Assembly: GCA_026390595.1 (NCBI GenBank)
Contig: JAPLFQ010000023.1
Span: 62,001 to 126,000, forward strand
Reading direction: 5' to 3'
DNA: 64,000 bases
Source: Ignavibacteriales bacterium
GTDB lineage: Bacteria > Bacteroidota > Ignavibacteria > UBA10030
The notes below the pieces were generated by a model. It made no database searches. It was given only the letters and a program-made list of their open reading frames with translations, and was not told the DNA's origin. Below are positions 1 through 64,000 of this stretch, in pieces. How positions within the stretch are numbered: position 1 is the first letter of the stretch; each line of letters starts with the position of its first letter. The position numbers and the translations under genes are program-made.

Positions 1-1
1 T

Positions 2-145
2 CTTATCGAATCAGGAGATGGTTCCGACCAGGCCCCTCAAATCCTCGGACCCATACAGTATCTGGCCAGACCATTCACGAGCGAACAGCTTTCATCGGCC
101 GTCCAGGAACAACTCGCACGAAGGAGGGCGCGTCCCGCTCGCTGA
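2..145 (+). CDS. C-terminal end of a response regulator receiver-domain protein (partial)
   Basis: Reading from base 2 there is an open frame of 47 residues to a TGA at 143-145; the gene starts before the window. The fragment contains the run YLARPFTSEQLSSAV, which matches the last strand and helix of CheY-like receiver domains (y-L-x-K-P-F, then a helix with e-L). The usual lysine is an arginine here. The protein ends in an arginine-rich tail shortly after the receiver fold, so it probably had no output domain after the receiver. The phosphorylated aspartate lies outside the window. The assignment rests on one motif, so the family call is moderately secure and the role is unknown. Confidence 0.45.
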   Translation, partial: LIESGDGSDQAPQILGPIQYLARPFTSEQLSSAVQEQLARRRARPAR

Positions 146-235
146 TTATTCGATGCCAGAAAGATCACCCCGGTTTGTTCAATGGAATAGACCGTCGATG
201 GTGCACCAGAATGCTCGAGAGACCACGATCACCTC

Positions 236-682
236 ATGCCAATTGTAGAATTTGACGGATCCGCCGCAGCTGCATTCACTGTGTTTGTCCGTCACAACAT
301 GCCCTTGTTCACAGATGAAGCCGTGGTCAGGAAATACGAAAAGATCCTGATGGCAGAAGCAGAGAAATCTCGGTGTGAAGCTCCCGTCTATCTATTCATG
401 CCCGACAGGTGCCACCTCCTTCTCCAGGGGAAGGGAGGGTTGGCAAGCCTTGTCAGCACCATTAAAGCATTCAGGATGGGAGCAGGATACTGGCTTTCAA
501 GAACCCACTGTGATGCCGAATGGCCGGGAAATCATGGGAGTGACAGCCGGACCACTCAGCACGAGATACTGCAGTACGCCCGCCACATTCTCAACGAGCC
601 GGTTCGCGTCGGCATAGTTCCCGACTGGAAGCAATACCGCTACAAAGGCTCAACGCTGTATCAACTGGAATCATGGCTGTAG
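236..682 (+). CDS. Transposase IS200/REP-associated (Y1_Tnp-like) protein, catalytic residues apparently lost
   Basis: A 148-residue protein resembling the Y1/RAYT (REP-associated tyrosine transposase) fold. Residues 51-63 (VYLFMPDRCHLLL) align with the family strand y-x-v-M-P-N-H-x-H-l-l-l, and residues 109-127 (HEILQYARHILNEPVRVGI) align with the closing helix ending in N-N-P-V-r-A-G. The metal-binding HxH is R58-C59-H60, so the first histidine is missing. The segment that should carry the catalytic tyrosine (W-Q-x-x-Y-y-d-h) reads WPGNHGSDSR at 96-105, with no tyrosine. It is therefore probably a domesticated or decayed single-strand DNA transposase relative. No flanking REP-type hairpins were seen. 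The ATG at 236 is the first start after an in-frame stop at 188; there is no obvious ribosome binding site. Confidence 0.55.
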   Translation: MPIVEFDGSAAAAFTVFVRHNMPLFTDEAVVRKYEKILMAEAEKSRCEAPVYLFMPDRCHLLLQGKGGLASLVSTIKAFRMGAGYWLSRTHCDAEWPGNHGSDSRTTQHEILQYARHILNEPVRVGIVPDWKQYRYKGSTLYQLESWL

Positions 683-819
683 GATCTTCCCCAAAGTTCC
701 CTCCTGCTCGTCCACGAAACACTCCAAGCCCGGATCTCTGAGCGCCATTGTTGCTCGCCACCCCGGGAATCTCTCTTCCTTGTATCTGAGCCGAATTTTC
801 GCCATTTTTGGAAAAATTA

Positions 820-842
820 GGTCAATCCAATAGAAATTGACC
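820..842. promoter_or_regulatory. Inverted repeat upstream of the HisA-like gene
   Basis: GGTCAAT at 820-826 and ATTGACC at 836-842 form a perfect 7-bp inverted repeat separated by 9 nt, about 125 bp before the HisA-like start. It lies in the 285-bp gap (683-967) between the transposase-like gene and the lysine operon; nothing else was recognised in that gap. It could be an operator or chance; there is no T-run to suggest a terminator. Confidence 0.2.
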
Positions 843-967
843 CTTGAGTGCTTTGGCTCCCTCCCCACCCTCCTCCGCTGCAACATTGGGTGGCGGGCGC
901 CGGCTCTGAGCGTAACCTCGTCTTCCCTGCGGGGCTCACAGCAACCTGTACCAGAGAAAGCAATGAT

Positions 968-1732
968 ATGCTTCTGATATTCCCCTCCATTGAAATCCGA
1001 AGTGGAGAATGTGTCCAGCTCGTCCACGGTGAACCGGGATCGGAGAATCTGTATTCGATCGACCCGGTGAAGATGGCGGTACTCTGGCGAGGGGAAAACG
1101 CAAAGACGCTGCATATCTCAGATGTCGATGGCGTCAAAACGGGAAGAGTTCACAACTGGGATATCATTGAAAGAATCGTCAAGGCAGTCGATATCCCTGT
1201 TCAGGTCGGAGGCGGCCTCCGCAGCTACGACGATATCAAATCGTTGCTGGAGAAAGGCATCTATAGAATAGTCATCGGGACGATCGCTGTCCACGATCAG
1301 GGGTTGGTGGAGAAACTGATTCAGGATTTCGGGGCACGCAAAATAGCAATATCCGTCGAGGCTTTCGAAGGAAAGATCAGGACCGATGGCGGCGCCACCG
1401 TGCACAACGTCACTCCCCTCTCGTTCATACTGCAGATGAAGAAGCTGGGAGTGTCCCGCATTGTCTACTCTGAGATGAGCGCAGATGGGGTAACGAAAGT
1501 CAGCAACCCCGCCTCGATGAAAGAACTCGCGCAAAGATCCGGCCTTCGCATTACCGCCCAGGGGGGTATCAACGGGTATCAGGAACTGATTCGACTGCAG
1601 GAACTTGAGAAATTCGGTGTCGACTCGGTGATTGTCGGCAGAGCGCTCTATGAAAACAGCTTCCCGTGCCAGCGGCTCTGGCGATTGAACGAAAAAGAAC
1701 TGACGGACCTCGGACCAACAAGACGTATGTGA
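968..1732 (+). CDS. HisA/HisF-family TIM-barrel protein with altered catalytic residues
   Basis: A 254-residue protein with the HisA (ProFAR isomerase) layout: first strand FPSIEIRSGECVQL (5-18), phosphate loop VQVGGGLRS (78-86), second phosphate loop AQGGING and C-terminal IVGRALYE. In HisA the acid/base pair is two aspartates, on strand 1 (P-A-I-D-L) and strand 5 (s-l-D-x-r). Here both are glutamates, E9 and E131, and the threonine of the T-E/D-I motif is S168. The D-G of the following loop (D173) is kept. Phosphosugar binding looks intact while chemistry may differ, so histidine biosynthesis should not be assumed. No other his gene is nearby; it is followed 19 nt later by a PfkB kinase and then lysC-dapBAD. 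ATG 968 gives the normal HisA N-terminus; the frame extends further upstream without family similarity. Confidence 0.75.
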   Translation: MLLIFPSIEIRSGECVQLVHGEPGSENLYSIDPVKMAVLWRGENAKTLHISDVDGVKTGRVHNWDIIERIVKAVDIPVQVGGGLRSYDDIKSLLEKGIYRIVIGTIAVHDQGLVEKLIQDFGARKIAISVEAFEGKIRTDGGATVHNVTPLSFILQMKKLGVSRIVYSEMSADGVTKVSNPASMKELAQRSGLRITAQGGINGYQELIRLQELEKFGVDSVIVGRALYENSFPCQRLWRLNEKELTDLGPTRRM

Positions 1733-1751
1733 TCAACCGAAGGATATCCCA

Positions 1752-2699
1752 GTGGCGAAAGATTTGAAAGTAACGGTCATCGGCCACCTTGCCCGTGACT
1801 TTTTTCATGTGAGCGACTCTGTCGGCAGCGAACAGGTTATCGAAGCCTACGGCGGCATTTTCTATTCGATCGCCGCCCTTTCGGCATCGCTTTCGCCGGA
1901 TGACAAAATCATTCCGGCGTTCGGAATTCACGAAGCCGAGTACGACGCGATCGTGGAACGGTGTGCGAGGTTGGGGAACGTCGATACGCGGGGAATCTTC
2001 AAGACGAAGGAACAAGTGAACGAGGTTCACTTCTTCGGCAATGCATCCTCCGGAAGAGTCGAATGCTCAAAGCACATTGCCTCGCCGATCCCCTTCCAGC
2101 GCATCAAGTCATTGCTGGATGTTGATGGCGTTCTCGTCAATATGGCCTCAGGATTCGATATCGTGCTGGAGACACTCGATGCCATCCGCATGGATGTGCG
2201 CGACGATGGTATCCCGCTCCATTTTGACTTCCATTCGCTCACCCTGGGGGTCGACGAAGACTTCAAGCGATTCCGGCGCCCGTTGAGCGATTGGCGGCGA
2301 TGGTGCTTCATGCTTCACTCCATTCAGGTCAGCGAAGAAGAGGCGGCAGGACTCACGGCGGAACGATACGATGAAACCACGCTCATCAATCAACTGATGC
2401 CGCTGATGGTGAACGGGCTCGTGATTACGCGTGCCGAACACGGGGCAACACTTATCCAGCAGGAGCACAAGAAGCTGTTCCGCCACGAAATCCCTGGTAT
2501 CGCAATGCCAGCCGTTGTCGATACCGTTGGCTGCGGAGATGTTTTTGGCGCCGCCTTCTTTGCCGAGTACCTGAAGTCGAAGGATCTCGTGAAGGCCGCC
2601 GGGGCCGGCAACAGAGCCGCCTCCTTCAAATCAACATTCCGGGGGCCCGACGGCCTCGAAGCGCTGAGACAGCAATCACCGACCCCCTCGTCTCCGTAG
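1752..2699 (+). CDS. PfkB/ribokinase-family carbohydrate kinase
   Basis: A 315-residue PfkB-family kinase predicted to transfer a phosphate from ATP to a sugar- or nucleoside-like hydroxyl; the substrate is unknown. The C-terminal signature DTVGCGDVFGAAFF carries the GxGD anion hole and catalytic aspartate. The N-terminal strand VTVIGHLARDFF and the glycine pair in EAYGGIFYS match the substrate side of the family. The start is a GTG. It lies 19 nt after the HisA-like gene and 20 nt before lysC, so the three are probably co-transcribed. Pairing with a phosphosugar-binding barrel suggests the two act on related small molecules, but this is inference. Confidence 0.8.
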   Translation: MAKDLKVTVIGHLARDFFHVSDSVGSEQVIEAYGGIFYSIAALSASLSPDDKIIPAFGIHEAEYDAIVERCARLGNVDTRGIFKTKEQVNEVHFFGNASSGRVECSKHIASPIPFQRIKSLLDVDGVLVNMASGFDIVLETLDAIRMDVRDDGIPLHFDFHSLTLGVDEDFKRFRRPLSDWRRWCFMLHSIQVSEEEAAGLTAERYDETTLINQLMPLMVNGLVITRAEHGATLIQQEHKKLFRHEIPGIAMPAVVDTVGCGDVFGAAFFAEYLKSKDLVKAAGAGNRAASFKSTFRGPDGLEALRQQSPTPSSP

Positions 2700-2719
2700 G
2701 AATCAATCAGGACCACCGT

Positions 2720-4111
2720 ATGATCATTATGAAATTCGGTGGCACGTCAGTCGAAGACGCACGTGCCATGGAAAATGTGATTCAGATTGTTACGAAGGAG
2801 CAGAACCGGCGCCCTGTGGTGGTTCTCTCGGCAATTGCCGGAGCTACCAACACGCTCCTCAAGTCCGCGAACATTGCCCTCGAAGGGAATCTCGAGAGCG
2901 CCCATGCGGAGCTCAACGCGTTGCTGGAACGCCATGTGACGTTGTTGGAAAACCTCATCGAGAACCGATCGGAGATTCAACAGCTCATTCTGACAATCAG
3001 GAAGCGGTTCGAGGAGCTCAAAACCCTTTGCCAGGGGATTGCAATCCTGGGGGAATTGACGAACCGGTCGCTCGATGCCATTGCTTCCGTGGGGGAACAG
3101 CTTTCTACACTGATACTGGCGCGAGCAATGACGGCACGAGGGTATGATGTTGATCTGGTCGACGCCCGCAGCTTTATGATCACGAACGATCAGTTTGGCG
3201 CGGCAGCGCCGGATTTTGATCTCATCAATCAGAAAACACGAGATCACATTCTCCCGTCCCTGCAGGCAGGGAAAATCGTAATCACCCAGGGATTTGTCGC
3301 ATCGACGGCAAAGGGAATTACCACCACGCTTGGGCGTGGCGGCTCGGATTACTCCGCGGCAATTATCGGGGCCGCTCTGGGAGCCGAAGAGATTCAGATC
3401 TGGACCGACGTCGATGGTGTCCTGACCGCCGACCCGCGGATAGTTCCTTCTGCGAAGAAGTTAAGGGTCATCTCTTTCCGAGAGGCCTCCGAGCTGGCGT
3501 ATTTCGGGGCAAAGGTACTGCACCCGAGCACGATCCTGCCGGCGGTGGAGAAGAATATCCCCGTGATTGTGCTGAATTCGAAACGGCCTCAATCCACCGG
3601 GACCAGAATAGTCGGCCATCCGCCGAAATCAAATGCGGCGGTAAAATCAATCGCGTCAAAGAAAGGGATCACCGTCATCAATATTCAATCATCCCGGATG
3701 TTGATGGCATACGGTTTTCTTTCCTCAATTTTCTCGGTCTTCCAGAAACACAAAACGCCGGTGGACCTCGTCAGCACCTCCGAGGTCGCTGTGTCACTGA
3801 CGATCGACAACACGACAAGCTTGGAGATCATCGAACGGGAGTTGCAGCAGTTTGCCGAGGTCAGCGTGTACGACAACAAAGCGATCGTGTGCGTCGTCGG
3901 TGAACAAATGCGCTCGACCGTCGGTGTCGTCGACAGGGTGTTCCGGGCACTGAACGACATCAACGTCATCATGATTTCCCAGGGAGCGTCCGAAATCAAC
4001 ATGAGCCTCGTGGTCGACGAAGACTGTGTGACACAGGCAGTGCAGCAGCTGCACAAGGAGTTTTTCGAACCTGTCCCTGAACTCGATCTTTTTGAACAGG
4101 TGGATGCATGA
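2720..4111 (+). CDS. lysC: Aspartate kinase
   Basis: A 463-residue monofunctional aspartokinase, the first step of the aspartate pathway to diaminopimelate, lysine, threonine and methionine. The kinase domain opens with KFGGTS (5-10) and has the GRGGSDYSAA substrate loop near residue 205, then WTDVDGVLTADPR. Two ACT-type regulatory segments fill the C-terminal third (about 315-460), including SSRMLMAYGFLSSIF and VIMISQGASEINMSLVV, the region where lysine or threonine normally gives feedback inhibition. No homoserine dehydrogenase domain is fused. The stop overlaps the dapB start (ATGA), indicating translational coupling. Confidence 0.96.
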   Translation: MIIMKFGGTSVEDARAMENVIQIVTKEQNRRPVVVLSAIAGATNTLLKSANIALEGNLESAHAELNALLERHVTLLENLIENRSEIQQLILTIRKRFEELKTLCQGIAILGELTNRSLDAIASVGEQLSTLILARAMTARGYDVDLVDARSFMITNDQFGAAAPDFDLINQKTRDHILPSLQAGKIVITQGFVASTAKGITTTLGRGGSDYSAAIIGAALGAEEIQIWTDVDGVLTADPRIVPSAKKLRVISFREASELAYFGAKVLHPSTILPAVEKNIPVIVLNSKRPQSTGTRIVGHPPKSNAAVKSIASKKGITVINIQSSRMLMAYGFLSSIFSVFQKHKTPVDLVSTSEVAVSLTIDNTTSLEIIERELQQFAEVSVYDNKAIVCVVGEQMRSTVGVVDRVFRALNDINVIMISQGASEINMSLVVDEDCVTQAVQQLHKEFFEPVPELDLFEQVDA

Positions 4112-4869
4112 GTCAACCCAATCACGCGTTGCGTCTCGCCCTTATCGGCTATGGAAAAATGGGCAAGGAAGTCGAACGCGCCGCTCTCGAGCGCGGCAAC
4201 GAGATCTGCGCGCGCATCGACCTCGACTCCGCTTCGCTCTCGACCGATGATGTCCGGAGGGCCGATGTTGCAGTCCATTTCGCGATTCCCTCGACAGTCC
4301 TGAAACACATTGAAGAATTGGCGAACCTTCGAAAGCCGGTCGTCGTCGGTACAACCGGATGGATGAAGGATGCGCCATCGGTTCGGTCGATGGTGGAGGC
4401 TGCAGGCATCGGGCTGGTGCACGCATCAAATTTCTCCATCGGGGTCAACATTGTATACCGGCTCCTCAGGGAGGCGGGCTCGTTGTTTGACCGCTTTGAA
4501 GAATACGACGCTTCCGTTCACGAAGTCCATCATAAAGACAAATTGGATACCCCGAGCGGTACAGCGCTCAGCATCGCCGACGTTCTCCTGGGCAAGATCA
4601 GGAGAAAGAAGGAGGTCCTCTCCGGTTCTCCACAGGGGAAGATACGTCCGGAGCAACTCCACGTGACATCCGCACGCTGCGGCGCCGTGGTCGGAACGCA
4701 TACGGTGACGTTCGATTCATTGGCTGACAGCATCGCGATCATTCATACGGCAAAGAACAGGACCGGCTTCGCGCTGGGGGCAGTCGTCGCTGCCGAGTGG
4801 GTCAAAGACAAGAAGGGGATGTTTACATTTGAGGATGTGCTCGAAGACCTTTTCAAACAGCAACGATAG
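4108..4869 (+). CDS. dapB: 4-hydroxy-tetrahydrodipicolinate reductase
   Basis: A 253-residue DapB that reduces the DapA product with NAD(P)H in diaminopimelate/lysine synthesis. The nucleotide-binding GYGKMG is at 14-19. The catalytic and substrate-binding stretch HHKDKLDTPSGTA is at 141-153, and GTTGW at 81-85 is also typical. It is slightly shorter than the E. coli enzyme, as is common in Bacteroidota. The start overlaps lysC by four bases and dapA follows 11 nt after the stop, fixing it within the lysine operon. Confidence 0.95.
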   Translation: MSQPNHALRLALIGYGKMGKEVERAALERGNEICARIDLDSASLSTDDVRRADVAVHFAIPSTVLKHIEELANLRKPVVVGTTGWMKDAPSVRSMVEAAGIGLVHASNFSIGVNIVYRLLREAGSLFDRFEEYDASVHEVHHKDKLDTPSGTALSIADVLLGKIRRKKEVLSGSPQGKIRPEQLHVTSARCGAVVGTHTVTFDSLADSIAIIHTAKNRTGFALGAVVAAEWVKDKKGMFTFEDVLEDLFKQQR

Positions 4870-4880
4870 GAATCGACTCC

Positions 4881-5774
4881 ATGGCAAAACGAAAACAATT
4901 TCAGGGCACCGGCACCGCGCTCGTCACTCCATTCAAGAAGGACGGATCGCTCGACGAGAAGTCGCTTCGGCGACTCGTCGACTTCCAAATCAAGAATGGC
5001 GTTGAGGCCCTGATCCCCGTCGGCACCACGGGGGAAAGTCCAACCTTGACCTACAAGGAACATTACCGGGTATTCGATATCGTTATCGAGCAGGCAAACG
5101 GACGGGCAAAGATCTTCGCGGGCAGCGGAAGCAACAGCACCGATGAGGCAATCGAACAGTCAAAACACGCAAAGAAGGCCGGCGCAGATGCAGCCCTGAT
5201 AGTTGGCCCCTACTACAACAAACCCTCACAGGAGGGCTATTTCCAGCACTACAGGGCCATTGCAGAGGCAGTGGACATCCCGATCATCGTCTACAATGTC
5301 CCCGGCCGCACCGGTGGCAACATCGAGGCCTCTACGGTATTGAGAATGGCTTCGGAAATCCCCGCAATAATGGCCGTGAAAGAAGCCTCCGGGAACATGG
5401 CTCAGATCATGGAAATTGCGCGGAACAAGCCTTCAGGCTTTTCGCTCTTGTCCGGCGACGACGCCCTCACGCTTCCGATGATGTGTCTCGGCGGAGACGG
5501 ATGTATTTCGGTTGTCGCAAACGAGACACCAAAGGAGTTTTCCGATTTGGTGCGATGCTGTCTCAAAGGACAATGGGAAAAGGCACTGGCACTGCACAAC
5601 AAGCTTCTTCCCTTGATGAACATCAACTTCATCGAAGCGAACCCGATTCCAGTCAAGGCGGCTGTTGCGATGATGGGGATGATCGAAGAAGTGTACCGGT
5701 TGCCGCTTGTACCGATCAGTGAAAGCAATCGCGAAAAGCTCAAAGTTGTGTTGAAGGGTCTTTCCCTCATCTAG
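4881..5774 (+). CDS. dapA: 4-hydroxy-tetrahydrodipicolinate synthase
   Basis: A 297-residue class I aldolase that condenses pyruvate with aspartate semialdehyde. Seen in sequence: GTTGES (48-53), the tyrosine of IVYNVPGRTG (Y138) and the Schiff-base lysine in MAVKEASGN (K167). Length is typical. It follows dapB by 11 nt. The order dapB-dapA-dapD is that of a dedicated diaminopimelate operon, needed for both lysine and peptidoglycan. Confidence 0.97.
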   Translation: MAKRKQFQGTGTALVTPFKKDGSLDEKSLRRLVDFQIKNGVEALIPVGTTGESPTLTYKEHYRVFDIVIEQANGRAKIFAGSGSNSTDEAIEQSKHAKKAGADAALIVGPYYNKPSQEGYFQHYRAIAEAVDIPIIVYNVPGRTGGNIEASTVLRMASEIPAIMAVKEASGNMAQIMEIARNKPSGFSLLSGDDALTLPMMCLGGDGCISVVANETPKEFSDLVRCCLKGQWEKALALHNKLLPLMNINFIEANPIPVKAAVAMMGMIEEVYRLPLVPISESNREKLKVVLKGLSLI

Positions 5775-5816
5775 GCGGTCGAATGTTATCACGCCAACGA
5801 ATACGGACATTCTGCA

Positions 5817-6665
5817 ATGGCACTCAAAGACCAGATCGAAGGTTTCTTTTCACAGAATATCGATTCGCTTGACCGCGACGCAGCGCTCAAGGCATTCAAC
5901 GAGTTGAAGTTCTTTCTGAACCAGGGAGAAATCCGCGCGGCGGGCAGGTCCGGCGAGGAAGGGAATATCGATGGATGGGTCCTCAACAGCTGGGTCAAGA
6001 AGGGAATTCTCCTCGGGTTCCGGCTTGGGGAGATGCACGACTATTCTGCGACTCCACAGTTCCGCTACTTCGACAAGAGCACGTTCCCACTGAAAGGCCT
6101 TTCCCTTGAGCATGGTGTACGGGTCGTCCCGGGTGGAACATCGGTCCGCGACGGGTCATTCGTCGCTTCAGGCGTGGTGATCATGCCGCCGGCGTACATC
6201 AATGTCGGCGCCTACGTCGACGAAGGAACGATGGTCGATTCACACGCGCTCGTCGGTTCGTGTGCCCAGGTAGGCAAACGCGTCCACCTGAGCGCGGCGA
6301 CGCAGGTCGGGGGTGTGCTGGAACCCGTCGGCGCGATGCCGGTCATCATCGAAGACGATGTCATGGTCGGGGGCAATTGCGGCATTTACGAAGGGACGAT
6401 CGTGAAGCGACGCGCGGTCATCGGAGCCGGCGTCATCCTCACCGGCTCGACTCCGGTTTACGACCTGGTGAAGGGAACGATCCATCGTCGCACCGCTACG
6501 CGGCCGCTTGTAATCCCCGAAGGGGCTGTCGTCATCCAGGGAAGCCGTCATATCGATGGCGATTTTGCCCGTCAACACCATCTTGCGATCTACACGCCCG
6601 TCATCATCAAGTACAGGGATGAAAAGACCGACGCTGCGACAGCGCTTGAAGAGAGTCTTCGATGA
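5817..6665 (+). CDS. dapD: 2,3,4,5-tetrahydropyridine-2,6-dicarboxylate N-succinyltransferase
   Basis: A 282-residue DapD that transfers succinyl from succinyl-CoA to tetrahydrodipicolinate, so this organism uses the succinylase branch. An N-terminal helical domain (about 1-95) is followed by left-handed parallel beta-helix hexapeptide repeats (about 105-240), with [20 protein letters not shown] and [13 protein letters not shown] typical of DapD. The later enzymes (dapC, dapE) are not in the window. The stop overlaps the next gene (ATGA at 6662-6665). Confidence 0.95.
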
Positions 6666-7573
6666 AACGGATTTTGATCTGCGGATCCAATGGTCTGCTG
6701 GGGCAGCGACTTGCTTTGATGCTGAGCTCCCAGACCGACTATGAGGTACTGAACACCTCACGGAAGCGCTCCTTTGTCTATGACGATCGACTGTTTGACT
6801 ACACGCAGCTCGACATCACGAAAAAAGGGGATGTCAAGAGCCTTGTGTCGAGCTTCAACCCGACAACCATCATTAATGCGGCCGCTGCGGCCGACGTCGA
6901 TTGGTGCGAGCTGCACCGCGAGGAAGCCTGGAAAATCAACGTGGTGGGAGTGGAGAACCTGATCGAAGCCACGCGCAAAGTCGGGGCGCGCCTCATCCAC
7001 ATCTCAACCGATTACGTGTTTGACGGAACGCACGGACCGTACGGCGAGGACGATAGGCCGAACCCCATCAGCTACTACGGAAAGACCAAGCTTGCAAGCG
7101 AAAACGCTGTGCGGATTGCTGAGATTCCTCACGCGATTTTCCGGACCATCGTCCTCTATGGCAGTGGTATCGGCACCCGGGACAACTTCCCGATCTGGGT
7201 GATCAAGAACCTCCGGGCGGGCAAGACCATTCGCTGCTCCGAGGACCAGATCAGCAATCCCACGCACGTGAATGACATAGCATTCGCTGCTGTCAAAGGA
7301 TTCGAACTGAACCGCGAAGGGATCTATCACATCTGCGGCAGCGAGCGCATTAGCCGATATCAGTTCGCTGTCCGGACGGCGGAGCTTTTTGGTCTCGATC
7401 CCGGCCATGTCCAGAAAGTGAAGTCGGCGGACCTCAACCAGGTTGCTCCGCGTCCTCCCGTGACGGGATTTGTTACGTTGAAAGCCCAGACGGAATTGGG
7501 GCTTAAACCAATGGATATCACGCAGGGCCTTACCTTTTTGAAACGCGAGCTTCAGGGGGCTGGACGCAATTGA
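6662..7573 (+). CDS. RmlD-like dTDP-4-dehydrorhamnose reductase family protein
   Basis: A 303-residue extended short-chain dehydrogenase of the RmlD substrate-binding family. The N-terminal GSNGLLG (8-14) is the NAD(P) loop, [10 protein letters not shown] (113-122) is an RmlD hallmark, and the catalytic pair is in YYGKTK (Y139, K143). RmlD makes dTDP-L-rhamnose, but rmlA, rmlB and rmlC are absent nearby and the gene is coupled to dapD, so the substrate could be another deoxysugar or an unrelated metabolite. The family is secure, the exact reaction is not. Confidence 0.82.
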
Positions 7574-8445
7574 TGAGCTCGGGCATCGCACTCGTGAACT
7601 TCCGCCAAACTATCCGCCTAGCCCTGCTGTTCGCTGCTGCCTCCGGCCTTCTGCTGTCAGCAGGCTGCTCTTCGAGCAGATATTCCGGGTCAGGTTCGGC
7701 TCTCCGGATCATGACCTGGAACATCCATCACGGCGAAGGGCTCGACCGGAAGGTTGACGTCGACCGGATTGCGAAGATCATTCTGAGCGAGAAACCCGAT
7801 GTGGTTGCCTTGCAGGAAGTCGACAGAGGCGTTGAACGATCCGGAAAAATCGATATTATCACCAGGTTGGCAGACCTGACAGACATGACCTATGCCTTCG
7901 GCAAAACCATCTCGTACCAGGGCGGAGATTACGGGAATGCGTTTCTGACGCGTTTTCCAATCCTGGAGGAACGGAATCTTCTATACAAGATGATTCATCC
8001 AGGTGAACAGCGCGGGTTGCTCCAGGTGGTCCTCGATGTTCGTGGAGAAGAAATCGTTGTCGCCAATACTCACCTGGAAAGCCGCGCGGACGATTCCGCA
8101 CGATCCACAAGCGCGGCTGAACTCACGCGGGCTCTGCGGGGCTATTCTTCCCGACCTGTTATTCTGTGCGGAGATTTCAATGACGTCCCTGGCAGTCGTG
8201 TCATAGCAGAGCTGAAGAAGGACTTCAGAGACAGTTGGGATCAAGTTGCCCGCGGCGCGGGGTTCCCGTTTCCGTCGGAAATGCCCGGGAAACGAATCGA
8301 CTATATCTTCATGCTCAACAGTTCACAACCTGACAGCGCATCTGCGGCATCGCGTCTTCGCGCAGTGTCGGCTCGCGTGCTGCAATCGTCAGCGTCCGAC
8401 CATCTGCCGCTCATTGTGGAATTCGAACTCAGAACCGATCGATAG
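7573..8445 (+). CDS. Endonuclease/exonuclease/phosphatase-fold lipoprotein
   Basis: A 290-residue protein with a lipoprotein signal peptide (LLLSAGC, lipidated Cys about residue 32) followed by an EEP (DNase I-like) domain. Metal and catalytic motifs are visible: TWNIHHGEG, LQEVDRG, NTHLESRADD, CGDFNDVPGS and ASDHLPLIVEF. Such secreted EEP proteins act on phosphodiesters or phosphomonoesters outside the cytoplasm; the substrate cannot be read from sequence. The ATG at 7573 overlaps the rmlD-like stop by one base (TGATG) and is preferred over a TTG three bases earlier. It is the last gene of the lysine unit before serS. Confidence 0.85.
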   Translation: MSSGIALVNFRQTIRLALLFAAASGLLLSAGCSSSRYSGSGSALRIMTWNIHHGEGLDRKVDVDRIAKIILSEKPDVVALQEVDRGVERSGKIDIITRLADLTDMTYAFGKTISYQGGDYGNAFLTRFPILEERNLLYKMIHPGEQRGLLQVVLDVRGEEIVVANTHLESRADDSARSTSAAELTRALRGYSSRPVILCGDFNDVPGSRVIAELKKDFRDSWDQVARGAGFPFPSEMPGKRIDYIFMLNSSQPDSASAASRLRAVSARVLQSSASDHLPLIVEFELRTDR

Positions 8446-8466
8446 AAAGGACATGGTTTTTCGACT

Positions 8467-9732
8467 ATGCTCGACCTGAAATTTATCCGCGAAAATCTGG
8501 AGACCGTACTCAAGGGGGCCGAAGCCAAAGGCGCCACGATCAACCTCCAGGAAATCATAGCACTCGACGAACACCGTCGGAAGATGATCCAGGAAAACGA
8601 TTCCCTGAAAGCGCGCCGCAATGACGTCTCGGCGCAGATCGGGAAACTGAAAAAGGAGGCGGGCGATGCCGCTCCCGCAATTGCGGAAATGGAGACTGTC
8701 AAAAACCGCATCCAGGCCCTCGACGCCGAGCTCAGGGAAACCGAAGGAAAGCTGAACGAGCTCTTGCTGACCGTGCCGAACGTTCCGCACCCTTCCGTTC
8801 CCATCGGCAAGACACCCGCCGACAACAAGGACATCTTTCACTGGGGCGAAGTGCCAACCGTGGACTTCGAGCTCAAACCTCATTGGGACATCACGGATCG
8901 ATTAGGCATTATCGACTTTGCACGCGGCTCAAAAGTCACGGGTGCCGGATTTCCGTTCTACGTAGGCAAAGGCGCTACCCTCGAGCGTGCTCTCATCAAC
9001 TTCTTCCTCGATCAGGCATTGGAGCGCGGGTACAAAGAGATCTTTCCACCGATCGTCGTCAACGAGGCCAGCGCACGGGGAACCGGACAGATTCCCGACA
9101 AAGAAGACCTGATGTATATTGTCGAACGCGATCAATTCTATATGGTCCCGACAGCGGAAGTGCCGGTCACGAATTTTCACCGTGATGAACTTCTGACGGA
9201 AAAGGATCTTCCCATTCGTTACGCGGCCTACACGCCGTGCTTCCGCCGTGAGGCCGGCTCGTACGGCAAGGATGTCCGCGGGCTCAACCGTCTTCATCAG
9301 TTTGACAAGGTGGAACTTGTGAAATTCGTTCTCCCTTCAACGTCGTACGATGAATTGGAATCACTCCGTTTGGACGCCGAACGCCTCCTTCAGCTCCTGG
9401 GCCTCCCCTACCGGACGCTGTTAATGTGCACCGGTGATATGGGATTCACCCAAACGAAGAAGTATGACCTTGAAGTCTGGGCACCCGGCCAGAACAAATG
9501 GCTGGAGGTCTCATCGTGCAGCAATTTTGAGGCTTTTCAGGCCAGAAGGATGAACTTGCGGTTCCGTCCGGCGAACGGATCGAAGCCGGAATTTGTTCAT
9601 ACTCTGAACGGTTCAGGCCTCGCGTTGCCAAGAGTCGTGGCTGCCCTGATTGAGCACTACCAGACCCCCGAGGGGAAGATCATCGTCCCGAAGGTTTTGC
9701 ATCGCTATACAGGGTTCGAAACCATCGGCTAG
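8467..9732 (+). CDS. serS: Seryl-tRNA synthetase
   Basis: A 421-residue class II aminoacyl-tRNA synthetase. An N-terminal antiparallel coiled-coil tRNA-binding arm (about 30-105, rich in K, E and R) precedes the catalytic domain. TAEVPVTNFHRDELL, the motif 2 loop CFRREAGSYGKDVRGLNRLH and motif 3 NGSGLALPRVVAALIEHYQ are all present. Length is standard. It starts 21 nt after the EEP lipoprotein and could share its transcript. Confidence 0.97.
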   Translation: MLDLKFIRENLETVLKGAEAKGATINLQEIIALDEHRRKMIQENDSLKARRNDVSAQIGKLKKEAGDAAPAIAEMETVKNRIQALDAELRETEGKLNELLLTVPNVPHPSVPIGKTPADNKDIFHWGEVPTVDFELKPHWDITDRLGIIDFARGSKVTGAGFPFYVGKGATLERALINFFLDQALERGYKEIFPPIVVNEASARGTGQIPDKEDLMYIVERDQFYMVPTAEVPVTNFHRDELLTEKDLPIRYAAYTPCFRREAGSYGKDVRGLNRLHQFDKVELVKFVLPSTSYDELESLRLDAERLLQLLGLPYRTLLMCTGDMGFTQTKKYDLEVWAPGQNKWLEVSSCSNFEAFQARRMNLRFRPANGSKPEFVHTLNGSGLALPRVVAALIEHYQTPEGKIIVPKVLHRYTGFETIG

Positions 9733-9744
9733 GCGAAGTTCTTT

Positions 9745-9822
9745 CTTTTCTGTTATCAGTCTCAGGGTTTTTGTGTCTGGTTTTCGATTTTTCATTCTCC
9801 CCCTTTTCATTTTGACTTGTTC
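9745..9822 (+). repeat. Low-complexity T-rich spacer
   Basis: The gap between serS and the first ABC gene consists of degenerate tracts built on ttttc/ttttg/attttc words, such as ttttcgatttttcattctcc. Similar degenerate tracts occur at 11785-11846, 35371-35422 and 57001-57064. It shows no hairpin or gene. Counting it as a repeat family is a judgement by eye. Confidence 0.3.
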
Positions 9823-11583
9823 ATGAAGCCATTACTGCGTCTCAAACCGTACTTGGTTCGCTACAAGCGCACGCTCCTCTGGGGTGTGGTGACGGTGATC
9901 GCGAGCAACCTGTTCACCGTTGTGCAGCCGATGTTCCTCGGTAAGGCAATTGATGCGCTCAAGACCGGCATCGATACTCATGCGGTGGTGGCAGGAGATC
10001 TTCTGCGCTGGGCAGTCATCATTGTCTCGTTCTCGCTTGTCGCCGGCTTCTTTACGTTCCTGACCCGCCAGACAATCATCGTCGTGTCGCGCCACATCGA
10101 ATTCGACCTCCGGAACAATCTCCTCTCGCATCTGCAGAGCTTGTCGTATTCGTATTTCCAAAACACGCCAACCGGCGACCTCATGGCGCACGCCACCAAC
10201 GACATCAGCGCAGTGCGCAATGTCGTCGGCCCCGGCATCATGTATCCGACCGATACGCTTCTGACATTTACCATGGTCCTCGGTTTGATGCTTGTCAAGG
10301 ACTGGCAGCTCACATTACTCGCCTTGATTCCGTTACCCTTTGCGTCACTTTTTGTCTATCTGCTGGGGAAGAGCATTCACAAGAAATCGCTCGAACGCCA
10401 GGCGCAGTTTTCGCTGCTGACGACCCGGGCTCAGGAGAATCTCTCCGGCATCAGGGTGATCAAGTCCTATGTCCGCGAGAAATACGAGATCGGCCTTTTC
10501 AGTAGGCTGAGCCGGGACTATCTCCAGAAGAACCTCGTTCTGGCCCGCATCCAGTCTCTGATGTGGCCGCTGATGTTCGGAATTGTCGGTTGCTCAATCA
10601 TCATCACCCTGTACGCTGGTGGACTGAAGGTGATCAGCGGAGAGCTCACAATCGGAGCACTGTCCGCCTTCCTCGCTTACCTGATCATGCTGATCTGGCC
10701 CGTGATCGCCTTCGGATGGGTCATTAATTTGCTTCAGCAAGGGGCAGCGTCGATGGAGCGTCTGTGTAAGATCCTGGACACTACGCCGGAAATCAAAGAC
10801 ACGGATGGGACGCTTGCGACGATCCAGGATATCGGAGGCGAGATCGAGTTTCGCGGAGTGAACTTCACGCACAAGGGGGCTGAGAGGCCAACGTTACTCA
10901 ACATCGATCTCAAAATCGAACGCGGCATGACAGTTGCCGTCGTGGGGTACACCGGATCCGGGAAAACCACACTCGTCAACCTCGTCCCGCGCCTCTACGA
11001 CATCACTGGGGGCAAGCTTCTGATTGACGGCGAAGACATCAGGAATATTCCCCTCTCTGTCCTGCGCACACACATAGGGTATGTTCCACAGGAGACATTC
11101 CTCTTCTCGGACTCTCTGGCGGAGAACATCCAATACGGGACCGATAACGGAACTGCCGGCCACGTTCGGGAAGCTGCAGAAATCTCCCAGATCGCAAAAG
11201 ACGTCCTGGAGTTTCCAAAGCAATTTGAAACAATGATCGGTGAGCGGGGCATCACTCTCTCGGGCGGGCAGAAACAGCGAACCAGCATCGCCCGGGCTCT
11301 CATGCGTCAACCGCGGATACTGATCCTCGATGACTGTCTCTCAGCTGTCGATACCTACACGGAAGAGGAGATTCTCCGGCGGCTGCGTGCCTTCATGAAG
11401 GGACGAACGAGCATTATCATCAGTCACAGGATTTCCACGGTCAAAGAAGCGGACCTGATCGTCGTGCTGGACAAGGGTCAGATTGTCGAGCGGGGCAGCC
11501 ATCACGAGCTGGTGGCTCATGGCGGCATCTATGCCGACCTGAACGAGAAGCAGCTGCTTGAACGAGAGCTCGAAGAACTGTAA
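9823..11583 (+). CDS. ABC exporter half-transporter with degenerate nucleotide site
   Basis: A 586-residue type IV ABC exporter with an N-terminal six-helix membrane domain (about 1-310) and a C-terminal ATPase domain. Walker A is VGYTGSGKTT near residue 375 and the signature LSGGQ near 478. Walker B reads ILILDDCLSAVD: the catalytic glutamate after the Walker B aspartate is an aspartate. This is the hallmark of the degenerate-site subunit in heterodimeric exporters such as TM287/288 and BmrCD. The partner is the next ABC gene, whose signature is LSVGQ. The substrate is unknown (drug or lipid are common). ATG 9823 is preferred to a TTG six bases upstream. Confidence 0.88.
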   Translation: MKPLLRLKPYLVRYKRTLLWGVVTVIASNLFTVVQPMFLGKAIDALKTGIDTHAVVAGDLLRWAVIIVSFSLVAGFFTFLTRQTIIVVSRHIEFDLRNNLLSHLQSLSYSYFQNTPTGDLMAHATNDISAVRNVVGPGIMYPTDTLLTFTMVLGLMLVKDWQLTLLALIPLPFASLFVYLLGKSIHKKSLERQAQFSLLTTRAQENLSGIRVIKSYVREKYEIGLFSRLSRDYLQKNLVLARIQSLMWPLMFGIVGCSIIITLYAGGLKVISGELTIGALSAFLAYLIMLIWPVIAFGWVINLLQQGAASMERLCKILDTTPEIKDTDGTLATIQDIGGEIEFRGVNFTHKGAERPTLLNIDLKIERGMTVAVVGYTGSGKTTLVNLVPRLYDITGGKLLIDGEDIRNIPLSVLRTHIGYVPQETFLFSDSLAENIQYGTDNGTAGHVREAAEISQIAKDVLEFPKQFETMIGERGITLSGGQKQRTSIARALMRQPRILILDDCLSAVDTYTEEEILRRLRAFMKGRTSIIISHRISTVKEADLIVVLDKGQIVERGSHHELVAHGGIYADLNEKQLLERELEEL

Positions 11584-11587
11584 TAGC

Positions 11588-11764
11588 GCATTACTCGAAC
11601 GGGCGTGGCGCGAAGCACGTGAAGCCCTGTATTGGCTCAGATTGTTAGACGCCTCCAGATTACTGGAAAGGAGGTCATTCATCGACGCTATCCAAGAAGC
11701 CGATGAGATTACGCGGATTCTTGGAGCGATTGTGAGTTCTGCACGCGGCAAGAGGAAGACATGA
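11588..11764 (+). pseudogene. Remnant of a four-helix-bundle (23S rRNA IVS-type) protein gene
   Basis: An open stretch of about 58 codons to TGA at 11762-11764 matches only the C-terminal half of the widespread four-helix-bundle protein family. Recognisable pieces are EAREALYWLRLLDAS, then EADEITRILGAIVSSARG. The N-terminal half of this roughly 120-residue family is absent, and the frame runs back into the end of the ABC gene with no start or ribosome binding site of its own. It looks like the 3' end of a gene truncated by rearrangement. A translated small protein is unlikely. Confidence 0.6.
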
Positions 11765-11784
11765 AGAGACATTTCGCTTCCCTC

Positions 11785-11846
11785 CAGTTTCATTTTGCCT
11801 TTCCCATTTTATCTTTTGATTTTGCATTTTCAATATTGAATTGACT
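11785..11846 (+). repeat. Low-complexity T-rich spacer
   Basis: Immediately before the second ABC gene, 62 bp are made of words such as ttttgattttgcattttc ending in attgaattgactt. The tract resembles the spacer at 9745-9822 before the first ABC gene: both end with the same ttgactt word just before a start codon. No ribosome binding site of usual strength is visible within it. Confidence 0.3.
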
Positions 11847-11847
11847 T

Positions 11848-13641
11848 ATGCACGAAGAAGAAGTTCTCGGTAAAGCGTACGACGCCCGCTTGATGCGGCG
11901 GCTGCTGAAGTATCTGCGGCCGTACCGCTGGCATGTGATTCTCGGAATCGCGCTGAGCATTCTCACGAGTGCCATGGAGGCTATCCGGCCATACTTCACA
12001 AAAGTGGCCGTGGATTCGAACATCGCTCAAAAAGACGCTCATGGCCTGCTGATTACTTCGATTCTCTTCTTTGCCGTCCTCATCGTTCGCGGTTTTGTCC
12101 AGTATGCGAACGCCTATTTGACACAGTGGATCGGCCAACAGACCATTTATGACCTCCGGATGGAGATTTTCACGCATCTTCAGAACCTCGCTCCAAAGTT
12201 CTACGACAAGAACCCGATTGGCCGCATGATTACACGGGTGACGAACGACGTTGAAGTGCTGAACGAGATGTTTTCGTCGGGTATCGTCATGGTGTTCAGC
12301 GACATCTTCACCATCATCGGCATTTTCTACTTCATGTTTACGATGAATTGGGAACTCTCTCTCGTATCGCTGAGCGTCCTCCCGCTCCTGTTCTACGGTA
12401 CGTTCCTCTTCCGCAAGAAGGCACGCGAAGCGTATCGTGAGGTTCGCACCCAGATCGCCCGCATCAACACGTTCATGCAGGAACACATCACGGGCATGAT
12501 GGTCGATCAGATTTTCAATCGGGAGAAGAAGTCATTTGACAAGTTTTCCGCCATCAACGCCGCCCACCGGGATGCCAACATCAAATCCATATTCTACTAC
12601 GCGGTGTTCTATCCGGGCGTCGATCTCATTGGCGCAATTTCAATAGGCCTGATCATCTGGTACGCCGGCGGCAACGTCCTTGGCGGAGCTGTGACGCTGG
12701 GAACCGTGATGGCCTTTCTGCAGTTCAACGAGATGTTCTGGCGGCCGATTCGCGATCTCTCGGAAAAATACAACATTCTGCAAACCGCAATGGCTTCGTC
12801 TGAGCGTATTTTCCAGCTCCTCGATGACAAGTCCATCGCGAATTCTCCCCAGGTGACCACGCCGCTGCCGTCAGTGAGCGGTGAGATCGAATTTCGCAAT
12901 ATCTGGTTCGCCTATCACACGCCGTCGGACGGAGCAAACTCGCCCGAGTGGGTGCTGAAGAACGTTTCCTTTCACGTGCAACCCGGACAAACAGTCGCTC
13001 TTGTGGGGCATACCGGCGCGGGCAAAACCTCCATCATCAGTCTGCTGAGCCGCTTCTATGAACACCAAAAGGGCGAGATTCTTGTCGACGGCATCAACAT
13101 CGATATGGTTCGGCCGGAAGAGCTGAGAAAGCACATTGCGGTCGTGCTCCAGGACGTTTTTCTCTTCTCGGGGGATATCAAGGGAAATATCAACCTCGGC
13201 GATCCGTCTATTCCTCTCGACCGCGTGAAAGAAGCGGCGCACATCGTTGGGGCTCACCGCTTCATCGAACAACTGCCCCGGCAATACGACGCCGAAGTGA
13301 AGGAACGCGGATCGACTCTTTCCGTGGGTCAGAAACAGCTCCTGTCGTTCGCAAGAGCACTGGCGTTCAATCCGCGGATTCTTGTGCTCGATGAAGCGAC
13401 GTCGAGCGTCGATACGGAAACAGAATTGCTCATTCAGGCGGCTATCAAAAAACTGTTGAAAGGCCGGACATCGATCGTCATTGCTCATCGCCTCTCGACA
13501 ATCCAGAGTGCGGACAAGATCATCGTCATGCACAAAGGCGAGATCCGTGAAATGGGGACTCATCAGGAACTCCTCGCGCACGATGGGATCTATCGAAAAC
13601 TCTATCGGTTACAGTACAAGGACCAAGAAATCAAATCATAG
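11848..13641 (+). CDS. ABC exporter half-transporter with canonical catalytic glutamate
   Basis: A 597-residue ABC exporter subunit with an N-terminal six-helix domain and a C-terminal ATPase. Walker A is VGHTGAGKTS near residue 386 and Walker B plus catalytic glutamate is ILVLDEATSSVD near 512. The signature is LSVGQ instead of LSGGQ. Combining this signature with the Walker A/B of the upstream subunit gives one degenerate and one competent ATP site, as in known heterodimeric exporters. The two genes are 264 bp apart, separated by a gene remnant and a T-rich spacer, but lie on the same strand. Confidence 0.88.
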   Translation: MHEEEVLGKAYDARLMRRLLKYLRPYRWHVILGIALSILTSAMEAIRPYFTKVAVDSNIAQKDAHGLLITSILFFAVLIVRGFVQYANAYLTQWIGQQTIYDLRMEIFTHLQNLAPKFYDKNPIGRMITRVTNDVEVLNEMFSSGIVMVFSDIFTIIGIFYFMFTMNWELSLVSLSVLPLLFYGTFLFRKKAREAYREVRTQIARINTFMQEHITGMMVDQIFNREKKSFDKFSAINAAHRDANIKSIFYYAVFYPGVDLIGAISIGLIIWYAGGNVLGGAVTLGTVMAFLQFNEMFWRPIRDLSEKYNILQTAMASSERIFQLLDDKSIANSPQVTTPLPSVSGEIEFRNIWFAYHTPSDGANSPEWVLKNVSFHVQPGQTVALVGHTGAGKTSIISLLSRFYEHQKGEILVDGINIDMVRPEELRKHIAVVLQDVFLFSGDIKGNINLGDPSIPLDRVKEAAHIVGAHRFIEQLPRQYDAEVKERGSTLSVGQKQLLSFARALAFNPRILVLDEATSSVDTETELLIQAAIKKLLKGRTSIVIAHRLSTIQSADKIIVMHKGEIREMGTHQELLAHDGIYRKLYRLQYKDQEIKS

Positions 13642-13772
13642 CCGCGAGTCAAGAGTGTGCGGCGATGCTGTAGAAGGAATTCCCTCAGTGCATACTCCGG
13701 CTCTGTTCTTCAAGACTCGCAGCCTCGTCGCAAACCATCAGCAACCCCATCCAATCTCAGGCCTCCACTGCC

Positions 13773-14786
13773 ATGTCCCAAAATAAGATTATTACCCTTG
13801 AACGTCACATCATCGAAGGTGAGCGGGCACACCCGGGCGCAAGCGGGAGTTTCTCGGGACTCCTTCGTGACCTGACACTCGCCATCAAGATCATCTCCCG
13901 TGAAGTCAGCAAGGCGGGGCTCGTCGATATTCTCGGCTCACTCGGACGCGAGAATATCCATGGAGATGAAGTCAAGAAACTGGATATCTATGCGAACGAG
14001 GCGATTTACAAGGCAATGGATCACGGCGGCCACCTGTGCGTGATGGCGTCGGAAGAACACGAGGATGTTCTGGATATCCCTGAACATTATCCGACTGGAA
14101 AGTATGTTCTTATCTTCGACCCGCTTGACGGTTCATCGAATATCGACGCGAACGTCACCATCGGCACGATTTTTTCCCTCTTCAGAAGGGTCAGCCCCTC
14201 CGGACCGGGCTCAATGTATGATTGTCTCCAGCCCGGATATAAGCAGGTCAGCGCAGGGTATGTGATGTACGGTTCGGCAACAATGATCGTGTACACCACC
14301 GGCGACGGCGTGCACGGATTCACGCTGGATCCAAGCATAGGAGAGTTCTTGCTCTCACACGAGAACATCCGCATTCCAAAAAAGGGCAGAATCTATAGTG
14401 TGAATGAAGGTAATTTTCATCGCTGGTCTGACGGAATGAAGAACTATGTCCGCTATCTTCAGGCTGAGGACAAAGCGACCGACCGGCCGTATTCCGCCCG
14501 CTATGTCGGTTCGCTGGTAGGAGACATCCAGCGTACGCTGTTGTATGGCGGCATTTTCATGTATCCGGCCGATTCGAAAAATCCCAAAGGAAAGCTCCGG
14601 CTTATGTATGAAGGGAATCCCATGGCGTTCCTGATCGAGCAGGCTGGCGGACGCGCCACGGACGGAATGCAGCGGATTCTGGATATTCAGCCACAGTCGC
14701 TCCACGAACGAACTCCGCTGATTCTCGGGAGCGAGGAAGACGTTCGGATTGCAGAGGAATTCATTCAGGGGAAGCGGAATCATTGA
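13773..14786 (+). CDS. fbp: Class I fructose-1,6-bisphosphatase
   Basis: A 337-residue class I FBPase, the gluconeogenic phosphatase acting on fructose-1,6-bisphosphate. The metal-binding and catalytic stretch DPLDGSSNID is near residues 116-125, preceded by MASEEHED. Later family motifs include YVGSLVGDIQRTLLYGGIF, then KLRLMYEGNPMAFLIEQAGG. Length is typical. The 131-bp gap upstream shows no clear promoter. The last four bases overlap the next gene. Confidence 0.95.
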   Translation: MSQNKIITLERHIIEGERAHPGASGSFSGLLRDLTLAIKIISREVSKAGLVDILGSLGRENIHGDEVKKLDIYANEAIYKAMDHGGHLCVMASEEHEDVLDIPEHYPTGKYVLIFDPLDGSSNIDANVTIGTIFSLFRRVSPSGPGSMYDCLQPGYKQVSAGYVMYGSATMIVYTTGDGVHGFTLDPSIGEFLLSHENIRIPKKGRIYSVNEGNFHRWSDGMKNYVRYLQAEDKATDRPYSARYVGSLVGDIQRTLLYGGIFMYPADSKNPKGKLRLMYEGNPMAFLIEQAGGRATDGMQRILDIQPQSLHERTPLILGSEEDVRIAEEFIQGKRNH

Positions 14787-15406
14787 GGACGGACCGCACG
14801 GTGAAGAGGCCGCAGCTCATCAGCAAGGCAACATTTGTCGTCGTTGACGTTGAAACGACCGGCATGAGCGCGACCGACGACCGCATCACGGAAATCGCGA
14901 TGATGAAAGTCCAGGACGGCGTTCTGGTCGATGAGTTCTCGACACTCGTCAATCCGCTGGTGACAATTCCGGCGTTTATCACGTCGATGACGGGCATCGA
15001 CAATGTCATGGTGCTTGATGCGCCGCCGGCGCGCGAGGTCGTCCCCTTCATCGCAGAATTCCTCGGCGACGCGGTCTTCGTTGCCCACAACGCTGCGTTC
15101 GACTGGGGATTCGTGTCGCACACTGCGAGGCGCGAACGCGGCATCGAACTCGACAATCAGCGGCTCTGCACGGTCAAACTCTCGGGCCGCATACTCCCTC
15201 ACCTGACCAGCAAGTCACTCGGCCCTGTGGCGGAACACCTGGACATAACAATCCCCGAACGCCACCGCGCGTCCGGGGATGCGTATGCAACAGCGCTGGT
15301 TCTTGTGAAATTCCTCTCGTACCTTCAGAAGAAGGAAAACCTCAGTACTGTCGAAGAGCTGCTCAAGTTCCAGTACGGCCGCTCATCTCACTTTTCACGC
15401 ACCTGA
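14783..15406 (+). CDS. DEDDh 3'-5' exonuclease (DNA polymerase III epsilon-like)
   Basis: A 207-residue RNase T/DnaQ-family exonuclease. All three Exo motifs are present: VVDVETTG (Exo I, D and E), AHNAAFDWGF (Exo II) and HRASGDAYAT (Exo III, histidine and aspartate), which places it in the DEDDh class. It is a stand-alone exonuclease without a polymerase or GIY-YIG domain and could proofread or trim DNA or RNA. The annotated start is a TTG overlapping the fbp stop; a GTG at 14801 is an alternative that loses six residues without touching the fold. Confidence 0.85.
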   Translation: MRTDRTVKRPQLISKATFVVVDVETTGMSATDDRITEIAMMKVQDGVLVDEFSTLVNPLVTIPAFITSMTGIDNVMVLDAPPAREVVPFIAEFLGDAVFVAHNAAFDWGFVSHTARRERGIELDNQRLCTVKLSGRILPHLTSKSLGPVAEHLDITIPERHRASGDAYATALVLVKFLSYLQKKENLSTVEELLKFQYGRSSHFSRT

Positions 15407-15429
15407 AGCTCTCCTGTTTCCTGCAGATG

Positions 15430-15927
15430 TTACGAATCCTTCTTCGGAGCCCACTTCTTCAGGAAATCAAACACCTTGTCGTGATCGTGATGATCACCGC
15501 TCTCGAGTGCACCGGTATCTTGTGAGTGCAGAAGTTTCCCCGTGCTTTCCAAAACGAAAATATGGGGGTACCCCTTCACCTGCGGAGATTTGGAAAGGAA
15601 CTTCTCGTTCTTGTTTTCTGGGCTCCAATTGATCTTCACAACGATATAATTCGTGTGAAGAAATTCCGATACGTCCTTGTTGTCCTGAAAGAACTTGTCG
15701 AGCTTGCGGCACCAGATGCACCATTCGCCTCCGACATCGAGCAGTATGCGCTGGTGTGTCTTCGCAGCCAGAACGATCGCGTCCTGAAGATCCTTCTCTG
15801 AGTCCCGCTTTGGGTCGAATTTCTCCCGTTGTGTCCCTTCTTCCTTCGGCGTCTCCTTCGTCTGGGCAACTGTGAAGCCCGACAGAATTGACACGAATAC
15901 GATAAGTGCAATGATCCGGCGTTTCAT
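15430..15927 (-). CDS. Secreted thioredoxin-like protein
   Basis: A 165-residue exported protein: a signal peptide (MKRRIIALIVFVSILSGFTVAQ) followed by a thioredoxin-fold domain with the redox motif GGEWCIWCRK. The fold resembles the thioredoxin_7/DsbD-gamma group that handles disulfides in the periplasm. The long acidic and basic linker after the signal peptide is probably disordered. ATG 15927 is chosen because an AGGAGGGG lies 5-6 nt upstream and the signal peptide begins there; a longer frame upstream has no such support. It converges with the exonuclease gene. Confidence 0.82.
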   Translation of the reverse strand: MKRRIIALIVFVSILSGFTVAQTKETPKEEGTQREKFDPKRDSEKDLQDAIVLAAKTHQRILLDVGGEWCIWCRKLDKFFQDNKDVSEFLHTNYIVVKINWSPENKNEKFLSKSPQVKGYPHIFVLESTGKLLHSQDTGALESGDHHDHDKVFDFLKKWAPKKDS

Positions 15928-15982
15928 GTACTCCCCTCCTTCTATGAGAAGATTCGTTGTGGTGTGATTTCGGTGAACTTCT

Positions 15983-17338
15983 TCAACGTGCTGTAGACCT
16001 CGGAATAGATACCAGGCCGGCATTTCCTTCCTTATCGACTGCCTGTACCCCGAAAAGATACTCGTCCTTGGATACCTTGAGTGTGATGGTCGTATCACGG
16101 GTGAATACACTTTTTTCCCACACTGGTGCGTGACTTTGCCTGTACCGCACAAGATATCCGGCAAGGTCCGATTCCGGGTTCCTGGACCACCGCAGGACGG
16201 TGTCATAGCCCAGTTGAGCGGTAAGTATCGTGGCTTTCTGAACCGGCTGCGGTGCCCGTGCAAGCGTTGCTATCGCCGCAGCATTGATGCGCGCAGCATT
16301 GGCACAATACTCGTAATCGACAAATTTGGGGAGGTCCCCGAGTTCCTTTCCGTTTTCAATCCTCACGTCCTGGTGCTGGTGATCATAATTTTCTTTCACT
16401 TCGCTGAACCGTACCGCCCGAAATCCGCGCTCGTGGAAGGGCCGGTGATCCCCTCCCCGGAGGAAACGATCGAGCCGATAAACCAGGTCCACACCGAATT
16501 TCGGATTGTACCTTTCACCAATCTCTTTGATGTATCGGGCAAGGGTGCGGGAGCCGCCGTCGTTTTCCAGGCCTTGCGATACTAGCTGCCGGAACGCCGC
16601 GCCTGTATCAAGAGGAGTGAACGCCTCGGAGAACAGCCGCACATAACGGGTCTCCCGAGTCCCGTCGCCGGCGACCGTACTCCCCACCATGTCAATGTTG
16701 AATACCGCTTCGACATTAAGCTTCTGTTTCTTGGCCATGTCAGCCCAGGCAGCTGCCCCAAGCAATCCCTGCTCTTCCCCTGCAAACGCGATAAACACAA
16801 TCGTCGCATCGAAGGAATACTTGCTAATCACACGGGCGAGCTCCATTGTCACTGCGGTTCCGGTTCCATCGTCGTTCGCCCCCGGCGCATCGCTCTTGAC
16901 ATCTAGAACGTTCGCCGCGCGCGAATCATAGTGGCCCCCAACCACAATCACTCTTTCGGCGGAGGGGCCGGGTTGGGCGGGTCTCAGGGTGGCAACCACA
17001 TTCACGACTTTTGTCGGAGTTGGTACACGCTGCGTGGGCGGGGACGTCGTTTCGAAAAACTCAACCGTCATCTGACCTTTGCTCGCCTGCGCGGATCGCT
17101 CAAATTCTGACATTATCCATCGTCGTGCCGCCCCGATTCCCCGCGTATCACTCACGGTGTCCGAAATCGTCAACCTGGTACCGAACCCGGCGAGTTTGTC
17201 AACCGTCGCTTTCAGATTCTTGCGGGAAATTTCCTTGAGAATTTTTTCCACATACGCATTCTTTGTCGGCGGCTGCTGGCCCAACCCAATCGCAACAACA
17301 AACAGACAAGCAATTGAAATGAAAAGTGGTTTTCGCAT
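15983..17338 (-). CDS. Secreted M28-family metallopeptidase with C-terminal Fn3-like domain
   Basis: A 451-residue exported zinc aminopeptidase/carboxypeptidase-type protein. After a signal peptide (about 1-20), zinc ligands and catalytic residues are seen in order: GGHYDSR, PGANDDGTG, AGEEQGLLG, NIDMVGS and the late histidines of GGDHRPFHERG and ENYDHQHQDV. The last 85 or so residues (from about 365) have the spacing of a fibronectin type III domain (LRWSRNPESDLAGYLVRYR). It probably degrades peptides in the periplasm or outside the cell. It lies 99 bp downstream of thrC on the same strand. Confidence 0.85.
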   Translation of the reverse strand: MRKPLFISIACLFVVAIGLGQQPPTKNAYVEKILKEISRKNLKATVDKLAGFGTRLTISDTVSDTRGIGAARRWIMSEFERSAQASKGQMTVEFFETTSPPTQRVPTPTKVVNVVATLRPAQPGPSAERVIVVGGHYDSRAANVLDVKSDAPGANDDGTGTAVTMELARVISKYSFDATIVFIAFAGEEQGLLGAAAWADMAKKQKLNVEAVFNIDMVGSTVAGDGTRETRYVRLFSEAFTPLDTGAAFRQLVSQGLENDGGSRTLARYIKEIGERYNPKFGVDLVYRLDRFLRGGDHRPFHERGFRAVRFSEVKENYDHQHQDVRIENGKELGDLPKFVDYEYCANAARINAAAIATLARAPQPVQKATILTAQLGYDTVLRWSRNPESDLAGYLVRYRQSHAPVWEKSVFTRDTTITLKVSKDEYLFGVQAVDKEGNAGLVSIPRSTAR

Positions 17339-17413
17339 GTCGTTCCCTCCAGCCTAGGACCTTCGTTCCACTGCAACGGCATCGTCGATCTGGCTCCCAG
17401 ATCATCCGATAAA

Positions 17414-17432
17414 CGGATCACCTGATGATCCG
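17414..17432 (-). other. Short hairpin between thrC and the M28 peptidase
   Basis: CGGATCA at 17414-17420 and TGATCCG at 17426-17432 form a 7-bp stem with a 5-nt loop directly after the thrC stop. There is no T-run on the minus strand, so it is at most a weak terminator or an RNA-stabilising end. It could be chance. Confidence 0.25.
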
Positions 17433-17437
17433 ATACC

Positions 17438-18610
17438 TTACCTTTGTATCACTTCCGGATACTTGATGCCTGCCGCCGTGTTGAAAACGAGCACTCGATC
17501 TGTTTCAGCTATTTTCTCTTCACGTAAGAGATATCGCAGCGCAGCAAATGCTGCCGCCCCTTCCGGACAGATGAACAACCCTTCGGTCTTTGCTATCTCG
17601 TACACCGTTGCGACAATCTCTTCATCGCTCACAGCTACGGCACTGCCATTGCTCTTGTAGACTGCATCGAGAATAAGATAGTCTGCAAAAGCTTTTGGTA
17701 CCCGCAGTCCGGACGCGATTGTCTCCGCGCTCTCCCAGAACTGTGAGTCGGGCTTCCGTTCCTTGTACGCCTTGACAATGGGAGCGCAGCCGCTCGCTTG
17801 AACCGAGATCATCTTGGGCCGTTTGCTCCCGATCCAGCCAAGCTGCTCCATCTCATCGAACGCTTTCCACATGCCGATCAGCCCCGTACCACCTCCTGTC
17901 GGGTACACCACCACATCGGGAACATCCCAATCAAGCTGCTCGGCCAGCTCATACCCCATGGTCTTCTTCCCTTCAAGCCGGTAGGGTTCTTTGAGCGTCG
18001 ATACGTCAAACCAACCTGGATTGGCCTTTTTCAGCTCGATCATTCTTTTCGCTGCGTCGCTGATGTTCCCCTTGACCAATTCCACATGGGCCCCGCACGC
18101 CAGGCATTCCTTTATATTGATTTCAGGGGTGTCCTCAGGGAGAAAGATGTAAGACTCCATTCCGGCACGCGCAGCATACGCCGCCAAAGCACCCGCTGCA
18201 TTGCCTGCCGACGGGATGCAGACGGTCTTGATCCCGAGCTCCTTCGCCTTCGATACAGCCATCGCCAGTCCGCGGGCCTTGAAGGACCCTGTGGGAAGCT
18301 GACCTTCATCTTTCATGAGAAGCTTGGGCAGGCCCAGGCTCTGGCCCATTTTCGGCATCACGGTGATCGGAGATATTCTCTCCCCAAGTGAAACCATGTT
18401 CTGTTCTCGCTCAATGGGAAGCAACGGGGCATATTTCCACATCGAGGGCTCTTTGTCCCTGAGCGAAGCCCTGAGGAATGATGTGCGGGCGGCCTGGAGA
18501 TCGTATCGGGCAACGAGCGACTTGCCGCAGCTGCGGCAGACAGTCTGGATTTCGTGGGGAGAATGACGGTCCCCGCACACACTGCATTCAAGATGAGTAA
18601 GGAAGTTCAT
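17438..18610 (-). CDS. thrC: Threonine synthase
   Basis: A 390-residue PLP enzyme that converts O-phosphohomoserine to threonine. An N-terminal zinc-ribbon-like segment (CSVCGD and CRSCGK) precedes the fold. The PLP lysine sits in TGSFKARG, and the phosphate loop is represented by PTGGGTGLIG. The length and N-terminal cysteines match the short archaeal/Bacteroidota-type threonine synthases. Threonine dehydratase-like enzymes share the fold, but the cysteine-rich start favours ThrC. Its own promoter is predicted at 18666-18696. Confidence 0.88.
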   Translation of the reverse strand: MNFLTHLECSVCGDRHSPHEIQTVCRSCGKSLVARYDLQAARTSFLRASLRDKEPSMWKYAPLLPIEREQNMVSLGERISPITVMPKMGQSLGLPKLLMKDEGQLPTGSFKARGLAMAVSKAKELGIKTVCIPSAGNAAGALAAYAARAGMESYIFLPEDTPEINIKECLACGAHVELVKGNISDAAKRMIELKKANPGWFDVSTLKEPYRLEGKKTMGYELAEQLDWDVPDVVVYPTGGGTGLIGMWKAFDEMEQLGWIGSKRPKMISVQASGCAPIVKAYKERKPDSQFWESAETIASGLRVPKAFADYLILDAVYKSNGSAVAVSDEEIVATVYEIAKTEGLFICPEGAAAFAALRYLLREEKIAETDRVLVFNTAAGIKYPEVIQR

Positions 18611-18665
18611 GGGCGACTTGAGGTTGAACGGTGGCGATGCGAATGGTTGTCTGCAGGAACGGAAA

Positions 18666-18696
18666 TCAATGTAGAGGGAGAATGGCGGAGAATCAA
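18666..18696 (-). promoter_or_regulatory. Bacteroidota-type promoter for thrC
   Basis: On the minus strand TTG (18696-18694) is followed after 20 nt by TACATTGA (18673-18666), close to the Bacteroidota consensus TTTG-N19-TAnnTTTG. Transcription would start about 50 nt before the thrC ATG. Confidence 0.45.
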
Positions 18697-18740
18697 GATA
18701 AAACAGCTATTCTAGCGGAACTACGGGCATTCCGCTCTCG

Positions 18741-18770
18741 TTGAATGTCTGGGACCTTTTATCTAATTTG
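18741..18770 (+). promoter_or_regulatory. Bacteroidota-type promoter for the CxxCH barrel gene
   Basis: TTG at 18741-18743 is followed after 20 nt by TAATTTG (18764-18770), one base shorter than the consensus -7 box. A transcript starting near 18776 would exclude the ATG at 18771 and supports the ATG at 18813. Confidence 0.4.
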
Positions 18771-18812
18771 ATGAAGCCAATTCACTCTTTCCACCATTCT
18801 GACGGAATCCCA

Positions 18813-19946
18813 ATGCGAAGATACCTGTCTGTTTGTGTAGTCACCGCGTTCGCGTTTACCATGACGGCATTCGCTATTCCCAGGTTTGCCACACAACTGA
18901 ATCTTCCCTGTCAGAGCTGCCATGTGAATCCATCAGGCGGCGGGATGCGGAACGCTTTCGGCCAGAGTTTTGGAAGCGATAGCCTCTCATTGAAGAGTAC
19001 GCGCGAAGCGTATGCCATCGACGACTTCTCAACGAAGATCGGCGAGTTCATGTCGTACGGAGCTGATTTCCGGTTCCTTGCCTTCTATCAATCCAGGACA
19101 AATCCGGATGCGTCGCTCAGCTCGTTCTTCCCGATGCAAATGGATCTCTATTTCAATCTGGCGGTCTCAAAGAAGATCAGCCTCTACATCAATCCTGCGT
19201 TCGGTCCGTACAATCGCCTTGAAGCGTTTGGAATTGCGAGAATTCTCCCGGCGAACGGCTATCTGAAGTTGGGCCGATTTGCGCCGCCGTACGGCCTTCG
19301 ATTTGACGATCACACATCCTTCATTCGTCAGGCTACGCCGTTCCGGAACAATATGGGACAACAGACCGGCTTGGAGCTTGGATTCAGAACCGGGTCTGTT
19401 GTCGCGATGGGTGCCCTCACCAACGGCACGCGGGGTGACCTCGATGGAATTCTCTCGAAAGCTGTGTTCGGCAAACTCGAAGCTCACGGAGAGCTGGGAC
19501 CACTGAACGCCATGGCCGGCGTTTCGTCGTACAACGACGTTTCGAGTGTCGACAAACTGAACCTCCTCGGCGGTTATGCCTCAGCGACTTTCATGGACAG
19601 GCTCACCATCCTCGGTGATGTCGAACGCATCCAGGGAAACTCCTCTTCGATGAGCCTGAGCTCGGACCTCAATCAACGGAACACTCCAGGGACGGACCGC
19701 AAGCAACTGGCGGTTTTGATCGAAGCGGATTACAAACTGCTGCAGGGAGTCGAGTTGAAATTCATGTATGATTTCTTCGATCCGAATACGGATGTCAAGA
19801 GCGGCACTGCGGTCAGGTATTCAGGGGGATTTGAGATCATGCCGGTGAGCGGCGTGGAAGTGCGTCCGCTGTTTCGATATACGAAAGACACCATCCTAAA
19901 CAGAAACTCAACCGATCTGCAAATACTCGTCCATCTCTATCTTTGA
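18813..19946 (+). CDS. Outer-membrane beta-barrel protein with an N-terminal CxxCH haem motif
   Basis: A 377-residue exported protein. The signal peptide (MRRYLSVCVVTAFAFTMTAFA) is followed at once by LNLPCQSCHVNPSGGGMRN, a c-type haem attachment motif of the form seen in barrel proteins linked to cytochrome systems. The rest is rich in alternating hydrophobic/polar strands and ends in LQILVHLYL, as expected of a porin-like barrel. It may be a haem-bearing porin or a surface sensor of redox partners; one haem alone is not a conduit. No multihaem cytochrome lies nearby. The start is set by the signal peptide and the upstream promoter. The convergent gap to pyk is 42 bp. Confidence 0.65.
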   Translation: MRRYLSVCVVTAFAFTMTAFAIPRFATQLNLPCQSCHVNPSGGGMRNAFGQSFGSDSLSLKSTREAYAIDDFSTKIGEFMSYGADFRFLAFYQSRTNPDASLSSFFPMQMDLYFNLAVSKKISLYINPAFGPYNRLEAFGIARILPANGYLKLGRFAPPYGLRFDDHTSFIRQATPFRNNMGQQTGLELGFRTGSVVAMGALTNGTRGDLDGILSKAVFGKLEAHGELGPLNAMAGVSSYNDVSSVDKLNLLGGYASATFMDRLTILGDVERIQGNSSSMSLSSDLNQRNTPGTDRKQLAVLIEADYKLLQGVELKFMYDFFDPNTDVKSGTAVRYSGGFEIMPVSGVEVRPLFRYTKDTILNRNSTDLQILVHLYL

Positions 19947-19988
19947 CAACGTGGTCGAACATCCAAGAACAACGGGGGGAAGAAATCC

Positions 19989-21434
19989 TCATTCGACTTT
20001 TTCAATCTTGATCGTATTGGTTGTCCCCCTTGAAAGCAAAGGCAACCCTGCCGTGTAGATCACGTAGTCGCCGGATTTAACATATTCCAGCTTCCGAAGC
20101 TCATCGTTGATGCGCTTGAAGGCAGTGTCCGTATCGACAACGAAATCGGGCACTATGATTCCCCGAACTCCCCACACGAGGTTGAGCCGCCTCAGGATCT
20201 TCTCACGGCCCGTGATGGCGAGGATCGACGCTTTGGGCCGGTACTTCGCCGTGTTGATCGCGCTGAATCCGGAGTGCGTGATGACAACAATAGCCTTCGC
20301 ATCAATCTCGTTGGCAATGACACATGCTGCCCTGCCTATTGCATCGAACATCGTGAACTCTTCTGCCGCGCTCATCCTCGCAATATCAAGATGGGGCTGA
20401 TACCGGATTTCTGCCTTCCTGATGATACGATCCATTGTTTGTACCGCTTCAACAGGAAACTTTCCCACAGAGGTTTCGGCGCTCAGCATGACTGCATCTG
20501 CCCCGTCCAGCACAGCGTTCGCAACATCGTTTGCTTCCGCCCTGGTTGGGCGAGGGCTCTCAATCATCGATTCCAGCATCTGCGTGGCGACAATCACCGG
20601 CACCCCCTCTTCGTTACAGAGGCGGACTACCATCTTCTGAATGAGGGGGACATCTTCTGGAGGAAGTTCAACTCCGAGATCTCCCCGCGCAACCATGACG
20701 ACATCCGACTCAGCGATGATCGAATTGATGTCTTCCACCGCTTCGCCTCTCTCGATTTTCGCCACAATCGGGATTCGCTTACCTTTCGGGGCTTCCTTCA
20801 CCAGAAACTCCCGCAAACTTTGTATATCCTTCACTGATCGTACGAAGGAAAGAGCAACGTAGTCAATATCGTTCGCTAGGCCGAATCTGAGATCTTCGAC
20901 GTCCTTTTCCGTAAACGACGGCACGCTCACCTTTACTCCGGGAAGATTCATCCCCTTCTTGTCCGAAAGAACTCCTCCATTCACGACCGTGCACTGAACA
21001 TCCGTATCGGTTTTTGACACCACAGTGAATTTCATTTTCCCGTCATCGACTAGAATCGAATCTCCTGCCTGAATATCCCTGGGCAGCAGTTGGTAGGTCG
21101 TCGAGACGACGTCAGTATCACCGAGTATGTCGCGTGTCGTGAAGGTGAACGTCGATCCCGTATGTATTTCCACGCTCTTTTCCTTCAACCGACCCGTCCG
21201 GATTTTCGGACCGCTCAAGTCCTGAAGAATCGTAATATGCTCGCCTGTCCTGCTGCTCGCCTCCTTGATGTGCTCAATAACCTCCCGGTGCTGCTCACGC
21301 GTCCCGTGCGAGAAGTTCAATCGGGCGACATCCATGCCCGCCTCAATAAGCTTTACGAGTGTGTCCACACTCTGCGATGCAGGACCTATCGTGCAGATGA
21401 TTTTCGTCTTACTGAACCCTGACGATGGAATCAT
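19989..21434 (-). CDS. pyk: Pyruvate kinase
   Basis: A 481-residue pyruvate kinase, the last ATP-yielding step of glycolysis. Seen: TKIICTIGPAS at the N-terminus, NFSHGTREQH, VAKIERGEAVEDI, the MVARGDLGVELP signature and ATQMLESMI. A complete C-terminal domain follows (AIVVITHSGFSA; from about 355), and no PEP-utiliser domain is fused. ATG 21434 overlaps the sirtuin stop by four bases; the frame continues upstream inside the sirtuin gene but without homology. Confidence 0.96.
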   Translation of the reverse strand: MIPSSGFSKTKIICTIGPASQSVDTLVKLIEAGMDVARLNFSHGTREQHREVIEHIKEASSRTGEHITILQDLSGPKIRTGRLKEKSVEIHTGSTFTFTTRDILGDTDVVSTTYQLLPRDIQAGDSILVDDGKMKFTVVSKTDTDVQCTVVNGGVLSDKKGMNLPGVKVSVPSFTEKDVEDLRFGLANDIDYVALSFVRSVKDIQSLREFLVKEAPKGKRIPIVAKIERGEAVEDINSIIAESDVVMVARGDLGVELPPEDVPLIQKMVVRLCNEEGVPVIVATQMLESMIESPRPTRAEANDVANAVLDGADAVMLSAETSVGKFPVEAVQTMDRIIRKAEIRYQPHLDIARMSAAEEFTMFDAIGRAACVIANEIDAKAIVVITHSGFSAINTAKYRPKASILAITGREKILRRLNLVWGVRGIIVPDFVVDTDTAFKRINDELRKLEYVKSGDYVIYTAGLPLLSRGTTNTIKIEKVE

Positions 21435-22183
21435 GGTGTTTTCCCTTGTTGTTGACTGAAGTATGTGACGAGTTGAGGCAGAATTTCCCCCGCTGCCCCC
21501 AGAAGTGTCTCCTGGGCACGGGCAGAGAGTTCGGTATGTTCGCGGTTGATCTGAACAACATATGCTCCATGATCCAGGGCCGTGTGAGGCAATGAGGCGG
21601 CCGGATACACCACAGCAGATGTTCCCACACAAAGAAAAAGGTCACAGCGGCGGGCAGCTTGTTCGGCTATCGAGTATGCCTCCACCGGCAGCATTTCACC
21701 AAACCAGACTACGTCGGGCCGTATCAGTCCGCCGCAATGCGAGCAATGCGGTGCTCCGCTCTTTGCGTCAAGGTCCAGCTCAGAGACGGAGGTTCTGCAC
21801 TCGATGCAGTAGCTGCGCTCGATGTTGCCGTGAAGCTCAACCACAGATTTGTTGCCGGCCCGCCGATGGAGGTTGTCCACGTTCTGGGTCACGAGAGTGA
21901 AGTCGTCAACAGAACGTTCGAGCTCAACGAGCGCACTATGGCCTGCGTTGGGAATGACCTCATGGATCAGTTTCTTGCGATAGGCGTACCACTCCCACAC
22001 AAGGTCGGGATTCCGGATAAACGCCTGAAAGTTCGCCAACTCCTCGGGTTTGAATTTCTTCCACAGCCCGTCCTCTCCGCGAAATGTCGGCACCCCGCTC
22101 TCAGCAGATATTCCCGCCCCGGTCAGCACGCAGACCGACCGGCTCGATTGGATGCGGGCTTTGAGCTCTCCAGATATCGTCAT
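21431..22183 (-). CDS. cobB: NAD-dependent protein deacylase (Sir2 family, class III-like)
   Basis: A 250-residue sirtuin that removes acyl groups from lysine using NAD. Motifs: GAGISAESGVPTFRG, TQNVDNLHRRAG with the catalytic histidine in ELHG, and zinc cysteines CIEC and CSHC. The Y-x-x-R of EWYAYRK corresponds to the Tyr/Arg pair of SIRT5 and E. coli CobB that binds succinyl or malonyl groups, so desuccinylase activity is likely. It is coupled by ATGA overlaps to the acylase gene upstream and pyk downstream. Confidence 0.93.
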   Translation of the reverse strand: MTISGELKARIQSSRSVCVLTGAGISAESGVPTFRGEDGLWKKFKPEELANFQAFIRNPDLVWEWYAYRKKLIHEVIPNAGHSALVELERSVDDFTLVTQNVDNLHRRAGNKSVVELHGNIERSYCIECRTSVSELDLDAKSGAPHCSHCGGLIRPDVVWFGEMLPVEAYSIAEQAARRCDLFLCVGTSAVVYPAASLPHTALDHGAYVVQINREHTELSARAQETLLGAAGEILPQLVTYFSQQQGKTP

Positions 22184-24597
22184 TGTGCCGGCCGCAGAAG
22201 CAGGCGATCGTAACCAGCATTCTCAATTGCAGATCGATCCATGAGTTGTGTCCTGTAGCCTCCGTTCAACCACAATTGTACTTGATCGTCGTAGTGGTGT
22301 TGAAAAACCTGGCCCGACTGTCCCGGGGGTGTGACAGAACGTGTGTTGTTCCGGTTTGAGAGGTCAAATATCTGGCGCGTGGAAGGACCAACGTAATGCT
22401 GGAAGGTTTGCGAGAGGCGAAAGTCCCCTTTGTTCACGGTCGAATGGGAACCACCGCTCGGAAATGGCCCAACGTTGAAAATCCGCCGGAGAAGATCATG
22501 CGAGCCAAATACGTGAGGAAACTCAACCTGGTGGGCAGTGCCCCATCGCATTTCCTTGATCTCTCCGCCGAATTTCGTCTTGAGGTCCCGCACTCCATCC
22601 TCGACGCTTCGGCGGATGATATCAACCATCGCCTCCGCCTGGGGCGTCCTGATGTCGTCGAACCATGCGGATGATCCCTTCTTCATCAGATTCGTAATCG
22701 CAGCGAGCGGGACCGTCGCCAGAGTATCATATACCCCCAGAAGTTGAGGTCCCATTTCATCTTCAAAAGTATTCCGGACCATCTGAACAAGAAACGATTG
22801 AAACAATGTTGTCGCGACATCGTTCGGTCTCATCTCATAATTCCAATTCCGGAAATAGGTCAGCGTCGTTCGAACATCGGTACCCTGAGGCGGAGAAGTA
22901 TCGTATGCTTTGAGAATAATCGGCACGAGCTCACGGGCCTGAGGCGAGAGCACGTCCTGCTGAAGTCGCTGCATATCTTCCACTGAAAACCGTTCTTGTT
23001 TGCGCAGCAATTCAGAGATCCGCGTGATGCGCCAATCGGGCTCCCAGAGATTCGACAGGTAGTGGGGATAAGAATCCGAAACGATCTTATTGTTTGCCGT
23101 GGCGATGAAGCCCTCGGGAGGATTGAATGATTGCGGCATCTGCTCGAAAGGAACGTACCCTTTCCAATCATACTCGTCTGTCCACCCGGGAAACGGCAGC
23201 GTCGCCGTCTTCGTCTTGCGTACTGGAATCCGGCCGCCGGTGTGATATCCGATGTTCCCATCGACGTCCGCGTACACGAAATTCTGGGCCGGAACGGCAT
23301 AGTGGCGTAGTCCCTCCAGGAACTCCTTCCAGGAATGTGCCCGGTTGATCATGGAGAACGCCTGGGCCTCATTCGAATTATCATGGCCAACCCAACGCAT
23401 AGACAGCAATTGACGCGAATACTGGGCCGCAGGCTCCATCCGGTTGACGATCGGTCCTCGGTGCGTACTATAGGTCGTCAACAGCACAGGTGGACTGTTC
23501 TTCACGAGAATTGTGTCCACCTCTCGTTCGACAGGTCTCCAAGTGTTGTTGAAACGATACCTCGTGGGATGCTGAACGGAATCGACTTCTTCAACATAGA
23601 AATCTTCATCGTCGAGCATCGCGTTGGTGACTCCCCAGGCAATGGACTGGTTGTGTCCAATCACGACGAACGGCACGCCTGCGATCGACGCACCGGACAC
23701 ATCCAGATCGGGGCCGACAACATGAATCTCATACCAGCGCCCCGGCGCGGAAAACAGAAGATGCGGGTCGTTCGCCAGAATCGGTTTTCCGGTAACCGAT
23801 TTCGCTCCTGAAACTACCCATGCGTTGCTCCCTGATTCCATTCCCGCGTTTCCCAGGAGTTGCCTGAACGCCTGATCTGCATCAAGCAACTGATCAGCCA
23901 TCGCACTTGTCTTTCTTCCTCTCAGTTCGTCTGGAACAATCAACGGGGCGCCTTCCGGCCACGTAGGGAAGATTTCCGATGCTTTTGTAGCACCAAGCCT
24001 TTCCACAAGCTGCCCGAGCACAATATCGACCCAGCGCGAGTAGTTCAGTTCCCACGCCATGAGTCGACTTACAAGAAGAGAGTGAGCGATGGTCCATGGT
24101 TCAGGTTCGAAATTCAGCAGGTCAAACTCGATTGGGTACTTCCCTTTGTGTGACGCAATATAATGAGAGACACCGTCAGCATACGCCTCAAGTGCAACAC
24201 GCGTTTTTGCATCTACATCGGGAGCGTTCTTTTGTGCTTGACGCCAGAGACCGAGCATCCGAAACATTCTATCGATTTTCAGGGCTGGCTCGCCCAAAAT
24301 TTCCGCTAGCCTCCCTTCACCAGCCCGACGGATGAGTTCCATTTGCCACAACCGATCCTGCGCGTGGATGTAGCCAACAGCATAGTACGCGTCGTGTTCT
24401 GAATTCGCGTAAACATGAGGCACGCCGTAATCATCCCGATACACCTGGACCTCCGCCTGGATTCCAACAACATTCTCGGTCCCAGAGGTTGCCGGGTACG
24501 ACTTCGTGATCAGATAATAGAAGAACACCGTGAGCGAAAGCGTCAAGACTGTCAGCGTTCCGAGCACGCCAAGGAATACCTTGAGACGAAGATGCAT
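22180..24597 (-). CDS. Penicillin acylase-family N-terminal nucleophile hydrolase
   Basis: An 805-residue exported Ntn hydrolase. An N-terminal signal anchor (about 8-32) is followed by the alpha-chain region (VYRDDYGVPHVYA, DRLWQMELIRR). The predicted autocleavage site is G256/S257 in ESGSNAWVVSG, after which Ser257 would be the N-terminal nucleophile of the beta chain. LANDPHLLFSAPGRWYE and GHNQSIAWGVTN are family landmarks. Substrates of such enzymes include beta-lactams, acyl-homoserine lactones and other amides; specificity cannot be read here. It is the first gene of an operon with the sirtuin and pyk. Confidence 0.92.
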   Translation of the reverse strand: MHLRLKVFLGVLGTLTVLTLSLTVFFYYLITKSYPATSGTENVVGIQAEVQVYRDDYGVPHVYANSEHDAYYAVGYIHAQDRLWQMELIRRAGEGRLAEILGEPALKIDRMFRMLGLWRQAQKNAPDVDAKTRVALEAYADGVSHYIASHKGKYPIEFDLLNFEPEPWTIAHSLLVSRLMAWELNYSRWVDIVLGQLVERLGATKASEIFPTWPEGAPLIVPDELRGRKTSAMADQLLDADQAFRQLLGNAGMESGSNAWVVSGAKSVTGKPILANDPHLLFSAPGRWYEIHVVGPDLDVSGASIAGVPFVVIGHNQSIAWGVTNAMLDDEDFYVEEVDSVQHPTRYRFNNTWRPVEREVDTILVKNSPPVLLTTYSTHRGPIVNRMEPAAQYSRQLLSMRWVGHDNSNEAQAFSMINRAHSWKEFLEGLRHYAVPAQNFVYADVDGNIGYHTGGRIPVRKTKTATLPFPGWTDEYDWKGYVPFEQMPQSFNPPEGFIATANNKIVSDSYPHYLSNLWEPDWRITRISELLRKQERFSVEDMQRLQQDVLSPQARELVPIILKAYDTSPPQGTDVRTTLTYFRNWNYEMRPNDVATTLFQSFLVQMVRNTFEDEMGPQLLGVYDTLATVPLAAITNLMKKGSSAWFDDIRTPQAEAMVDIIRRSVEDGVRDLKTKFGGEIKEMRWGTAHQVEFPHVFGSHDLLRRIFNVGPFPSGGSHSTVNKGDFRLSQTFQHYVGPSTRQIFDLSNRNNTRSVTPPGQSGQVFQHHYDDQVQLWLNGGYRTQLMDRSAIENAGYDRLLLRPAQ

Positions 24598-24655
24598 ACG
24601 ATCGAAGAGAGATTAGGTGGGGAATAGTCCCATCAGTTCATTGTACAGAACGGGA

Positions 24656-24686
24656 CTAATGTAAAGAAAGTTGAGGGGGATTACAA
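24656..24686 (-). promoter_or_regulatory. Bacteroidota-type promoter for the acylase-sirtuin-pyk operon
   Basis: On the minus strand TTG (24686-24684), 20 nt, then TACATTAG (24663-24656), one mismatch from TAnnTTTG. The predicted start lies about 53 nt before the acylase ATG. Confidence 0.5.
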
Positions 24687-24757
24687 TTCGAAACCGAATG
24701 CGGTCCATTTTGGCGAGGCGATTCGGCCGGTAATCGGCCCACAGGAGAGGTGCAAGG

Positions 24758-25168
24758 TCAACGGTTGACGGGCAAGGATCCATTCGTTTCGATGCGAACC
24801 ACAAAGCGGGAGTAAGCCAGATCAGGGAACGCCATCGGTGCGGGCTCCCATCGCTTTTCCCAGATCTCGATTCTCTTCACCCGGCGCGGATTGATACCAT
24901 CCAGGTCTTCTTGCTCAGAACGGTTATCGTCGATGTAGAAAGAGATTTCCCTCAGCGTCTTGACCCACCCCTGCTCCGTGTTCGGGAAAAGATCCGGCAT
25001 CAGGTAGTGCAATACAAGTTTGAAGCGATCATAGCCCGCTGTATTGATCTCTTGTGCATTGATGATGCGGTGGGGTATTTGCGCTCCACTTGATTGTGTG
25101 TGCGATAGAGGTGGTATGCCCAAGCATAGAAAAAGGACGAAGGTGAGCTTGCGATATATGCAGTTCAT
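24758..25168 (-). CDS. Exported plug-domain-like small protein of unknown function
   Basis: A 136-residue protein beginning with a signal peptide (MNCIYRKLTFVLFLCLG). The mature part has the order N-A-Q-E-I, YDRFKLVLHYLMPDLF, ISFYIDDNR, LDGINPRRVKRIEIW, which recalls a TonB-receptor plug: a Y/F-D-x-L helix, a v-y-x-D-g strand and an I-p-x-x-V-x-x-I-e segment. No barrel follows. A similar stand-alone protein occurs at 53978-54382. ATG 25168 has GGGG about 9 nt upstream and starts the signal peptide; an in-frame start 24 bases earlier is less likely. Function unknown. Confidence 0.55.
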   Translation of the reverse strand: MNCIYRKLTFVLFLCLGIPPLSHTQSSGAQIPHRIINAQEINTAGYDRFKLVLHYLMPDLFPNTEQGWVKTLREISFYIDDNRSEQEDLDGINPRRVKRIEIWEKRWEPAPMAFPDLAYSRFVVRIETNGSLPVNR

Positions 25169-25199
25169 GGTTGCCCCTTTGAGTCCACTCAAATGGCAA

Positions 25200-25226
25200 G
25201 CCCCGATGTGTCTGGCACATCGGGGC
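25200..25226 (-). terminator. Terminator-like hairpin
   Basis: GCCCCGATGTG at 25200-25210 and CACATCGGGGC at 25216-25226 form a perfect 11-bp stem with a 5-nt loop, just after the FadL-like gene on the minus strand. The sequence beyond it on that strand (CTTGCCATTTG) has only a weak T-run. It may reduce, not stop, readthrough into the plug-like gene. Confidence 0.6.
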
Positions 25227-25256
25227 TCGGCTCGGAGATTGCACCTCCAATTATCA

Positions 25257-26738
25257 CTAGAAACGGTACGAAAGGGTAATGTTCAGCGTATTCGTATTGA
25301 CCGTTTCGGCCGTTCGCGATGGAGGCGTACTGGTTCCAGAGAGATAGTAGTTGTCCCGCAAGGTGTTCCATTTGCCGATGGCCAGCGACGCGTTCAGGAA
25401 TACATTTTCATCGACGGCTGCCCCGATTCCCGCCGTATAGTGTAGCTGATCACGTGAGCTCGGATCGCCTTTATAGGGAGACGGGTTATATACGACTCCC
25501 CCACGAAGTCGAATACCATTATTCAAAAACAGGAATTCTGCTCCACCCCTCAGATTTGTCGTCGAACGGAACAGATCCCGGATAGCCCGGTTTTCTGACA
25601 CCAAATCGGGATTGTCGTTTGTAAACTCCATCTGCGTCCAGTCGGTAAACTCTGCATCTCCCGCCAGCAAGAGCCAATCACGCACCTGGACAGATACTCC
25701 TCCTGAAAGGACGAGGGGAGTTTTGACAGCGTATTTTGTCGAACCAAGGTTCTTGGATGTATACGAATCACCATTGTCAAACCAGCTGCTGCCAATATCA
25801 GCGAAATCCTCTGAAATATCGTAGTAAGTCGGGGTTCGAACCGTGACACCGATTTTATAGGCCCCTTGCTTCCGATACATGAGACCAATCAGCAGATTGT
25901 AGCCGCTTATCTCGCTTCTGATCGTGCTCTCGTATGTGAATCGGCTCAAATCGAAAGGCGGGCCATAATGATAGATGTTTCGTGAATCAGTCTCAGTGTA
26001 CAGACGATCGTAAGTATATGACCCGGAAAGAATATTGATCCCAACACCAAGTGTGAGACCGCGAGCAATCTCAAGTGCGCCGCCAAAAGACCAGCTATTC
26101 AGTCCGCCACCTTCCAACACGTTGCCTTCCTGCTGCACGCTGTCTGTCACGTTCGGATACAACCTTCCCCGCACGGTATCAGAGAGAAATGTCTGGAATG
26201 GTATGTTGTTATCAAGAAGGCTCTTTCGATCGGAGGCCGACATTGAATTGAGGTTTACGTCGGGCGTCAGAGATTCAACGATCGAACTGCCAGGGTTGAA
26301 TCCTTTGAAGGAAGCTGAAGTGGCGTAGTTTGCAACGCGGGCAAACCCGAATCCAAACGAGAGGCTGCCCCGCGAAGTTGGGACAGGGTACACAAGTCCA
26401 AGGTTATTCAGATTTGTCACCCTATTGCTGACATTCGTCATTGATCCGAAGAATGTCGCATCATTGGCGTATCCCGCGTTCGAAAGTCCAGCCGAGAATT
26501 CAAAGCTACGCAGGGAAGCAAGTCCTGCAGGGTTCGTATACAATGCAGAAAAATCATCGGCGACACCGACGGAGGTGTTTCCCATGCCGGCGCCGCGGGC
26601 ACCGATACCCATGTTGAATGTCGAGAAACGAAGGACATCCTCTGCATACTGAGCTCTCGAAATCCCGTGGATGAGCAGGGTTGACAGCAAGATACCCAGA
26701 ACCAGATGAGCGGTAGAACTTGACTGGGTCGACTTCAT
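25257..26738 (-). CDS. OmpP1/FadL/TodX-family outer-membrane transport protein
   Basis: A 493-residue outer-membrane beta-barrel. The signal peptide is followed by FSTFNMGIGARGAGMGNTSVGVADDFSALYTNPAG (split here only for reading), the classic N-terminal region of FadL-type and PorV-like proteins, and the chain ends in LNITLSYRF with terminal phenylalanine, the barrel-assembly signal. FadL relatives move hydrophobic compounds across the outer membrane, while PorV-like ones serve type IX secretion; the length and hatch pattern favour FadL. AGGAGG lies 9 nt before the ATG, inside a region with the palindrome CTGAAATTTCAG (26752-26763). Confidence 0.8.
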   Translation of the reverse strand: MKSTQSSSTAHLVLGILLSTLLIHGISRAQYAEDVLRFSTFNMGIGARGAGMGNTSVGVADDFSALYTNPAGLASLRSFEFSAGLSNAGYANDATFFGSMTNVSNRVTNLNNLGLVYPVPTSRGSLSFGFGFARVANYATSASFKGFNPGSSIVESLTPDVNLNSMSASDRKSLLDNNIPFQTFLSDTVRGRLYPNVTDSVQQEGNVLEGGGLNSWSFGGALEIARGLTLGVGINILSGSYTYDRLYTETDSRNIYHYGPPFDLSRFTYESTIRSEISGYNLLIGLMYRKQGAYKIGVTVRTPTYYDISEDFADIGSSWFDNGDSYTSKNLGSTKYAVKTPLVLSGGVSVQVRDWLLLAGDAEFTDWTQMEFTNDNPDLVSENRAIRDLFRSTTNLRGGAEFLFLNNGIRLRGGVVYNPSPYKGDPSSRDQLHYTAGIGAAVDENVFLNASLAIGKWNTLRDNYYLSGTSTPPSRTAETVNTNTLNITLSYRF

Positions 26739-26763
26739 GACTCACATCCTCCTGAAATTTCAG

Positions 26764-27783
26764 TTAATTCCGGCCACTGCGAGTTGAACCACTGTTCCTG
26801 TTTCCTCCGTTGCCTCCGCTAGAGCTTGGTGCTGGGCTTGAAGAAGCAGGTGCCGATGATGGAGGCGGCGAGTATGAAGGAGCCGGTGAAGTGCGCGGAG
26901 AAGACGATGTGGCACTCCCCCTCTGTGAACCTGCTTCCGTCCTGTAGTAGCCAGATGCCGGAGCTTCCGAGTATCCCCTGCTTCGGCTTGTTCCACTATT
27001 CCTCGTGTTGCCCTCAGGGCTCCGGCTTCCGCCGCCGGAGGGGGCTGTTCTTGCGCTCGGGGTCGCCGACCGGCTCGGCGCGGCAGTACCACGTCCGCTG
27101 CTACCCGATGGCGAGCTATAGTTTCGCGACGCACGACCCGATGGAGCCTCGCTCCGTCGTGTAGCCGGTGCGACTGAACTACCACCCTGGCTGCCTGATC
27201 GACGGCTCGCCGGAGGTACACTGAGCGAACTTCCCGGTGATCTTCCGTCTCCGCCCACGTATCCTCCAACCTGGGTTGTGCCGCCAGTGCGACGGTAGCC
27301 TGCGTTCCTTGTCTGTGTAGGCCTTCCACTCCCGTACACGACGTACGGATATCCATTGTAGGATCCATATGGATTGTATCCATAACCACCATATCCGTAA
27401 CCGTATCCATATCCGCCATAGTATGAATTCCAGTTGTTCCAATACCCGTTGTAACCCGGATATCCCATCATTCCGCCGTAGTAGGGCGACCCATAGTAAT
27501 AGGGATCACCGAAACGAACATCCCAGTACCAACTGGAAGGATAGTAGTACCCGAAGCCAACCCGATAGTGGCCATGCATTTGGTCATAGTCGTCATAATA
27601 CGATTCTTGGTCCGCATCGGTAGTATCTTGTAGCTCGTTCAGTCGTGTTCTTTCGGGCTTCGATGTGTAGGAACCCTGGTCGTCATCTCGCGTTGTGGCA
27701 AGCTGGGTGTAGCACCCTGACAAGAAAAGAGAGAGTGCGAACATCGACACCACTGTCGCTAGAAGCTTGGTTGGGGGTTTCAT
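26764..27783 (-). CDS. Low-complexity Tyr/Gly- and Ser/Pro/Arg-rich lipoprotein
   Basis: A 339-residue predicted lipoprotein (LSGC, lipidated Cys24). About residues 70-155 are dominated by tyrosine, glycine, asparagine and proline (YYGGYGYGYGYGGYGYNPYG), and the rest is a serine/arginine/proline/glycine-rich tail, basic and certainly disordered. No enzyme fold is visible. Composition resembles adhesive or matrix-associated surface proteins, which is inference only. The frame is chosen for its lipobox and start; two other frames are also open across the repeat and lack such signals. Its 5' side is insulated by the terminator at 27850-27880. Confidence 0.65.
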   Translation of the reverse strand: MKPPTKLLATVVSMFALSLFLSGCYTQLATTRDDDQGSYTSKPERTRLNELQDTTDADQESYYDDYDQMHGHYRVGFGYYYPSSWYWDVRFGDPYYYGSPYYGGMMGYPGYNGYWNNWNSYYGGYGYGYGYGGYGYNPYGSYNGYPYVVYGSGRPTQTRNAGYRRTGGTTQVGGYVGGDGRSPGSSLSVPPASRRSGSQGGSSVAPATRRSEAPSGRASRNYSSPSGSSGRGTAAPSRSATPSARTAPSGGGSRSPEGNTRNSGTSRSRGYSEAPASGYYRTEAGSQRGSATSSSPRTSPAPSYSPPPSSAPASSSPAPSSSGGNGGNRNSGSTRSGRN

Positions 27784-27849
27784 GAATCCACCTTTCTTTC
27801 GTATTCTCTAATGAATTCGAGCAACATTGGTGCCACCAACTCTATGAAA

Positions 27850-27880
27850 AAACCCCAATCTCAGGCGAAAATTGGGGTTT
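27850..27880 (-). terminator. Rho-independent terminator
   Basis: AAACCCCAAT (27850-27859) pairs with ATTGGGGTTT (27871-27880). On the minus strand the second arm runs into TTTTTT, giving a textbook terminator for the gene at 27954-28730, and so for cysS if the two are co-transcribed. Confidence 0.85.
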
Positions 27881-27953
27881 CTTGTGCGATTGAGACCGCT
27901 CAGTATATACAATTGTCAACACCGAGATGCAGTAGTGTACACACGTTGGAACA

Positions 27954-28730
27954 TCAAAAAGCTCCCACGTATTCGAGCTGCAGAGTCCTGTTGCCAACCG
28001 AAATATCGCCTTGATTCTTGAGGACATCTTTGATATTGACCCCAAGGACAAGCCCTTTTCCCCAACTCCAACGCACTCCCAGATTCAGGTAGCCGCGTCC
28101 GCGGTCACGACCAATCGCATTTGCGCTGTTATCATTCAGCCCAAGGTCATACTCTCCGAGCAGAGAAATGTCACGCCCAAGGCTCTTTTCAGCTCCGAAG
28201 AAAATGTTGAGGTCTTTGTCACCATCTCCGCTCTCTGTCGACAAGTTCAATCCACCATGGACGCTGAGATTCCCAAGTATTGAATAATTCTGACTGGCTA
28301 CGGCATAGAAGCCCGGGGATTTATTGACGTAACGCTTGAGATCTTCAAGATACGGTCCGCGTCCCTGCCACTCAAAACCAATTGCGACGGCAGGCGCCGC
28401 AGAACTCTCGTCAAGAACCCGGATCTTGACATTGACTCCGGGATAGGGGTTCATTTTCGGTTTGTTAGTACCCAGAATATCAGTTCCCCCATAGGAAATG
28501 CCGAAGTTGAATCGATCAATCAGTCCGACTGAGACGCCGAACAGCACACCACCTTGCTCGAAGAAACCGGCACTCGCGTAGTAGCTGCCACGGTGTAACA
28601 TGCCGGCTGTGGGCTTGTCAATGATCATCGTCGGTTCAATATTCGCAGACGTGCCTGCATTGCTCTGACCCCGGGCACAATGAAGCACGAGCAGCGCTGC
28701 GAAGACGATTGTAGTGATTTTCCTATTCAA
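27954..28730 (-). CDS. Exported beta-barrel protein (YjbH-like), function unknown
   Basis: A 258-residue exported protein: signal peptide MNRKITTIVFAALLVLHCARG, then DKPTAGMLHRGSYYASAGFF and repeated amphipathic strands ending in LQLEYVGAF. The pattern of short glycine-rich strands (LFGVSVGLIDRFNFGISYGG) and a C-terminal phenylalanine indicates an outer-membrane barrel. Similar sequences are labelled YjbH-like or exopolysaccharide-related outer-membrane proteins; I recognise the type but cannot assign a role. It sits 40 bp after cysS and ends at a strong terminator. Confidence 0.6.
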   Translation of the reverse strand: MNRKITTIVFAALLVLHCARGQSNAGTSANIEPTMIIDKPTAGMLHRGSYYASAGFFEQGGVLFGVSVGLIDRFNFGISYGGTDILGTNKPKMNPYPGVNVKIRVLDESSAAPAVAIGFEWQGRGPYLEDLKRYVNKSPGFYAVASQNYSILGNLSVHGGLNLSTESGDGDKDLNIFFGAEKSLGRDISLLGEYDLGLNDNSANAIGRDRGRGYLNLGVRWSWGKGLVLGVNIKDVLKNQGDISVGNRTLQLEYVGAF

Positions 28731-28770
28731 TGTGTCCCTCGCATGAATGAAGGTTTAGACCGTGGAGAAA

Positions 28771-30228
28771 TCAGCCTTTCCTCCACACCGTTCCATCTTT
28801 CTTGTCTTCGATCGTAATTCCGATCTTTTTGAGGCCATCGCGTATTTTGTCAGAAAGCGGCCAGAGTTTCTGAGCACGGACGTCCGTGCGAAGATCGACG
28901 AGAAGTTGGGTAAGATCAGCTTCCAATGCCACATCGCCAGACGTCAAGGAAGCGGACTGGGACGAGAGGATGCCCAAGACAGACCCGCCGAAAGTCATGA
29001 AGAATTTCTCTATCCGCCGAAGCGATTCGATTGTGAACTTCTCCTCGAGGCTCAGCAGTGCGTTTGTCTCCCTCGAGAGATCAAAGAGGACAGCGATCGC
29101 CTGCGGCGTATTGAAATCGTCATTCATTGCCCCGACGAACCGGGTCTCGTAGTGCTGCAGATCTACCGTCGCTTCGGCCGTGCGATCCGCGGCTGCAGGC
29201 TTCGAGATTTCCTCCCTAAGATTCCGCACGGTGTTGAGAAGTTTCTCGAGGCCAACCTTCGCACCGGTCACAGCGTCGTCACTGAAATCAAGCGTGCTGC
29301 GATAGTGACTTTGGAGTATGAAGAACCGGACGACGAGCGGGTCGAATTTCTTGAATGCATCCTTCAGGTTTACAAAATTCCCGAGGGATTTGCCCATCTT
29401 CTGTCCGTTCGCCGTCACCATGTTGTTGTGGATCCAGTATTTCACGAACGGCTTTCCCGTGGAACACTCGCTTTGTGCGATCTCGCATTCGTGGTGAGGG
29501 AACTGGTTCTCAAGTCCTCCACCGTGAATATCGAAACTCTCTCCAAGGTATTTCATCGACATCGCCGAGCACTCAATGTGCCAGCCGGGGTATCCTTTCC
29601 CCCATGGGCTTGACCATTGCATGATATGCTCCGGTTCAGCTTTCTTCCACAAAGCAAAGTCAGCGGGATGTCTTTTTTCCGGATTCACATCGATTCGTGC
29701 ACCGGCCTCGAGATCTTCGACACTCCTGCCCGAGAGTTTTCCGTAACCTGCGAACTTAGTGACATCAAAATAGACCGATCCGTTGGCGATGTACGCAAAT
29801 CCGCTACGAACGAGCTGTTCCACGACTTCTATTTGTTCGATGATGTGCCCGGACGCACGCGGAGTTATGTCTGGACGCAGAACTCCGAGCGCGTCCATAT
29901 CCTCGAAGTAACTCGTCGTAAACATGTCTGCTATCTGCATCGGGTGAACGCGGTCGAGCCGCGATTGTTTCTCGATCTTGTCTTCCCCAGCGTCTGCATC
30001 GTCTGTCAGGTGTCCAACATCGGTGATGTTCTGGACATACAAGACCTTGTAGCCAGCATAACGCAGGTAGCGCACGATTGCATCAAACGAGACGTAGCTC
30101 TTCGCGTGTCCAATGTGGGAGTGACCGTAGACCGTAGGGCCGCATACGTACATTCCAACGCGACCTTCGTGAAGCGGCTTGAAGTCTTCCTTCTGCCGCG
30201 AGAGCGTATTATATACCTGAAGTGACAT
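28771..30228 (-). CDS. cysS: Cysteinyl-tRNA synthetase
   Basis: A 485-residue class I synthetase. The zinc cysteine and HIGH-type motif are in YVCGPTVYGHSHIGH, further zinc ligands are in WHIECSAMS and FPHHECEIAQ, and the KMSKS loop reads GQKMGKSLGNF. Length is standard. The recN gene lies 34 bp upstream on the same strand. Confidence 0.97.
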   Translation of the reverse strand: MSLQVYNTLSRQKEDFKPLHEGRVGMYVCGPTVYGHSHIGHAKSYVSFDAIVRYLRYAGYKVLYVQNITDVGHLTDDADAGEDKIEKQSRLDRVHPMQIADMFTTSYFEDMDALGVLRPDITPRASGHIIEQIEVVEQLVRSGFAYIANGSVYFDVTKFAGYGKLSGRSVEDLEAGARIDVNPEKRHPADFALWKKAEPEHIMQWSSPWGKGYPGWHIECSAMSMKYLGESFDIHGGGLENQFPHHECEIAQSECSTGKPFVKYWIHNNMVTANGQKMGKSLGNFVNLKDAFKKFDPLVVRFFILQSHYRSTLDFSDDAVTGAKVGLEKLLNTVRNLREEISKPAAADRTAEATVDLQHYETRFVGAMNDDFNTPQAIAVLFDLSRETNALLSLEEKFTIESLRRIEKFFMTFGGSVLGILSSQSASLTSGDVALEADLTQLLVDLRTDVRAQKLWPLSDKIRDGLKKIGITIEDKKDGTVWRKG

Positions 30229-30262
30229 ATCCGATAAATATTTCGTTGTTAGTGCAAGCGGA

Positions 30263-31993
30263 TTATATACGTGTCAACCCCATAAGCTCACGCGCGCCCT
30301 GAAGGCCGGCGTCTGTTACCTCTGTTCCGCTCATGAGTTTTGCGACTTCCTCTACCCTTTCTTCCAATTCCAGCTTCCGGAGACGTGTACGCGTTCTTTT
30401 GTCACGCTCTGATTTTTCGACTACAAAATGCGTATCTGCTAGACCGGCAATTTGAGGAAGATGTGTGATTGCCACGAGCTGATGGAATTGTGACAGACTC
30501 TTGAGGCTTCTTCCAACAGCGAGGGCGATTCTGCCGCTTACGCCCACGTCAATTTCATCGAAAATGAGGAGAGGCAGCCGTTCGGATTTCGCCAGGATGG
30601 TTTTGAGCGCTAGCATGATCCTCGAGATCTCACCACCGGATGCGACCTTTGCAAGCGGTTTCAATTCCTCACCGAGGTTCGCCGAGATGTAGAATTCGAC
30701 GAGATCGATTCCCTTGGGAGTCGCTTCGAAAAACTCCCTGCCAAGCTTGACATAGGCGCGGGACGGATTCGCGGACCCATTGGCCTTCCCCATCGCCTTG
30801 TTTTCGATCCTGACATCAAATCTGGCATTTGCAATCCCGAGCTTTGCCAACTCCGATGTAACTGAGCCGTTGATCTTCCCCACATGTTCGCGCCGTTTGG
30901 ATGACAATCGCTGCGCGGCTGCTGAGCACGTGCGCCGCTCGGATTCAATGCGGTCTCTCAGCTTTCGGATTTCCTCCTCGAAGTTTTCTGCCAACGCAAA
31001 TTCCGCCCCGATGTTCGTTCGATGTTCGATGACCGCGTCGAGCGAACCTCCGTACTTCTTCTTCAATAGCGCCAGCTTGCCTAACCGGTCTCTGATTTGC
31101 TCCAGCCGGTCGGGATTGAATTCAATTTTCGAGTTGTAGCTTTGGATAAATTTCGCTACTTCACTGATGATCGCAACGGCAGAGGCGCATTCGTTCCTGA
31201 TTTCCTCAAAGGCTCTGTCGATTCTCGAGAGGTCTTCCAGTTGGTTGCGGGCCAGAACCAGCTGATCGTAGACCGCCTGTTCTCCTTCATAGAGCAGCTG
31301 ATGCAGGTTTGATGTGGATTCGAAGAGTTTCTCGGCATTCTCAAGAATCCGCAATTCCGCTTCGAGCGCGTCCTCTTCGCCAGGCTGTGGATTCAGCGCA
31401 TCTATTTCCTGAATCTGAAACTCATAGAGATCTTTGCGCTCACGCAGCTGGCGTTCCTTTGACTGAAGATCCTCAAGCTCGCCGAAAAGCTGAGTGAGCT
31501 GATGGTAGCACGCTTCGTATTCTTCTTTCAAGCCGGCCAGGCCTCCGAAGTCGTCGAGCAGATCGATGTGAGTCTCTGCACGCAAGAGAGACTGATGGTC
31601 ATGCTGGCCGTGGAGATCGACCAACTGATCGCCGAGCGACTGCATCACAGACAGCGTCACCGGCGAATCGTTGACAAAGCATCGGTTGTGACCTTTGGCG
31701 GATATCTCGCGTCTCAGGATCAGGTCCTCATTCACTTCGATATCCTGAGATTGGACAAAACTCTTCACGCGTCGATTTCCCGAAACTCCGAAGAGCGCCT
31801 CAACCACGGCCTTCTCGGCTCCCTTGCGGATCACGTCTGAACTTGCGCGATCTCCAAGGACGAGGCTCAAGGCATCGATCAAAATCGATTTGCCCGCGCC
31901 CGTTTCGCCCGTGATGATGTTGAGGCCGCTTTCGAATTCGACCTCCACCTCTTCGATAAGGGCGTAGTTCTTGATGAGGAGAGTCTTGAGCAA
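30263..31993 (-). CDS. recN: DNA repair protein RecN
   Basis: A 576-residue SMC-like ATPase acting in double-strand break repair. The N-terminal Walker A GETGAGKSILIDALSLVLG and DLHGQHDHQSLL are RecN hallmarks. The middle (about 160-370) is coiled coil, and the C-terminal half carries the signature KVASGGEISRIMLALK, Walker B LLIFDEIDVGVSG and the histidine loop VAITHLPQIAGLAD. It has its own predicted promoter at 32016-32045 with a very short leader. Confidence 0.96.
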   Translation of the reverse strand: MLKTLLIKNYALIEEVEVEFESGLNIITGETGAGKSILIDALSLVLGDRASSDVIRKGAEKAVVEALFGVSGNRRVKSFVQSQDIEVNEDLILRREISAKGHNRCFVNDSPVTLSVMQSLGDQLVDLHGQHDHQSLLRAETHIDLLDDFGGLAGLKEEYEACYHQLTQLFGELEDLQSKERQLRERKDLYEFQIQEIDALNPQPGEEDALEAELRILENAEKLFESTSNLHQLLYEGEQAVYDQLVLARNQLEDLSRIDRAFEEIRNECASAVAIISEVAKFIQSYNSKIEFNPDRLEQIRDRLGKLALLKKKYGGSLDAVIEHRTNIGAEFALAENFEEEIRKLRDRIESERRTCSAAAQRLSSKRREHVGKINGSVTSELAKLGIANARFDVRIENKAMGKANGSANPSRAYVKLGREFFEATPKGIDLVEFYISANLGEELKPLAKVASGGEISRIMLALKTILAKSERLPLLIFDEIDVGVSGRIALAVGRSLKSLSQFHQLVAITHLPQIAGLADTHFVVEKSERDKRTRTRLRKLELEERVEEVAKLMSGTEVTDAGLQGARELMGLTRI

Positions 31994-32015
31994 TGGTCCG
32001 TGCCTTCGTTAGGCT

Positions 32016-32045
32016 GAAATGTAGCAAAAAAAAGGGGGATTTCAA
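32016..32045 (-). promoter_or_regulatory. Bacteroidota-type promoter for recN
   Basis: On the minus strand TTG (32045-32043), 19 nt, then TACATTTC (32023-32016), one mismatch from TAnnTTTG. The spacer contains a run of eight T. The predicted start is about 17-20 nt before the recN ATG. Confidence 0.55.
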
Positions 32046-32106
32046 TACAGGAGTCACAAGGTTGAACGCGGAGGCTGTGCTTCGACCTCCATGGCAGCTG
32101 TGTGGA

Positions 32107-32958
32107 TCAGTTCACAGACTGGGCCGGAGGGATCGGTTCTTCGAAGAAGTTCACGTCGGGAACGTCAGGGAGGATTCCGTGGAAGTATGCGTACCGGACA
32201 AACTCCGACAAACCCGCTTGTTCTGTTTCACCGAGGCCGTAGGAGAACGTGGCAAGGTATTCCTTGCCCATTTCTCGAGAGATCTTCCGCTCGGCGCAGA
32301 GCAGTTCGGCACTTTCAGTCAGGTGGGTGATACCCTGCTCCTTCGCCTGCGCCAATCGCTCTACAGTTTCCGCCGACACGGAGCCATCATAGCCAACCCA
32401 GAAGCCGTGGACGTACGGCAGACCGGTCAAGTCATGCCATTCCTCCACGAGGTCGATGGCAAAAGGCCGACTTTCCGGAAAGGACTGCGGATGGAAATTG
32501 ACGATGAGAGCGGCGTCGGCCTTACGGAGCATCTCTTCCCGATTCGGGAACATCGGAATATACTGGATGGGATCGCTGAAAGAAGCTTCATTCGGGAATT
32601 TTTCGGCGAGAATGATCTTTGCCAGGATGATCTCCGACGTCACCCGGATGTCGATGGCGATCGAACGGATATTCCGCACATTCGGATTCACGAACAACTG
32701 AACGGTATCAGACCGGGAAGATGACGACACGCCGACGCCGGGGACTATCACATAGTCGGCACCGTGGCGGGCATAATCGATAGGGGATAAAAAAGCGCAT
32801 CGGATGGGACCGATGCGCTGTTGAAATTTGACCGCGAGCTGAGATGGAAGATCGACAAGAAGTTCAACGTTGTCGGTCGATCCTCTCAGGCCATAGAGCA
32901 AGGGGTAAAGATAGGACGCATCTGGAACCCCCAGAACGTTCTTTTCAACCTCAGGCAC
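32107..32958 (-). CDS. mqnA: MqnA-family protein (chorismate dehydratase, futalosine menaquinone pathway)
   Basis: About 283 residues of the MqnA/MqnD periplasmic-binding-like fold. [15 protein letters not shown] near the N-terminus, [12 protein letters not shown], the [14 protein letters not shown] strand and [19 protein letters not shown] match MqnA, which removes water from chorismate to open the futalosine route to menaquinone. MqnD or a diverged paralogue cannot be excluded, since several usual positions differ (SPIDYAR for P-S-x-E-Y). GTG 32958, overlapping the rplS stop by 8 nt, gives the best N-terminus; a TTG at 32988 is possible. Confidence 0.75.
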
Positions 32959-33292
32959 TGGTCTTTTGCGTGACTTGTTTCGCAGCAAGTTTTCGCAGGT
33001 AGTAGAGCTTCGCGCGACGGACTTTCCCTTCCTTCACCCGTTCGATCTTGGCGATCCGGGGTGAGTGGAGGGGAAAAATACGTTCGACGCCAACACCATC
33101 AGAAATCTTCCGGACGGTGAAGGTTGAATTCAAGCCTGCGCCGCGCCTGCTGATCACGACACCCTGGAATTGCTGGATGCGTTCCTTATCGCCTTCGACG
33201 ACGCGCACGTGAACATTGATCGTATCACCCGGGTTGAATGCCGGCCTGTCCGATTTGAGTTGTGTTGCTTCGATGAGTTTCATCTTATCCAT
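32951..33292 (-). CDS. rplS: 50S ribosomal protein L19
   Basis: A 113-residue L19, located at the 30S-50S interface. It has the conserved [30 protein letters not shown] and [14 protein letters not shown]. It ends the ffh-rpsP-khpA-rimM-trmD-rplS cluster, 34 bp after trmD. Confidence 0.98.
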
Positions 33293-33326
33293 TGTTGCTT
33301 CTCCCAGCTGGTAACGTGTCTCTGTT

Positions 33327-34010
33327 TTACGAATTCTTGTTCAACAAGTCCGAGCGACGGGATTGTGTCCGTTCCGCTCTCTGGCTCTGGCGCCACTTTT
33401 CGATTTTGGAGTGATTTCCCGACAGCAGAACATCCGGGACCTTCATGCCGCGATACTCAGGCGGTCGTGTGTACTGCGGTGCTCCCAACAAACCATCCTG
33501 GAATGAATCAGTCAACGCGGATTCGCTGTCATTGAGAACGCCCGGCACCAAACGAACAACCGCATCGACCACCACTGCCGCCGCAAGTTCTCCGCCCGTC
33601 AACACAAAATCGCCGATCGAAAGCTCCCGCGTAGCCAGCGACTTTCTCACACGCTCATCCACCCCTTTGTAGTGCCCGCAGATAAGCATGAGGTTTTCTT
33701 TCAGCGAGAGATCATTGGCGACACGCTGGTTCAACGTTTCGCCGTCTGCAGTCAGAAAAATTATCTCATCATAGACCCGCTGCCGCTGCAGACTCTCGGC
33801 ACACTCGAAGAGCGGCTCCGGCTTCAGAATCATGCCGGCCCCTCCGCCATACGGTGTGTCGTCGATGGTTTTGTGTTTGTCGTGTGCGAATTCCCGCAAA
33901 TCGTGAACGACGATCTGAACTTTTCCTTTGTCCTGAGCCCGCCGGATGATGCTCTCTTGAAGCGGACTCTCGAGGAGCTTGGGCACGCCTGTCACGATAT
34001 CAATGCGCAT
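33327..34010 (-). CDS. trmD: tRNA (guanine-N1-)-methyltransferase
   Basis: A 227-residue SPOUT methyltransferase making m1G37 in tRNA, which protects the reading frame. Seen: [21 protein letters not shown], the substrate loop [24 protein letters not shown] and the AdoMet knot [16 protein letters not shown] 34010 overlaps the rimM stop (ATGA) and begins the family N-terminus; the frame runs a further 40 codons upstream inside rimM without homology. Confidence 0.97.
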
Positions 34011-34510
34011 CACTCCAACAACCCTTCCAGCGGACGAATCACCACTTTCCGACGCTGCACATCGACTGACCGAATAACATCTTTGATCGCCGGGATCAGG
34101 AATTCCTTTTCCCCCTCCACCACAACCCACACATCGTTTGCGGGGAGCTGCATCACCTCCTGCACCGTCCCGACTGGTTCACCCGATTCCGTTTCAACGC
34201 TCATCCCGACAATGTCGTGGATGAAGTACGAACCCTTTTTCGGCATCACCACATCTTTTGCTGCGATGAAAACCAACTGGCTCCGCAGCGAGTCTCCAGC
34301 GGTGCGAGAATCAACCCCCTTCAACTTCACAACGGCCGCCGAGCGTGTCACTCTCACAGCGGTGACGGCATGTTTCACCGCCAGGGACTCATCAATTCCA
34401 ATCCAGACTGTTTTCAGTTTTTCGAAGCGTTGCGAGGTATCGGTGAGCAGTGAGACGTTCAGCTCGCCCTTGAGACCTATGCTTCTGGTGATTCTTCCGA
34501 CAGCAACCAT
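34010..34510 (-). CDS. rimM: Ribosome maturation factor RimM
   Basis: A 166-residue RimM that assists 30S assembly near S19 and the 16S 3' domain. [18 protein letters not shown] at the N-terminus and the PRC-barrel half with [22 protein letters not shown] and [17 protein letters not shown] match the family. It lies between the khpA remnant and trmD, its usual place. Confidence 0.94.
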
Positions 34511-34550
34511 CAGAAAACGTCTCCGTGATTCAGTGTTCCGAAAACCATGC

Positions 34551-34781
34551 TCAGCCTATGATATCGAGCACGGCTTTTTTCCCTTCTTTCGCGGCCACTG
34601 CCCGCAAGAGCACTCTCAAAGCCGACGCCGTACGTCCCTTCTTTCCTATGAGTTTCCCCACATCCGTTTGCTCTACTCTGAGCTTGAAGATCGTCTTGTC
34701 CTCCTTCTCTTCCACCTCCACGACGACCTAATCAGAATGATCAACGAGATGCCTTGCAAGGTATTCCACGAATTCCTTCAT
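34551..34781 (-). pseudogene. khpA: khpA (KH-domain RNA-binding protein) interrupted by an in-frame amber codon
   Basis: Between rpsP and rimM, where KhpA (YlqC) is normally encoded, the minus strand gives ATG 34781 with AGGAGGTG just upstream and a 76-codon frame ending at TGA 34551-34553. Codons 1-17 read MKEFVEYLARHLVDHSD, codon 18 is TAG (34730-34728), and codons 19-76 continue with VVVEVEEKEDKTIFKLRV and the KH GxxG loop LIGKKGRTASAL up to AVLDIIG. Both halves are clear KhpA in the same frame, so only the single TAG breaks it; CAG or GAG would be expected. TAG is used as a normal stop elsewhere here (dapA, dapB, serS). Options are a real nonsense mutation, a sequencing error, or reinitiation at GTG 34721 just past the stop. 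Confidence 0.85.
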
Positions 34782-34910
34782 GATCCACCTCCTGATTAAA
34801 AGACAGGGCCTTGCACATTGCGTACGAAAGCACTCACCCTTTAAACATCGTGGGAAGAAATTCTGTCGAACCTATCGCCGGGGAAGTTTCCCTTCCCCTT
34901 CACGCCCAGC

Positions 34911-35354
34911 TTAGGCCGCGGGCTGCGGAGCGGGTTCGGCTGCGGCGACCGGAGCAGCCTCTGCCGGTTTTTCCGCTGCCTTTTTCTTCTTCTGAACCCG
35001 GCGGCTTTTGCGATCAGCTTCGCGTTGCGCACGCTCGGTCTGCTGCATCTGCCATTTCTCGACGATAACCTGCATCTTGGCATCATCGACACCACGCCGC
35101 ATCAAGGACCAGCGCAGCCAAACTCCCTTTCGCTGCAAAAGCGATCGCACGGTGTCTGTCGGCTGTGCACCTTTTTTCAGCCAATAGAACACCCGCTCCT
35201 CTTTCACAGAAAGGGATATCGGATTCATGTTCGGATCGTACTGCCCCACGGCTTCAATGAAGCGGCCATCGCGGGGAGAACGAATATCCGCAGCAACGAT
35301 CTTGTAGATCGGATGCTTCTTTTTTCCGGCTCTTCGCAAGCGTAACTTTACCAC
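34911..35354 (-). CDS. rpsP: 30S ribosomal protein S16 with C-terminal extension
   Basis: A 147-residue S16. The conserved core (about 1-80) begins MVKLRLRRAGKKKHPIYKIV and includes VGQYDPN and GAQPTDTVRSLL. Roughly 65 further residues form a charged helix and an alanine/proline-rich tail (KKKKAAEKPAEAAP), longer than the approximately 80-residue E. coli protein but usual for Bacteroidota-type S16. It is the second gene of the ffh cluster. Confidence 0.97.
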   Translation of the reverse strand: MVKLRLRRAGKKKHPIYKIVAADIRSPRDGRFIEAVGQYDPNMNPISLSVKEERVFYWLKKGAQPTDTVRSLLQRKGVWLRWSLMRRGVDDAKMQVIVEKWQMQQTERAQREADRKSRRVQKKKKAAEKPAEAAPVAAAEPAPQPAA

Positions 35355-35370
35355 CGTATAACTCCTCGTA

Positions 35371-35422
35371 GGTTTGAGATGAAAGTTTCGATTTTCAAGC
35401 TTAGAATTTCAAGTAATGAATC
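35371..35422 (-). repeat. Low-complexity spacer between ffh and rpsP
   Basis: A degenerate AT-rich tract of words like gatttt, gaattt and gaaagttt (for example gtttcgattttcaagcttag) separates ffh from rpsP. It resembles the other spacers at 9745-9822, 11785-11846 and 57001-57064. No other feature is seen there. Confidence 0.3.
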
Positions 35423-35433
35423 GATGGAGCCTT

Positions 35434-36762
35434 CTAGCGGTTCGGGAGTCGCATCCCCTGCATCGCACGCTTCATACCCCCCCTGGTCAATCGCTTCATC
35501 ATTTTCTGCATTTCATCGAACTGCTTCAACAGGCGGTTCACCTCCTGCACCGTCGTTCCGCTCCCAAGAGCGATGCGCCTTCGACGACTGCCATTGATGA
35601 CGGAGGGCCGGAGGCGTTCTTCCTGCGTCATTGACTGGATCATCGCCTCAATCCGCACGAGGGCATTGTCGTCGACCTGGACATCGGCTGGAATACGATT
35701 CATTCCGGGCAACATCCCGAGGACCTGGCTCAGGGGACCCATCTTTTTCACTTCTCGAAGCTGCTCGAGAAAATCTTCCAGCGTCAGCTGCGACTTACGG
35801 AGCTTCTCCTCGAGCTTGACCGCCTTCTCTTCATCGAATTGCTGCTGCGCCTTCTCAACGAGGGTGACAATGTCACCCATGCCGAGGATTCTGGACGCGA
35901 TGCGCTCCGGATAAAACGGTTCCAGCGCGTCGAGCTTCTCGCCGATGCCGATAAACTTGATCGGCTTCTGAACAACCGAGCGAATCGAGAGAGCAGCGCC
36001 GCCGCGGCTATCGCCATCGAGCTTCGTCAGCACCACGCCGTCGAAATTGAGACGGTCGTGAAACGCTTTCGCCGTATTCACGGCGTCCTGTCCGGTCATT
36101 GCGTCGACGACGAACAGAATCTCGTGCGGCTTCGTGATCTCCTTGATCGAGGCCACTTCCCGCATCATCTCTTCATCGACGTGCAGGCGGCCAGCGGTGT
36201 CGATGATGACTGTATCGCGAATATTCTTTCGCGCAAAATCAATCGAGTCGCCGGCGATCTTGACTGCAGATTGACCCCGGTCCGTGAAGACCGGGACGTC
36301 CAGCTGCTTTCCAAGCGTCATCAGCTGGTCAATGGCAGCCGGCCGATGCACATCAGCTGCAACCAGCAAGGGATTGCTCCCTTTGCTCTTCAGATACCCG
36401 GCGAGCTTTGCCGCAAACGTGGTTTTCCCCGAGCCTTGAAGGCCTGCGATGAGAACCACGGTCGGGGGAGTCTGCGACGTTCTGATCTCAGCTTTCGACT
36501 CGCCGAGTAGTTTGACCATCTCATCATAAATGATTTTGATGATCAACTGCCCGGGGGTGATACTGTTCAGGACATCCTGACCAATTGCCCGCTTCTGGAC
36601 GTCGTCGATAAACTGCTTGGCGACCTTGTAATTGACGTCCGCATCTAAAAGAACTCTTCTGATCTCACGGAGATTCTCGGCGACGTTCGCCTCGGTAATC
36701 CGCCCCTCTCCGCGCAGTTTCTTGAAGACCGATTCAAGCTTCTGACTAAGGCTTTCGAACAT
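35434..36762 (-). CDS. ffh: Signal recognition particle protein Ffh
   Basis: A 442-residue SRP54 GTPase that targets nascent membrane proteins to FtsY. The N domain (about 1-85) is followed by the G domain with GLQGSGKTTFAAKLA, DTAGRLHVDEEMM, TKLDGDSRGGAALS and the G5 loop IGIGEKLDALEPF. A methionine-rich M domain (GMLPGMNRI to KMMKRLTRGGMKRAMQGM) binds signal peptides and 4.5S RNA. First gene of the cluster, with a predicted promoter at 36852-36882. Confidence 0.97.
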   Translation of the reverse strand: MFESLSQKLESVFKKLRGEGRITEANVAENLREIRRVLLDADVNYKVAKQFIDDVQKRAIGQDVLNSITPGQLIIKIIYDEMVKLLGESKAEIRTSQTPPTVVLIAGLQGSGKTTFAAKLAGYLKSKGSNPLLVAADVHRPAAIDQLMTLGKQLDVPVFTDRGQSAVKIAGDSIDFARKNIRDTVIIDTAGRLHVDEEMMREVASIKEITKPHEILFVVDAMTGQDAVNTAKAFHDRLNFDGVVLTKLDGDSRGGAALSIRSVVQKPIKFIGIGEKLDALEPFYPERIASRILGMGDIVTLVEKAQQQFDEEKAVKLEEKLRKSQLTLEDFLEQLREVKKMGPLSQVLGMLPGMNRIPADVQVDDNALVRIEAMIQSMTQEERLRPSVINGSRRRRIALGSGTTVQEVNRLLKQFDEMQKMMKRLTRGGMKRAMQGMRLPNR

Positions 36763-36851
36763 CGAAACTAACCCTCTCTGCCTGACAAAACTGCCGAAAT
36801 CTCCCCGCCAATTGAGATTTCGTAAGCCAGAGGTCTCAAAATTAAGGGCCT

Positions 36852-36882
36852 ATAAAGTAGCGAAAAAAAGACAGCCAATCAA
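36852..36882 (-). promoter_or_regulatory. Probable promoter of the ffh-rplS cluster
   Basis: On the minus strand TTG (36882-36880), 20 nt, then TACTTTAT (36859-36852); the -7 box keeps TA and TTT but lacks the final G. It lies about 90 nt before the ffh ATG. The rest of the 250-bp gap holds only the ATP synthase terminator. Confidence 0.4.
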
Positions 36883-36932
36883 GGCATTTGTGGAGCACGC
36901 AGGCAGGCCGAGACAGGGTCCCGGTCAACAAA

Positions 36933-36965
36933 AAACCGTTGCCCCGGTGATCGCGGCAACGGTTT
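36933..36965 (-). terminator. Rho-independent terminator of the ATP synthase operon
   Basis: AAACCGTTGCC (36933-36943) pairs with GGCAACGGTTT (36955-36965); on the minus strand the stem ends in TTTTTTG. It lies 48 bp after the atpG stop. Confidence 0.9.
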
Positions 36966-37012
36966 CAAGCATTTCTTTAGCTCTTTTCCCTCAACCCCGG
37001 CAGGGAAGGCAC

Positions 37013-37894
37013 TCAGCCTGCTTTGGTTAACGCTTCAGCGCCACTTACAATTTCAAGCAGTTCCTTGGTGATCGATGCCTGGCGTGCATTGTTGAACTTG
37101 AGCGTGAGGTCACGGATAAGCTCTTTCGCGTTCTCCGTAGCGTTGTCCATAGCCGTCATCCGGGCTCCCTGTTCAGCGGCATTTGACTCAAGGAGCATCC
37201 GCCACATCTGGAAATTCAGGTGACGCGGAATGAGCGCATTGACGATTTCCACGCTCGACGGCTCGTAAATATAGTCGACCTGCGACAGGGAATGAAGATC
37301 CTTCGACGATTTCGTCTCCTCCGGTGGAATAGGAAGCAGCTGTTCGATGACGATCCTCTGTTGAATGACCGACTTGAATTCGTTGTAGATCACATCAACC
37401 CTGTCGTAGTCTCCCCTGAGGAACCCTTCGGTGATTTCCTGAACAATTTCCCGCGCATCGCTGAAATCGAGGTCGGTGAAAATGCCGGGATACTTGGACA
37501 CGACCGTGAAATTTCTCTTACCGAAGAAGTCCGTTCCTTTTCGCCCGACTGTGAGCACACGTGCTTGAAGGCCTGAGTACGTCTTCAGCTGATTGACAGC
37601 CGCCTTGATGATATTGCTGTTGAAAGATCCGCACAAACCGCGATCGGCAGTGATGACGATGAGAAGGACGTTTTTTGTTTCCCGGCCGACGAGGAGGGCA
37701 TTGAGGTTGACGTCCACCTTCGTAACGAGATGGCGGAGGAGCTCGCCGAGCTTTCTTGCGTACGGGCGCGCAAAGATGATCGCTTCCTGTGCCCGTCGCA
37801 GCCGGGCAGCCGCGACCATTTTCATAGCCTTGGTGATTTTCTGGGTATTCTTAACACCAGAGATGCGCCGTCGTATTTCGCGAAGTGTTGCCAT
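37013..37894 (-). CDS. atpG: ATP synthase F1 gamma subunit
   Basis: A 293-residue gamma subunit, the rotating shaft of F1. MATLREIRRRISGVKNTQKITKAMKMV is reduced here to its key N-terminal helix, and the C-terminal helix has ARMTAMDNATENA followed by LTLKFNNARQASITKELLEIV. Length is typical. Last gene of the operon, followed by a strong terminator. Confidence 0.97.
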   Translation of the reverse strand: MATLREIRRRISGVKNTQKITKAMKMVAAARLRRAQEAIIFARPYARKLGELLRHLVTKVDVNLNALLVGRETKNVLLIVITADRGLCGSFNSNIIKAAVNQLKTYSGLQARVLTVGRKGTDFFGKRNFTVVSKYPGIFTDLDFSDAREIVQEITEGFLRGDYDRVDVIYNEFKSVIQQRIVIEQLLPIPPEETKSSKDLHSLSQVDYIYEPSSVEIVNALIPRHLNFQMWRMLLESNAAEQGARMTAMDNATENAKELIRDLTLKFNNARQASITKELLEIVSGAEALTKAG

Positions 37895-37931
37895 GCGTCA
37901 CAAGTACCCGACACGTTTGAAGAACATTGCG

Positions 37932-39491
37932 TTATGCAGCCTTCCCAGAGGTCCTGAACTTGCCGGCGAATTCCTTCAGGACTTCGTGGAGTTTGGCCGC
38001 CGTAACATCGGAAAGTTCTTTCGTTCCGGAAATCGTCACATAGATATCAGAGTACTTCATTTCGATGAATTCGTGCAATTCGCGTTCATAGCGCATCACA
38101 TCTTCCATCGGTATTGCATCAAGATATCCGTTTGTGCCGGCGAAAATTCCCACGATTTGCTTCTCCACAGGCATCGGCACATACTGCCCCTGCTTGAGCA
38201 ACTCAACGAGACGGGAACCCCGGCGAAGCTGCTGCTGCGTTGCTTTGTCCAGGTCAGAGCCGAATTTCGCGAACGCTTCCAGTTCACGGTACTGGGCGAG
38301 GTCGAGGCGCAGACGTCCGGCGACCTTCCGCAGGGCTTTGATCTGCGCATTACCGCCAACGCGCGAAACCGAGATGCCGACGTTGATCGCAGGGCGAATA
38401 CCAGAGTTGAACAGGCTCGATTCGAGGTAAATCTGTCCATCGGTAATCGAGATGACGTTTGTCGGAATGTACGCAGAGACGTCGCCTGCCTGTGTTTCAA
38501 TAATCGGGAGAGCGGTCAGGCTTCCGCCGCCAAGATTGTCGTTCAGCTTGGAGGCCCGTTCCAGCAGACGAGAATGGAGATAGAACACATCGCCCGGATA
38601 GGCTTCGCGTCCAGGAGGGCGGCGCAGAAGCAGGGACATCTGGCGATATGCCTGGGCATGTTTCGAGAGATCATCGTAAATGACGAGAGCGTGTCGTCCG
38701 CTGTCACGGAAAAACTCGCCAAGCGTTGCGCCGGCGTACGGAGCAATGAACTGCAGAGGAGCGGGGTCACTTGCCGTGGCCTGGATGACGGTCGTATACT
38801 CCATCGCTCCAAACTCTTCCAGCTTGCTTACCACCTGCGCCAACGTGGAACCCTTCTGACCGATAGCGACATAAATGCAGAAGACCGGCTTGATCCCTTC
38901 GCTCTTTGCTTTCTCCGTGTGCGTGTACTTCTGATTGATGATCGCATCGAGTGCGACGGCGGTCTTCCCTGTTTGCCGATCTCCGATAATCAGCTCGCGT
39001 TGGCCACGTCCGATGGGGATCATGCCATCGACAGCCTTCAGGCCGGTTTGCAGAGGTTCCTTCACAGGCTGACGCTGCAGCACACCAAGCGCCTTTCGTT
39101 CCAGTGGCAGAAACCGTTCTGTCTTGATCGGCCCTTTTCCATCAATCGGCTCACCAAGCGGCGTCACGACCCGTCCCAGCATCTCCTCTCCCACCGGCAT
39201 CGAGGCAAGGCGCTTTGTCCTTTTGACAATGTCCCCCTCCTTCACGAATCTGCTTTCGCCAAACAGCACACAGCCGACATTGTCCTCTTCGACATTCAAC
39301 ACCATGCCAAACACGTCATGCGGGAACTCCACGAGTTCGCTCGCCATAACCTTGGACAGGCCATAGACGCGGGCGATACCATCTCCAACCTGGAGCACGG
39401 TGCCCACGTCATACACGTCAACTTCCTTTTGAAAACCGGAGAGTTGTTTCCGCAGTATTGCAGAAACTTCATCAGGTCTCACTTCTGGCAT
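37932..39491 (-). CDS. atpA: ATP synthase F1 alpha subunit
   Basis: A 519-residue alpha subunit carrying the non-catalytic nucleotide site. Walker A is [13 protein letters not shown], Walker B region [14 protein letters not shown], and the family signature [14 protein letters not shown] is present. It lies 37 bp before atpG. The beta subunit gene is not adjacent. Confidence 0.98.
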
Positions 39492-39532
39492 ACGATTTCC
39501 TCTTGGTCAAGTCTGATTATCGAAACGGCCTG

Positions 39533-40084
39533 CTAAGTACGGCCAATCCCTTCGGCGAAGCGGACACGGAGCAGCTCAAGCTGCCGTTGAACGCTGCCAT
39601 CATACACTGTATCGCCAACTCTGGCGACGAAACCGCCCTTCAGCTGCGCATCGATGCTGAAGGCCACGCGCACTTTTTTCTGCGTTATCTCCTCAAACCG
39701 CTTCACAATTGACTGCTGCTGGCTCTTGGAGAGCTCCGTCGCAGCCCGCACTTCGAGCGTGACGATGCCCAGCCGGTCATCGCGAAGTTTGAAGTACTCG
39801 CCGATGATGTCTCCCAGCACATCCTCCCGCCCCTTCTCGACAATCATGTTCAGGAAATCGAATGAGAGTGCACTGATGCGGGATTTGAAGACCGCGCTCA
39901 GGACCGCCCGCTTCTTCTCCTTCGAGATGACGGGGCTCTTGAGCAACGCCAGAAACTCGCGCGACTCTCTGATCGCCTTCCAGACGACTTCAAGATCGTC
40001 TGCAACGCGTTCGCCCTGTTTCTGTTCCTCGGCAAGTTCCAATGCGGCCTCTGCGTAGCGCCGCGCAACACGATATGCACTCAT
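39533..40084 (-). CDS. atpH: ATP synthase F1 delta subunit
   Basis: A 183-residue delta (OSCP-type) subunit, part of the stator joining F1 to the b subunits. MSAYRVARRYAEAALELAEE is the typical N-terminal helix and the C-terminal part has QKKVRVAFSIDAQLKGGFVARVGD, then YDGSVQRQLELL. ATG 40084 is chosen because AGGAAA lies just upstream and the family N-terminus begins there; an in-frame start 33 nt earlier exists. Confidence 0.94.
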   Translation of the reverse strand: MSAYRVARRYAEAALELAEEQKQGERVADDLEVVWKAIRESREFLALLKSPVISKEKKRAVLSAVFKSRISALSFDFLNMIVEKGREDVLGDIIGEYFKLRDDRLGIVTLEVRAATELSKSQQQSIVKRFEEITQKKVRVAFSIDAQLKGGFVARVGDTVYDGSVQRQLELLRVRFAEGIGRT

Positions 40085-40185
40085 AGATTTCCTGATTGCC
40101 CGCCGTCGAGATGACACTGAGATGGAGTTCGAGCGACGATCGCCTCTCCGGACAAACCACCTCCGCGCAACCCCTGAGCACTCGT

Positions 40186-40671
40186 TTAGCTATTGGGGAG
40201 TTGATTCAGAAAGCTGTCGACGATCTTCCTGTGCTTCGCCGCATCCAACGTCTCATCGAGAATCTTGCCAGCAGCCAGCACTGCCAGGTCGGCGACCTCG
40301 GTCCGTAATTGCTGCTTGGCAGCATCGACGTCCCGCTGAATCTCCTCCTTCGCATGCTGGATTTCCCGCTGTGCCTGTTGATGAGCTTTGGCGACAACTT
40401 CCTCTTTCAGCTTCTCTGCGAACGCCTTTCCTTCCCGAATGATCTTCTGATACTCGTCTTCGGCTTTCGCAAGATTCAGTTCATTCTGCTTCAAGAGTTC
40501 CGCGGCATCCGCACGGGCCCTTTCAGCCATCTCGAGCGCCTGACGGATCGTATCTTCACGATCTTTGAGCGACTGCAGGAGCGGCTTCCAGGCGAACTTT
40601 GACAGAACGATGAGAAGGACCACAAACGTGGCAACCGTCCAAACCATTAACCCTGGATTGATATCAAACAT
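40186..40671 (-). CDS. atpF: ATP synthase Fo b subunit
   Basis: A 161-residue b subunit: one N-terminal membrane helix (about 6-28, LMVWTVATFVVLLIVLSKF) followed by a long charged coiled coil (KDREDTIRQALEMAERARADA onward). It forms the peripheral stalk. Only one b-type gene is present, so the stalk is probably a homodimer. It is 16 bp after atpE. Confidence 0.95.
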   Translation of the reverse strand: MFDINPGLMVWTVATFVVLLIVLSKFAWKPLLQSLKDREDTIRQALEMAERARADAAELLKQNELNLAKAEDEYQKIIREGKAFAEKLKEEVVAKAHQQAQREIQHAKEEIQRDVDAAKQQLRTEVADLAVLAAGKILDETLDAAKHRKIVDSFLNQLPNS

Positions 40672-40687
40672 GGACTGTCGTCCCCGG

Positions 40688-40918
40688 TTACTTCAACGTG
40701 GCAAGAATGATGCAGATCGCCAGGCCAAAAAACGTTGCGCCCTCGATCAAAGCTGCGGCAATAATCATGGCCGTCCGAACTTGTCCCGCAACTTCGGGCT
40801 GTCGACCGGTGGCTTCCATCGTGGCTGCTGCGAGTTTGCCGATACCGTACGCCGCACCGATAACGATGAGACCGGCGCCGATACCCGCTGAAAGATACGC
40901 TAGTGCAAATGTTCCCAT
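40688..40918 (-). CDS. atpE: ATP synthase Fo c subunit
   Basis: A 76-residue two-helix proteolipid forming the rotor ring. Helix 1 has GIGAGLIVIGAAYGIGKLA, the polar loop ATGRQPE, and helix 2 carries the ion-binding glutamate in ALIEGATFFGLAI. The Q/ES/T pattern of sodium-binding rings is not seen, so protons are the likely coupling ion (inference). Confidence 0.96.
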   Translation of the reverse strand: MGTFALAYLSAGIGAGLIVIGAAYGIGKLAAATMEATGRQPEVAGQVRTAMIIAAALIEGATFFGLAICIILATLK

Positions 40919-40977
40919 TGTATGTATTCCTCCTGATTGAATAGGTCGTTCAGATAGTGCAGAGTTTTCTTTCGAAC

Positions 40978-41907
40978 TTAGTGAGACTGCTCAGCATGCT
41001 CCTCAGTGTGTTCAGTTTGCATGCCAAAGCCCATGAAGAGCGATGTCAACATGACGAATATGTATGCCTGCAGGAACGCGACAAACAGCTCAAGCATGAG
41101 AACCCCCACGCTGAAGAGCACGGGGAGCGGAGCCAGAACTGCCGACCGAAAGAGCAAGATCAACCCGATCAGCGCCAGCAAGACGATATGGCCTCCGTTC
41201 ATGTTCGCGAACAAACGCATACACAGAGCGAAGGGCTTTGTGAACAAGCCGAGTATTTCCACCGGGATCATGATTGGCCAGAGCGCCCAGTGAACGCCGC
41301 CTGTCAGGTGAGCGACGTAGTGCGTGACCCCTTGCGCGCGTATTGCCGCGACCTGAATCATGATGAACGCAATAAAAGCCAAGGCGCCGGTGACCGAGAT
41401 ATTCGATGTCGACGTCGCACCGTACGGGATCAGGCCGAGGAGATTCATGATCAGGATGAAAAAGAAAAGGGTCAGCAGGAAGGGAAGATAGCGGAGACCC
41501 CCGGGGCCCATATTGGGCACCGCCACTTCATCCCGTATGAACAGAATGAAGACCTCAAGGAGATTTCCAACGCCCTTCGGCACGACGCTCTTCCGGTTCT
41601 TTCTGGCTGCATAGATTGCCATGGCTGCAACAATAACCGCAGCGACCAGAAGAAAGAAGACGTGTTTCGACATTGAAAGGTCGATCGTCAGATCACCGAT
41701 CTGGAACGAAGGACCATGGGGCAGTTCCACATGACCCCACGGAAGCTCAAGCTCCCCCGAGTTCTTCATGTGGTCCAGCAGGTGTCCGAACGCAAAACCC
41801 TCACCGTGCTGAGCGGCGCTGTCTGCTACGGCCGCCAACGCGGTATCAACCACACTCACCGCACCGTGCCGGGCTGTATCAACTGCTGCTGCTGTTGGAT
41901 CTACCAT
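40978..41907 (-). CDS. atpB: ATP synthase Fo a subunit
   Basis: A 309-residue a subunit that forms the ion half-channels against the c ring. An unusually long polar N-terminus (about 1-85, with DTARHGAVS and several HG/HGE motifs) precedes the membrane part. The essential arginine is in PFALCMRLFANMNGGH, and GLIPYGATSTSN and the last helix AYIFVMLTSLF are also typical. It ends in a histidine/glutamate-rich tail. ATG 41907 begins 10 bp after the atpI-like stop; an in-frame ATG at 41961 would overlap that gene. Confidence 0.94.
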   Translation of the reverse strand: MVDPTAAAVDTARHGAVSVVDTALAAVADSAAQHGEGFAFGHLLDHMKNSGELELPWGHVELPHGPSFQIGDLTIDLSMSKHVFFLLVAAVIVAAMAIYAARKNRKSVVPKGVGNLLEVFILFIRDEVAVPNMGPGGLRYLPFLLTLFFFILIMNLLGLIPYGATSTSNISVTGALAFIAFIMIQVAAIRAQGVTHYVAHLTGGVHWALWPIMIPVEILGLFTKPFALCMRLFANMNGGHIVLLALIGLILLFRSAVLAPLPVLFSVGVLMLELFVAFLQAYIFVMLTSLFMGFGMQTEHTEEHAEQSH

Positions 41908-41917
41908 CGATGTCAGA

Positions 41918-42301
41918 TTAGCGTTTGAGAGCAACTTTTTTCTGGAGAAGGTGAATTTCAAGAACCAGGTTCAGCACAAAAAACAACAAGAACGAGATCA
42001 TCAGCGAAACCGTGTGAAACTCATAGACCCGAACGAGCACAAACACAATTCCGACGAGCAAGCCCATCCGTACGAACGTTCCGCCAAGAATGATCTTGAG
42101 AAACGTCGTGTTGGATTTTTCAAATCCAGCCTCAATACAGGCATATCCAAGCAGAAGGTGAACGATGCTCGCGGCGCCGCTGGCAACGACACTCCGGACA
42201 ATCTCTTTGCTGGAGTACAGCGAGAGTGGAAGCACGACAAGCACAACCACTCCGAAGACACAATATGACACAAGCTTCAAGAATGCCCAGTCGATCTTCA
42301 C
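41918..42301 (-). CDS. AtpI-like small membrane protein of the ATP synthase operon
   Basis: A 127-residue protein with four predicted membrane helices (WAFLKLVSYCVFGVVVLVVLP, then SVVASGAASIVHLLLGYACI, FVRMGLLVGIVFVLVR and LMISFLLFFVLNLVL). The place between atpZ and atpB and the topology fit AtpI/UncI-like assembly factors that help build the c ring, although sequence motifs are weak. GTG 42301 overlaps the atpZ stop (GTGA) and is preferred; the frame is open further upstream inside atpZ. Confidence 0.7.
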   Translation of the reverse strand: MKIDWAFLKLVSYCVFGVVVLVVLPLSLYSSKEIVRSVVASGAASIVHLLLGYACIEAGFEKSNTTFLKIILGGTFVRMGLLVGIVFVLVRVYEFHTVSLMISFLLFFVLNLVLEIHLLQKKVALKR

Positions 42302-42576
42302 GGTTTCGCGTTCGCAGACTTTTCCTGTTTTCCGAGTTCCACTGCAGATTTCAGAAACTTGATCAATCCGCCGATCGCACCAAAGCCCAGGCCGATCAAT
42401 TTGAACATCGGCGACGTTTCGTACCGGGTATCCAGCCACCAGCCTATCAGGAAGAACACCACGATGGCTGCTGCAAGCTGGATCCCCATTGTCAAATAGG
42501 GAGCGACCTCGCGGAGCGTCTGGTCGGTAGGTTGCTCAGGCTTGCGGGGTCCAGCGGAATTCGGTTCCTTCGTCAT
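42298..42576 (-). CDS. atpZ: AtpZ/AtpI-family protein
   Basis: A 92-residue protein with a polar N-terminus (about 1-25) and two membrane helices (YLTMGIQLAAAIVVFFLIGWWLD reduced to its core, and FKLIGLGFGAIGGLIKFL). GWWLD followed by a glycine-rich second helix is characteristic of AtpZ, which works with AtpI in ATP synthase assembly or Mg/Ca handling. First intact gene of the ATP synthase operon; the bactofilin remnant ends 28 bp upstream. Confidence 0.85.
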   Translation of the reverse strand: MTKEPNSAGPRKPEQPTDQTLREVAPYLTMGIQLAAAIVVFFLIGWWLDTRYETSPMFKLIGLGFGAIGGLIKFLKSAVELGKQEKSANAKP

Positions 42577-42604
42577 GCTGCGCCCTCTCCGACAGTCAAA
42601 CGGC

Positions 42605-42797
42605 TCAGTGACGGGCTTCGTAGAGTTGAGTCTTCTCCGTCATCACCACTTTTCCATCGAACAGGCACCCTTCATCGATCACCAGCCTCGACGCGCGGAT
42701 GTCTCCTGATGCGAACATTACCCTGACTGCGGATCTTCCCTTCGACGACGGTTCCCGGGCCAATCAGATTGAGTTCTTTGACCGGATCAGTTTTCAG
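42605..42797 (-). pseudogene. Bactofilin gene with internal deletion and frameshift
   Basis: Directly after an M23 peptidase, where bactofilins are often encoded, the minus strand reads ELNLIGPGTVVEGKIRSQGNVRI and, after a +1 shift at about 42705-42712, GDIRASRLVIDEGCLFDGKVVM followed by TEKTQLYEARH and TGA. These are the first and last beta-helix segments of a bactofilin (cytoskeletal polymer). About 40-45 residues of the middle are missing and the remaining parts are out of frame. The start is also damaged: an AAGGAG is followed at the right distance by CTG (42797), not ATG. Without the shift, translation stops at a TGA shortly after the junction. Confidence 0.8.
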
Positions 42798-42810
42798 AGC
42801 CGTAGCTCCT

Positions 42811-43698
42811 TCAGAAGTTAAGGTTTAGGATGAAGTTGGCCGGGTCGACAGGCACGCCGTCCCGCCAGATTTCGAAGTGAACATGTGGTCCCGCACTTGT
42901 TTCGCCCGAGTTCCCAAGCAATGCGATCGGTTCACCGCGCCGCACGTGCGCATTCATCGCTATGAGCACGGACTGATTATGCTTATAGAACGTCAGGAAC
43001 CCGCCGGGATGCGAGAGAATGACCTTGTTTCCATCATCACTCGTCCACCCTGAAAAGACAACGAATCCATCAGCCGCTGCATTGACCAGCGCTCCGACAC
43101 TTCCCGCAATGTCCAGTCCGTAGTGTCGTCGGGAGGCGTCAAATCCCCCCGTAATGTACCCTGATGTCGGCAGGATGACCGGAAATACGATCCGGGTATT
43201 CTCCGAGGGAGCAGACTGAACCGATCGAGTAGCGGCGATCGAGTTTGTCGCTGCCGGACGGACGATGTCGGGCAGGTTCTGCGCCCGATCTTCCTTTTTC
43301 CGTGTGTCAGGCTTTTCGGTTTTTGAGTTGCCAACGATCGCTACACCAGAATCCGTCACCACTGCTCTCTCTCCCAGCGCGTTGCGCAACCTTGCATTGT
43401 ATTCCCTCAGGAGGATCAATTCCTGGAGGACTGCGGTCATCCGTTCGTTGAGCGAAACGAGTTCTTTGCTGTACCGATTCACGAGTCCCGGGTTCTCGAT
43501 GGGTATGAGAGTTCCCACGGGCGTGAACACGAGTAGTCCCAGAACGATTGCGACAACGAAGACGAGCGTGCCGGAGATCAGGGCATAAAATTGCCAAGGA
43601 GCGAGCCGCAACGATTTTGCCTTCCCTGCATCATCACGAGGTACGAGCAGGAGATCGTAGCGTACCTTTTTTGATCTATGATGCTGGTCTCCCGACAT
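42811..43698 (-). CDS. M23-family peptidoglycan metallopeptidase (LytM-like), membrane anchored
   Basis: A 295-residue protein: short basic cytoplasmic N-terminus, one membrane helix (about 39-61, FYALISGTLVFVVAIVLGLLV), a coiled linker, and a C-terminal M23 domain. Zinc ligands are in RRHYGLDIAG and GPHVHFEI, both complete, so it is likely an active endopeptidase cutting peptidoglycan cross-links. ATG 43698 has AGAGG upstream; the frame runs 20 codons further without support. A promoter is predicted at 43838-43869. The partner bactofilin downstream is broken. Confidence 0.9.
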   Translation of the reverse strand: MSGDQHHRSKKVRYDLLLVPRDDAGKAKSLRLAPWQFYALISGTLVFVVAIVLGLLVFTPVGTLIPIENPGLVNRYSKELVSLNERMTAVLQELILLREYNARLRNALGERAVVTDSGVAIVGNSKTEKPDTRKKEDRAQNLPDIVRPAATNSIAATRSVQSAPSENTRIVFPVILPTSGYITGGFDASRRHYGLDIAGSVGALVNAAADGFVVFSGWTSDDGNKVILSHPGGFLTFYKHNQSVLIAMNAHVRRGEPIALLGNSGETSAGPHVHFEIWRDGVPVDPANFILNLNF

Positions 43699-43837
43699 CT
43701 GGCCTCTGCACTCCACTCGAGTCTGGCACGATCTTCTCGACCATGCACCCCGGGGCAACTCTTGCTCAGGGGAGCCCTCCCACTCATACGGGAGAGAAAA
43801 ACAGGTAAAATCGGGGCAAAATCATAAAATTGGACTG

Positions 43838-43869
43838 ATAATTTATGCAAAACGTGCCCAAAAGTCAAA
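43838..43869 (-). promoter_or_regulatory. Probable promoter of the M23 peptidase and possibly the ATP synthase operon
   Basis: On the minus strand TTTG (43869-43866), 20 nt, then TAAATTAT (43845-43838); the -7 box keeps TA and TT. It lies in the 241-bp gap between the glycosyltransferase and the peptidase, in which nothing else was recognised. Confidence 0.4.
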
Positions 43870-43939
43870 GGAATTATTGCAGTTACAGCGATGATGGGAT
43901 GAGAACGAAATGATGAACAGCTGTGAGGGGAGTGTTTTC

Positions 43940-45067
43940 TCAGGGCCTCCGGACCTGAAGAGCGATCACCTTTTGCTCAACATATCTGCGATAGTTCTCC
44001 TTGAAAATGCTCCGATTGAATTGTTCGGCATGCCTGCGAATCTCAGCCGGATCAATTGTACGGGTGCGGAGTTTCACGAGGGCTTCTTCGAGAGCGGCTG
44101 GAGTTTGCTCATGGAAGAAGACACCTGTCCCACGAAGTGGGTCATCGACAACCGTTTCCAGTGCTCCTCCCTGACCGAAGGCAACGACGGGTTTGCCGCT
44201 GGCCATCGCCTCGAGTGGGACGATACCGAAATCCTCTATTCCGGGAAAAATCAACGCCCGGCACCCGGCATAGAGCATTGCCAACTCAGCATCCGATCGC
44301 CATCCGAGAAACTCGATATTGCCAGGGGCAAGAGATCGCAACCTGGACAACTCAGGCCCCGTCCCAACGACGAGCAGCCTCTCACCGGATTTCTTGAATG
44401 TCTCTATCGCGAGATCTACACGCTTGTACGGTACGAGAGCGCTGACAATGAGATAGTAGCCTTTGTCCTCCCTGGAGATGGAGAATTGATCCACATTGAC
44501 CGGAGGATAGATGACATCCGAACTTCTTTGGTAGTATTTCATAATGCGCTCAGCAACATGGCGTGAGTTCGCAACAAAAGCGCTCACCCTGCTGCTGGTG
44601 GCAACATCCCAACGTCGGAGACGAGGAGCGACAAACGACATTGCAGTCCGGGTCACAAAACCCGCCCGCCCGGGTCCGAAATATTGGTCATACAACTCCC
44701 ACACATACCGCATCGGAGTGTGGCAATAGCAGATGTGCAGGGCGCCAGGCGAGGGGCGCGCTCCTTTGGCGACCGCGTGGCTTGTCGATAGAATGAGGTC
44801 ATATCCTGAGAAATCGAACGATTCAATCGCATCTGGAAAGATTGGAAGGTAGTTGCGGTATTGCGTTGTCTTCAATGGAAGACGGTCGATGAACGACGTA
44901 TGAATCTCCCTCTCCTCGATAACGGGTGAAACGCTCCCCCTGTTGTGAAGAAGAGTGAACAACGGTGCACGGGGATACAGTTCGCAGATCGCTTCCAACA
45001 CCTTCTCACCTCCGCGCATGCCGGTGAGCCAGTCGTGAACCAACGCGATTTTCAGATCATGCGCCAT
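43940..45067 (-). CDS. GT4-family glycosyltransferase
   Basis: A 375-residue GT-B glycosyltransferase. The N-terminal half starts IALVHDWLTGMRGGEKVLE and has HTPMRYVWELYDQYF. The C-terminal half has the donor-binding VSALVPYKRVDLAIE, VVGTGPE and the E-x7-E motif in GIEDFGIVPLEAMASG. It probably adds a sugar to a cell-surface polysaccharide or glycolipid; donor and acceptor are unknown. ATG 45067 is the family start; a long open extension upstream has no homology. Its promoter at 45103-45132 is divergent from that of the hydrolase. Confidence 0.9.
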   Translation of the reverse strand: MAHDLKIALVHDWLTGMRGGEKVLEAICELYPRAPLFTLLHNRGSVSPVIEEREIHTSFIDRLPLKTTQYRNYLPIFPDAIESFDFSGYDLILSTSHAVAKGARPSPGALHICYCHTPMRYVWELYDQYFGPGRAGFVTRTAMSFVAPRLRRWDVATSSRVSAFVANSRHVAERIMKYYQRSSDVIYPPVNVDQFSISREDKGYYLIVSALVPYKRVDLAIETFKKSGERLLVVGTGPELSRLRSLAPGNIEFLGWRSDAELAMLYAGCRALIFPGIEDFGIVPLEAMASGKPVVAFGQGGALETVVDDPLRGTGVFFHEQTPAALEEALVKLRTRTIDPAEIRRHAEQFNRSIFKENYRRYVEQKVIALQVRRP

Positions 45068-45102
45068 TGAGTGTCCGTCAGGGGTTCGGAGTGTGTCTGC
45101 TT

Positions 45103-45132
45103 CAAAAGTACGCGTAAATCGTATCACATCAA
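45103..45132 (-). promoter_or_regulatory. Consensus Bacteroidota promoter for the glycosyltransferase
   Basis: On the minus strand TTG (45132-45130, within TTTTG), 19 nt, then TACTTTTG (45110-45103): an exact match to TTG-N19-TAnnTTTG. The best promoter in the window; start predicted about 30 nt before the ATG. Confidence 0.7.
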
Positions 45133-45148
45133 AATGAGGGGCGCCGCC

Positions 45149-45179
45149 TTGCATCCGAGCGACGCCCTCTCTATATTGA
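45149..45179 (+). promoter_or_regulatory. Bacteroidota-type promoter for the alpha/beta hydrolase
   Basis: TTG (45149-45151), 20 nt, then TATATTGA (45172-45179). Divergent from the glycosyltransferase promoter and only 16 bp from it, so the two may share regulation. The ATG is about 40 nt downstream. Confidence 0.5.
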
Positions 45180-45223
45180 CTTCGAATTCCATTTGCCAAC
45201 AACGAGATCCGGGACTGCAGCAC

Positions 45224-46150
45224 ATGTCCATTCTCCTGGCGCTGCTCCTTTTCGCCCTGCTGTTCCTCATTACAGCTGCGGCGACGATTTTCGTCTTCGG
45301 CCCCCTCCTGGTTCTTCAACCCCATCTCCGGACGCGCGCCTGGTACGGCACATTTACCGATCTCCTCGAACCACGTGACGCGGGACTTCCACAGGAAGAC
45401 CTCGTCTTGTCCACACAAGAGGGGTTCAGGCTCAGGTGCTGGTTTGTCCGCCAGCCGGGGAACGGACGGGGCACGATCATCTATCTGCACGGGGTGGGTG
45501 ACTGCATGATCGGCGGGGTTCCCTATGCACGGTTGTTCTTTGAGAGAGGCTTCAACGTCTTCCTCTATGATTCCCGCCGGCACGGGATCAGCGAGGGTCC
45601 CTACTGCACCTACGGTTATCATGAGAAGCGCGATCTCTCGATTGTTCTTGATCATCTGTGCTCGCGCACTGACGCCACGATCGGAAAGATCGGGGTGTTC
45701 GGAACATCGATGGGAGCCGCGGTGGCATTGCAGGCTGCTGCAGTTGATTCGAGAATCGACGCCATTGTTGCCGAGGCAAGTTTCACGGACCTTCGGACGG
45801 TGATGGTAGACTACCAGAAACGGATCATCAAACTGCCCTGGCATTTCCTGCGCAACCTGGCGATGAGCCGGTCACAGAAACTCGCCGGGTTCAAGGCCCG
45901 GTATGTCTCGCCAATCCACGCCGTGAGAAACGTCCGCAAACCGGTTCTGTTCATTCACGGAACGGACGATACAAAGATTCGTATGGAGTATTCCCGGGTG
46001 CTTTATGACAACGCGAATCAGCCGAAGGAACTGCTGCTCGTTCATCAGGGCGATCACACAAACCTGCTCAATGTCGGCGGGAGCGAGTACGAGCAGAGGA
46101 TTATGGACTTCTTTGAGAAGTATCTTTCGGAGAACATCGAGATCGGTTAA
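45224..46150 (+). CDS. Membrane-anchored alpha/beta hydrolase
   Basis: A 308-residue serine hydrolase. An N-terminal membrane helix (about 3-28) precedes the fold. The oxyanion region is IIYLHGVGDC, the nucleophile elbow GTSMGAA, the acid in FIHGTDDTKI and the histidine in HQGDHTNLL. Such anchored hydrolases are often esterases or peptidases; the substrate is not evident. ATG 45224 is chosen because it starts the anchor and lies after the predicted promoter. Confidence 0.85.
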   Translation: MSILLALLLFALLFLITAAATIFVFGPLLVLQPHLRTRAWYGTFTDLLEPRDAGLPQEDLVLSTQEGFRLRCWFVRQPGNGRGTIIYLHGVGDCMIGGVPYARLFFERGFNVFLYDSRRHGISEGPYCTYGYHEKRDLSIVLDHLCSRTDATIGKIGVFGTSMGAAVALQAAAVDSRIDAIVAEASFTDLRTVMVDYQKRIIKLPWHFLRNLAMSRSQKLAGFKARYVSPIHAVRNVRKPVLFIHGTDDTKIRMEYSRVLYDNANQPKELLLVHQGDHTNLLNVGGSEYEQRIMDFFEKYLSENIEIG

Positions 46151-46239
46151 ATTGCCAATTGGTAATTATCAGTGGCAGGAGAAATTCTCCCGAATTTGTT
46201 GCAGCGCATGAAATCGAATCTTAGACCAGCCAGGACGTT

Positions 46240-48549
46240 ATGACAAGAAGAACTTCTTCCTTCCTTCTGCTTTTCGCTTCCGTCTCCCTTGCGTGGGCTC
46301 AGACGCAGACACCGTTTTCAACAGACAGCGCGGCGGCATATCTGCGCACGATTTCGGTCGATATCGGGGCACGTCCGATGGGTTCGCCGAATGAGCGGAG
46401 GGGAATGGAATTCGCTCTCAGCAAGTTTCGGGAATTCGGGCTCCATGAGGCGTACATCATGCCTATGAGAGAATATCCGGGCTTTCGGGGAGGCACTCCC
46501 ACGAACACGCAAAGCGGGGTTGCTGTCGGCGTTCTGCGCGGAGCGACGGACCGGATCATCGTCCTCGGGGCACACATGGACTCCGCCGATCCGGATGTTC
46601 CGGGCGCCAACGATGACGGTTCGGGAAGCGCAGTGATACTGGAACTGGCGCGGGTCCTCTCCCAACGGGTGAATGAATCGACGATCGTCTTTGCACTGTT
46701 CGGCGGCGAAGAAGCCGGACTTCAGGGATCGAAGTACTTTGTGGAGCATTTTCCCGATTTGAATCGGGTCGCTTTGATGCTCCAGGTGGACATGGCGAAC
46801 GGGTCTCCACTTCTTTTTCCCACACTTGACGCCGGCGGGCGCAGCGCACCGGAGTGGCTCGTGCGAGCTTCGTATGAGGAGTTCTCCAGGCTCGGACAGA
46901 CAGGCCTCCATTTTCCAACTGATTTCTTCGTCTTCATGGGTGCCATGCCCGGAGGAGGCGTGGGTTCAGACCACGAACCTTTTCTCGAGAAGGATATTCC
47001 GGCAATTGATTTCACCTCGGATGCCCGCGATCCCATCCACACGCCGCAGGACAACTTCGATAACTTCAAGGTAAGCGGACTCAAGCGCTCGGGAGATTTG
47101 ATCTACAAGCTGGTGGAGAGATTTGATGGCGGCGTTCCGGAAGAAAAAACGGGAAGGTATTTCCTGTATCAAACCGGTTCATATCCCTTCTTTGTCCCCA
47201 TCTGGGCTCTCTGGACTTTCATCTTCGTTTCAGTGTCTGTTTCTATTGCAGCCTTGATTCTCGTGCGGAGGCGGAGGAAATTCTACGAGGGGACTATGCG
47301 ACCGAAGGTCCCGGGGCTCAAGCTGTTCCTCCTGATGATCATCATACAAGTCTGTGTCTGGCTTTCTGAAAATGTTGTTTCGCTTCTCAAAGGAGTTCGA
47401 TATCCGTGGATGACCGACATCAACGGCTATTACGTTCTGGCCTTTCTTGGTGCATGCCTTGGAATCTGGCTTTCACTCCGCCTTTCTCCAAAACTCCGGC
47501 TCCGCCACGATGCTTACTCGTACTATCTCCGCGCGTTTGTTTTTCTTGTGCTCTTTGTTGTGCTGGCATCGCTCAGCTCGGCAAAACTTGCGCTCTACCC
47601 CGCCACGGCCCTTTTCCTGCTCGGCCTGGCAATGATTGTGCGACAGCCGATGTTGAAACTGCTATTCTGGCTCCTGTCGCCCCATTTCATGTTTCGACTC
47701 CTTTTCACAGAGACGTTTGATTTCCTCGCGCGGTTCATGCATGCGCAGCCCGAGATCACACCCGTGGTCAATAGTCTGGTGGTCCTTTCTTACATCCTCT
47801 TCTTCTCGATCTGGGCATTTCCGTTTCTACTCGGATTTGCAGCGGTGTACTTCGACTCGGCGAAAGACCTGCTATGGTTGAAGACGTTGAAGCAGCGGAC
47901 CGCTGCGATTATCGCGGCTGCGCTCTTCGTTGTCATGGTGGTTTTTCTCCTGCAGGAGAATTCCTATTCGAAGGAGTGGAAGCCATCGGTCCGGATTGAA
48001 CAATCTTTCAATCTGGATTCGACACGCGGTAATCTTTCTGTCCGGAGTCCTGAGTACCTGGGCGGCACGCATCTCGCTTTCGCCGGCATCGACACGACCA
48101 TCGCAGGGAAGACAACTGAGGTCACCTTTGAGCGCTCACTCTCTCTACCAGCCGATCCATGGATCCGAATTGTCCGGACGATACAGACAGCGCGCAAGGA
48201 CAGCATGCTCACGGTGGAACTCGTTGTGAACCTGAACATGAAACACCGTCCCGTCAAACTCAAAGTCAGCTATTCAGGAATGAAGGGGAAGCTGGTCAAC
48301 GCAGCTTCTCCGTACGCTTCAGGGACAACTGAAGGCTCAATTTCGCTCCAATGGGCTTCATTTCCGGACACTTTGCTCACGATTCCGATCAGTTTTTCCA
48401 TTCCCGCCCGGGACAGCATCGGTATTCGCGAGCATCTGGAGGCGTACTTTGTAGAGGAACCCGTGCCCATCAGCGTCGAAACCAGAGAGCCATCGTCCCT
48501 TGTACGCAAGGCGCACTTCCTTCGGGACGGTATCATCAAGCTGCAGTAG
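46240..48549 (+). CDS. M28-family metallopeptidase with polytopic membrane domain (ERMP1-like layout)
   Basis: A 769-residue protein: signal peptide (about 1-20), M28 zinc peptidase domain (about 25-300), then eight or so membrane helices (about 320-575) and a C-terminal beta-rich extracytoplasmic domain (about 590-769). Zinc and catalytic residues are complete: GAHMDSAD, PGANDDGSG, GGEEAGLQGS, QVDMANG and IHTPQDNFDNF. The order peptidase-membrane-tail resembles eukaryotic ERMP1 and bacterial relatives. It probably cleaves peptides at the periplasmic face. AGGA lies upstream of the ATG. The 89-bp upstream gap has no clear promoter. Confidence 0.85.
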   Translation: MTRRTSSFLLLFASVSLAWAQTQTPFSTDSAAAYLRTISVDIGARPMGSPNERRGMEFALSKFREFGLHEAYIMPMREYPGFRGGTPTNTQSGVAVGVLRGATDRIIVLGAHMDSADPDVPGANDDGSGSAVILELARVLSQRVNESTIVFALFGGEEAGLQGSKYFVEHFPDLNRVALMLQVDMANGSPLLFPTLDAGGRSAPEWLVRASYEEFSRLGQTGLHFPTDFFVFMGAMPGGGVGSDHEPFLEKDIPAIDFTSDARDPIHTPQDNFDNFKVSGLKRSGDLIYKLVERFDGGVPEEKTGRYFLYQTGSYPFFVPIWALWTFIFVSVSVSIAALILVRRRRKFYEGTMRPKVPGLKLFLLMIIIQVCVWLSENVVSLLKGVRYPWMTDINGYYVLAFLGACLGIWLSLRLSPKLRLRHDAYSYYLRAFVFLVLFVVLASLSSAKLALYPATALFLLGLAMIVRQPMLKLLFWLLSPHFMFRLLFTETFDFLARFMHAQPEITPVVNSLVVLSYILFFSIWAFPFLLGFAAVYFDSAKDLLWLKTLKQRTAAIIAAALFVVMVVFLLQENSYSKEWKPSVRIEQSFNLDSTRGNLSVRSPEYLGGTHLAFAGIDTTIAGKTTEVTFERSLSLPADPWIRIVRTIQTARKDSMLTVELVVNLNMKHRPVKLKVSYSGMKGKLVNAASPYASGTTEGSISLQWASFPDTLLTIPISFSIPARDSIGIREHLEAYFVEEPVPISVETREPSSLVRKAHFLRDGIIKLQ

Positions 48550-48623
48550 CCTATACAGTCATTTTCATAAAGTCATATCATTTTGGGGCTTAGGGTTCTG
48601 AAGCCCTCGAAGCGTTATCCGTC

Positions 48624-48653
48624 TTGACATTTCCATAAATTCTCTTAACTTAG
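48624..48653 (+). promoter_or_regulatory. Bacteroidota-type promoter upstream of susC
   Basis: TTG (48624-48626), 19 nt, then TAACTTAG (48646-48653), one mismatch from TAnnTTTG. Transcription from about 48660 would give a leader of roughly 530 nt before the susC-like ATG. The gap 48550-49190 contains no gene that I can support. Confidence 0.55.
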
Positions 48654-48676
48654 CCGCCAGAAGGAGACGCTCCCAC

Positions 48677-48712
48677 AAACACGAACACCACCATGCTCGC
48701 ACGTTCGTGTTT
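48677..48712 (+). other. Hairpin at the start of the susC leader
   Basis: AAACACGAAC (48677-48686) pairs with GTTCGTGTTT (48703-48712) around a 16-nt loop, and is followed by a further T. It lies about 20 nt after the predicted transcription start, so it could act as an attenuator or protect the 5' end. The T-run is short for a full terminator. Confidence 0.4.
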
Positions 48713-49190
48713 TCCCAGATTCCCCCTCGTCCACCTTCTTACTCGTTGTTTCATTTCGTCTCTGTTGTCAGTTCGCAATTACCGTGGTCTTGATGAGATA
48801 GATTCCCAATCACTCATTTTGACGAACCAAGAACGATAACACGTCCAAACATTTTCCTGTATAATCCGGTTCAGTTTTTGAGGTCGAATCGAGCAACTGT
48901 TGCGGCATTCCCATTTTGTTGATGGGGATGGCGCAGGTTGTATTGATATTCTCACCTCACTTCTTTTCGCAGTAGAAGCGATGAGACATTCTCGTCTGCA
49001 GCTCGCGCATTCATTGTAGTGGCGGGAAATCTCTATATCGCCCAGAACATTGCAGCGATTGGAGATTCACTCTCAGAGCAGCGGAGTGTTGTCAAGAATA
49101 AGAATCCAGCTCCACACTATTCCAGAGCAATCAGATGTTGAATCCGAGATACACGCTTCACTAATCCACCATCACCACAAGGGAGGTAGC

Positions 49191-52100
49191 ATGCGAAAAT
49201 TATCTTGCTACATTTTTGTCTCGCTGATCGCGCTTGCGTTGGGAGCCTCCGTGGCTCTGGCGCAGCTCGGAACGATCAAAGGAACGATCACCGATGCGCA
49301 GACCGGCGAAGCCATGATCGGAGCGAACGTCTTCCTCGAGAAGACTTCGTACGGCGCTGCATCCGATAGCAAAGGTGTGTACACGATTCAAAATGTACTG
49401 CCCGGACCCTACACGCTCGTCGTCAGTTACATCGGCTATGAGCAGTACCGAGTTTCCGTAGCGGTGCAGAGCGACAAGACATCAGCGGTCGACATCAAAT
49501 TGAAGTCGAGTGCCGTTACGCTGAGCGGTGTCGTCGTCACGGCGATCGGCACACGAGTCGAACGCGAGAAGATGGGCGTCTCGGTTTCGAGCGTCAACGC
49601 TGCATCACTTGCCACCGTCGGCACGAATGATCTCGTGGCAGGCCTTGCCGCGAAAGCACCGGGCATTACTACCATCGAATCAACGGGCGACCCGGGCGCT
49701 GCAACAAGAATCGTCTTACGCGGCGTGCGATCACTCAACAACAACAACTCCCCTCTGATCGTTTTGGATGGTGTTCCTATCTTCAGCGGCACATCGATCG
49801 GCGGTGGAACAGCATATGTCGCCGCAGAGTCGAGGGTGAACGATATCAATCCTGATAATATCGAATCGATCGAAGTGTACAAAGGTCCCGCGGCGGCGGC
49901 CCTGTGGGGCTCACGAGCTGCAAACGGCGTCATCGCTATCACGACAAAATCCGGAGGGCAGACTGGAAGCAAGAAGCTGAGCATTTCTGTCCGTTCCCGG
50001 ACAAGCGGAGATCAGCTGCTGCGCGAGTTCCCCCTGCAGCAGAAATTTGGACAGGGTCAAAACGGGGCATTCTTGTTCAACGGTGTCCGTTCGTGGGGAG
50101 ACCCGATCTGGTTGAGAGCCGGCGGCGCGGATGCTCTTGATCGAACGAACTATCAATACGCGACCATTGTTACGAAGAACTCCAAAGACGTCTTCAACCA
50201 CGCGACTGATCTATTCCGGAACCCGATCACCGTGGATGCCGGCGTAACCCTGCGCGGCGGCGACGAATGGAGTGATTTCCTCGTGGACATGAGTCAACTG
50301 AACCAACAGGGGATCATCCTATCGAACTCAGATCTGCTACGGACTTCGATCCGGGCAAATGCCACCCGGCGGTTCACTGAAAACGTTATTGTCAAAATCA
50401 CTTCTCAGTATGTCCGCAGCAAGACGAGCCGCATCCAGCAGGGGTCGAACGTATCCGGGCTTCTCCTCGGAGGCCTTCGCACCCCGCCAGATTTCAATCA
50501 GAGCCCCTACCTGACCGATTATGTTTCGCCGACGGGAGCAATCACGTACGGGGTTCAGCGGACGTTCAGAAATATGTCCGCCAACCCGGCTTTGGGCCCA
50601 GGGTTTAACAATCCCCTTTACATCATTTATAACATTCCGACGACGCTCAACACCGACCGCCTGCTCGGCACCGTGGAGCTTACCTACGACCCGATGAAGT
50701 GGTTGAATTTCGTCTACCGGCTTGGAGGCGACTACTACACTGACCGTGAAGTCTCGACGTACCCGCCCGGCGATGCAAGTTATCCAACTGGCGATACGTA
50801 TCGATCATTCAACACGAACTACCAGGTCAATTCCGATTTGCTGGGGACGGCGAAATATGATTACAACGAGAACATCAACGGATCGCTGATGCTCGGATTC
50901 CACATCGATCATCGCCAGAACCACTCGATTTCAACCGATGCGACCGCCTTCATTCTCTATGATGCTCCGGCGACATTCAGCAACGCGCTGAACTATGCTC
51001 CGGGTGAAGGATTCTCGATCATTCGATCGGCGGCGGTCTTCGGTGAAGCTACCCTCGATCTCTACAAACAGGTGTTCATACGAGGAACGGGTCGTTTGGA
51101 GAGTGCCTCCACCTACGGCGCGGACGCAACGAAGTCGTATTTCTATCCCTCCGCGAGCGTCGCTTGGCAGTTTACTGAGGTACCTCTCTTCAAAGACAAC
51201 GGCATTCTGAGCTACGGCAAACTCCGTGTCGCATACGGAACTGCCGCCAATCAGCCGGGAGCCTATGTGACCAAGACGTATTTTGGAAACGCGTTACCCG
51301 GAAACGGTTGGCAGACAGGGTTGAGCGGTATTCAATACGGAGGTGCTCCACTCCGCGGAACCAGGCTTGGAAATACGACTCTGAAGCCAGAGATGACCTC
51401 GGAGACGGAATTCGGACTCGATCTCCGCTTCCTCAACGATCGTCTCTCAGTAGGCGTAACACAATATGTTAACAAGACCACCGATGCTCTCTTGAACGTA
51501 ACTGTCGCTCCAACTTCGGGCTATACCTCGCAGACTGCGAATGCAGCCAAACTGGAAAACTCGGGCACAGAGTTGCAGATAATGGCAGAGTGGCTTCGCA
51601 TCGAGCCGTTCTCATGGAACACGACCATCAACTGGTCCAAGAACAAGAACCTGGTCACAGATTTGGCCGGCGTCAGCGTTATCACTTTGGCGGGCTTTGT
51701 TGGTTCCACGTCCTCCGCAATTCTGAATCAACCCGTAGGCATCCTGTATGGCACCAGGTGGGCACGGAATGCAGATCAAACCATAAAGCTCGACGCGAAC
51801 GGCTTTCCGCAGATCGACGCCACATCGGGAATTCTCGGCGACCCGAATCCGGATTGGCGGGCAGGTTTCATCAATACTCTCCGCTATGAGAGACTCGCGC
51901 TCAATGTCGTCCTCGACATCAAGAAAGGCGGCAAAGTATGGAATGGCACAAAGGGCGCGCTCTATTCGTACGGCACGCATGGTGACATGGACATGTGGAC
52001 CACAATCAGTTCTGCTCAGGCCGCGGCCTTGAAAAACTGGGCTGGCAATACACCGTCCAAAGTCATCGCTGGCTCAACCACACAGAAGCGCTACTACACG

Positions 52101-52469
52101 AATGCCGATGGTTCAGTCTCCTTCCGTGGAAAGATCGGGAATTTCGGCGCCGGGGACGTGATCCTTGATGAAGATTGGTACCGAAACGGCCTGGCGAACG
52201 GATTCAACGGACCAACAGAGCAGTTTGTGGAAGATGCCGGCTACGTGAGGCTGCGCGAAGTTTCCTTGTCGTACTCCATGCCGCTTCACTTCCTGGGGTT
52301 GCAGAACCTCACCGTCAGCGTTACGGGACGCAATCTGGCCCTGTGGACGGACTACACCGGCAACGATCCTGAAACCAATCTGCAGGGAACAGGCAACGGC
52401 ATCGGAATAGACTACTTTAATAACCCAACCACAAAATCCTGGACCATCTCGCTCCAGATTGACTACTAA
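49191..52469 (+). CDS. SusC/RagA-family TonB-linked outer-membrane transporter
   Basis: A 1092-residue SusC-like protein. Signal peptide (about 1-25), carboxypeptidase-regulatory-like domain (about 27-107; GTIKGTITDAQTGEAMIGAN, YTLVVSYIGYEQ), plug domain (about 115-225; GVRSLNNNNSPLIVLDGVPI, SIEVYKGPAAAALWGSRAANG) and a 22-strand-type barrel. It imports bound nutrients using TonB energy together with the SusD partner 20 bp downstream. The substrate is unknown: no glycoside hydrolase or sulfatase is nearby. GGGAGGT lies 3 nt upstream of ATG 49191. Confidence 0.95.
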   Translation: MRKLSCYIFVSLIALALGASVALAQLGTIKGTITDAQTGEAMIGANVFLEKTSYGAASDSKGVYTIQNVLPGPYTLVVSYIGYEQYRVSVAVQSDKTSAVDIKLKSSAVTLSGVVVTAIGTRVEREKMGVSVSSVNAASLATVGTNDLVAGLAAKAPGITTIESTGDPGAATRIVLRGVRSLNNNNSPLIVLDGVPIFSGTSIGGGTAYVAAESRVNDINPDNIESIEVYKGPAAAALWGSRAANGVIAITTKSGGQTGSKKLSISVRSRTSGDQLLREFPLQQKFGQGQNGAFLFNGVRSWGDPIWLRAGGADALDRTNYQYATIVTKNSKDVFNHATDLFRNPITVDAGVTLRGGDEWSDFLVDMSQLNQQGIILSNSDLLRTSIRANATRRFTENVIVKITSQYVRSKTSRIQQGSNVSGLLLGGLRTPPDFNQSPYLTDYVSPTGAITYGVQRTFRNMSANPALGPGFNNPLYIIYNIPTTLNTDRLLGTVELTYDPMKWLNFVYRLGGDYYTDREVSTYPPGDASYPTGDTYRSFNTNYQVNSDLLGTAKYDYNENINGSLMLGFHIDHRQNHSISTDATAFILYDAPATFSNALNYAPGEGFSIIRSAAVFGEATLDLYKQVFIRGTGRLESASTYGADATKSYFYPSASVAWQFTEVPLFKDNGILSYGKLRVAYGTAANQPGAYVTKTYFGNALPGNGWQTGLSGIQYGGAPLRGTRLGNTTLKPEMTSETEFGLDLRFLNDRLSVGVTQYVNKTTDALLNVTVAPTSGYTSQTANAAKLENSGTELQIMAEWLRIEPFSWNTTINWSKNKNLVTDLAGVSVITLAGFVGSTSSAILNQPVGILYGTRWARNADQTIKLDANGFPQIDATSGILGDPNPDWRAGFINTLRYERLALNVVLDIKKGGKVWNGTKGALYSYGTHGDMDMWTTISSAQAAALKNWAGNTPSKVIAGSTTQKRYYTNADGSVSFRGKIGNFGAGDVILDEDWYRNGLANGFNGPTEQFVEDAGYVRLREVSLSYSMPLHFLGLQNLTVSVTGRNLALWTDYTGNDPETNLQGTGNGIGIDYFNNPTTKSWTISLQIDY

Positions 52470-52488
52470 CCACCACGGGAGTTCGATC

Positions 52489-53877
52489 ATGAGAAATTTC
52501 ATAATCATACTCACAGTCGCAGTTTTCCTGGCGGGATTGGTCGGATGTGAGAAGTATGTTACCGGCTTCGAGTCCAATCCCCTTTTGCCATCCGATGCGT
52601 CGGCGCTCAAGGTCTTCAATGGAGCGGAGTTGTCATTCACCGTCTTCACAGAGGGCTTCCCGGCGTATCTGGCGGCTATTTGGTCACAGCAACTCAACGG
52701 TGCGGACCGTCAGTTCCTCACCTACGTGACATATACATGCACAACAGACGATTTCAACAATGATTGGAGCACGGCGTACGCAGGAGCGTTAGGCAACCTC
52801 CGGCTCGTACAAGACAAAGCCGCGGCCGCTGGTCAGCTCAACCTGAAAGGCGCTGCAGAGATCCTCGAAGGGCTGCACATGGGAAACGTGGCAGCACTCT
52901 GGGGAAATGTTCCATATTCCGAGGCCATCACGCCTCCAAACTTCCAACCAAAGTTCGACGGTCAACTCGCTGTCTATACGGCGGTCCAGAAAGTTCTTGA
53001 TCAAGGAATCGCGGATTTCAATGCGAATCTGGTACCGCTTGCGCAAGATGCTTTATCAATGGGCGGAAGTGCCACACGCTGGGTAAAACTTGGTCATTCG
53101 GCGAAGGCGCGCTATCTCATGCACGTCGCCCGCGGCCAGGCTTACAGTGCAACAATTCTGAACCAGATCATCACCGAGGGGGGACTGGGCATCACGAGTC
53201 TTACAGGATCGGAAGATGTCCTGACCACCCATGGATCAGTTCAGAATCAGAGTCAGAACCTCTGGTACGATTTCATGGTGGCTTCTCGCACCGGCTACAT
53301 GGATGCGGCCAACACTTTCATCATCCCCATGTTGCGGGCGAAGAAGTTCGACGGCAAATCAAGTGAGACCGGAAGGCTCGCGTTCTATTTCAACGCAGCT
53401 CAGAATAACATGAACACGACCGCTACCGGGGCTTACGCGATCAATGCCGGATACCCCATCTTCCGTGCATCTGAAACGCACTTGCTTATGGCAGAGGCAT
53501 ATGTCCGTCTCGGCAATACTGCGAGCGCGTTGACGGAACTGAACAATGCCCGGACCTACAACAACAACGTGTTCAAGAACACATCCGCGGCGTTTGTTGC
53601 GACAGATTTCCCGACGACGGCAGACCTCCAGCAGGCCATTCTGAATGAGACATATGCTTCCCTCATGCACCAGACGGAAGCATTCAGTTTCCTGCGCCGG
53701 GTGAACTTCGCGATATCGTATAAGGATTCTGCCGGGGTGACGAAGACGCTGGCACCGACGAAGGGAACAGCGTTCCCGCAACGGTTCCTGTATTCGACGA
53801 CCGAAGCGAACGCCAACCCGAACTGCCCGGTCGAGCAGACGAACGCGCAATTCAACAAGACACCTGCCAACCAGTAG
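52489..53877 (+). CDS. SusD/RagB-family nutrient-binding lipoprotein
   Basis: A 462-residue lipoprotein (LVGC, lipidated Cys20) of the SusD-like family, the lid and binding partner of the SusC-like channel. Landmarks: YAGALGNLRLVQDKA, HMGNVAALWGNVPYSEA, SATRWVKLGHSAKARYLMHVA and the TPR-like C-terminal FRASETHLLMAEAYVRLGN. The shorter N-terminal helical region fits the SusD-like_2 type. GGGAG precedes the ATG by 8 nt. A strong terminator follows 29 bp after the stop. Confidence 0.93.
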   Translation: MRNFIIILTVAVFLAGLVGCEKYVTGFESNPLLPSDASALKVFNGAELSFTVFTEGFPAYLAAIWSQQLNGADRQFLTYVTYTCTTDDFNNDWSTAYAGALGNLRLVQDKAAAAGQLNLKGAAEILEGLHMGNVAALWGNVPYSEAITPPNFQPKFDGQLAVYTAVQKVLDQGIADFNANLVPLAQDALSMGGSATRWVKLGHSAKARYLMHVARGQAYSATILNQIITEGGLGITSLTGSEDVLTTHGSVQNQSQNLWYDFMVASRTGYMDAANTFIIPMLRAKKFDGKSSETGRLAFYFNAAQNNMNTTATGAYAINAGYPIFRASETHLLMAEAYVRLGNTASALTELNNARTYNNNVFKNTSAAFVATDFPTTADLQQAILNETYASLMHQTEAFSFLRRVNFAISYKDSAGVTKTLAPTKGTAFPQRFLYSTTEANANPNCPVEQTNAQFNKTPANQ

Positions 53878-53906
53878 CAGCGGCCGGCAGCATGTTCTCA
53901 CACTGG

Positions 53907-53937
53907 GGCCCCGCATTTCCTGCGGGGCCTCTTTTTT
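53907..53937 (+). terminator. Rho-independent terminator of the susCD-like unit
   Basis: GGCCCCGCA (53907-53915) pairs with TGCGGGGCC (53921-53929) and is followed by TCTTTTTT. Confidence 0.92.
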
Positions 53938-53977
53938 CCAGGATGGTGTCGAGCATCCGGCGCAGGAGGAAAGATCG

Positions 53978-54382
53978 ATGCGGATAACTCAGCTTGCATG
54001 TATTCTCGGGGTCCTGATCAGCGGCTGCGTTGCTCCTCGGGAGGGAACCACAGGCAGGGGACAAGGCGATATTCTGACAGCAGAAGAAATCGCGGAAACA
54101 ACGGCACAGAATGCCTACGACGCCATCAGCCTGAAACGGCCATTCTTTCTGAAGTCCCGCGGCCCCAGAAGCCTGCAGGGCGCACCTGCCGGCCAAACCG
54201 TGGAGTTCCCAATTGTCTATGTTAACGGCATGTATTTCGGAGAGCTTGAGTCGCTCAGGAATATCCATGTTTCACAAGTGAGAGAGATCCACTATCTCGA
54301 TCACAACGCTGCAACCTTGCGATTTGGAACGGGACGTACGGGCGGTATCATTTCGGTCTTGCTCAAGGAAGGCACCGAGTAG
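53978..54382 (+). CDS. Plug-domain-like lipoprotein of unknown function
   Basis: A 134-residue lipoprotein (LISGC, Cys17). The mature part follows a TonB-plug-like order: TAEEIAETTAQNAYDAISLKR reduced to its core, FLKSRG, FPIVYVNGMYFGELESLRNI, VREIHYLDHNAATLRFGTG and GGIISVLLK. This A-T-x-R-F-G-T-G ending is known from stand-alone lipoproteins in Gemmatimonadota and Bacteroidota of unknown role. AGGAGGAAAG lies 6 nt before the ATG. It is separated from susD by a terminator. A more distant relative is at 24758-25168. Confidence 0.65.
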   Translation: MRITQLACILGVLISGCVAPREGTTGRGQGDILTAEEIAETTAQNAYDAISLKRPFFLKSRGPRSLQGAPAGQTVEFPIVYVNGMYFGELESLRNIHVSQVREIHYLDHNAATLRFGTGRTGGIISVLLKEGTE

Positions 54383-54518
54383 CTCCCCCAAGCCTCGTGC
54401 CTCTATTTCTCGAGGTTGGTCAGAAGGCGGGTATTCCAATGATCCGTTCTGGCGGCATTTCAGAATAGAAGAAATCGATGGAACTCTTCCGGTTTGTTTT
54501 GTACACTCTTTCGAGATC

Positions 54519-55166
54519 ATGAACCTTCTCCGGCTAAAAATCACGCTCTTCCTTTCGTTGTCACTTACTCTCGTGACAAACGGCATTTGTCAGAATGCGA
54601 CTGTCAGTGAACCAAACGGAGCCGGGGAACGGGTGGTAGTCCTGCCGTTTGAAACGCGCGGCGTTTCCCCGGATGATGGCATACGGCTGAAGCAGAAGTT
54701 CGCCGAGGTACTTGCAGAGTCGAAGCGGTTCGACGTCATGCCGGACAACGTGCTGAAGAACAACCTCGATCTCTCAGGCCTCTCGAAGATCGACAGCTGC
54801 AATACCTTGCCCTGCCTTGCTCAACTGGGAAATGTTTTGAAGGTTGACAAGATTGTCCACGTGTCGGTGGAACAGTGGAAGGATCGCTACGTGCTCCACA
54901 TTCGTCTCGTGGGCTCCGCTGAAGCAGCGCTGTTGTATGACGAGCGGGTGGATTACACAGGTGATTCCAGCAGCCTTCTCTCGACTGTTATTCCAGAGCA
55001 GGCACGAAAGCTTGACAAAGCCTTCCTCGATAAGAAGCCCAACTGGTATCTCATCGCCGCCGGCGTCATCATCGGCGTAGGACTTATCTATTGGATTTAC
55101 TCCACATTTTCCGCGGTGAGCGGCACCGAAACAGATAGCCCCATCCCCCCGGGAGCAACGAAGTAA
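54519..55166 (+). CDS. CsgG/TolB-N-like exported protein with C-terminal membrane helix
   Basis: A 215-residue protein. After a signal peptide (about 1-25) comes an alpha/beta domain with RVVVLPFETRGVSPDDG, LAESKRFDVMPDN and CNTLPCLAQLGNVLKVDKIV, the pattern of CsgG, FlgO and TolB N-terminal-like domains, which often assemble or sense envelope structures. A single membrane helix (about 180-198, WYLIAAGVIIGVGLIYWIY) is near the C-terminus. Two cysteines (CNTLPC) are characteristic of this group. It is 136 bp after the plug-like lipoprotein and may be read with it. Role unknown. Confidence 0.6.
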   Translation: MNLLRLKITLFLSLSLTLVTNGICQNATVSEPNGAGERVVVLPFETRGVSPDDGIRLKQKFAEVLAESKRFDVMPDNVLKNNLDLSGLSKIDSCNTLPCLAQLGNVLKVDKIVHVSVEQWKDRYVLHIRLVGSAEAALLYDERVDYTGDSSSLLSTVIPEQARKLDKAFLDKKPNWYLIAAGVIIGVGLIYWIYSTFSAVSGTETDSPIPPGATK

Positions 55167-55224
55167 CTGCACCTCGTCGTCACCAGTCGCATCCTTCTTC
55201 TAAAACCAGAAGCGGTCTGAGATT

Positions 55225-55445
55225 TTGATCCGGCTAAGAGCCGAGGGGCGCTCCTGCGGGCTGCTCAAGGGAAAAGGCACACACCCCTGCCCCCCCCTCT
55301 CCTGCAGGCAATCCAACACACAGAGGACACTGTTTGAGCTCTGAGGAGGACCGTGGGCAGACGTGAATCCAGGAATTGCACGTCCCCTCTCTTGCCAGGG
55401 AATGCGGACTGTGAGAGAGGAGTTGAGGGGTACGTGCTTTGTTTC
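55225..55445. repeat. GC-rich hairpin-forming intergenic repeat region
   Basis: The 372-bp gap after the CsgG-like gene has no supported gene but contains GC-rich inverted segments. GCACGTCCCCTC (55378-55389) pairs with GAGGGGTACGTGC (55425-55437), and within it CCTCTC faces GAGAGAGG (55413-55420). A second element, cccctctcctgcagg near 55295, has the same cctctcctg/gagagg character. Such ctcctctc/gagaggag elements occur as dispersed intergenic repeats in many bacteria; copy number here is unknown. Confidence 0.4.
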
Positions 55446-55538
55446 GGAAGGACTGGAGTTGGGGCCCGCTCAAGTCTCGGTGGCCTGCTGTGGGCTCATT
55501 CAAAGTCTTTCCAAAACACAACACTTGGCCCTGGTATT

Positions 55539-56999
55539 TTATTGGCGCAGAGTGAGGCGGGCTACGTTTTCGATGTGATACGTGTGAGGGAACATATCGA
55601 CGGGCTGAAGAGCTACAATGTCATACTTCGCCGCAAGGTCTTTCACATCTCTCGCCTGCGTCGCCGGATTGCAGCTGACATAAACGATCCGCCCCGGCGC
55701 GATCTTCAGGATCTCCTCTACCACCTTCGGGTGCATGCCGCTTCTCGGCGGATCGATGATCATGACATCCGGCTTCGGGTGTGATTCGATCCATGCACGA
55801 TCCTTCGTCAAACGGTCCTTCAGATCGCCGAGCACAAAGCTGCAATTCGTGACCTTGTTGGAAAGCGCATTTCTCTCGGCATTGTTCACGGCATCTGCGA
55901 CGGACTCCACGCCGATAACATGTCGTACGGCGTCCGAGACGAACAAGGCAATCGACCCCGTCCCGGAGTACAAGTCCCACACGATGTCCGTTTTCTGAAG
56001 GGCGCCGAACTCCTTCGCCGTCGAGTAGAGACGTTCGGCCTGCGCGGTGTTTGTCTGGAAGAACGAACTGGACGAAATAGTGAAGTACAGCCCTCCCAAC
56101 CGCTCCCGTATAACCCCTTCTCCGGCATAGACTTTCTCCGTGTCGCCAAACGCGATCTGAGCCTTTTTGGAATTGATCGTGTTGACGATTGTCGTCACCG
56201 AAGGCACTGCCGCAAGCAACTCCCCGGCATAGTTTTTCATGATTTCCGGTCGATCTTCAAACGTGACGAGGTTCACCATGGTCTCCTGAGTCCGTTTTCC
56301 CTCTCGAATGACAAGAAAACGCAGGTAACCCTCGTTAGCGTCGGATGAGTAGACCGGAAGATTCTCGCGTCGGGCAAATGCCCGGGTGAAATTGAGGATC
56401 GCGTTGGAGACTTCCGACTGCAGGTGGCACTCGGTTATTTCGAGGACCTTGTCGTACCGTTGGGGAACGTGAAGACCCAGGAAGAGTTTTGAGATTGGAG
56501 TTTCGAGTTTAGAGTTGGTTGGATCAGGTACGCTCTCAGGAGGAGTTTCGAGCCATTCCTGCTCAGCGAAGGAATACTCCATTTTGTTCCGATAGAAGAA
56601 GACGTCCTCGGCACCGATGATCGGAAGTACATTGGGGCTTGGGAACCCGCCGATCCGTTCGAAGGAATCGACGACGTGCTGCTGCTTGAACCGGAGCTGC
56701 TTCTGATACTCGACATGCTGCCACTTGCATCCTCCGCATGACCCGAAGTGACGGCAACGCGGCGCCACACGGTATTGCGACGGCTTCTCCAGGGAAACGA
56801 CCTTCGCTTCCGCATAATTTTTCTTGGCCTTCAGAATGCGGACTCGCACCGTATCGCCGGGAACGGCCCCCTCGACAAAAATGACAAATCCTTCCAATCG
56901 GGCAATAGTCTTCCCCTCGAAAGCGGCGTCTTCCACCTGCACGACGAGTTCGTCATTGTGCTTTAACTTGGTTGAACGGGGTGAATCCATCTGGTTCAT
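55539..56999 (-). CDS. rlmD: 23S rRNA (uracil-5-)-methyltransferase (RlmD/RumA family)
   Basis: A 486-residue AdoMet-dependent methyltransferase that makes m5U in 23S rRNA. N-terminal TRAM domain (about 15-75), iron-sulfur cysteines in CRHFGSCGGCKWQH, AdoMet site WDLYSGTGSIALF, DPPRSGMHPKV and the catalytic cysteine in YVSCNPATQARD. Residues about 153-172 (PDPTNSKLETPISKLF) interrupt an otherwise conserved stretch and are encoded by a low-complexity tract like the intergenic spacers. RlmCD or TrmA-like specificity is possible. Confidence 0.9.
   Translation of the reverse strand: MNQMDSPRSTKLKHNDELVVQVEDAAFEGKTIARLEGFVIFVEGAVPGDTVRVRILKAKKNYAEAKVVSLEKPSQYRVAPRCRHFGSCGGCKWQHVEYQKQLRFKQQHVVDSFERIGGFPSPNVLPIIGAEDVFFYRNKMEYSFAEQEWLETPPESVPDPTNSKLETPISKLFLGLHVPQRYDKVLEITECHLQSEVSNAILNFTRAFARRENLPVYSSDANEGYLRFLVIREGKRTQETMVNLVTFEDRPEIMKNYAGELLAAVPSVTTIVNTINSKKAQIAFGDTEKVYAGEGVIRERLGGLYFTISSSSFFQTNTAQAERLYSTAKEFGALQKTDIVWDLYSGTGSIALFVSDAVRHVIGVESVADAVNNAERNALSNKVTNCSFVLGDLKDRLTKDRAWIESHPKPDVMIIDPPRSGMHPKVVEEILKIAPGRIVYVSCNPATQARDVKDLAAKYDIVALQPVDMFPHTYHIENVARLTLRQ
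56481..56523 (-). repeat. Low-complexity tract inside rlmD
   Basis: On the minus strand the coding sequence runs through aactctaaactcgaaactcc and similar words, encoding SKLETPISKLF in frame. Its style is that of the degenerate intergenic spacers, and unlike the flanking coding sequence. It is read as a spacer-type sequence inserted in frame. Confidence 0.35.
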
Positions 57000-57000
57000 C

Positions 57001-57064
57001 GTAATTGTCGATTGTCGGTTTTCGATTGTCGATTATTGTTGACCAATTGGCAATCGAGAATACT
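57001..57064 (-). repeat. Low-complexity spacer between a DUF5916 gene and rlmD
   Basis: The gap is almost entirely made of words like tcgattgtcg and ttttcgattg (for example attgtcgattgtcggttttc), with ccaattgg near its middle. A shorter similar tract (aaatcgacaatctat) lies at 59595-59612 after the second DUF5916 gene. No promoter or gene seen. Confidence 0.4.
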
Positions 57065-59485
57065 CTACATACTCAGCCAATAGCTGATTTTCAGGAGAAG
57101 CACGTTGTCCGAAGGGAGGGCGAAGGTATTGCTTAGATTATCCCCGAATGTGCTTCGGTACGATCCGCGTTCGCCCTGCCGGGATTGCGACCAGACAAGG
57201 TACACTGTACTCCCAGGGAGGTATTCCCATCGCAAAACAACGTTGGAATTGAAAGAGAGGTCATTGAAATCACGCGACGGGAGCGACCACGTGTACGGTG
57301 CAAAATGGCGGTCATCACCGAAAACCTGTTGGAAGTTCTCGAACGTTCCTGTTGCGAAGAAGAGCTGAAAGTACACCTGGAGCGTGAGCTCCGTGGAGAA
57401 CACGTACGACCCGCGCGTCATGAGGCTCCATTCATCGGCCGACCGCTCTGCAAAGATGGTTCCATCCGGCGGGCCTGTAAGATGTGCGACCCATGCGAAT
57501 TCGTGCTCGCGGAGGCCTCGTTGAAGTTCCATTTCCAGCGATATGTTTGTGGCCGGTTTCAGCTCCAGTTCCCCCATGATCTGAAAGTACCTGCCGGCTC
57601 TCTGATCGGACCCAAGCGAGAATGCTCCATGGCCAACGATGTGTTGCCTCTTGTCTGATTCAACCGCCAGCGCCACAGTCTGGGTCCCGGGCTTTCTATA
57701 CAATCCATAGCCGCGCATTTCCCGATCGTCGTACTTTCCCCGGTCAATTTCTGCACGCGCTTCGAACATCCAGTAGCTCGGAAGCGTGAGCTGACTTTCA
57801 AGGCTAACCGAATGATTGAGTTCAGCACCGTCGAAATTGCGGCGAAGATGGTACATGGAACTCAGCGACCAGAACCGGCGTGATTCCGTCACTTCATCAT
57901 CGCGATAGAGGACCTGCCCCATCCAGCCATAGTCGTTCGGCCGCCGGAAATATCCCATGTCGTTGATATTGTATTTTTTCGATGTGAAGTCGAATGAAGC
58001 GAACCCGCGCCAATGAGGTCCACCGTCCTTACTGAAATTGAACTTGCCTGCCGTACCGTTTGCGCGGCCTACCTCAGGAATCGTGGTTCGCGAACCGGCG
58101 AGGAATCCGTCAACGCGATACATGCTTTCGTCAAACTTGAGGCTCCAATCGGCTCCTGCAGTCATGGCGGGGAGAACACCGTCACGGTTGACAGACGTAA
58201 CGATCATGCCGATGTTTGAGTTCTCAAGAACGTCCTGCCTTAGGCGAACCAGGCTGTAGTTCGCGAGCGGTTCAACCACTGTTTCAGTTCGTCCACCGGA
58301 AGCCGAGACGAGTGTCGCCCTTTCCTTTCTTGTCACCACCTCCAAGACGCCAACGGAGAGTCCCCTGGCCGTCTTGCCGGAAATCTTGGCTGCTCCAAGT
58401 ATCGTGGCAAATCTCGGTTTATTCAGGACGTACCCTCCCCCGGGAGCTTCGACGTCCAGCGCACGTCCGATCCGGCGGGAATAGAAAAGCCCCGGCCCAA
58501 AATCTCCTCCGAACGTCGTGAACTGCATAATCTGCGACCCTTCGACAAAGAAGGGCCGTTTCTCAGGATAGAATGTCTCAAACGTTGTGAGATTCAAAAC
58601 TGCCGGATCTGCTTCCACCTGGCCAAAATCGGGATTCACCGTCGCATCCACTGTGAAGCCGCTCGCTGGCCTGTATTTGAAATCGAACCCGGCATTCGGC
58701 TTTATTTCGTGACCATCCGGGTAACTCGGTGATTTTGGCACAAACCGCGCGTCCGCCACAGCATACGGAATGATTTCGACATTTGACGTCGAAGGGATAT
58801 GTTCGATGCCGACAAGATGACCGAACTTCGATGTGTGACCTCCTTCGCTCTTGCTCCTCAAGGCCCACATTTGCAATTCGTTCAGCCGCGCGATGCGGCG
58901 ATAGAGCTGCAGCCCCCATTCAAACGATTCACGGTGCTGAAATCGAAGTATGCGGAAGGGGATTCTGACTTCCGCAATCCATCCACGCCCGGTTATTCTT
59001 GTTTTCACCTCCCACACGGCGTCCCACGAAGCATCTTCCAACTGTCCATCGTTGTACTGCAGGATATCGATCTTTACTCCTGCCGCGTTGATCGTGAATT
59101 CGAAGTTCGTCTGATGGTCGTGGTACGTATCGATTCGTATGGAGATATTGTCTGATAACACCTCATCGTCCCGCCGGACGAGACGAGCGATGATCTTCGA
59201 CGGATCAGGGTCATCCATGGTGCAGCCGAAATAGATTGCCTCATCGTCATACAGAATCCGGAACTCCGTAGGCATCGTCCCCGGCGCACCTTCATCCGGG
59301 TCCTGCTGCAGAAAATCCTTCACGGGCTTCGCTAACTTCCATTCGGGCTCGTCGAGCACACCATCGATGCGCGGCGCAACGGGAGTACGAACAGCCGTGG
59401 CTTTTTTCGGGTTGCTTCCGGCGACCAGCGAGCCGCAGAGAATGAGCAGGAAACAAATCGGGAAACAGAGAGATCGATTCATCAT
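57065..59485 (-). CDS. DUF5916 protein with N-terminal CBM9-like domain (copy 1)
   Basis: An 806-residue exported protein. Signal peptide (about 1-22), then a carbohydrate-binding family 9-like domain (about 27-225; RIDGVLDEPEWKLA, YFGCTMDDPDPSKI, FEFTINAAGVKID, WIAEVRIPFRILRF). A DUF5916 outer-membrane barrel follows (GFDFKYRPASGFTVDATVNP, FYPEKRPFFVEGSQIMQF) and ends in YWLSM. The family is common in Bacteroidota and related phyla and is of unproven function, with sugar or peptidoglycan binding suspected. It is a paralogue of the next gene, in tandem on the same strand 131 bp apart. MM at the start allows 59485 or 59482. Confidence 0.85.
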   Translation of the reverse strand: MMNRSLCFPICFLLILCGSLVAGSNPKKATAVRTPVAPRIDGVLDEPEWKLAKPVKDFLQQDPDEGAPGTMPTEFRILYDDEAIYFGCTMDDPDPSKIIARLVRRDDEVLSDNISIRIDTYHDHQTNFEFTINAAGVKIDILQYNDGQLEDASWDAVWEVKTRITGRGWIAEVRIPFRILRFQHRESFEWGLQLYRRIARLNELQMWALRSKSEGGHTSKFGHLVGIEHIPSTSNVEIIPYAVADARFVPKSPSYPDGHEIKPNAGFDFKYRPASGFTVDATVNPDFGQVEADPAVLNLTTFETFYPEKRPFFVEGSQIMQFTTFGGDFGPGLFYSRRIGRALDVEAPGGGYVLNKPRFATILGAAKISGKTARGLSVGVLEVVTRKERATLVSASGGRTETVVEPLANYSLVRLRQDVLENSNIGMIVTSVNRDGVLPAMTAGADWSLKFDESMYRVDGFLAGSRTTIPEVGRANGTAGKFNFSKDGGPHWRGFASFDFTSKKYNINDMGYFRRPNDYGWMGQVLYRDDEVTESRRFWSLSSMYHLRRNFDGAELNHSVSLESQLTLPSYWMFEARAEIDRGKYDDREMRGYGLYRKPGTQTVALAVESDKRQHIVGHGAFSLGSDQRAGRYFQIMGELELKPATNISLEMELQRGLREHEFAWVAHLTGPPDGTIFAERSADEWSLMTRGSYVFSTELTLQVYFQLFFATGTFENFQQVFGDDRHFAPYTWSLPSRDFNDLSFNSNVVLRWEYLPGSTVYLVWSQSRQGERGSYRSTFGDNLSNTFALPSDNVLLLKISYWLSM

Positions 59486-59616
59486 TGGAACGATGGGAGA
59501 CGATGTTTTCCATTAGCCAACCGTTCTTTGGTTGGGGTTATAGTCGGTCCGATCACACGTGGATTATCAACTCGTCGACGTGTCTTTCAATCGGTATTTG
59601 CAAATCGACAATCTAT

Positions 59617-62046
59617 CTACATACTCAACCAATAGCTGACTTTCAGCAGGACCACATTATCCGACGGAAGAGCAAACGTATTACTAAAGCTGTCGGTGAG
59701 TGTGCTTTCGTACGTTCCGCGTCCGCCGAGCCGTGCTTGCGACCAGACAAGATACATCGTGCTGCCGGGCAAGTACTCCCATCGCAGGACGACGTTCGAA
59801 TGGAATGAAAGCTCGTTGAAATCCGGTCGCGCGTAGAGCGGGTACTGCGTGAAGCGATCGGGGGCAAGCATCACCTGGTAGTTGTCGTACTTCCCTTTCG
59901 CGAGGAAGATCTGGAAATACACCTGAATGGTAAGGTCCGTCGCGAAGACGTACGACCCCCTCGTTGTGAGGCTCCAGTTATCCGTCGTGCGGTTTGCGAA
60001 AACCGGGGAAACGGCTGCCAGGGAAGATGACCAGGCAGGTACAACGTTGTCCGCCCACGCGAATTCATTCCGCCGCACCGATCGTTCCAGATCGAACTGC
60101 AGCGTGAGATTCGAGGCTGGCTTGAGTTCCAGATCGCCTTTCATCGACAGGAAGCGGCCGAGGCGCTGGTCGCTCCCCCAGGTCAAGACCACTTCTCCCA
60201 CGGCGAGTTCGCGCTTGTCTGATTTCACGTCGAGGCTGAGGCTCTGCGTGCCGGGTTTTCTGTACAGTCCGTATCCGCGTGACTCGCGGTCATCGTACTG
60301 CCCGCGATCGAGTGATGCGGTGAGATCGATGAACCACCAGTTCGGCAGCGTAATCTGGCCATCGAGAGTAATCGAATTGATGAGTTCCGCCCCGTCGAAA
60401 TTGCGGCGAAGGTGATACATCGAGCTGAGACTCCAGAGACGCTTGAGGGATGTCACTTCGTCATCCCGGTACAGAACTTGTCCCACCCAGCCATAGTCGT
60501 TGGGCCGCCGGAAGAAGCCGATATCGTTCACGTTGTATTTCGGAGCGGTGAAGTCAAACGAGAGCGACCCGCGCCAATGAGGGCCGCCATCCTTGCTGAA
60601 ATTGAATTTCCCTGCCGTGCCGTCGACACGGGAGCTCGAGTTGTTCGACGTTCGCGAACCGGCGAGAAACCCATCGACTCGGTACACGCTCTCCAGGAAC
60701 TTGAGGCTCCAATCGATCCCGGCGGTCATCGCCGGCGGGCGACCGTCGCGGTTCACCGAAGTGAGGATCATGCCGACGTTCGAATTCGCCATCAGGTCCT
60801 GGCGAAGCCGGATGAGACTGTAGTTCGTCAACGGCTCCACAACTTGTGTTGTTCGATTGCCCGTCGAGTCAACAAGCGTCGCCGTCTCTTTTCTTGTCAC
60901 CGCTTCGAGAACTCCGACGGAAAGCCCCCCGGCGGTCTTCGAAGAAATTTTCGCCGCTCCCAGAATCGTGGCAAACCTCGGCTGATCCAGCACGTACCCG
61001 CCCGGGGGGGCCGCCACCTGAATCGCCCGGCCTATGCGCCGTGAGTAGAACAATCCTGGTCCAGCCAGCCCGCCAAAAGTTGTGAATCGGATGATTTGTG
61101 TCCCCTCGATAAAGAACGGCCGGTTCTCCGGGTAGAACGTCTCAAACGTCGTGAGGTTGAGGACCGCCGGATCTGCCTCCACCTGTCCGAAGTCCGGGTT
61201 GATCGTCGCGTCAATCGTGAGACCGCTTCCCGGCCTGTACTTGAAATCGAAGCCCGCATTCGGCGAGAAATCATGTCCGTTGGGAAACGCCGGCGAAGCA
61301 GGCACGAACTTGCCGCTCCCGACGACATACGGAATGATCTGAAGATTTGCGGATGGACGGAGTTTTTCTATTCCTTCGAGGCGGCCAAACTTCGAGATGA
61401 AACCGCTCTCGCTCTTCCGGACCAATGCCCACATCTGCCGTTCGTTGTTGCGCGCGATCCGGCGGATCACCTGCAGCCCAAACTCATAGATCTCCTGTTG
61501 AGAAAAGCGAAGTGCGTGGAACGGGATCTTGATTTCCGCAACCCATCCGTCGCTGGTGACCGATGTCTTCGCATCCCAGACCGCATCCCAGGTTTTGTCC
61601 AGATCGACACCGTCGTTGTACTGCAGAATATCCGCTTTGAGCCCCGCGGCGTTCACGATGAATTCGAAACACGTCTGGTGATCGTGATAGGAATCCAGAC
61701 AGATCGACAAAACGTCAGAGACCGGCTGATCGTCCCGCCGTGCAAGACGGCCGACGATCTTTGACGGTTCGTTGTCGTACATCGTACATCCGAAATAGAT
61801 GGCATCATCATCGTAGAGAATGCGGATCTCGGTCTTCTGGCTTGCCGGGGCTCCCTCATCGGGATCCTGCTGCGTGAAATCGGAAATCGGTTGTGCCAGC
61901 TTCCACTGGGGTTCGTTGAGATTGCCGTCAATGACCGGCGCCACGGTTGTCCGGACTGCCCTGGCGGATTTCGGATTGTTTTCCGATTGGGCGCCGGCAG
62001 CGAGGCAAGCAGCGAGAACAAACACAAATGGTACTCTTCTGGTCAT
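59617..62046 (-). CDS. DUF5916 protein with N-terminal CBM9-like domain (copy 2)
   Basis: An 809-residue paralogue of the gene at 57065-59485 with the same order: signal peptide (MTRRVPFVFVLAACLAAGA), CBM9-like domain (VIDGNLNEPQWKLAQPISDF, YFGCTMYDNEPSKI) and DUF5916 barrel ending YWLSM. The two copies are colinear and closely similar over most of their length, differing most in the strands after the middle. ATG 62046 begins the signal peptide; an in-frame ATG at 62067 adds seven residues. This copy is first in the transcript and lies just beyond the terminator of the phosphohexomutase gene. Confidence 0.84.
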   Translation of the reverse strand: MTRRVPFVFVLAACLAAGAQSENNPKSARAVRTTVAPVIDGNLNEPQWKLAQPISDFTQQDPDEGAPASQKTEIRILYDDDAIYFGCTMYDNEPSKIVGRLARRDDQPVSDVLSICLDSYHDHQTCFEFIVNAAGLKADILQYNDGVDLDKTWDAVWDAKTSVTSDGWVAEIKIPFHALRFSQQEIYEFGLQVIRRIARNNERQMWALVRKSESGFISKFGRLEGIEKLRPSANLQIIPYVVGSGKFVPASPAFPNGHDFSPNAGFDFKYRPGSGLTIDATINPDFGQVEADPAVLNLTTFETFYPENRPFFIEGTQIIRFTTFGGLAGPGLFYSRRIGRAIQVAAPPGGYVLDQPRFATILGAAKISSKTAGGLSVGVLEAVTRKETATLVDSTGNRTTQVVEPLTNYSLIRLRQDLMANSNVGMILTSVNRDGRPPAMTAGIDWSLKFLESVYRVDGFLAGSRTSNNSSSRVDGTAGKFNFSKDGGPHWRGSLSFDFTAPKYNVNDIGFFRRPNDYGWVGQVLYRDDEVTSLKRLWSLSSMYHLRRNFDGAELINSITLDGQITLPNWWFIDLTASLDRGQYDDRESRGYGLYRKPGTQSLSLDVKSDKRELAVGEVVLTWGSDQRLGRFLSMKGDLELKPASNLTLQFDLERSVRRNEFAWADNVVPAWSSSLAAVSPVFANRTTDNWSLTTRGSYVFATDLTIQVYFQIFLAKGKYDNYQVMLAPDRFTQYPLYARPDFNELSFHSNVVLRWEYLPGSTMYLVWSQARLGGRGTYESTLTDSFSNTFALPSDNVVLLKVSYWLSM

Positions 62047-62082
62047 GATGGCGTCGAGATACTCCATATCAAATCGACAAAA

Positions 62083-62113
62083 AAAACCTCCGCTGTGGAA
62101 TCAGGGAGGTTTT
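62083..62113 (-). terminator. Rho-independent terminator of the phosphohexomutase gene
   Basis: AAAACCTCC (62083-62091) pairs with GGAGGTTTT (62105-62113); on the minus strand the stem ends in a run of eight T. It lies 69 bp after the stop. Confidence 0.92.
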
Positions 62114-62181
62114 GGAACCCACTCCGTACTTCCTGTTTGCGCGTTGCCGGGCCCCCGACGAGCGACCTGGGGAATCCGGCG

Positions 62182-63576
62182 TCAGACTTCCATCGCGGCC
62201 TTGAGGAGCGAATCGACTCTGTACACAGAGTCGGCTTCCGCGTAGAACCGGATCAACGGTTCCGTGCCTGACGCCCGCACCAGCACCCAGCCACCGTCGA
62301 AAAACAACTTGTAGCCATCCCCCGTCTCCACTTTTCTCACCAGCATCCCCGCGAGGCTCTTGACCCCTTTCTTGTAACCGGCCAGAGTCTTCTGTTTCTG
62401 CTTTTCCGTCATGTGGGCATCGATGCGGTTGTAGTAGTGCCAGCCAAACTCGAGCATCAGTTCCTCAACAAGTTCGCTCAGTTTCAGCTTGCGCGCTGCC
62501 ATCACTTCCGCGAGCAGCAGTCCGACGTAGATGCCGTCGCGTTCCGGCAGGTGCGCCTTGAGTCCCAATCCACCGCTCTCCTCGGCAGCGATCAGGATAT
62601 TTCTCTCGGTCATAAGCCGGCAGAGGTGTTTGAACCCTACCGGGGTCTCGTGCAGCTTCAGCCCGTATTTCAGGCACATTTTGTTGATCATCTGGCTGAC
62701 GGAAAGGGATTTGGCGATTTCGCCGGTCCGGTGCTTTTCCGTTACCAGGTATTTCAGCAGGATGGCAAAGATACGGTGGGAATCGACAAAAGCTCCATTT
62801 TCATCGAGTGCTCCGACGCGATCGGCGTCCCCGTCGGTCGCGATGCCGATGTCGCATCCCTTCATGACAACCGTTGAAGCGAGGTCTTTGAGGTTTTGAG
62901 CAATCGGCTCGGGATGGCCGCCTCCAAACGAAGGGTTATAGCTGCTGCGCAGCTCTGCACGAACCGGTACCAGCTGCGAGAACACACCCTGACCGGCGCC
63001 GTACATTGCGTCGTAGGCGATCTTGATCCCCGACGAAGCGATCAGGGGCAAATCAAGTTTCGTTTTCAGATCCTCGACATAGACGGAGGTGAAGTCCATC
63101 TCTTTGATAGTCCCCTTCTCCACCAGCTCCGCATACGTCTTCTTACTCACCACTTTTGACTTGATTACTTTCTTCAGTTCCTTCTCAACCTTTTCGATCA
63201 TTTCAGGATGAGCCGGACCTCCGAAGTCTCCCTTGATCTTGAAACCGTTGTACCGTGCCGGGTTATGGCTGGCGGTGATGACAACGCCGCCTGCCGCTTT
63301 CAGCTTCACCGTCAGGAGCGACACCATGGGCGTGGACGAGATCTTGTCGGAGATGATGACCTTGATCCCTCTGTCCGCGAGAATCGTCGCAGTCGTCTGC
63401 GCAAATTCCTTGCTGAGGAACCTTGAGTCGTACCCGATCACGATCCCGTTTTTGATCCTCTTGTGCCGTTTGAAATAGTTCGCGGTCGCGAGCGCGACCT
63501 TGGCGACATTGTCAAACGTGAAGTCGGCAGCAATCAGACCGCGCCACCCGTCCGTTCCGAACTTTATCTCTGTCAT
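62182..63576 (-). CDS. Phosphoglucomutase/phosphomannomutase
   Basis: A 464-residue alpha-D-phosphohexomutase. MTEIKFGTDGWRG opens domain 1. The phosphoserine loop is ITASHNPARYNG, the metal loop GIATDGDADRVG, the sugar loop AAEESGGLG and the phosphate-binding loop RASGTEPLIRFY. All catalytic parts are intact. It supplies glucose-1-P or mannose-1-P for surface sugars or storage; substrate preference cannot be told from motifs. ATG 63576 is preferred to a TTG two codons upstream. Confidence 0.93.
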   Translation of the reverse strand: MTEIKFGTDGWRGLIAADFTFDNVAKVALATANYFKRHKRIKNGIVIGYDSRFLSKEFAQTTATILADRGIKVIISDKISSTPMVSLLTVKLKAAGGVVITASHNPARYNGFKIKGDFGGPAHPEMIEKVEKELKKVIKSKVVSKKTYAELVEKGTIKEMDFTSVYVEDLKTKLDLPLIASSGIKIAYDAMYGAGQGVFSQLVPVRAELRSSYNPSFGGGHPEPIAQNLKDLASTVVMKGCDIGIATDGDADRVGALDENGAFVDSHRIFAILLKYLVTEKHRTGEIAKSLSVSQMINKMCLKYGLKLHETPVGFKHLCRLMTERNILIAAEESGGLGLKAHLPERDGIYVGLLLAEVMAARKLKLSELVEELMLEFGWHYYNRIDAHMTEKQKQKTLAGYKKGVKSLAGMLVRKVETGDGYKLFFDGGWVLVRASGTEPLIRFYAEADSVYRVDSLLKAAMEV

Positions 63577-63613
63577 ATGCAATCCATCCCGAGTCTAGAG
63601 GATACGTGGACTA

Positions 63614-64000
<387 letters not shown>

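Follow-up and report, generated by a model that had tools for sequence, protein, structure and literature searches.

Organization of the khpA locus

The window analyzed here, a 64,000-nt stretch taken as a whole, comes from the genome of an uncultured Ignavibacteria-type bacterium (4.77 Mb in 36 contigs, 95.67% complete) and carries the gene cluster ffh-rpsP-khpA-rimM-trmD-rplS (Table 1). The khpA frame translates as MKEFVEYLARHLVDHSD, a stop, and then VVVEVEEKEDKTIFKLRVEQTDVGKLIGKKGRTASALRVLLRAVAAKEGKKAVLDIIG up to the final stop. A preliminary description of this DNA had reported a lone in-frame amber codon in a khpA gene that otherwise has a strong ribosome-binding site, the correct position, and a complete KH domain, and all four observations hold. 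The TAG is confirmed at codon 18 (34730-34728). The Shine-Dalgarno sequence of khpA, AGGAGGTG, has an energy of -11.6 kcal/mol against the anti-Shine-Dalgarno sequence, which is equaled at only 0.4% of 2,886 internal codon positions; rimM has a Shine-Dalgarno sequence of its own (-6.6 kcal/mol). Read through the TAG, the frame matches PF13083 (KH_KhpA-B) over positions 1-73 of 73 (83.5 bits, E 4e-23), with one TAG inside the match. PF13083 has no other match anywhere in the genome at E ≤ 0.001, and no second khpA copy is found at that threshold. The frame has the KH-II domain, the GXXG loop (GKKG), the length of about 76 residues, and the place between rpsP and rimM by which KhpA is known, but it is interrupted at codon 18. 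The intact congener KhpA protein scores below the curated NCBIfam cut-offs (best 76.6 vs 106), yet above the Pfam cut-off.

The fold predicted for the read-through protein has a mean pLDDT of 95.1, with helix 1 at residues 2-12, strand 1 at residues 20-25, and the long helix at residues 47-65. Codon 18 is thus predicted to fall in the stretch that joins helix 1 to strand 1. Among solved structures, a KhpA fusion, entry 7xqc, was matched (E 3.7e-5).

Table 1. Features of the khpA locus in the window, and spacers at loci of the order that have no khpA
Feature	Position	Strand	Remarks
rpsP (ribosomal protein S16)	34911..35354	minus	upstream of khpA
Shine-Dalgarno sequence of khpA, AGGAGGTG	34786..34793	minus	khpA ATG begins at 34781
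khpA reading frame	34551..34781	minus	76 codons plus final stop; internal TAG
In-frame TAG (codon 18)	34728..34730	minus	variable loop between helix 1 and strand 1
GTG codon 21, candidate restart	34719..34721	minus	6 nt past the TAG; without Shine-Dalgarno support
rimM	34010..34510	minus	downstream of khpA; without internal stop
trmD open reading frame as listed	33327..34130	minus	TrmD protein begins about 40 codons in
rpsP-rimM spacers in genomes G014, G019, G034, G038, G061, G078			14, 83, 106, 78, 176, and 11 bp, respectively; loci L095, L096, L097, L098, L179, L180

The stop codon compared with relatives

KhpA matches over the cut-off are present in 83 of the 98 genomes of the order, and an internal stop is found only in the genome studied here. 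As far as these sequences go, the TAG in khpA is not a conserved feature, being present in only 1 of the 83 genomes, and a disabling stop that is missing from close relatives is what a nonsense pseudogene would show. Among the 80 loci listed, which do not include the record of the window itself, the closest named relatives, as judged by the KhpA of the congeners, are Ignavibacteria and Bacteroidota metagenome-assembled genomes (MAGs). In the five congeners, codon 18 encodes alanine (GCT, GCT, GCA, GCG, and GCG), and position 18 is variable among 23 relatives in the order (A in nine, S in three, E in three, G, N, and D in two each, and L and K in one each). The TAG is two bases away from GCG and three from GCT and GCA. 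CAG or GAG had been expected as the true codon if the base were wrong, and this expectation is not supported by the alanine codons of the congeners. Because the TAG differs by at least two bases from every congener codon, misreading one base of a codon like theirs would be insufficient to produce it.

The codons adjoining codon 18 are also altered in this lineage. Five of the 11 khpA bases unique to it lie within 12 nt, in codons 14-18, whereas the congeners have at most two in such a window; the permutation p for this cluster is 0.002, with the 12-nt window length having been picked after the data were seen. The cluster can be explained by a multi-base event or by a tolerant loop. A search of the whole genome for a template of local sequence replacement near the stop (21 bases, up to three mismatches) found only the site itself.

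Quality of the assembly around the stop

The TAG could also be a sequencing or consensus error, or a minor variant in the consensus of a metagenome bin, in which case the population would have a sense codon and an intact khpA. We consider this a possible explanation, though clearly not the leading one. Four of the five congeners are MAGs, and the genome studied here may be one too. Cooley and Wright 2024 (PMC11017572) attribute many internal-stop pseudogenes to assembly errors, and khpA resembles such spurious cases in having a lone stop in a conserved gene; it is unlike them in that the sampled rest of its assembly has no such stops. When open reading frames from 60 kb of congener G002 were set against the window, they aligned at 38 places covering 11,415 aligned codons. 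All of these places lie past window position 14,495, with gaps in coverage between them, and apart from khpA they show no gene-internal stop or frameshift. Stops outside khpA occur at four places in the G002 alignments, in each case ahead of the start codon in the reading frame concerned; one of the four partly overlaps a gene on the opposite strand and is possibly a shadow frame. Two G002 frames correspond to the gene at 21431-22183, which is whole here. In other parts of the genome, none of 173 family matches (57 to ABC transporters, 116 to response regulators) contains an internal stop. These clean places speak for a good assembly, in which a single base may still be wrong. An error would, in addition, require at least one real substitution in codon 18, given the distance of TAG from the alanine codons.

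Constraint downstream of the stop

Conservation remains high beyond the stop, with dN/dS of 0.03-0.14 against the five congeners. Over all codons except codon 18, dN/dS is 0.05-0.12 between this genome and the congeners and 0.02-0.07 among the congeners; the mild excess, seen in three of the five comparisons and based on about 53 synonymous sites, may be noise. Downstream of the stop, this genome has just two unique amino-acid changes (D27E and D37E), both from D to E. The conservation of codons 19-76 means that the lesion is young, or that the 3' part is translated, or that the base is wrong, and the lack of clear decay would fit an assembly error, or a bypass of the stop that works, as well as it fits a young pseudogene.

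The terminal branch measures 0.34 substitutions per fourfold site (six taxa, 280 sites). On a branch of this length, about 45 replacements over 131 nonsynonymous sites are expected under neutrality, which bounds the unconstrained time at about 14% of the branch (Poisson 95%). When the synonymous count of the gene itself is used (four unique changes after the stop, about 43 sites), about 12 replacements are expected and the bound is about 52%, and on a poorly supported eight-taxon tree the branch is 0.075 and the bound about 64%. The bound on the age of the lesion is therefore soft. A disabling lesion not followed by further decay resembles the young bacterial pseudogenes described by Kuo and Ochman 2010 (PMC2916853), as does the fact that khpA is either intact or wholly gone in the relatives. 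Unlike those pseudogenes, the khpA lesion is present in one genome only.

Reading of UAG and possible restart at codon 21

General recoding of TAG had been discounted in the preliminary description on the ground that TAG ends several genes here, and the genome-wide results agree. RF1 is intact (355 aa, 529.5 bits vs a cut-off of 423.25), and RF2 is also present. None of the 43 tRNA matches over the cut-off has a CUA anticodon (anticodons typed with ARAGORN; genome 95.7% complete), in a search that scored 150 of 154 first-look candidates and in which a tRNA may still lie in a gap; the amber suppressor tRNA that had been suggested as worth looking for is thus not among them. TAG terminates 4 of 32 genes in a list built from the ends of open reading frames, 12 of the 37 non-overlapping window reading frames with 250 aa or more, and 9 of 27 frames of this kind in other loci of the genome; these lists are mechanical, and the other loci overlap in part. 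Only the strong ribosome-binding site and the conserved downstream frame would speak for a programmed reading of UAG, general or at codon 18 of khpA, and no relative carries the TAG in khpA. UAG recoding would be marked by a CUA suppressor tRNA, which is not among the 43 matches, or by loss of RF1, which is intact, and this explanation is rejected, in either form, as very improbable. The 43 tRNA matches do not include tRNA-Cys and tRNA-Asn genes, probably as a result of assembly gaps.

A GTG placed five bases past the stop had been proposed to allow reinitiation of a 56-residue KH core. The GTG at codon 21 in fact begins six bases past the TAG, and its distance does fit the proposal, since it lies inside the -8 to +10 nt stop-start spacing treated as predictive of termination-reinitiation in PMC10666635. 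The arrangement is not conserved, as no relative carries the stop, and codon 21 itself is GTT in G001 and G002 and GTG in the other three congeners. The Shine-Dalgarno energy at this GTG is -3.0 kcal/mol, a value equaled or bettered at 44% of the 2,886 internal codon positions, and a start-type codon follows equally closely behind 24 of the 76 codons of the khpA frame. A fragment starting at codon 21 would lack helix 1, which includes F4, E6, and L12, three residues that never vary in an alignment of 24 sequences.

It is unlikely, in our judgment, that khpA still works because restart at this GTG or low-level readthrough of UAG yields enough KH domain. Such a fragment would keep the GXXG loop and the long helix, a helix of the kind in which the dimer contact of pneumococcal KhpA sits (PMC6403258), and the conserved codons after the stop are consistent with its translation. 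Intact RF1, the lack of a CUA tRNA among the matches, the poor Shine-Dalgarno energy, and the loss of the invariant helix 1 residues all stand against this explanation. It is more doubtful still that khpA has become a two-piece gene, in which a 17-residue helix peptide and the 56-residue core from codon 21 would jointly or separately keep RNA binding; the points cited for it are that the break falls in the variable helix 1-strand 1 loop and that lineage-specific changes cluster there. Restart at codon 21 might also serve as a leak that lets ribosomes continue toward rimM.

Loss of khpA in the order

The statement that khpA is normally retained in this cluster is right for most of the order, as the 83 of 98 genomes with a match show, but clean losses occur too. 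RimM matches are found in 89 of the 98 genomes, and seven of these (G014, G019, G021, G034, G038, G061, and G078) have no KhpA match over the cut-off. In G021, an apparent half-deleted khpA was rejected because an NN assembly gap lies inside the gene; at this locus (L089), short N runs inside the two genes make khpA look truncated and rpsP look frameshifted, which is an artefact. With G021 set aside, khpA is lost in 6 of 88 RimM-positive genomes. Eight further genomes in which both KhpA and RimM are missing and the locus may be unassembled (G018, G020, G024, G039, G062, G067, G074, and G087) are left out of this count.

In the six genomes, rpsP adjoins rimM with no khpA between them. Searches of the six genomes with seven KhpA queries (tblastn) gave for each query a best hit no better than E 0.02, and none lies in a spacer on the coding strand. 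The six genomes belong to five genera and four families, and one genus is split, with khpA missing from G019 and present in G027. Because the losses are spread over five genera and four families, several independent losses are likely, and gene content points to a likely repeated loss of khpA in the order. The loss in 6 of 88 RimM-positive genomes shows a tolerance in relatives that a nonsense pseudogene would be expected to have. In G011 (L030), it is rimM that is missing between khpA (1495-1722) and trmD (754-1431), which lie 63 bp apart; no RimM match was found in the G011 genome, a possible rimM loss.

The R3H domain, the mark of KhpB, was found in none of 61 genomes of the order, whereas 6 of 14 control genomes were positive. 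KhpA thus seems, from domain content, to act in this order without its usual partner KhpB. As described in PMC6403258, KhpA of Streptococcus pneumoniae is a KH-II RNA-binding protein whose elongasome role runs via the EloR/KhpA complex, and cells deleted for khpA are viable and grow more slowly. The khpA studied here differs from it in being broken at codon 18, and the order differs from pneumococcus in that no R3H protein (KhpB/EloR) was detected in the 61 genomes.

Discussion

A young nonsense pseudogene is the most likely explanation of the khpA locus, an assembly error is the next, and a working bypass of the stop is the least likely of the three. We think it probable, on a stop codon that comes from one assembly, that khpA is a very recent nonsense pseudogene of a dispensable gene. 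If the base is correct, a nonsense mutation would recently have inactivated khpA in this lineage. Ribosomes would start at the strong ribosome-binding site and make a 17-residue peptide comprising helix 1 only, and they would be released at UAG by RF1, leaving presumably no full-length KhpA. Slight restart at the GTG of codon 21 may occur and would not be required. The damage would be tolerated because KhpA lacks its known partner KhpB here and is dispensable, as suggested by the relatives that have lost khpA cleanly between rpsP and rimM. The correctness of the base, the absence of the product, and the youth of the lesion are the steps of this account that we infer; the TAG itself rests on one genome.

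If the TAG is instead an error, it is a caution against taking single stops in draft genomes as biology. The new point, judging from the six genomes in which the gene is lost between rpsP and rimM, is that khpA is dispensable in this order. The break in khpA is most likely an ordinary event, as other relatives have also lost the gene. If the nonsense mutation is real, it would capture an early stage in the repeated disappearance of khpA from the ffh-rpsP-khpA-rimM-trmD cluster, and it would help to explain the loss of khpA in a group without a recognizable KhpB.
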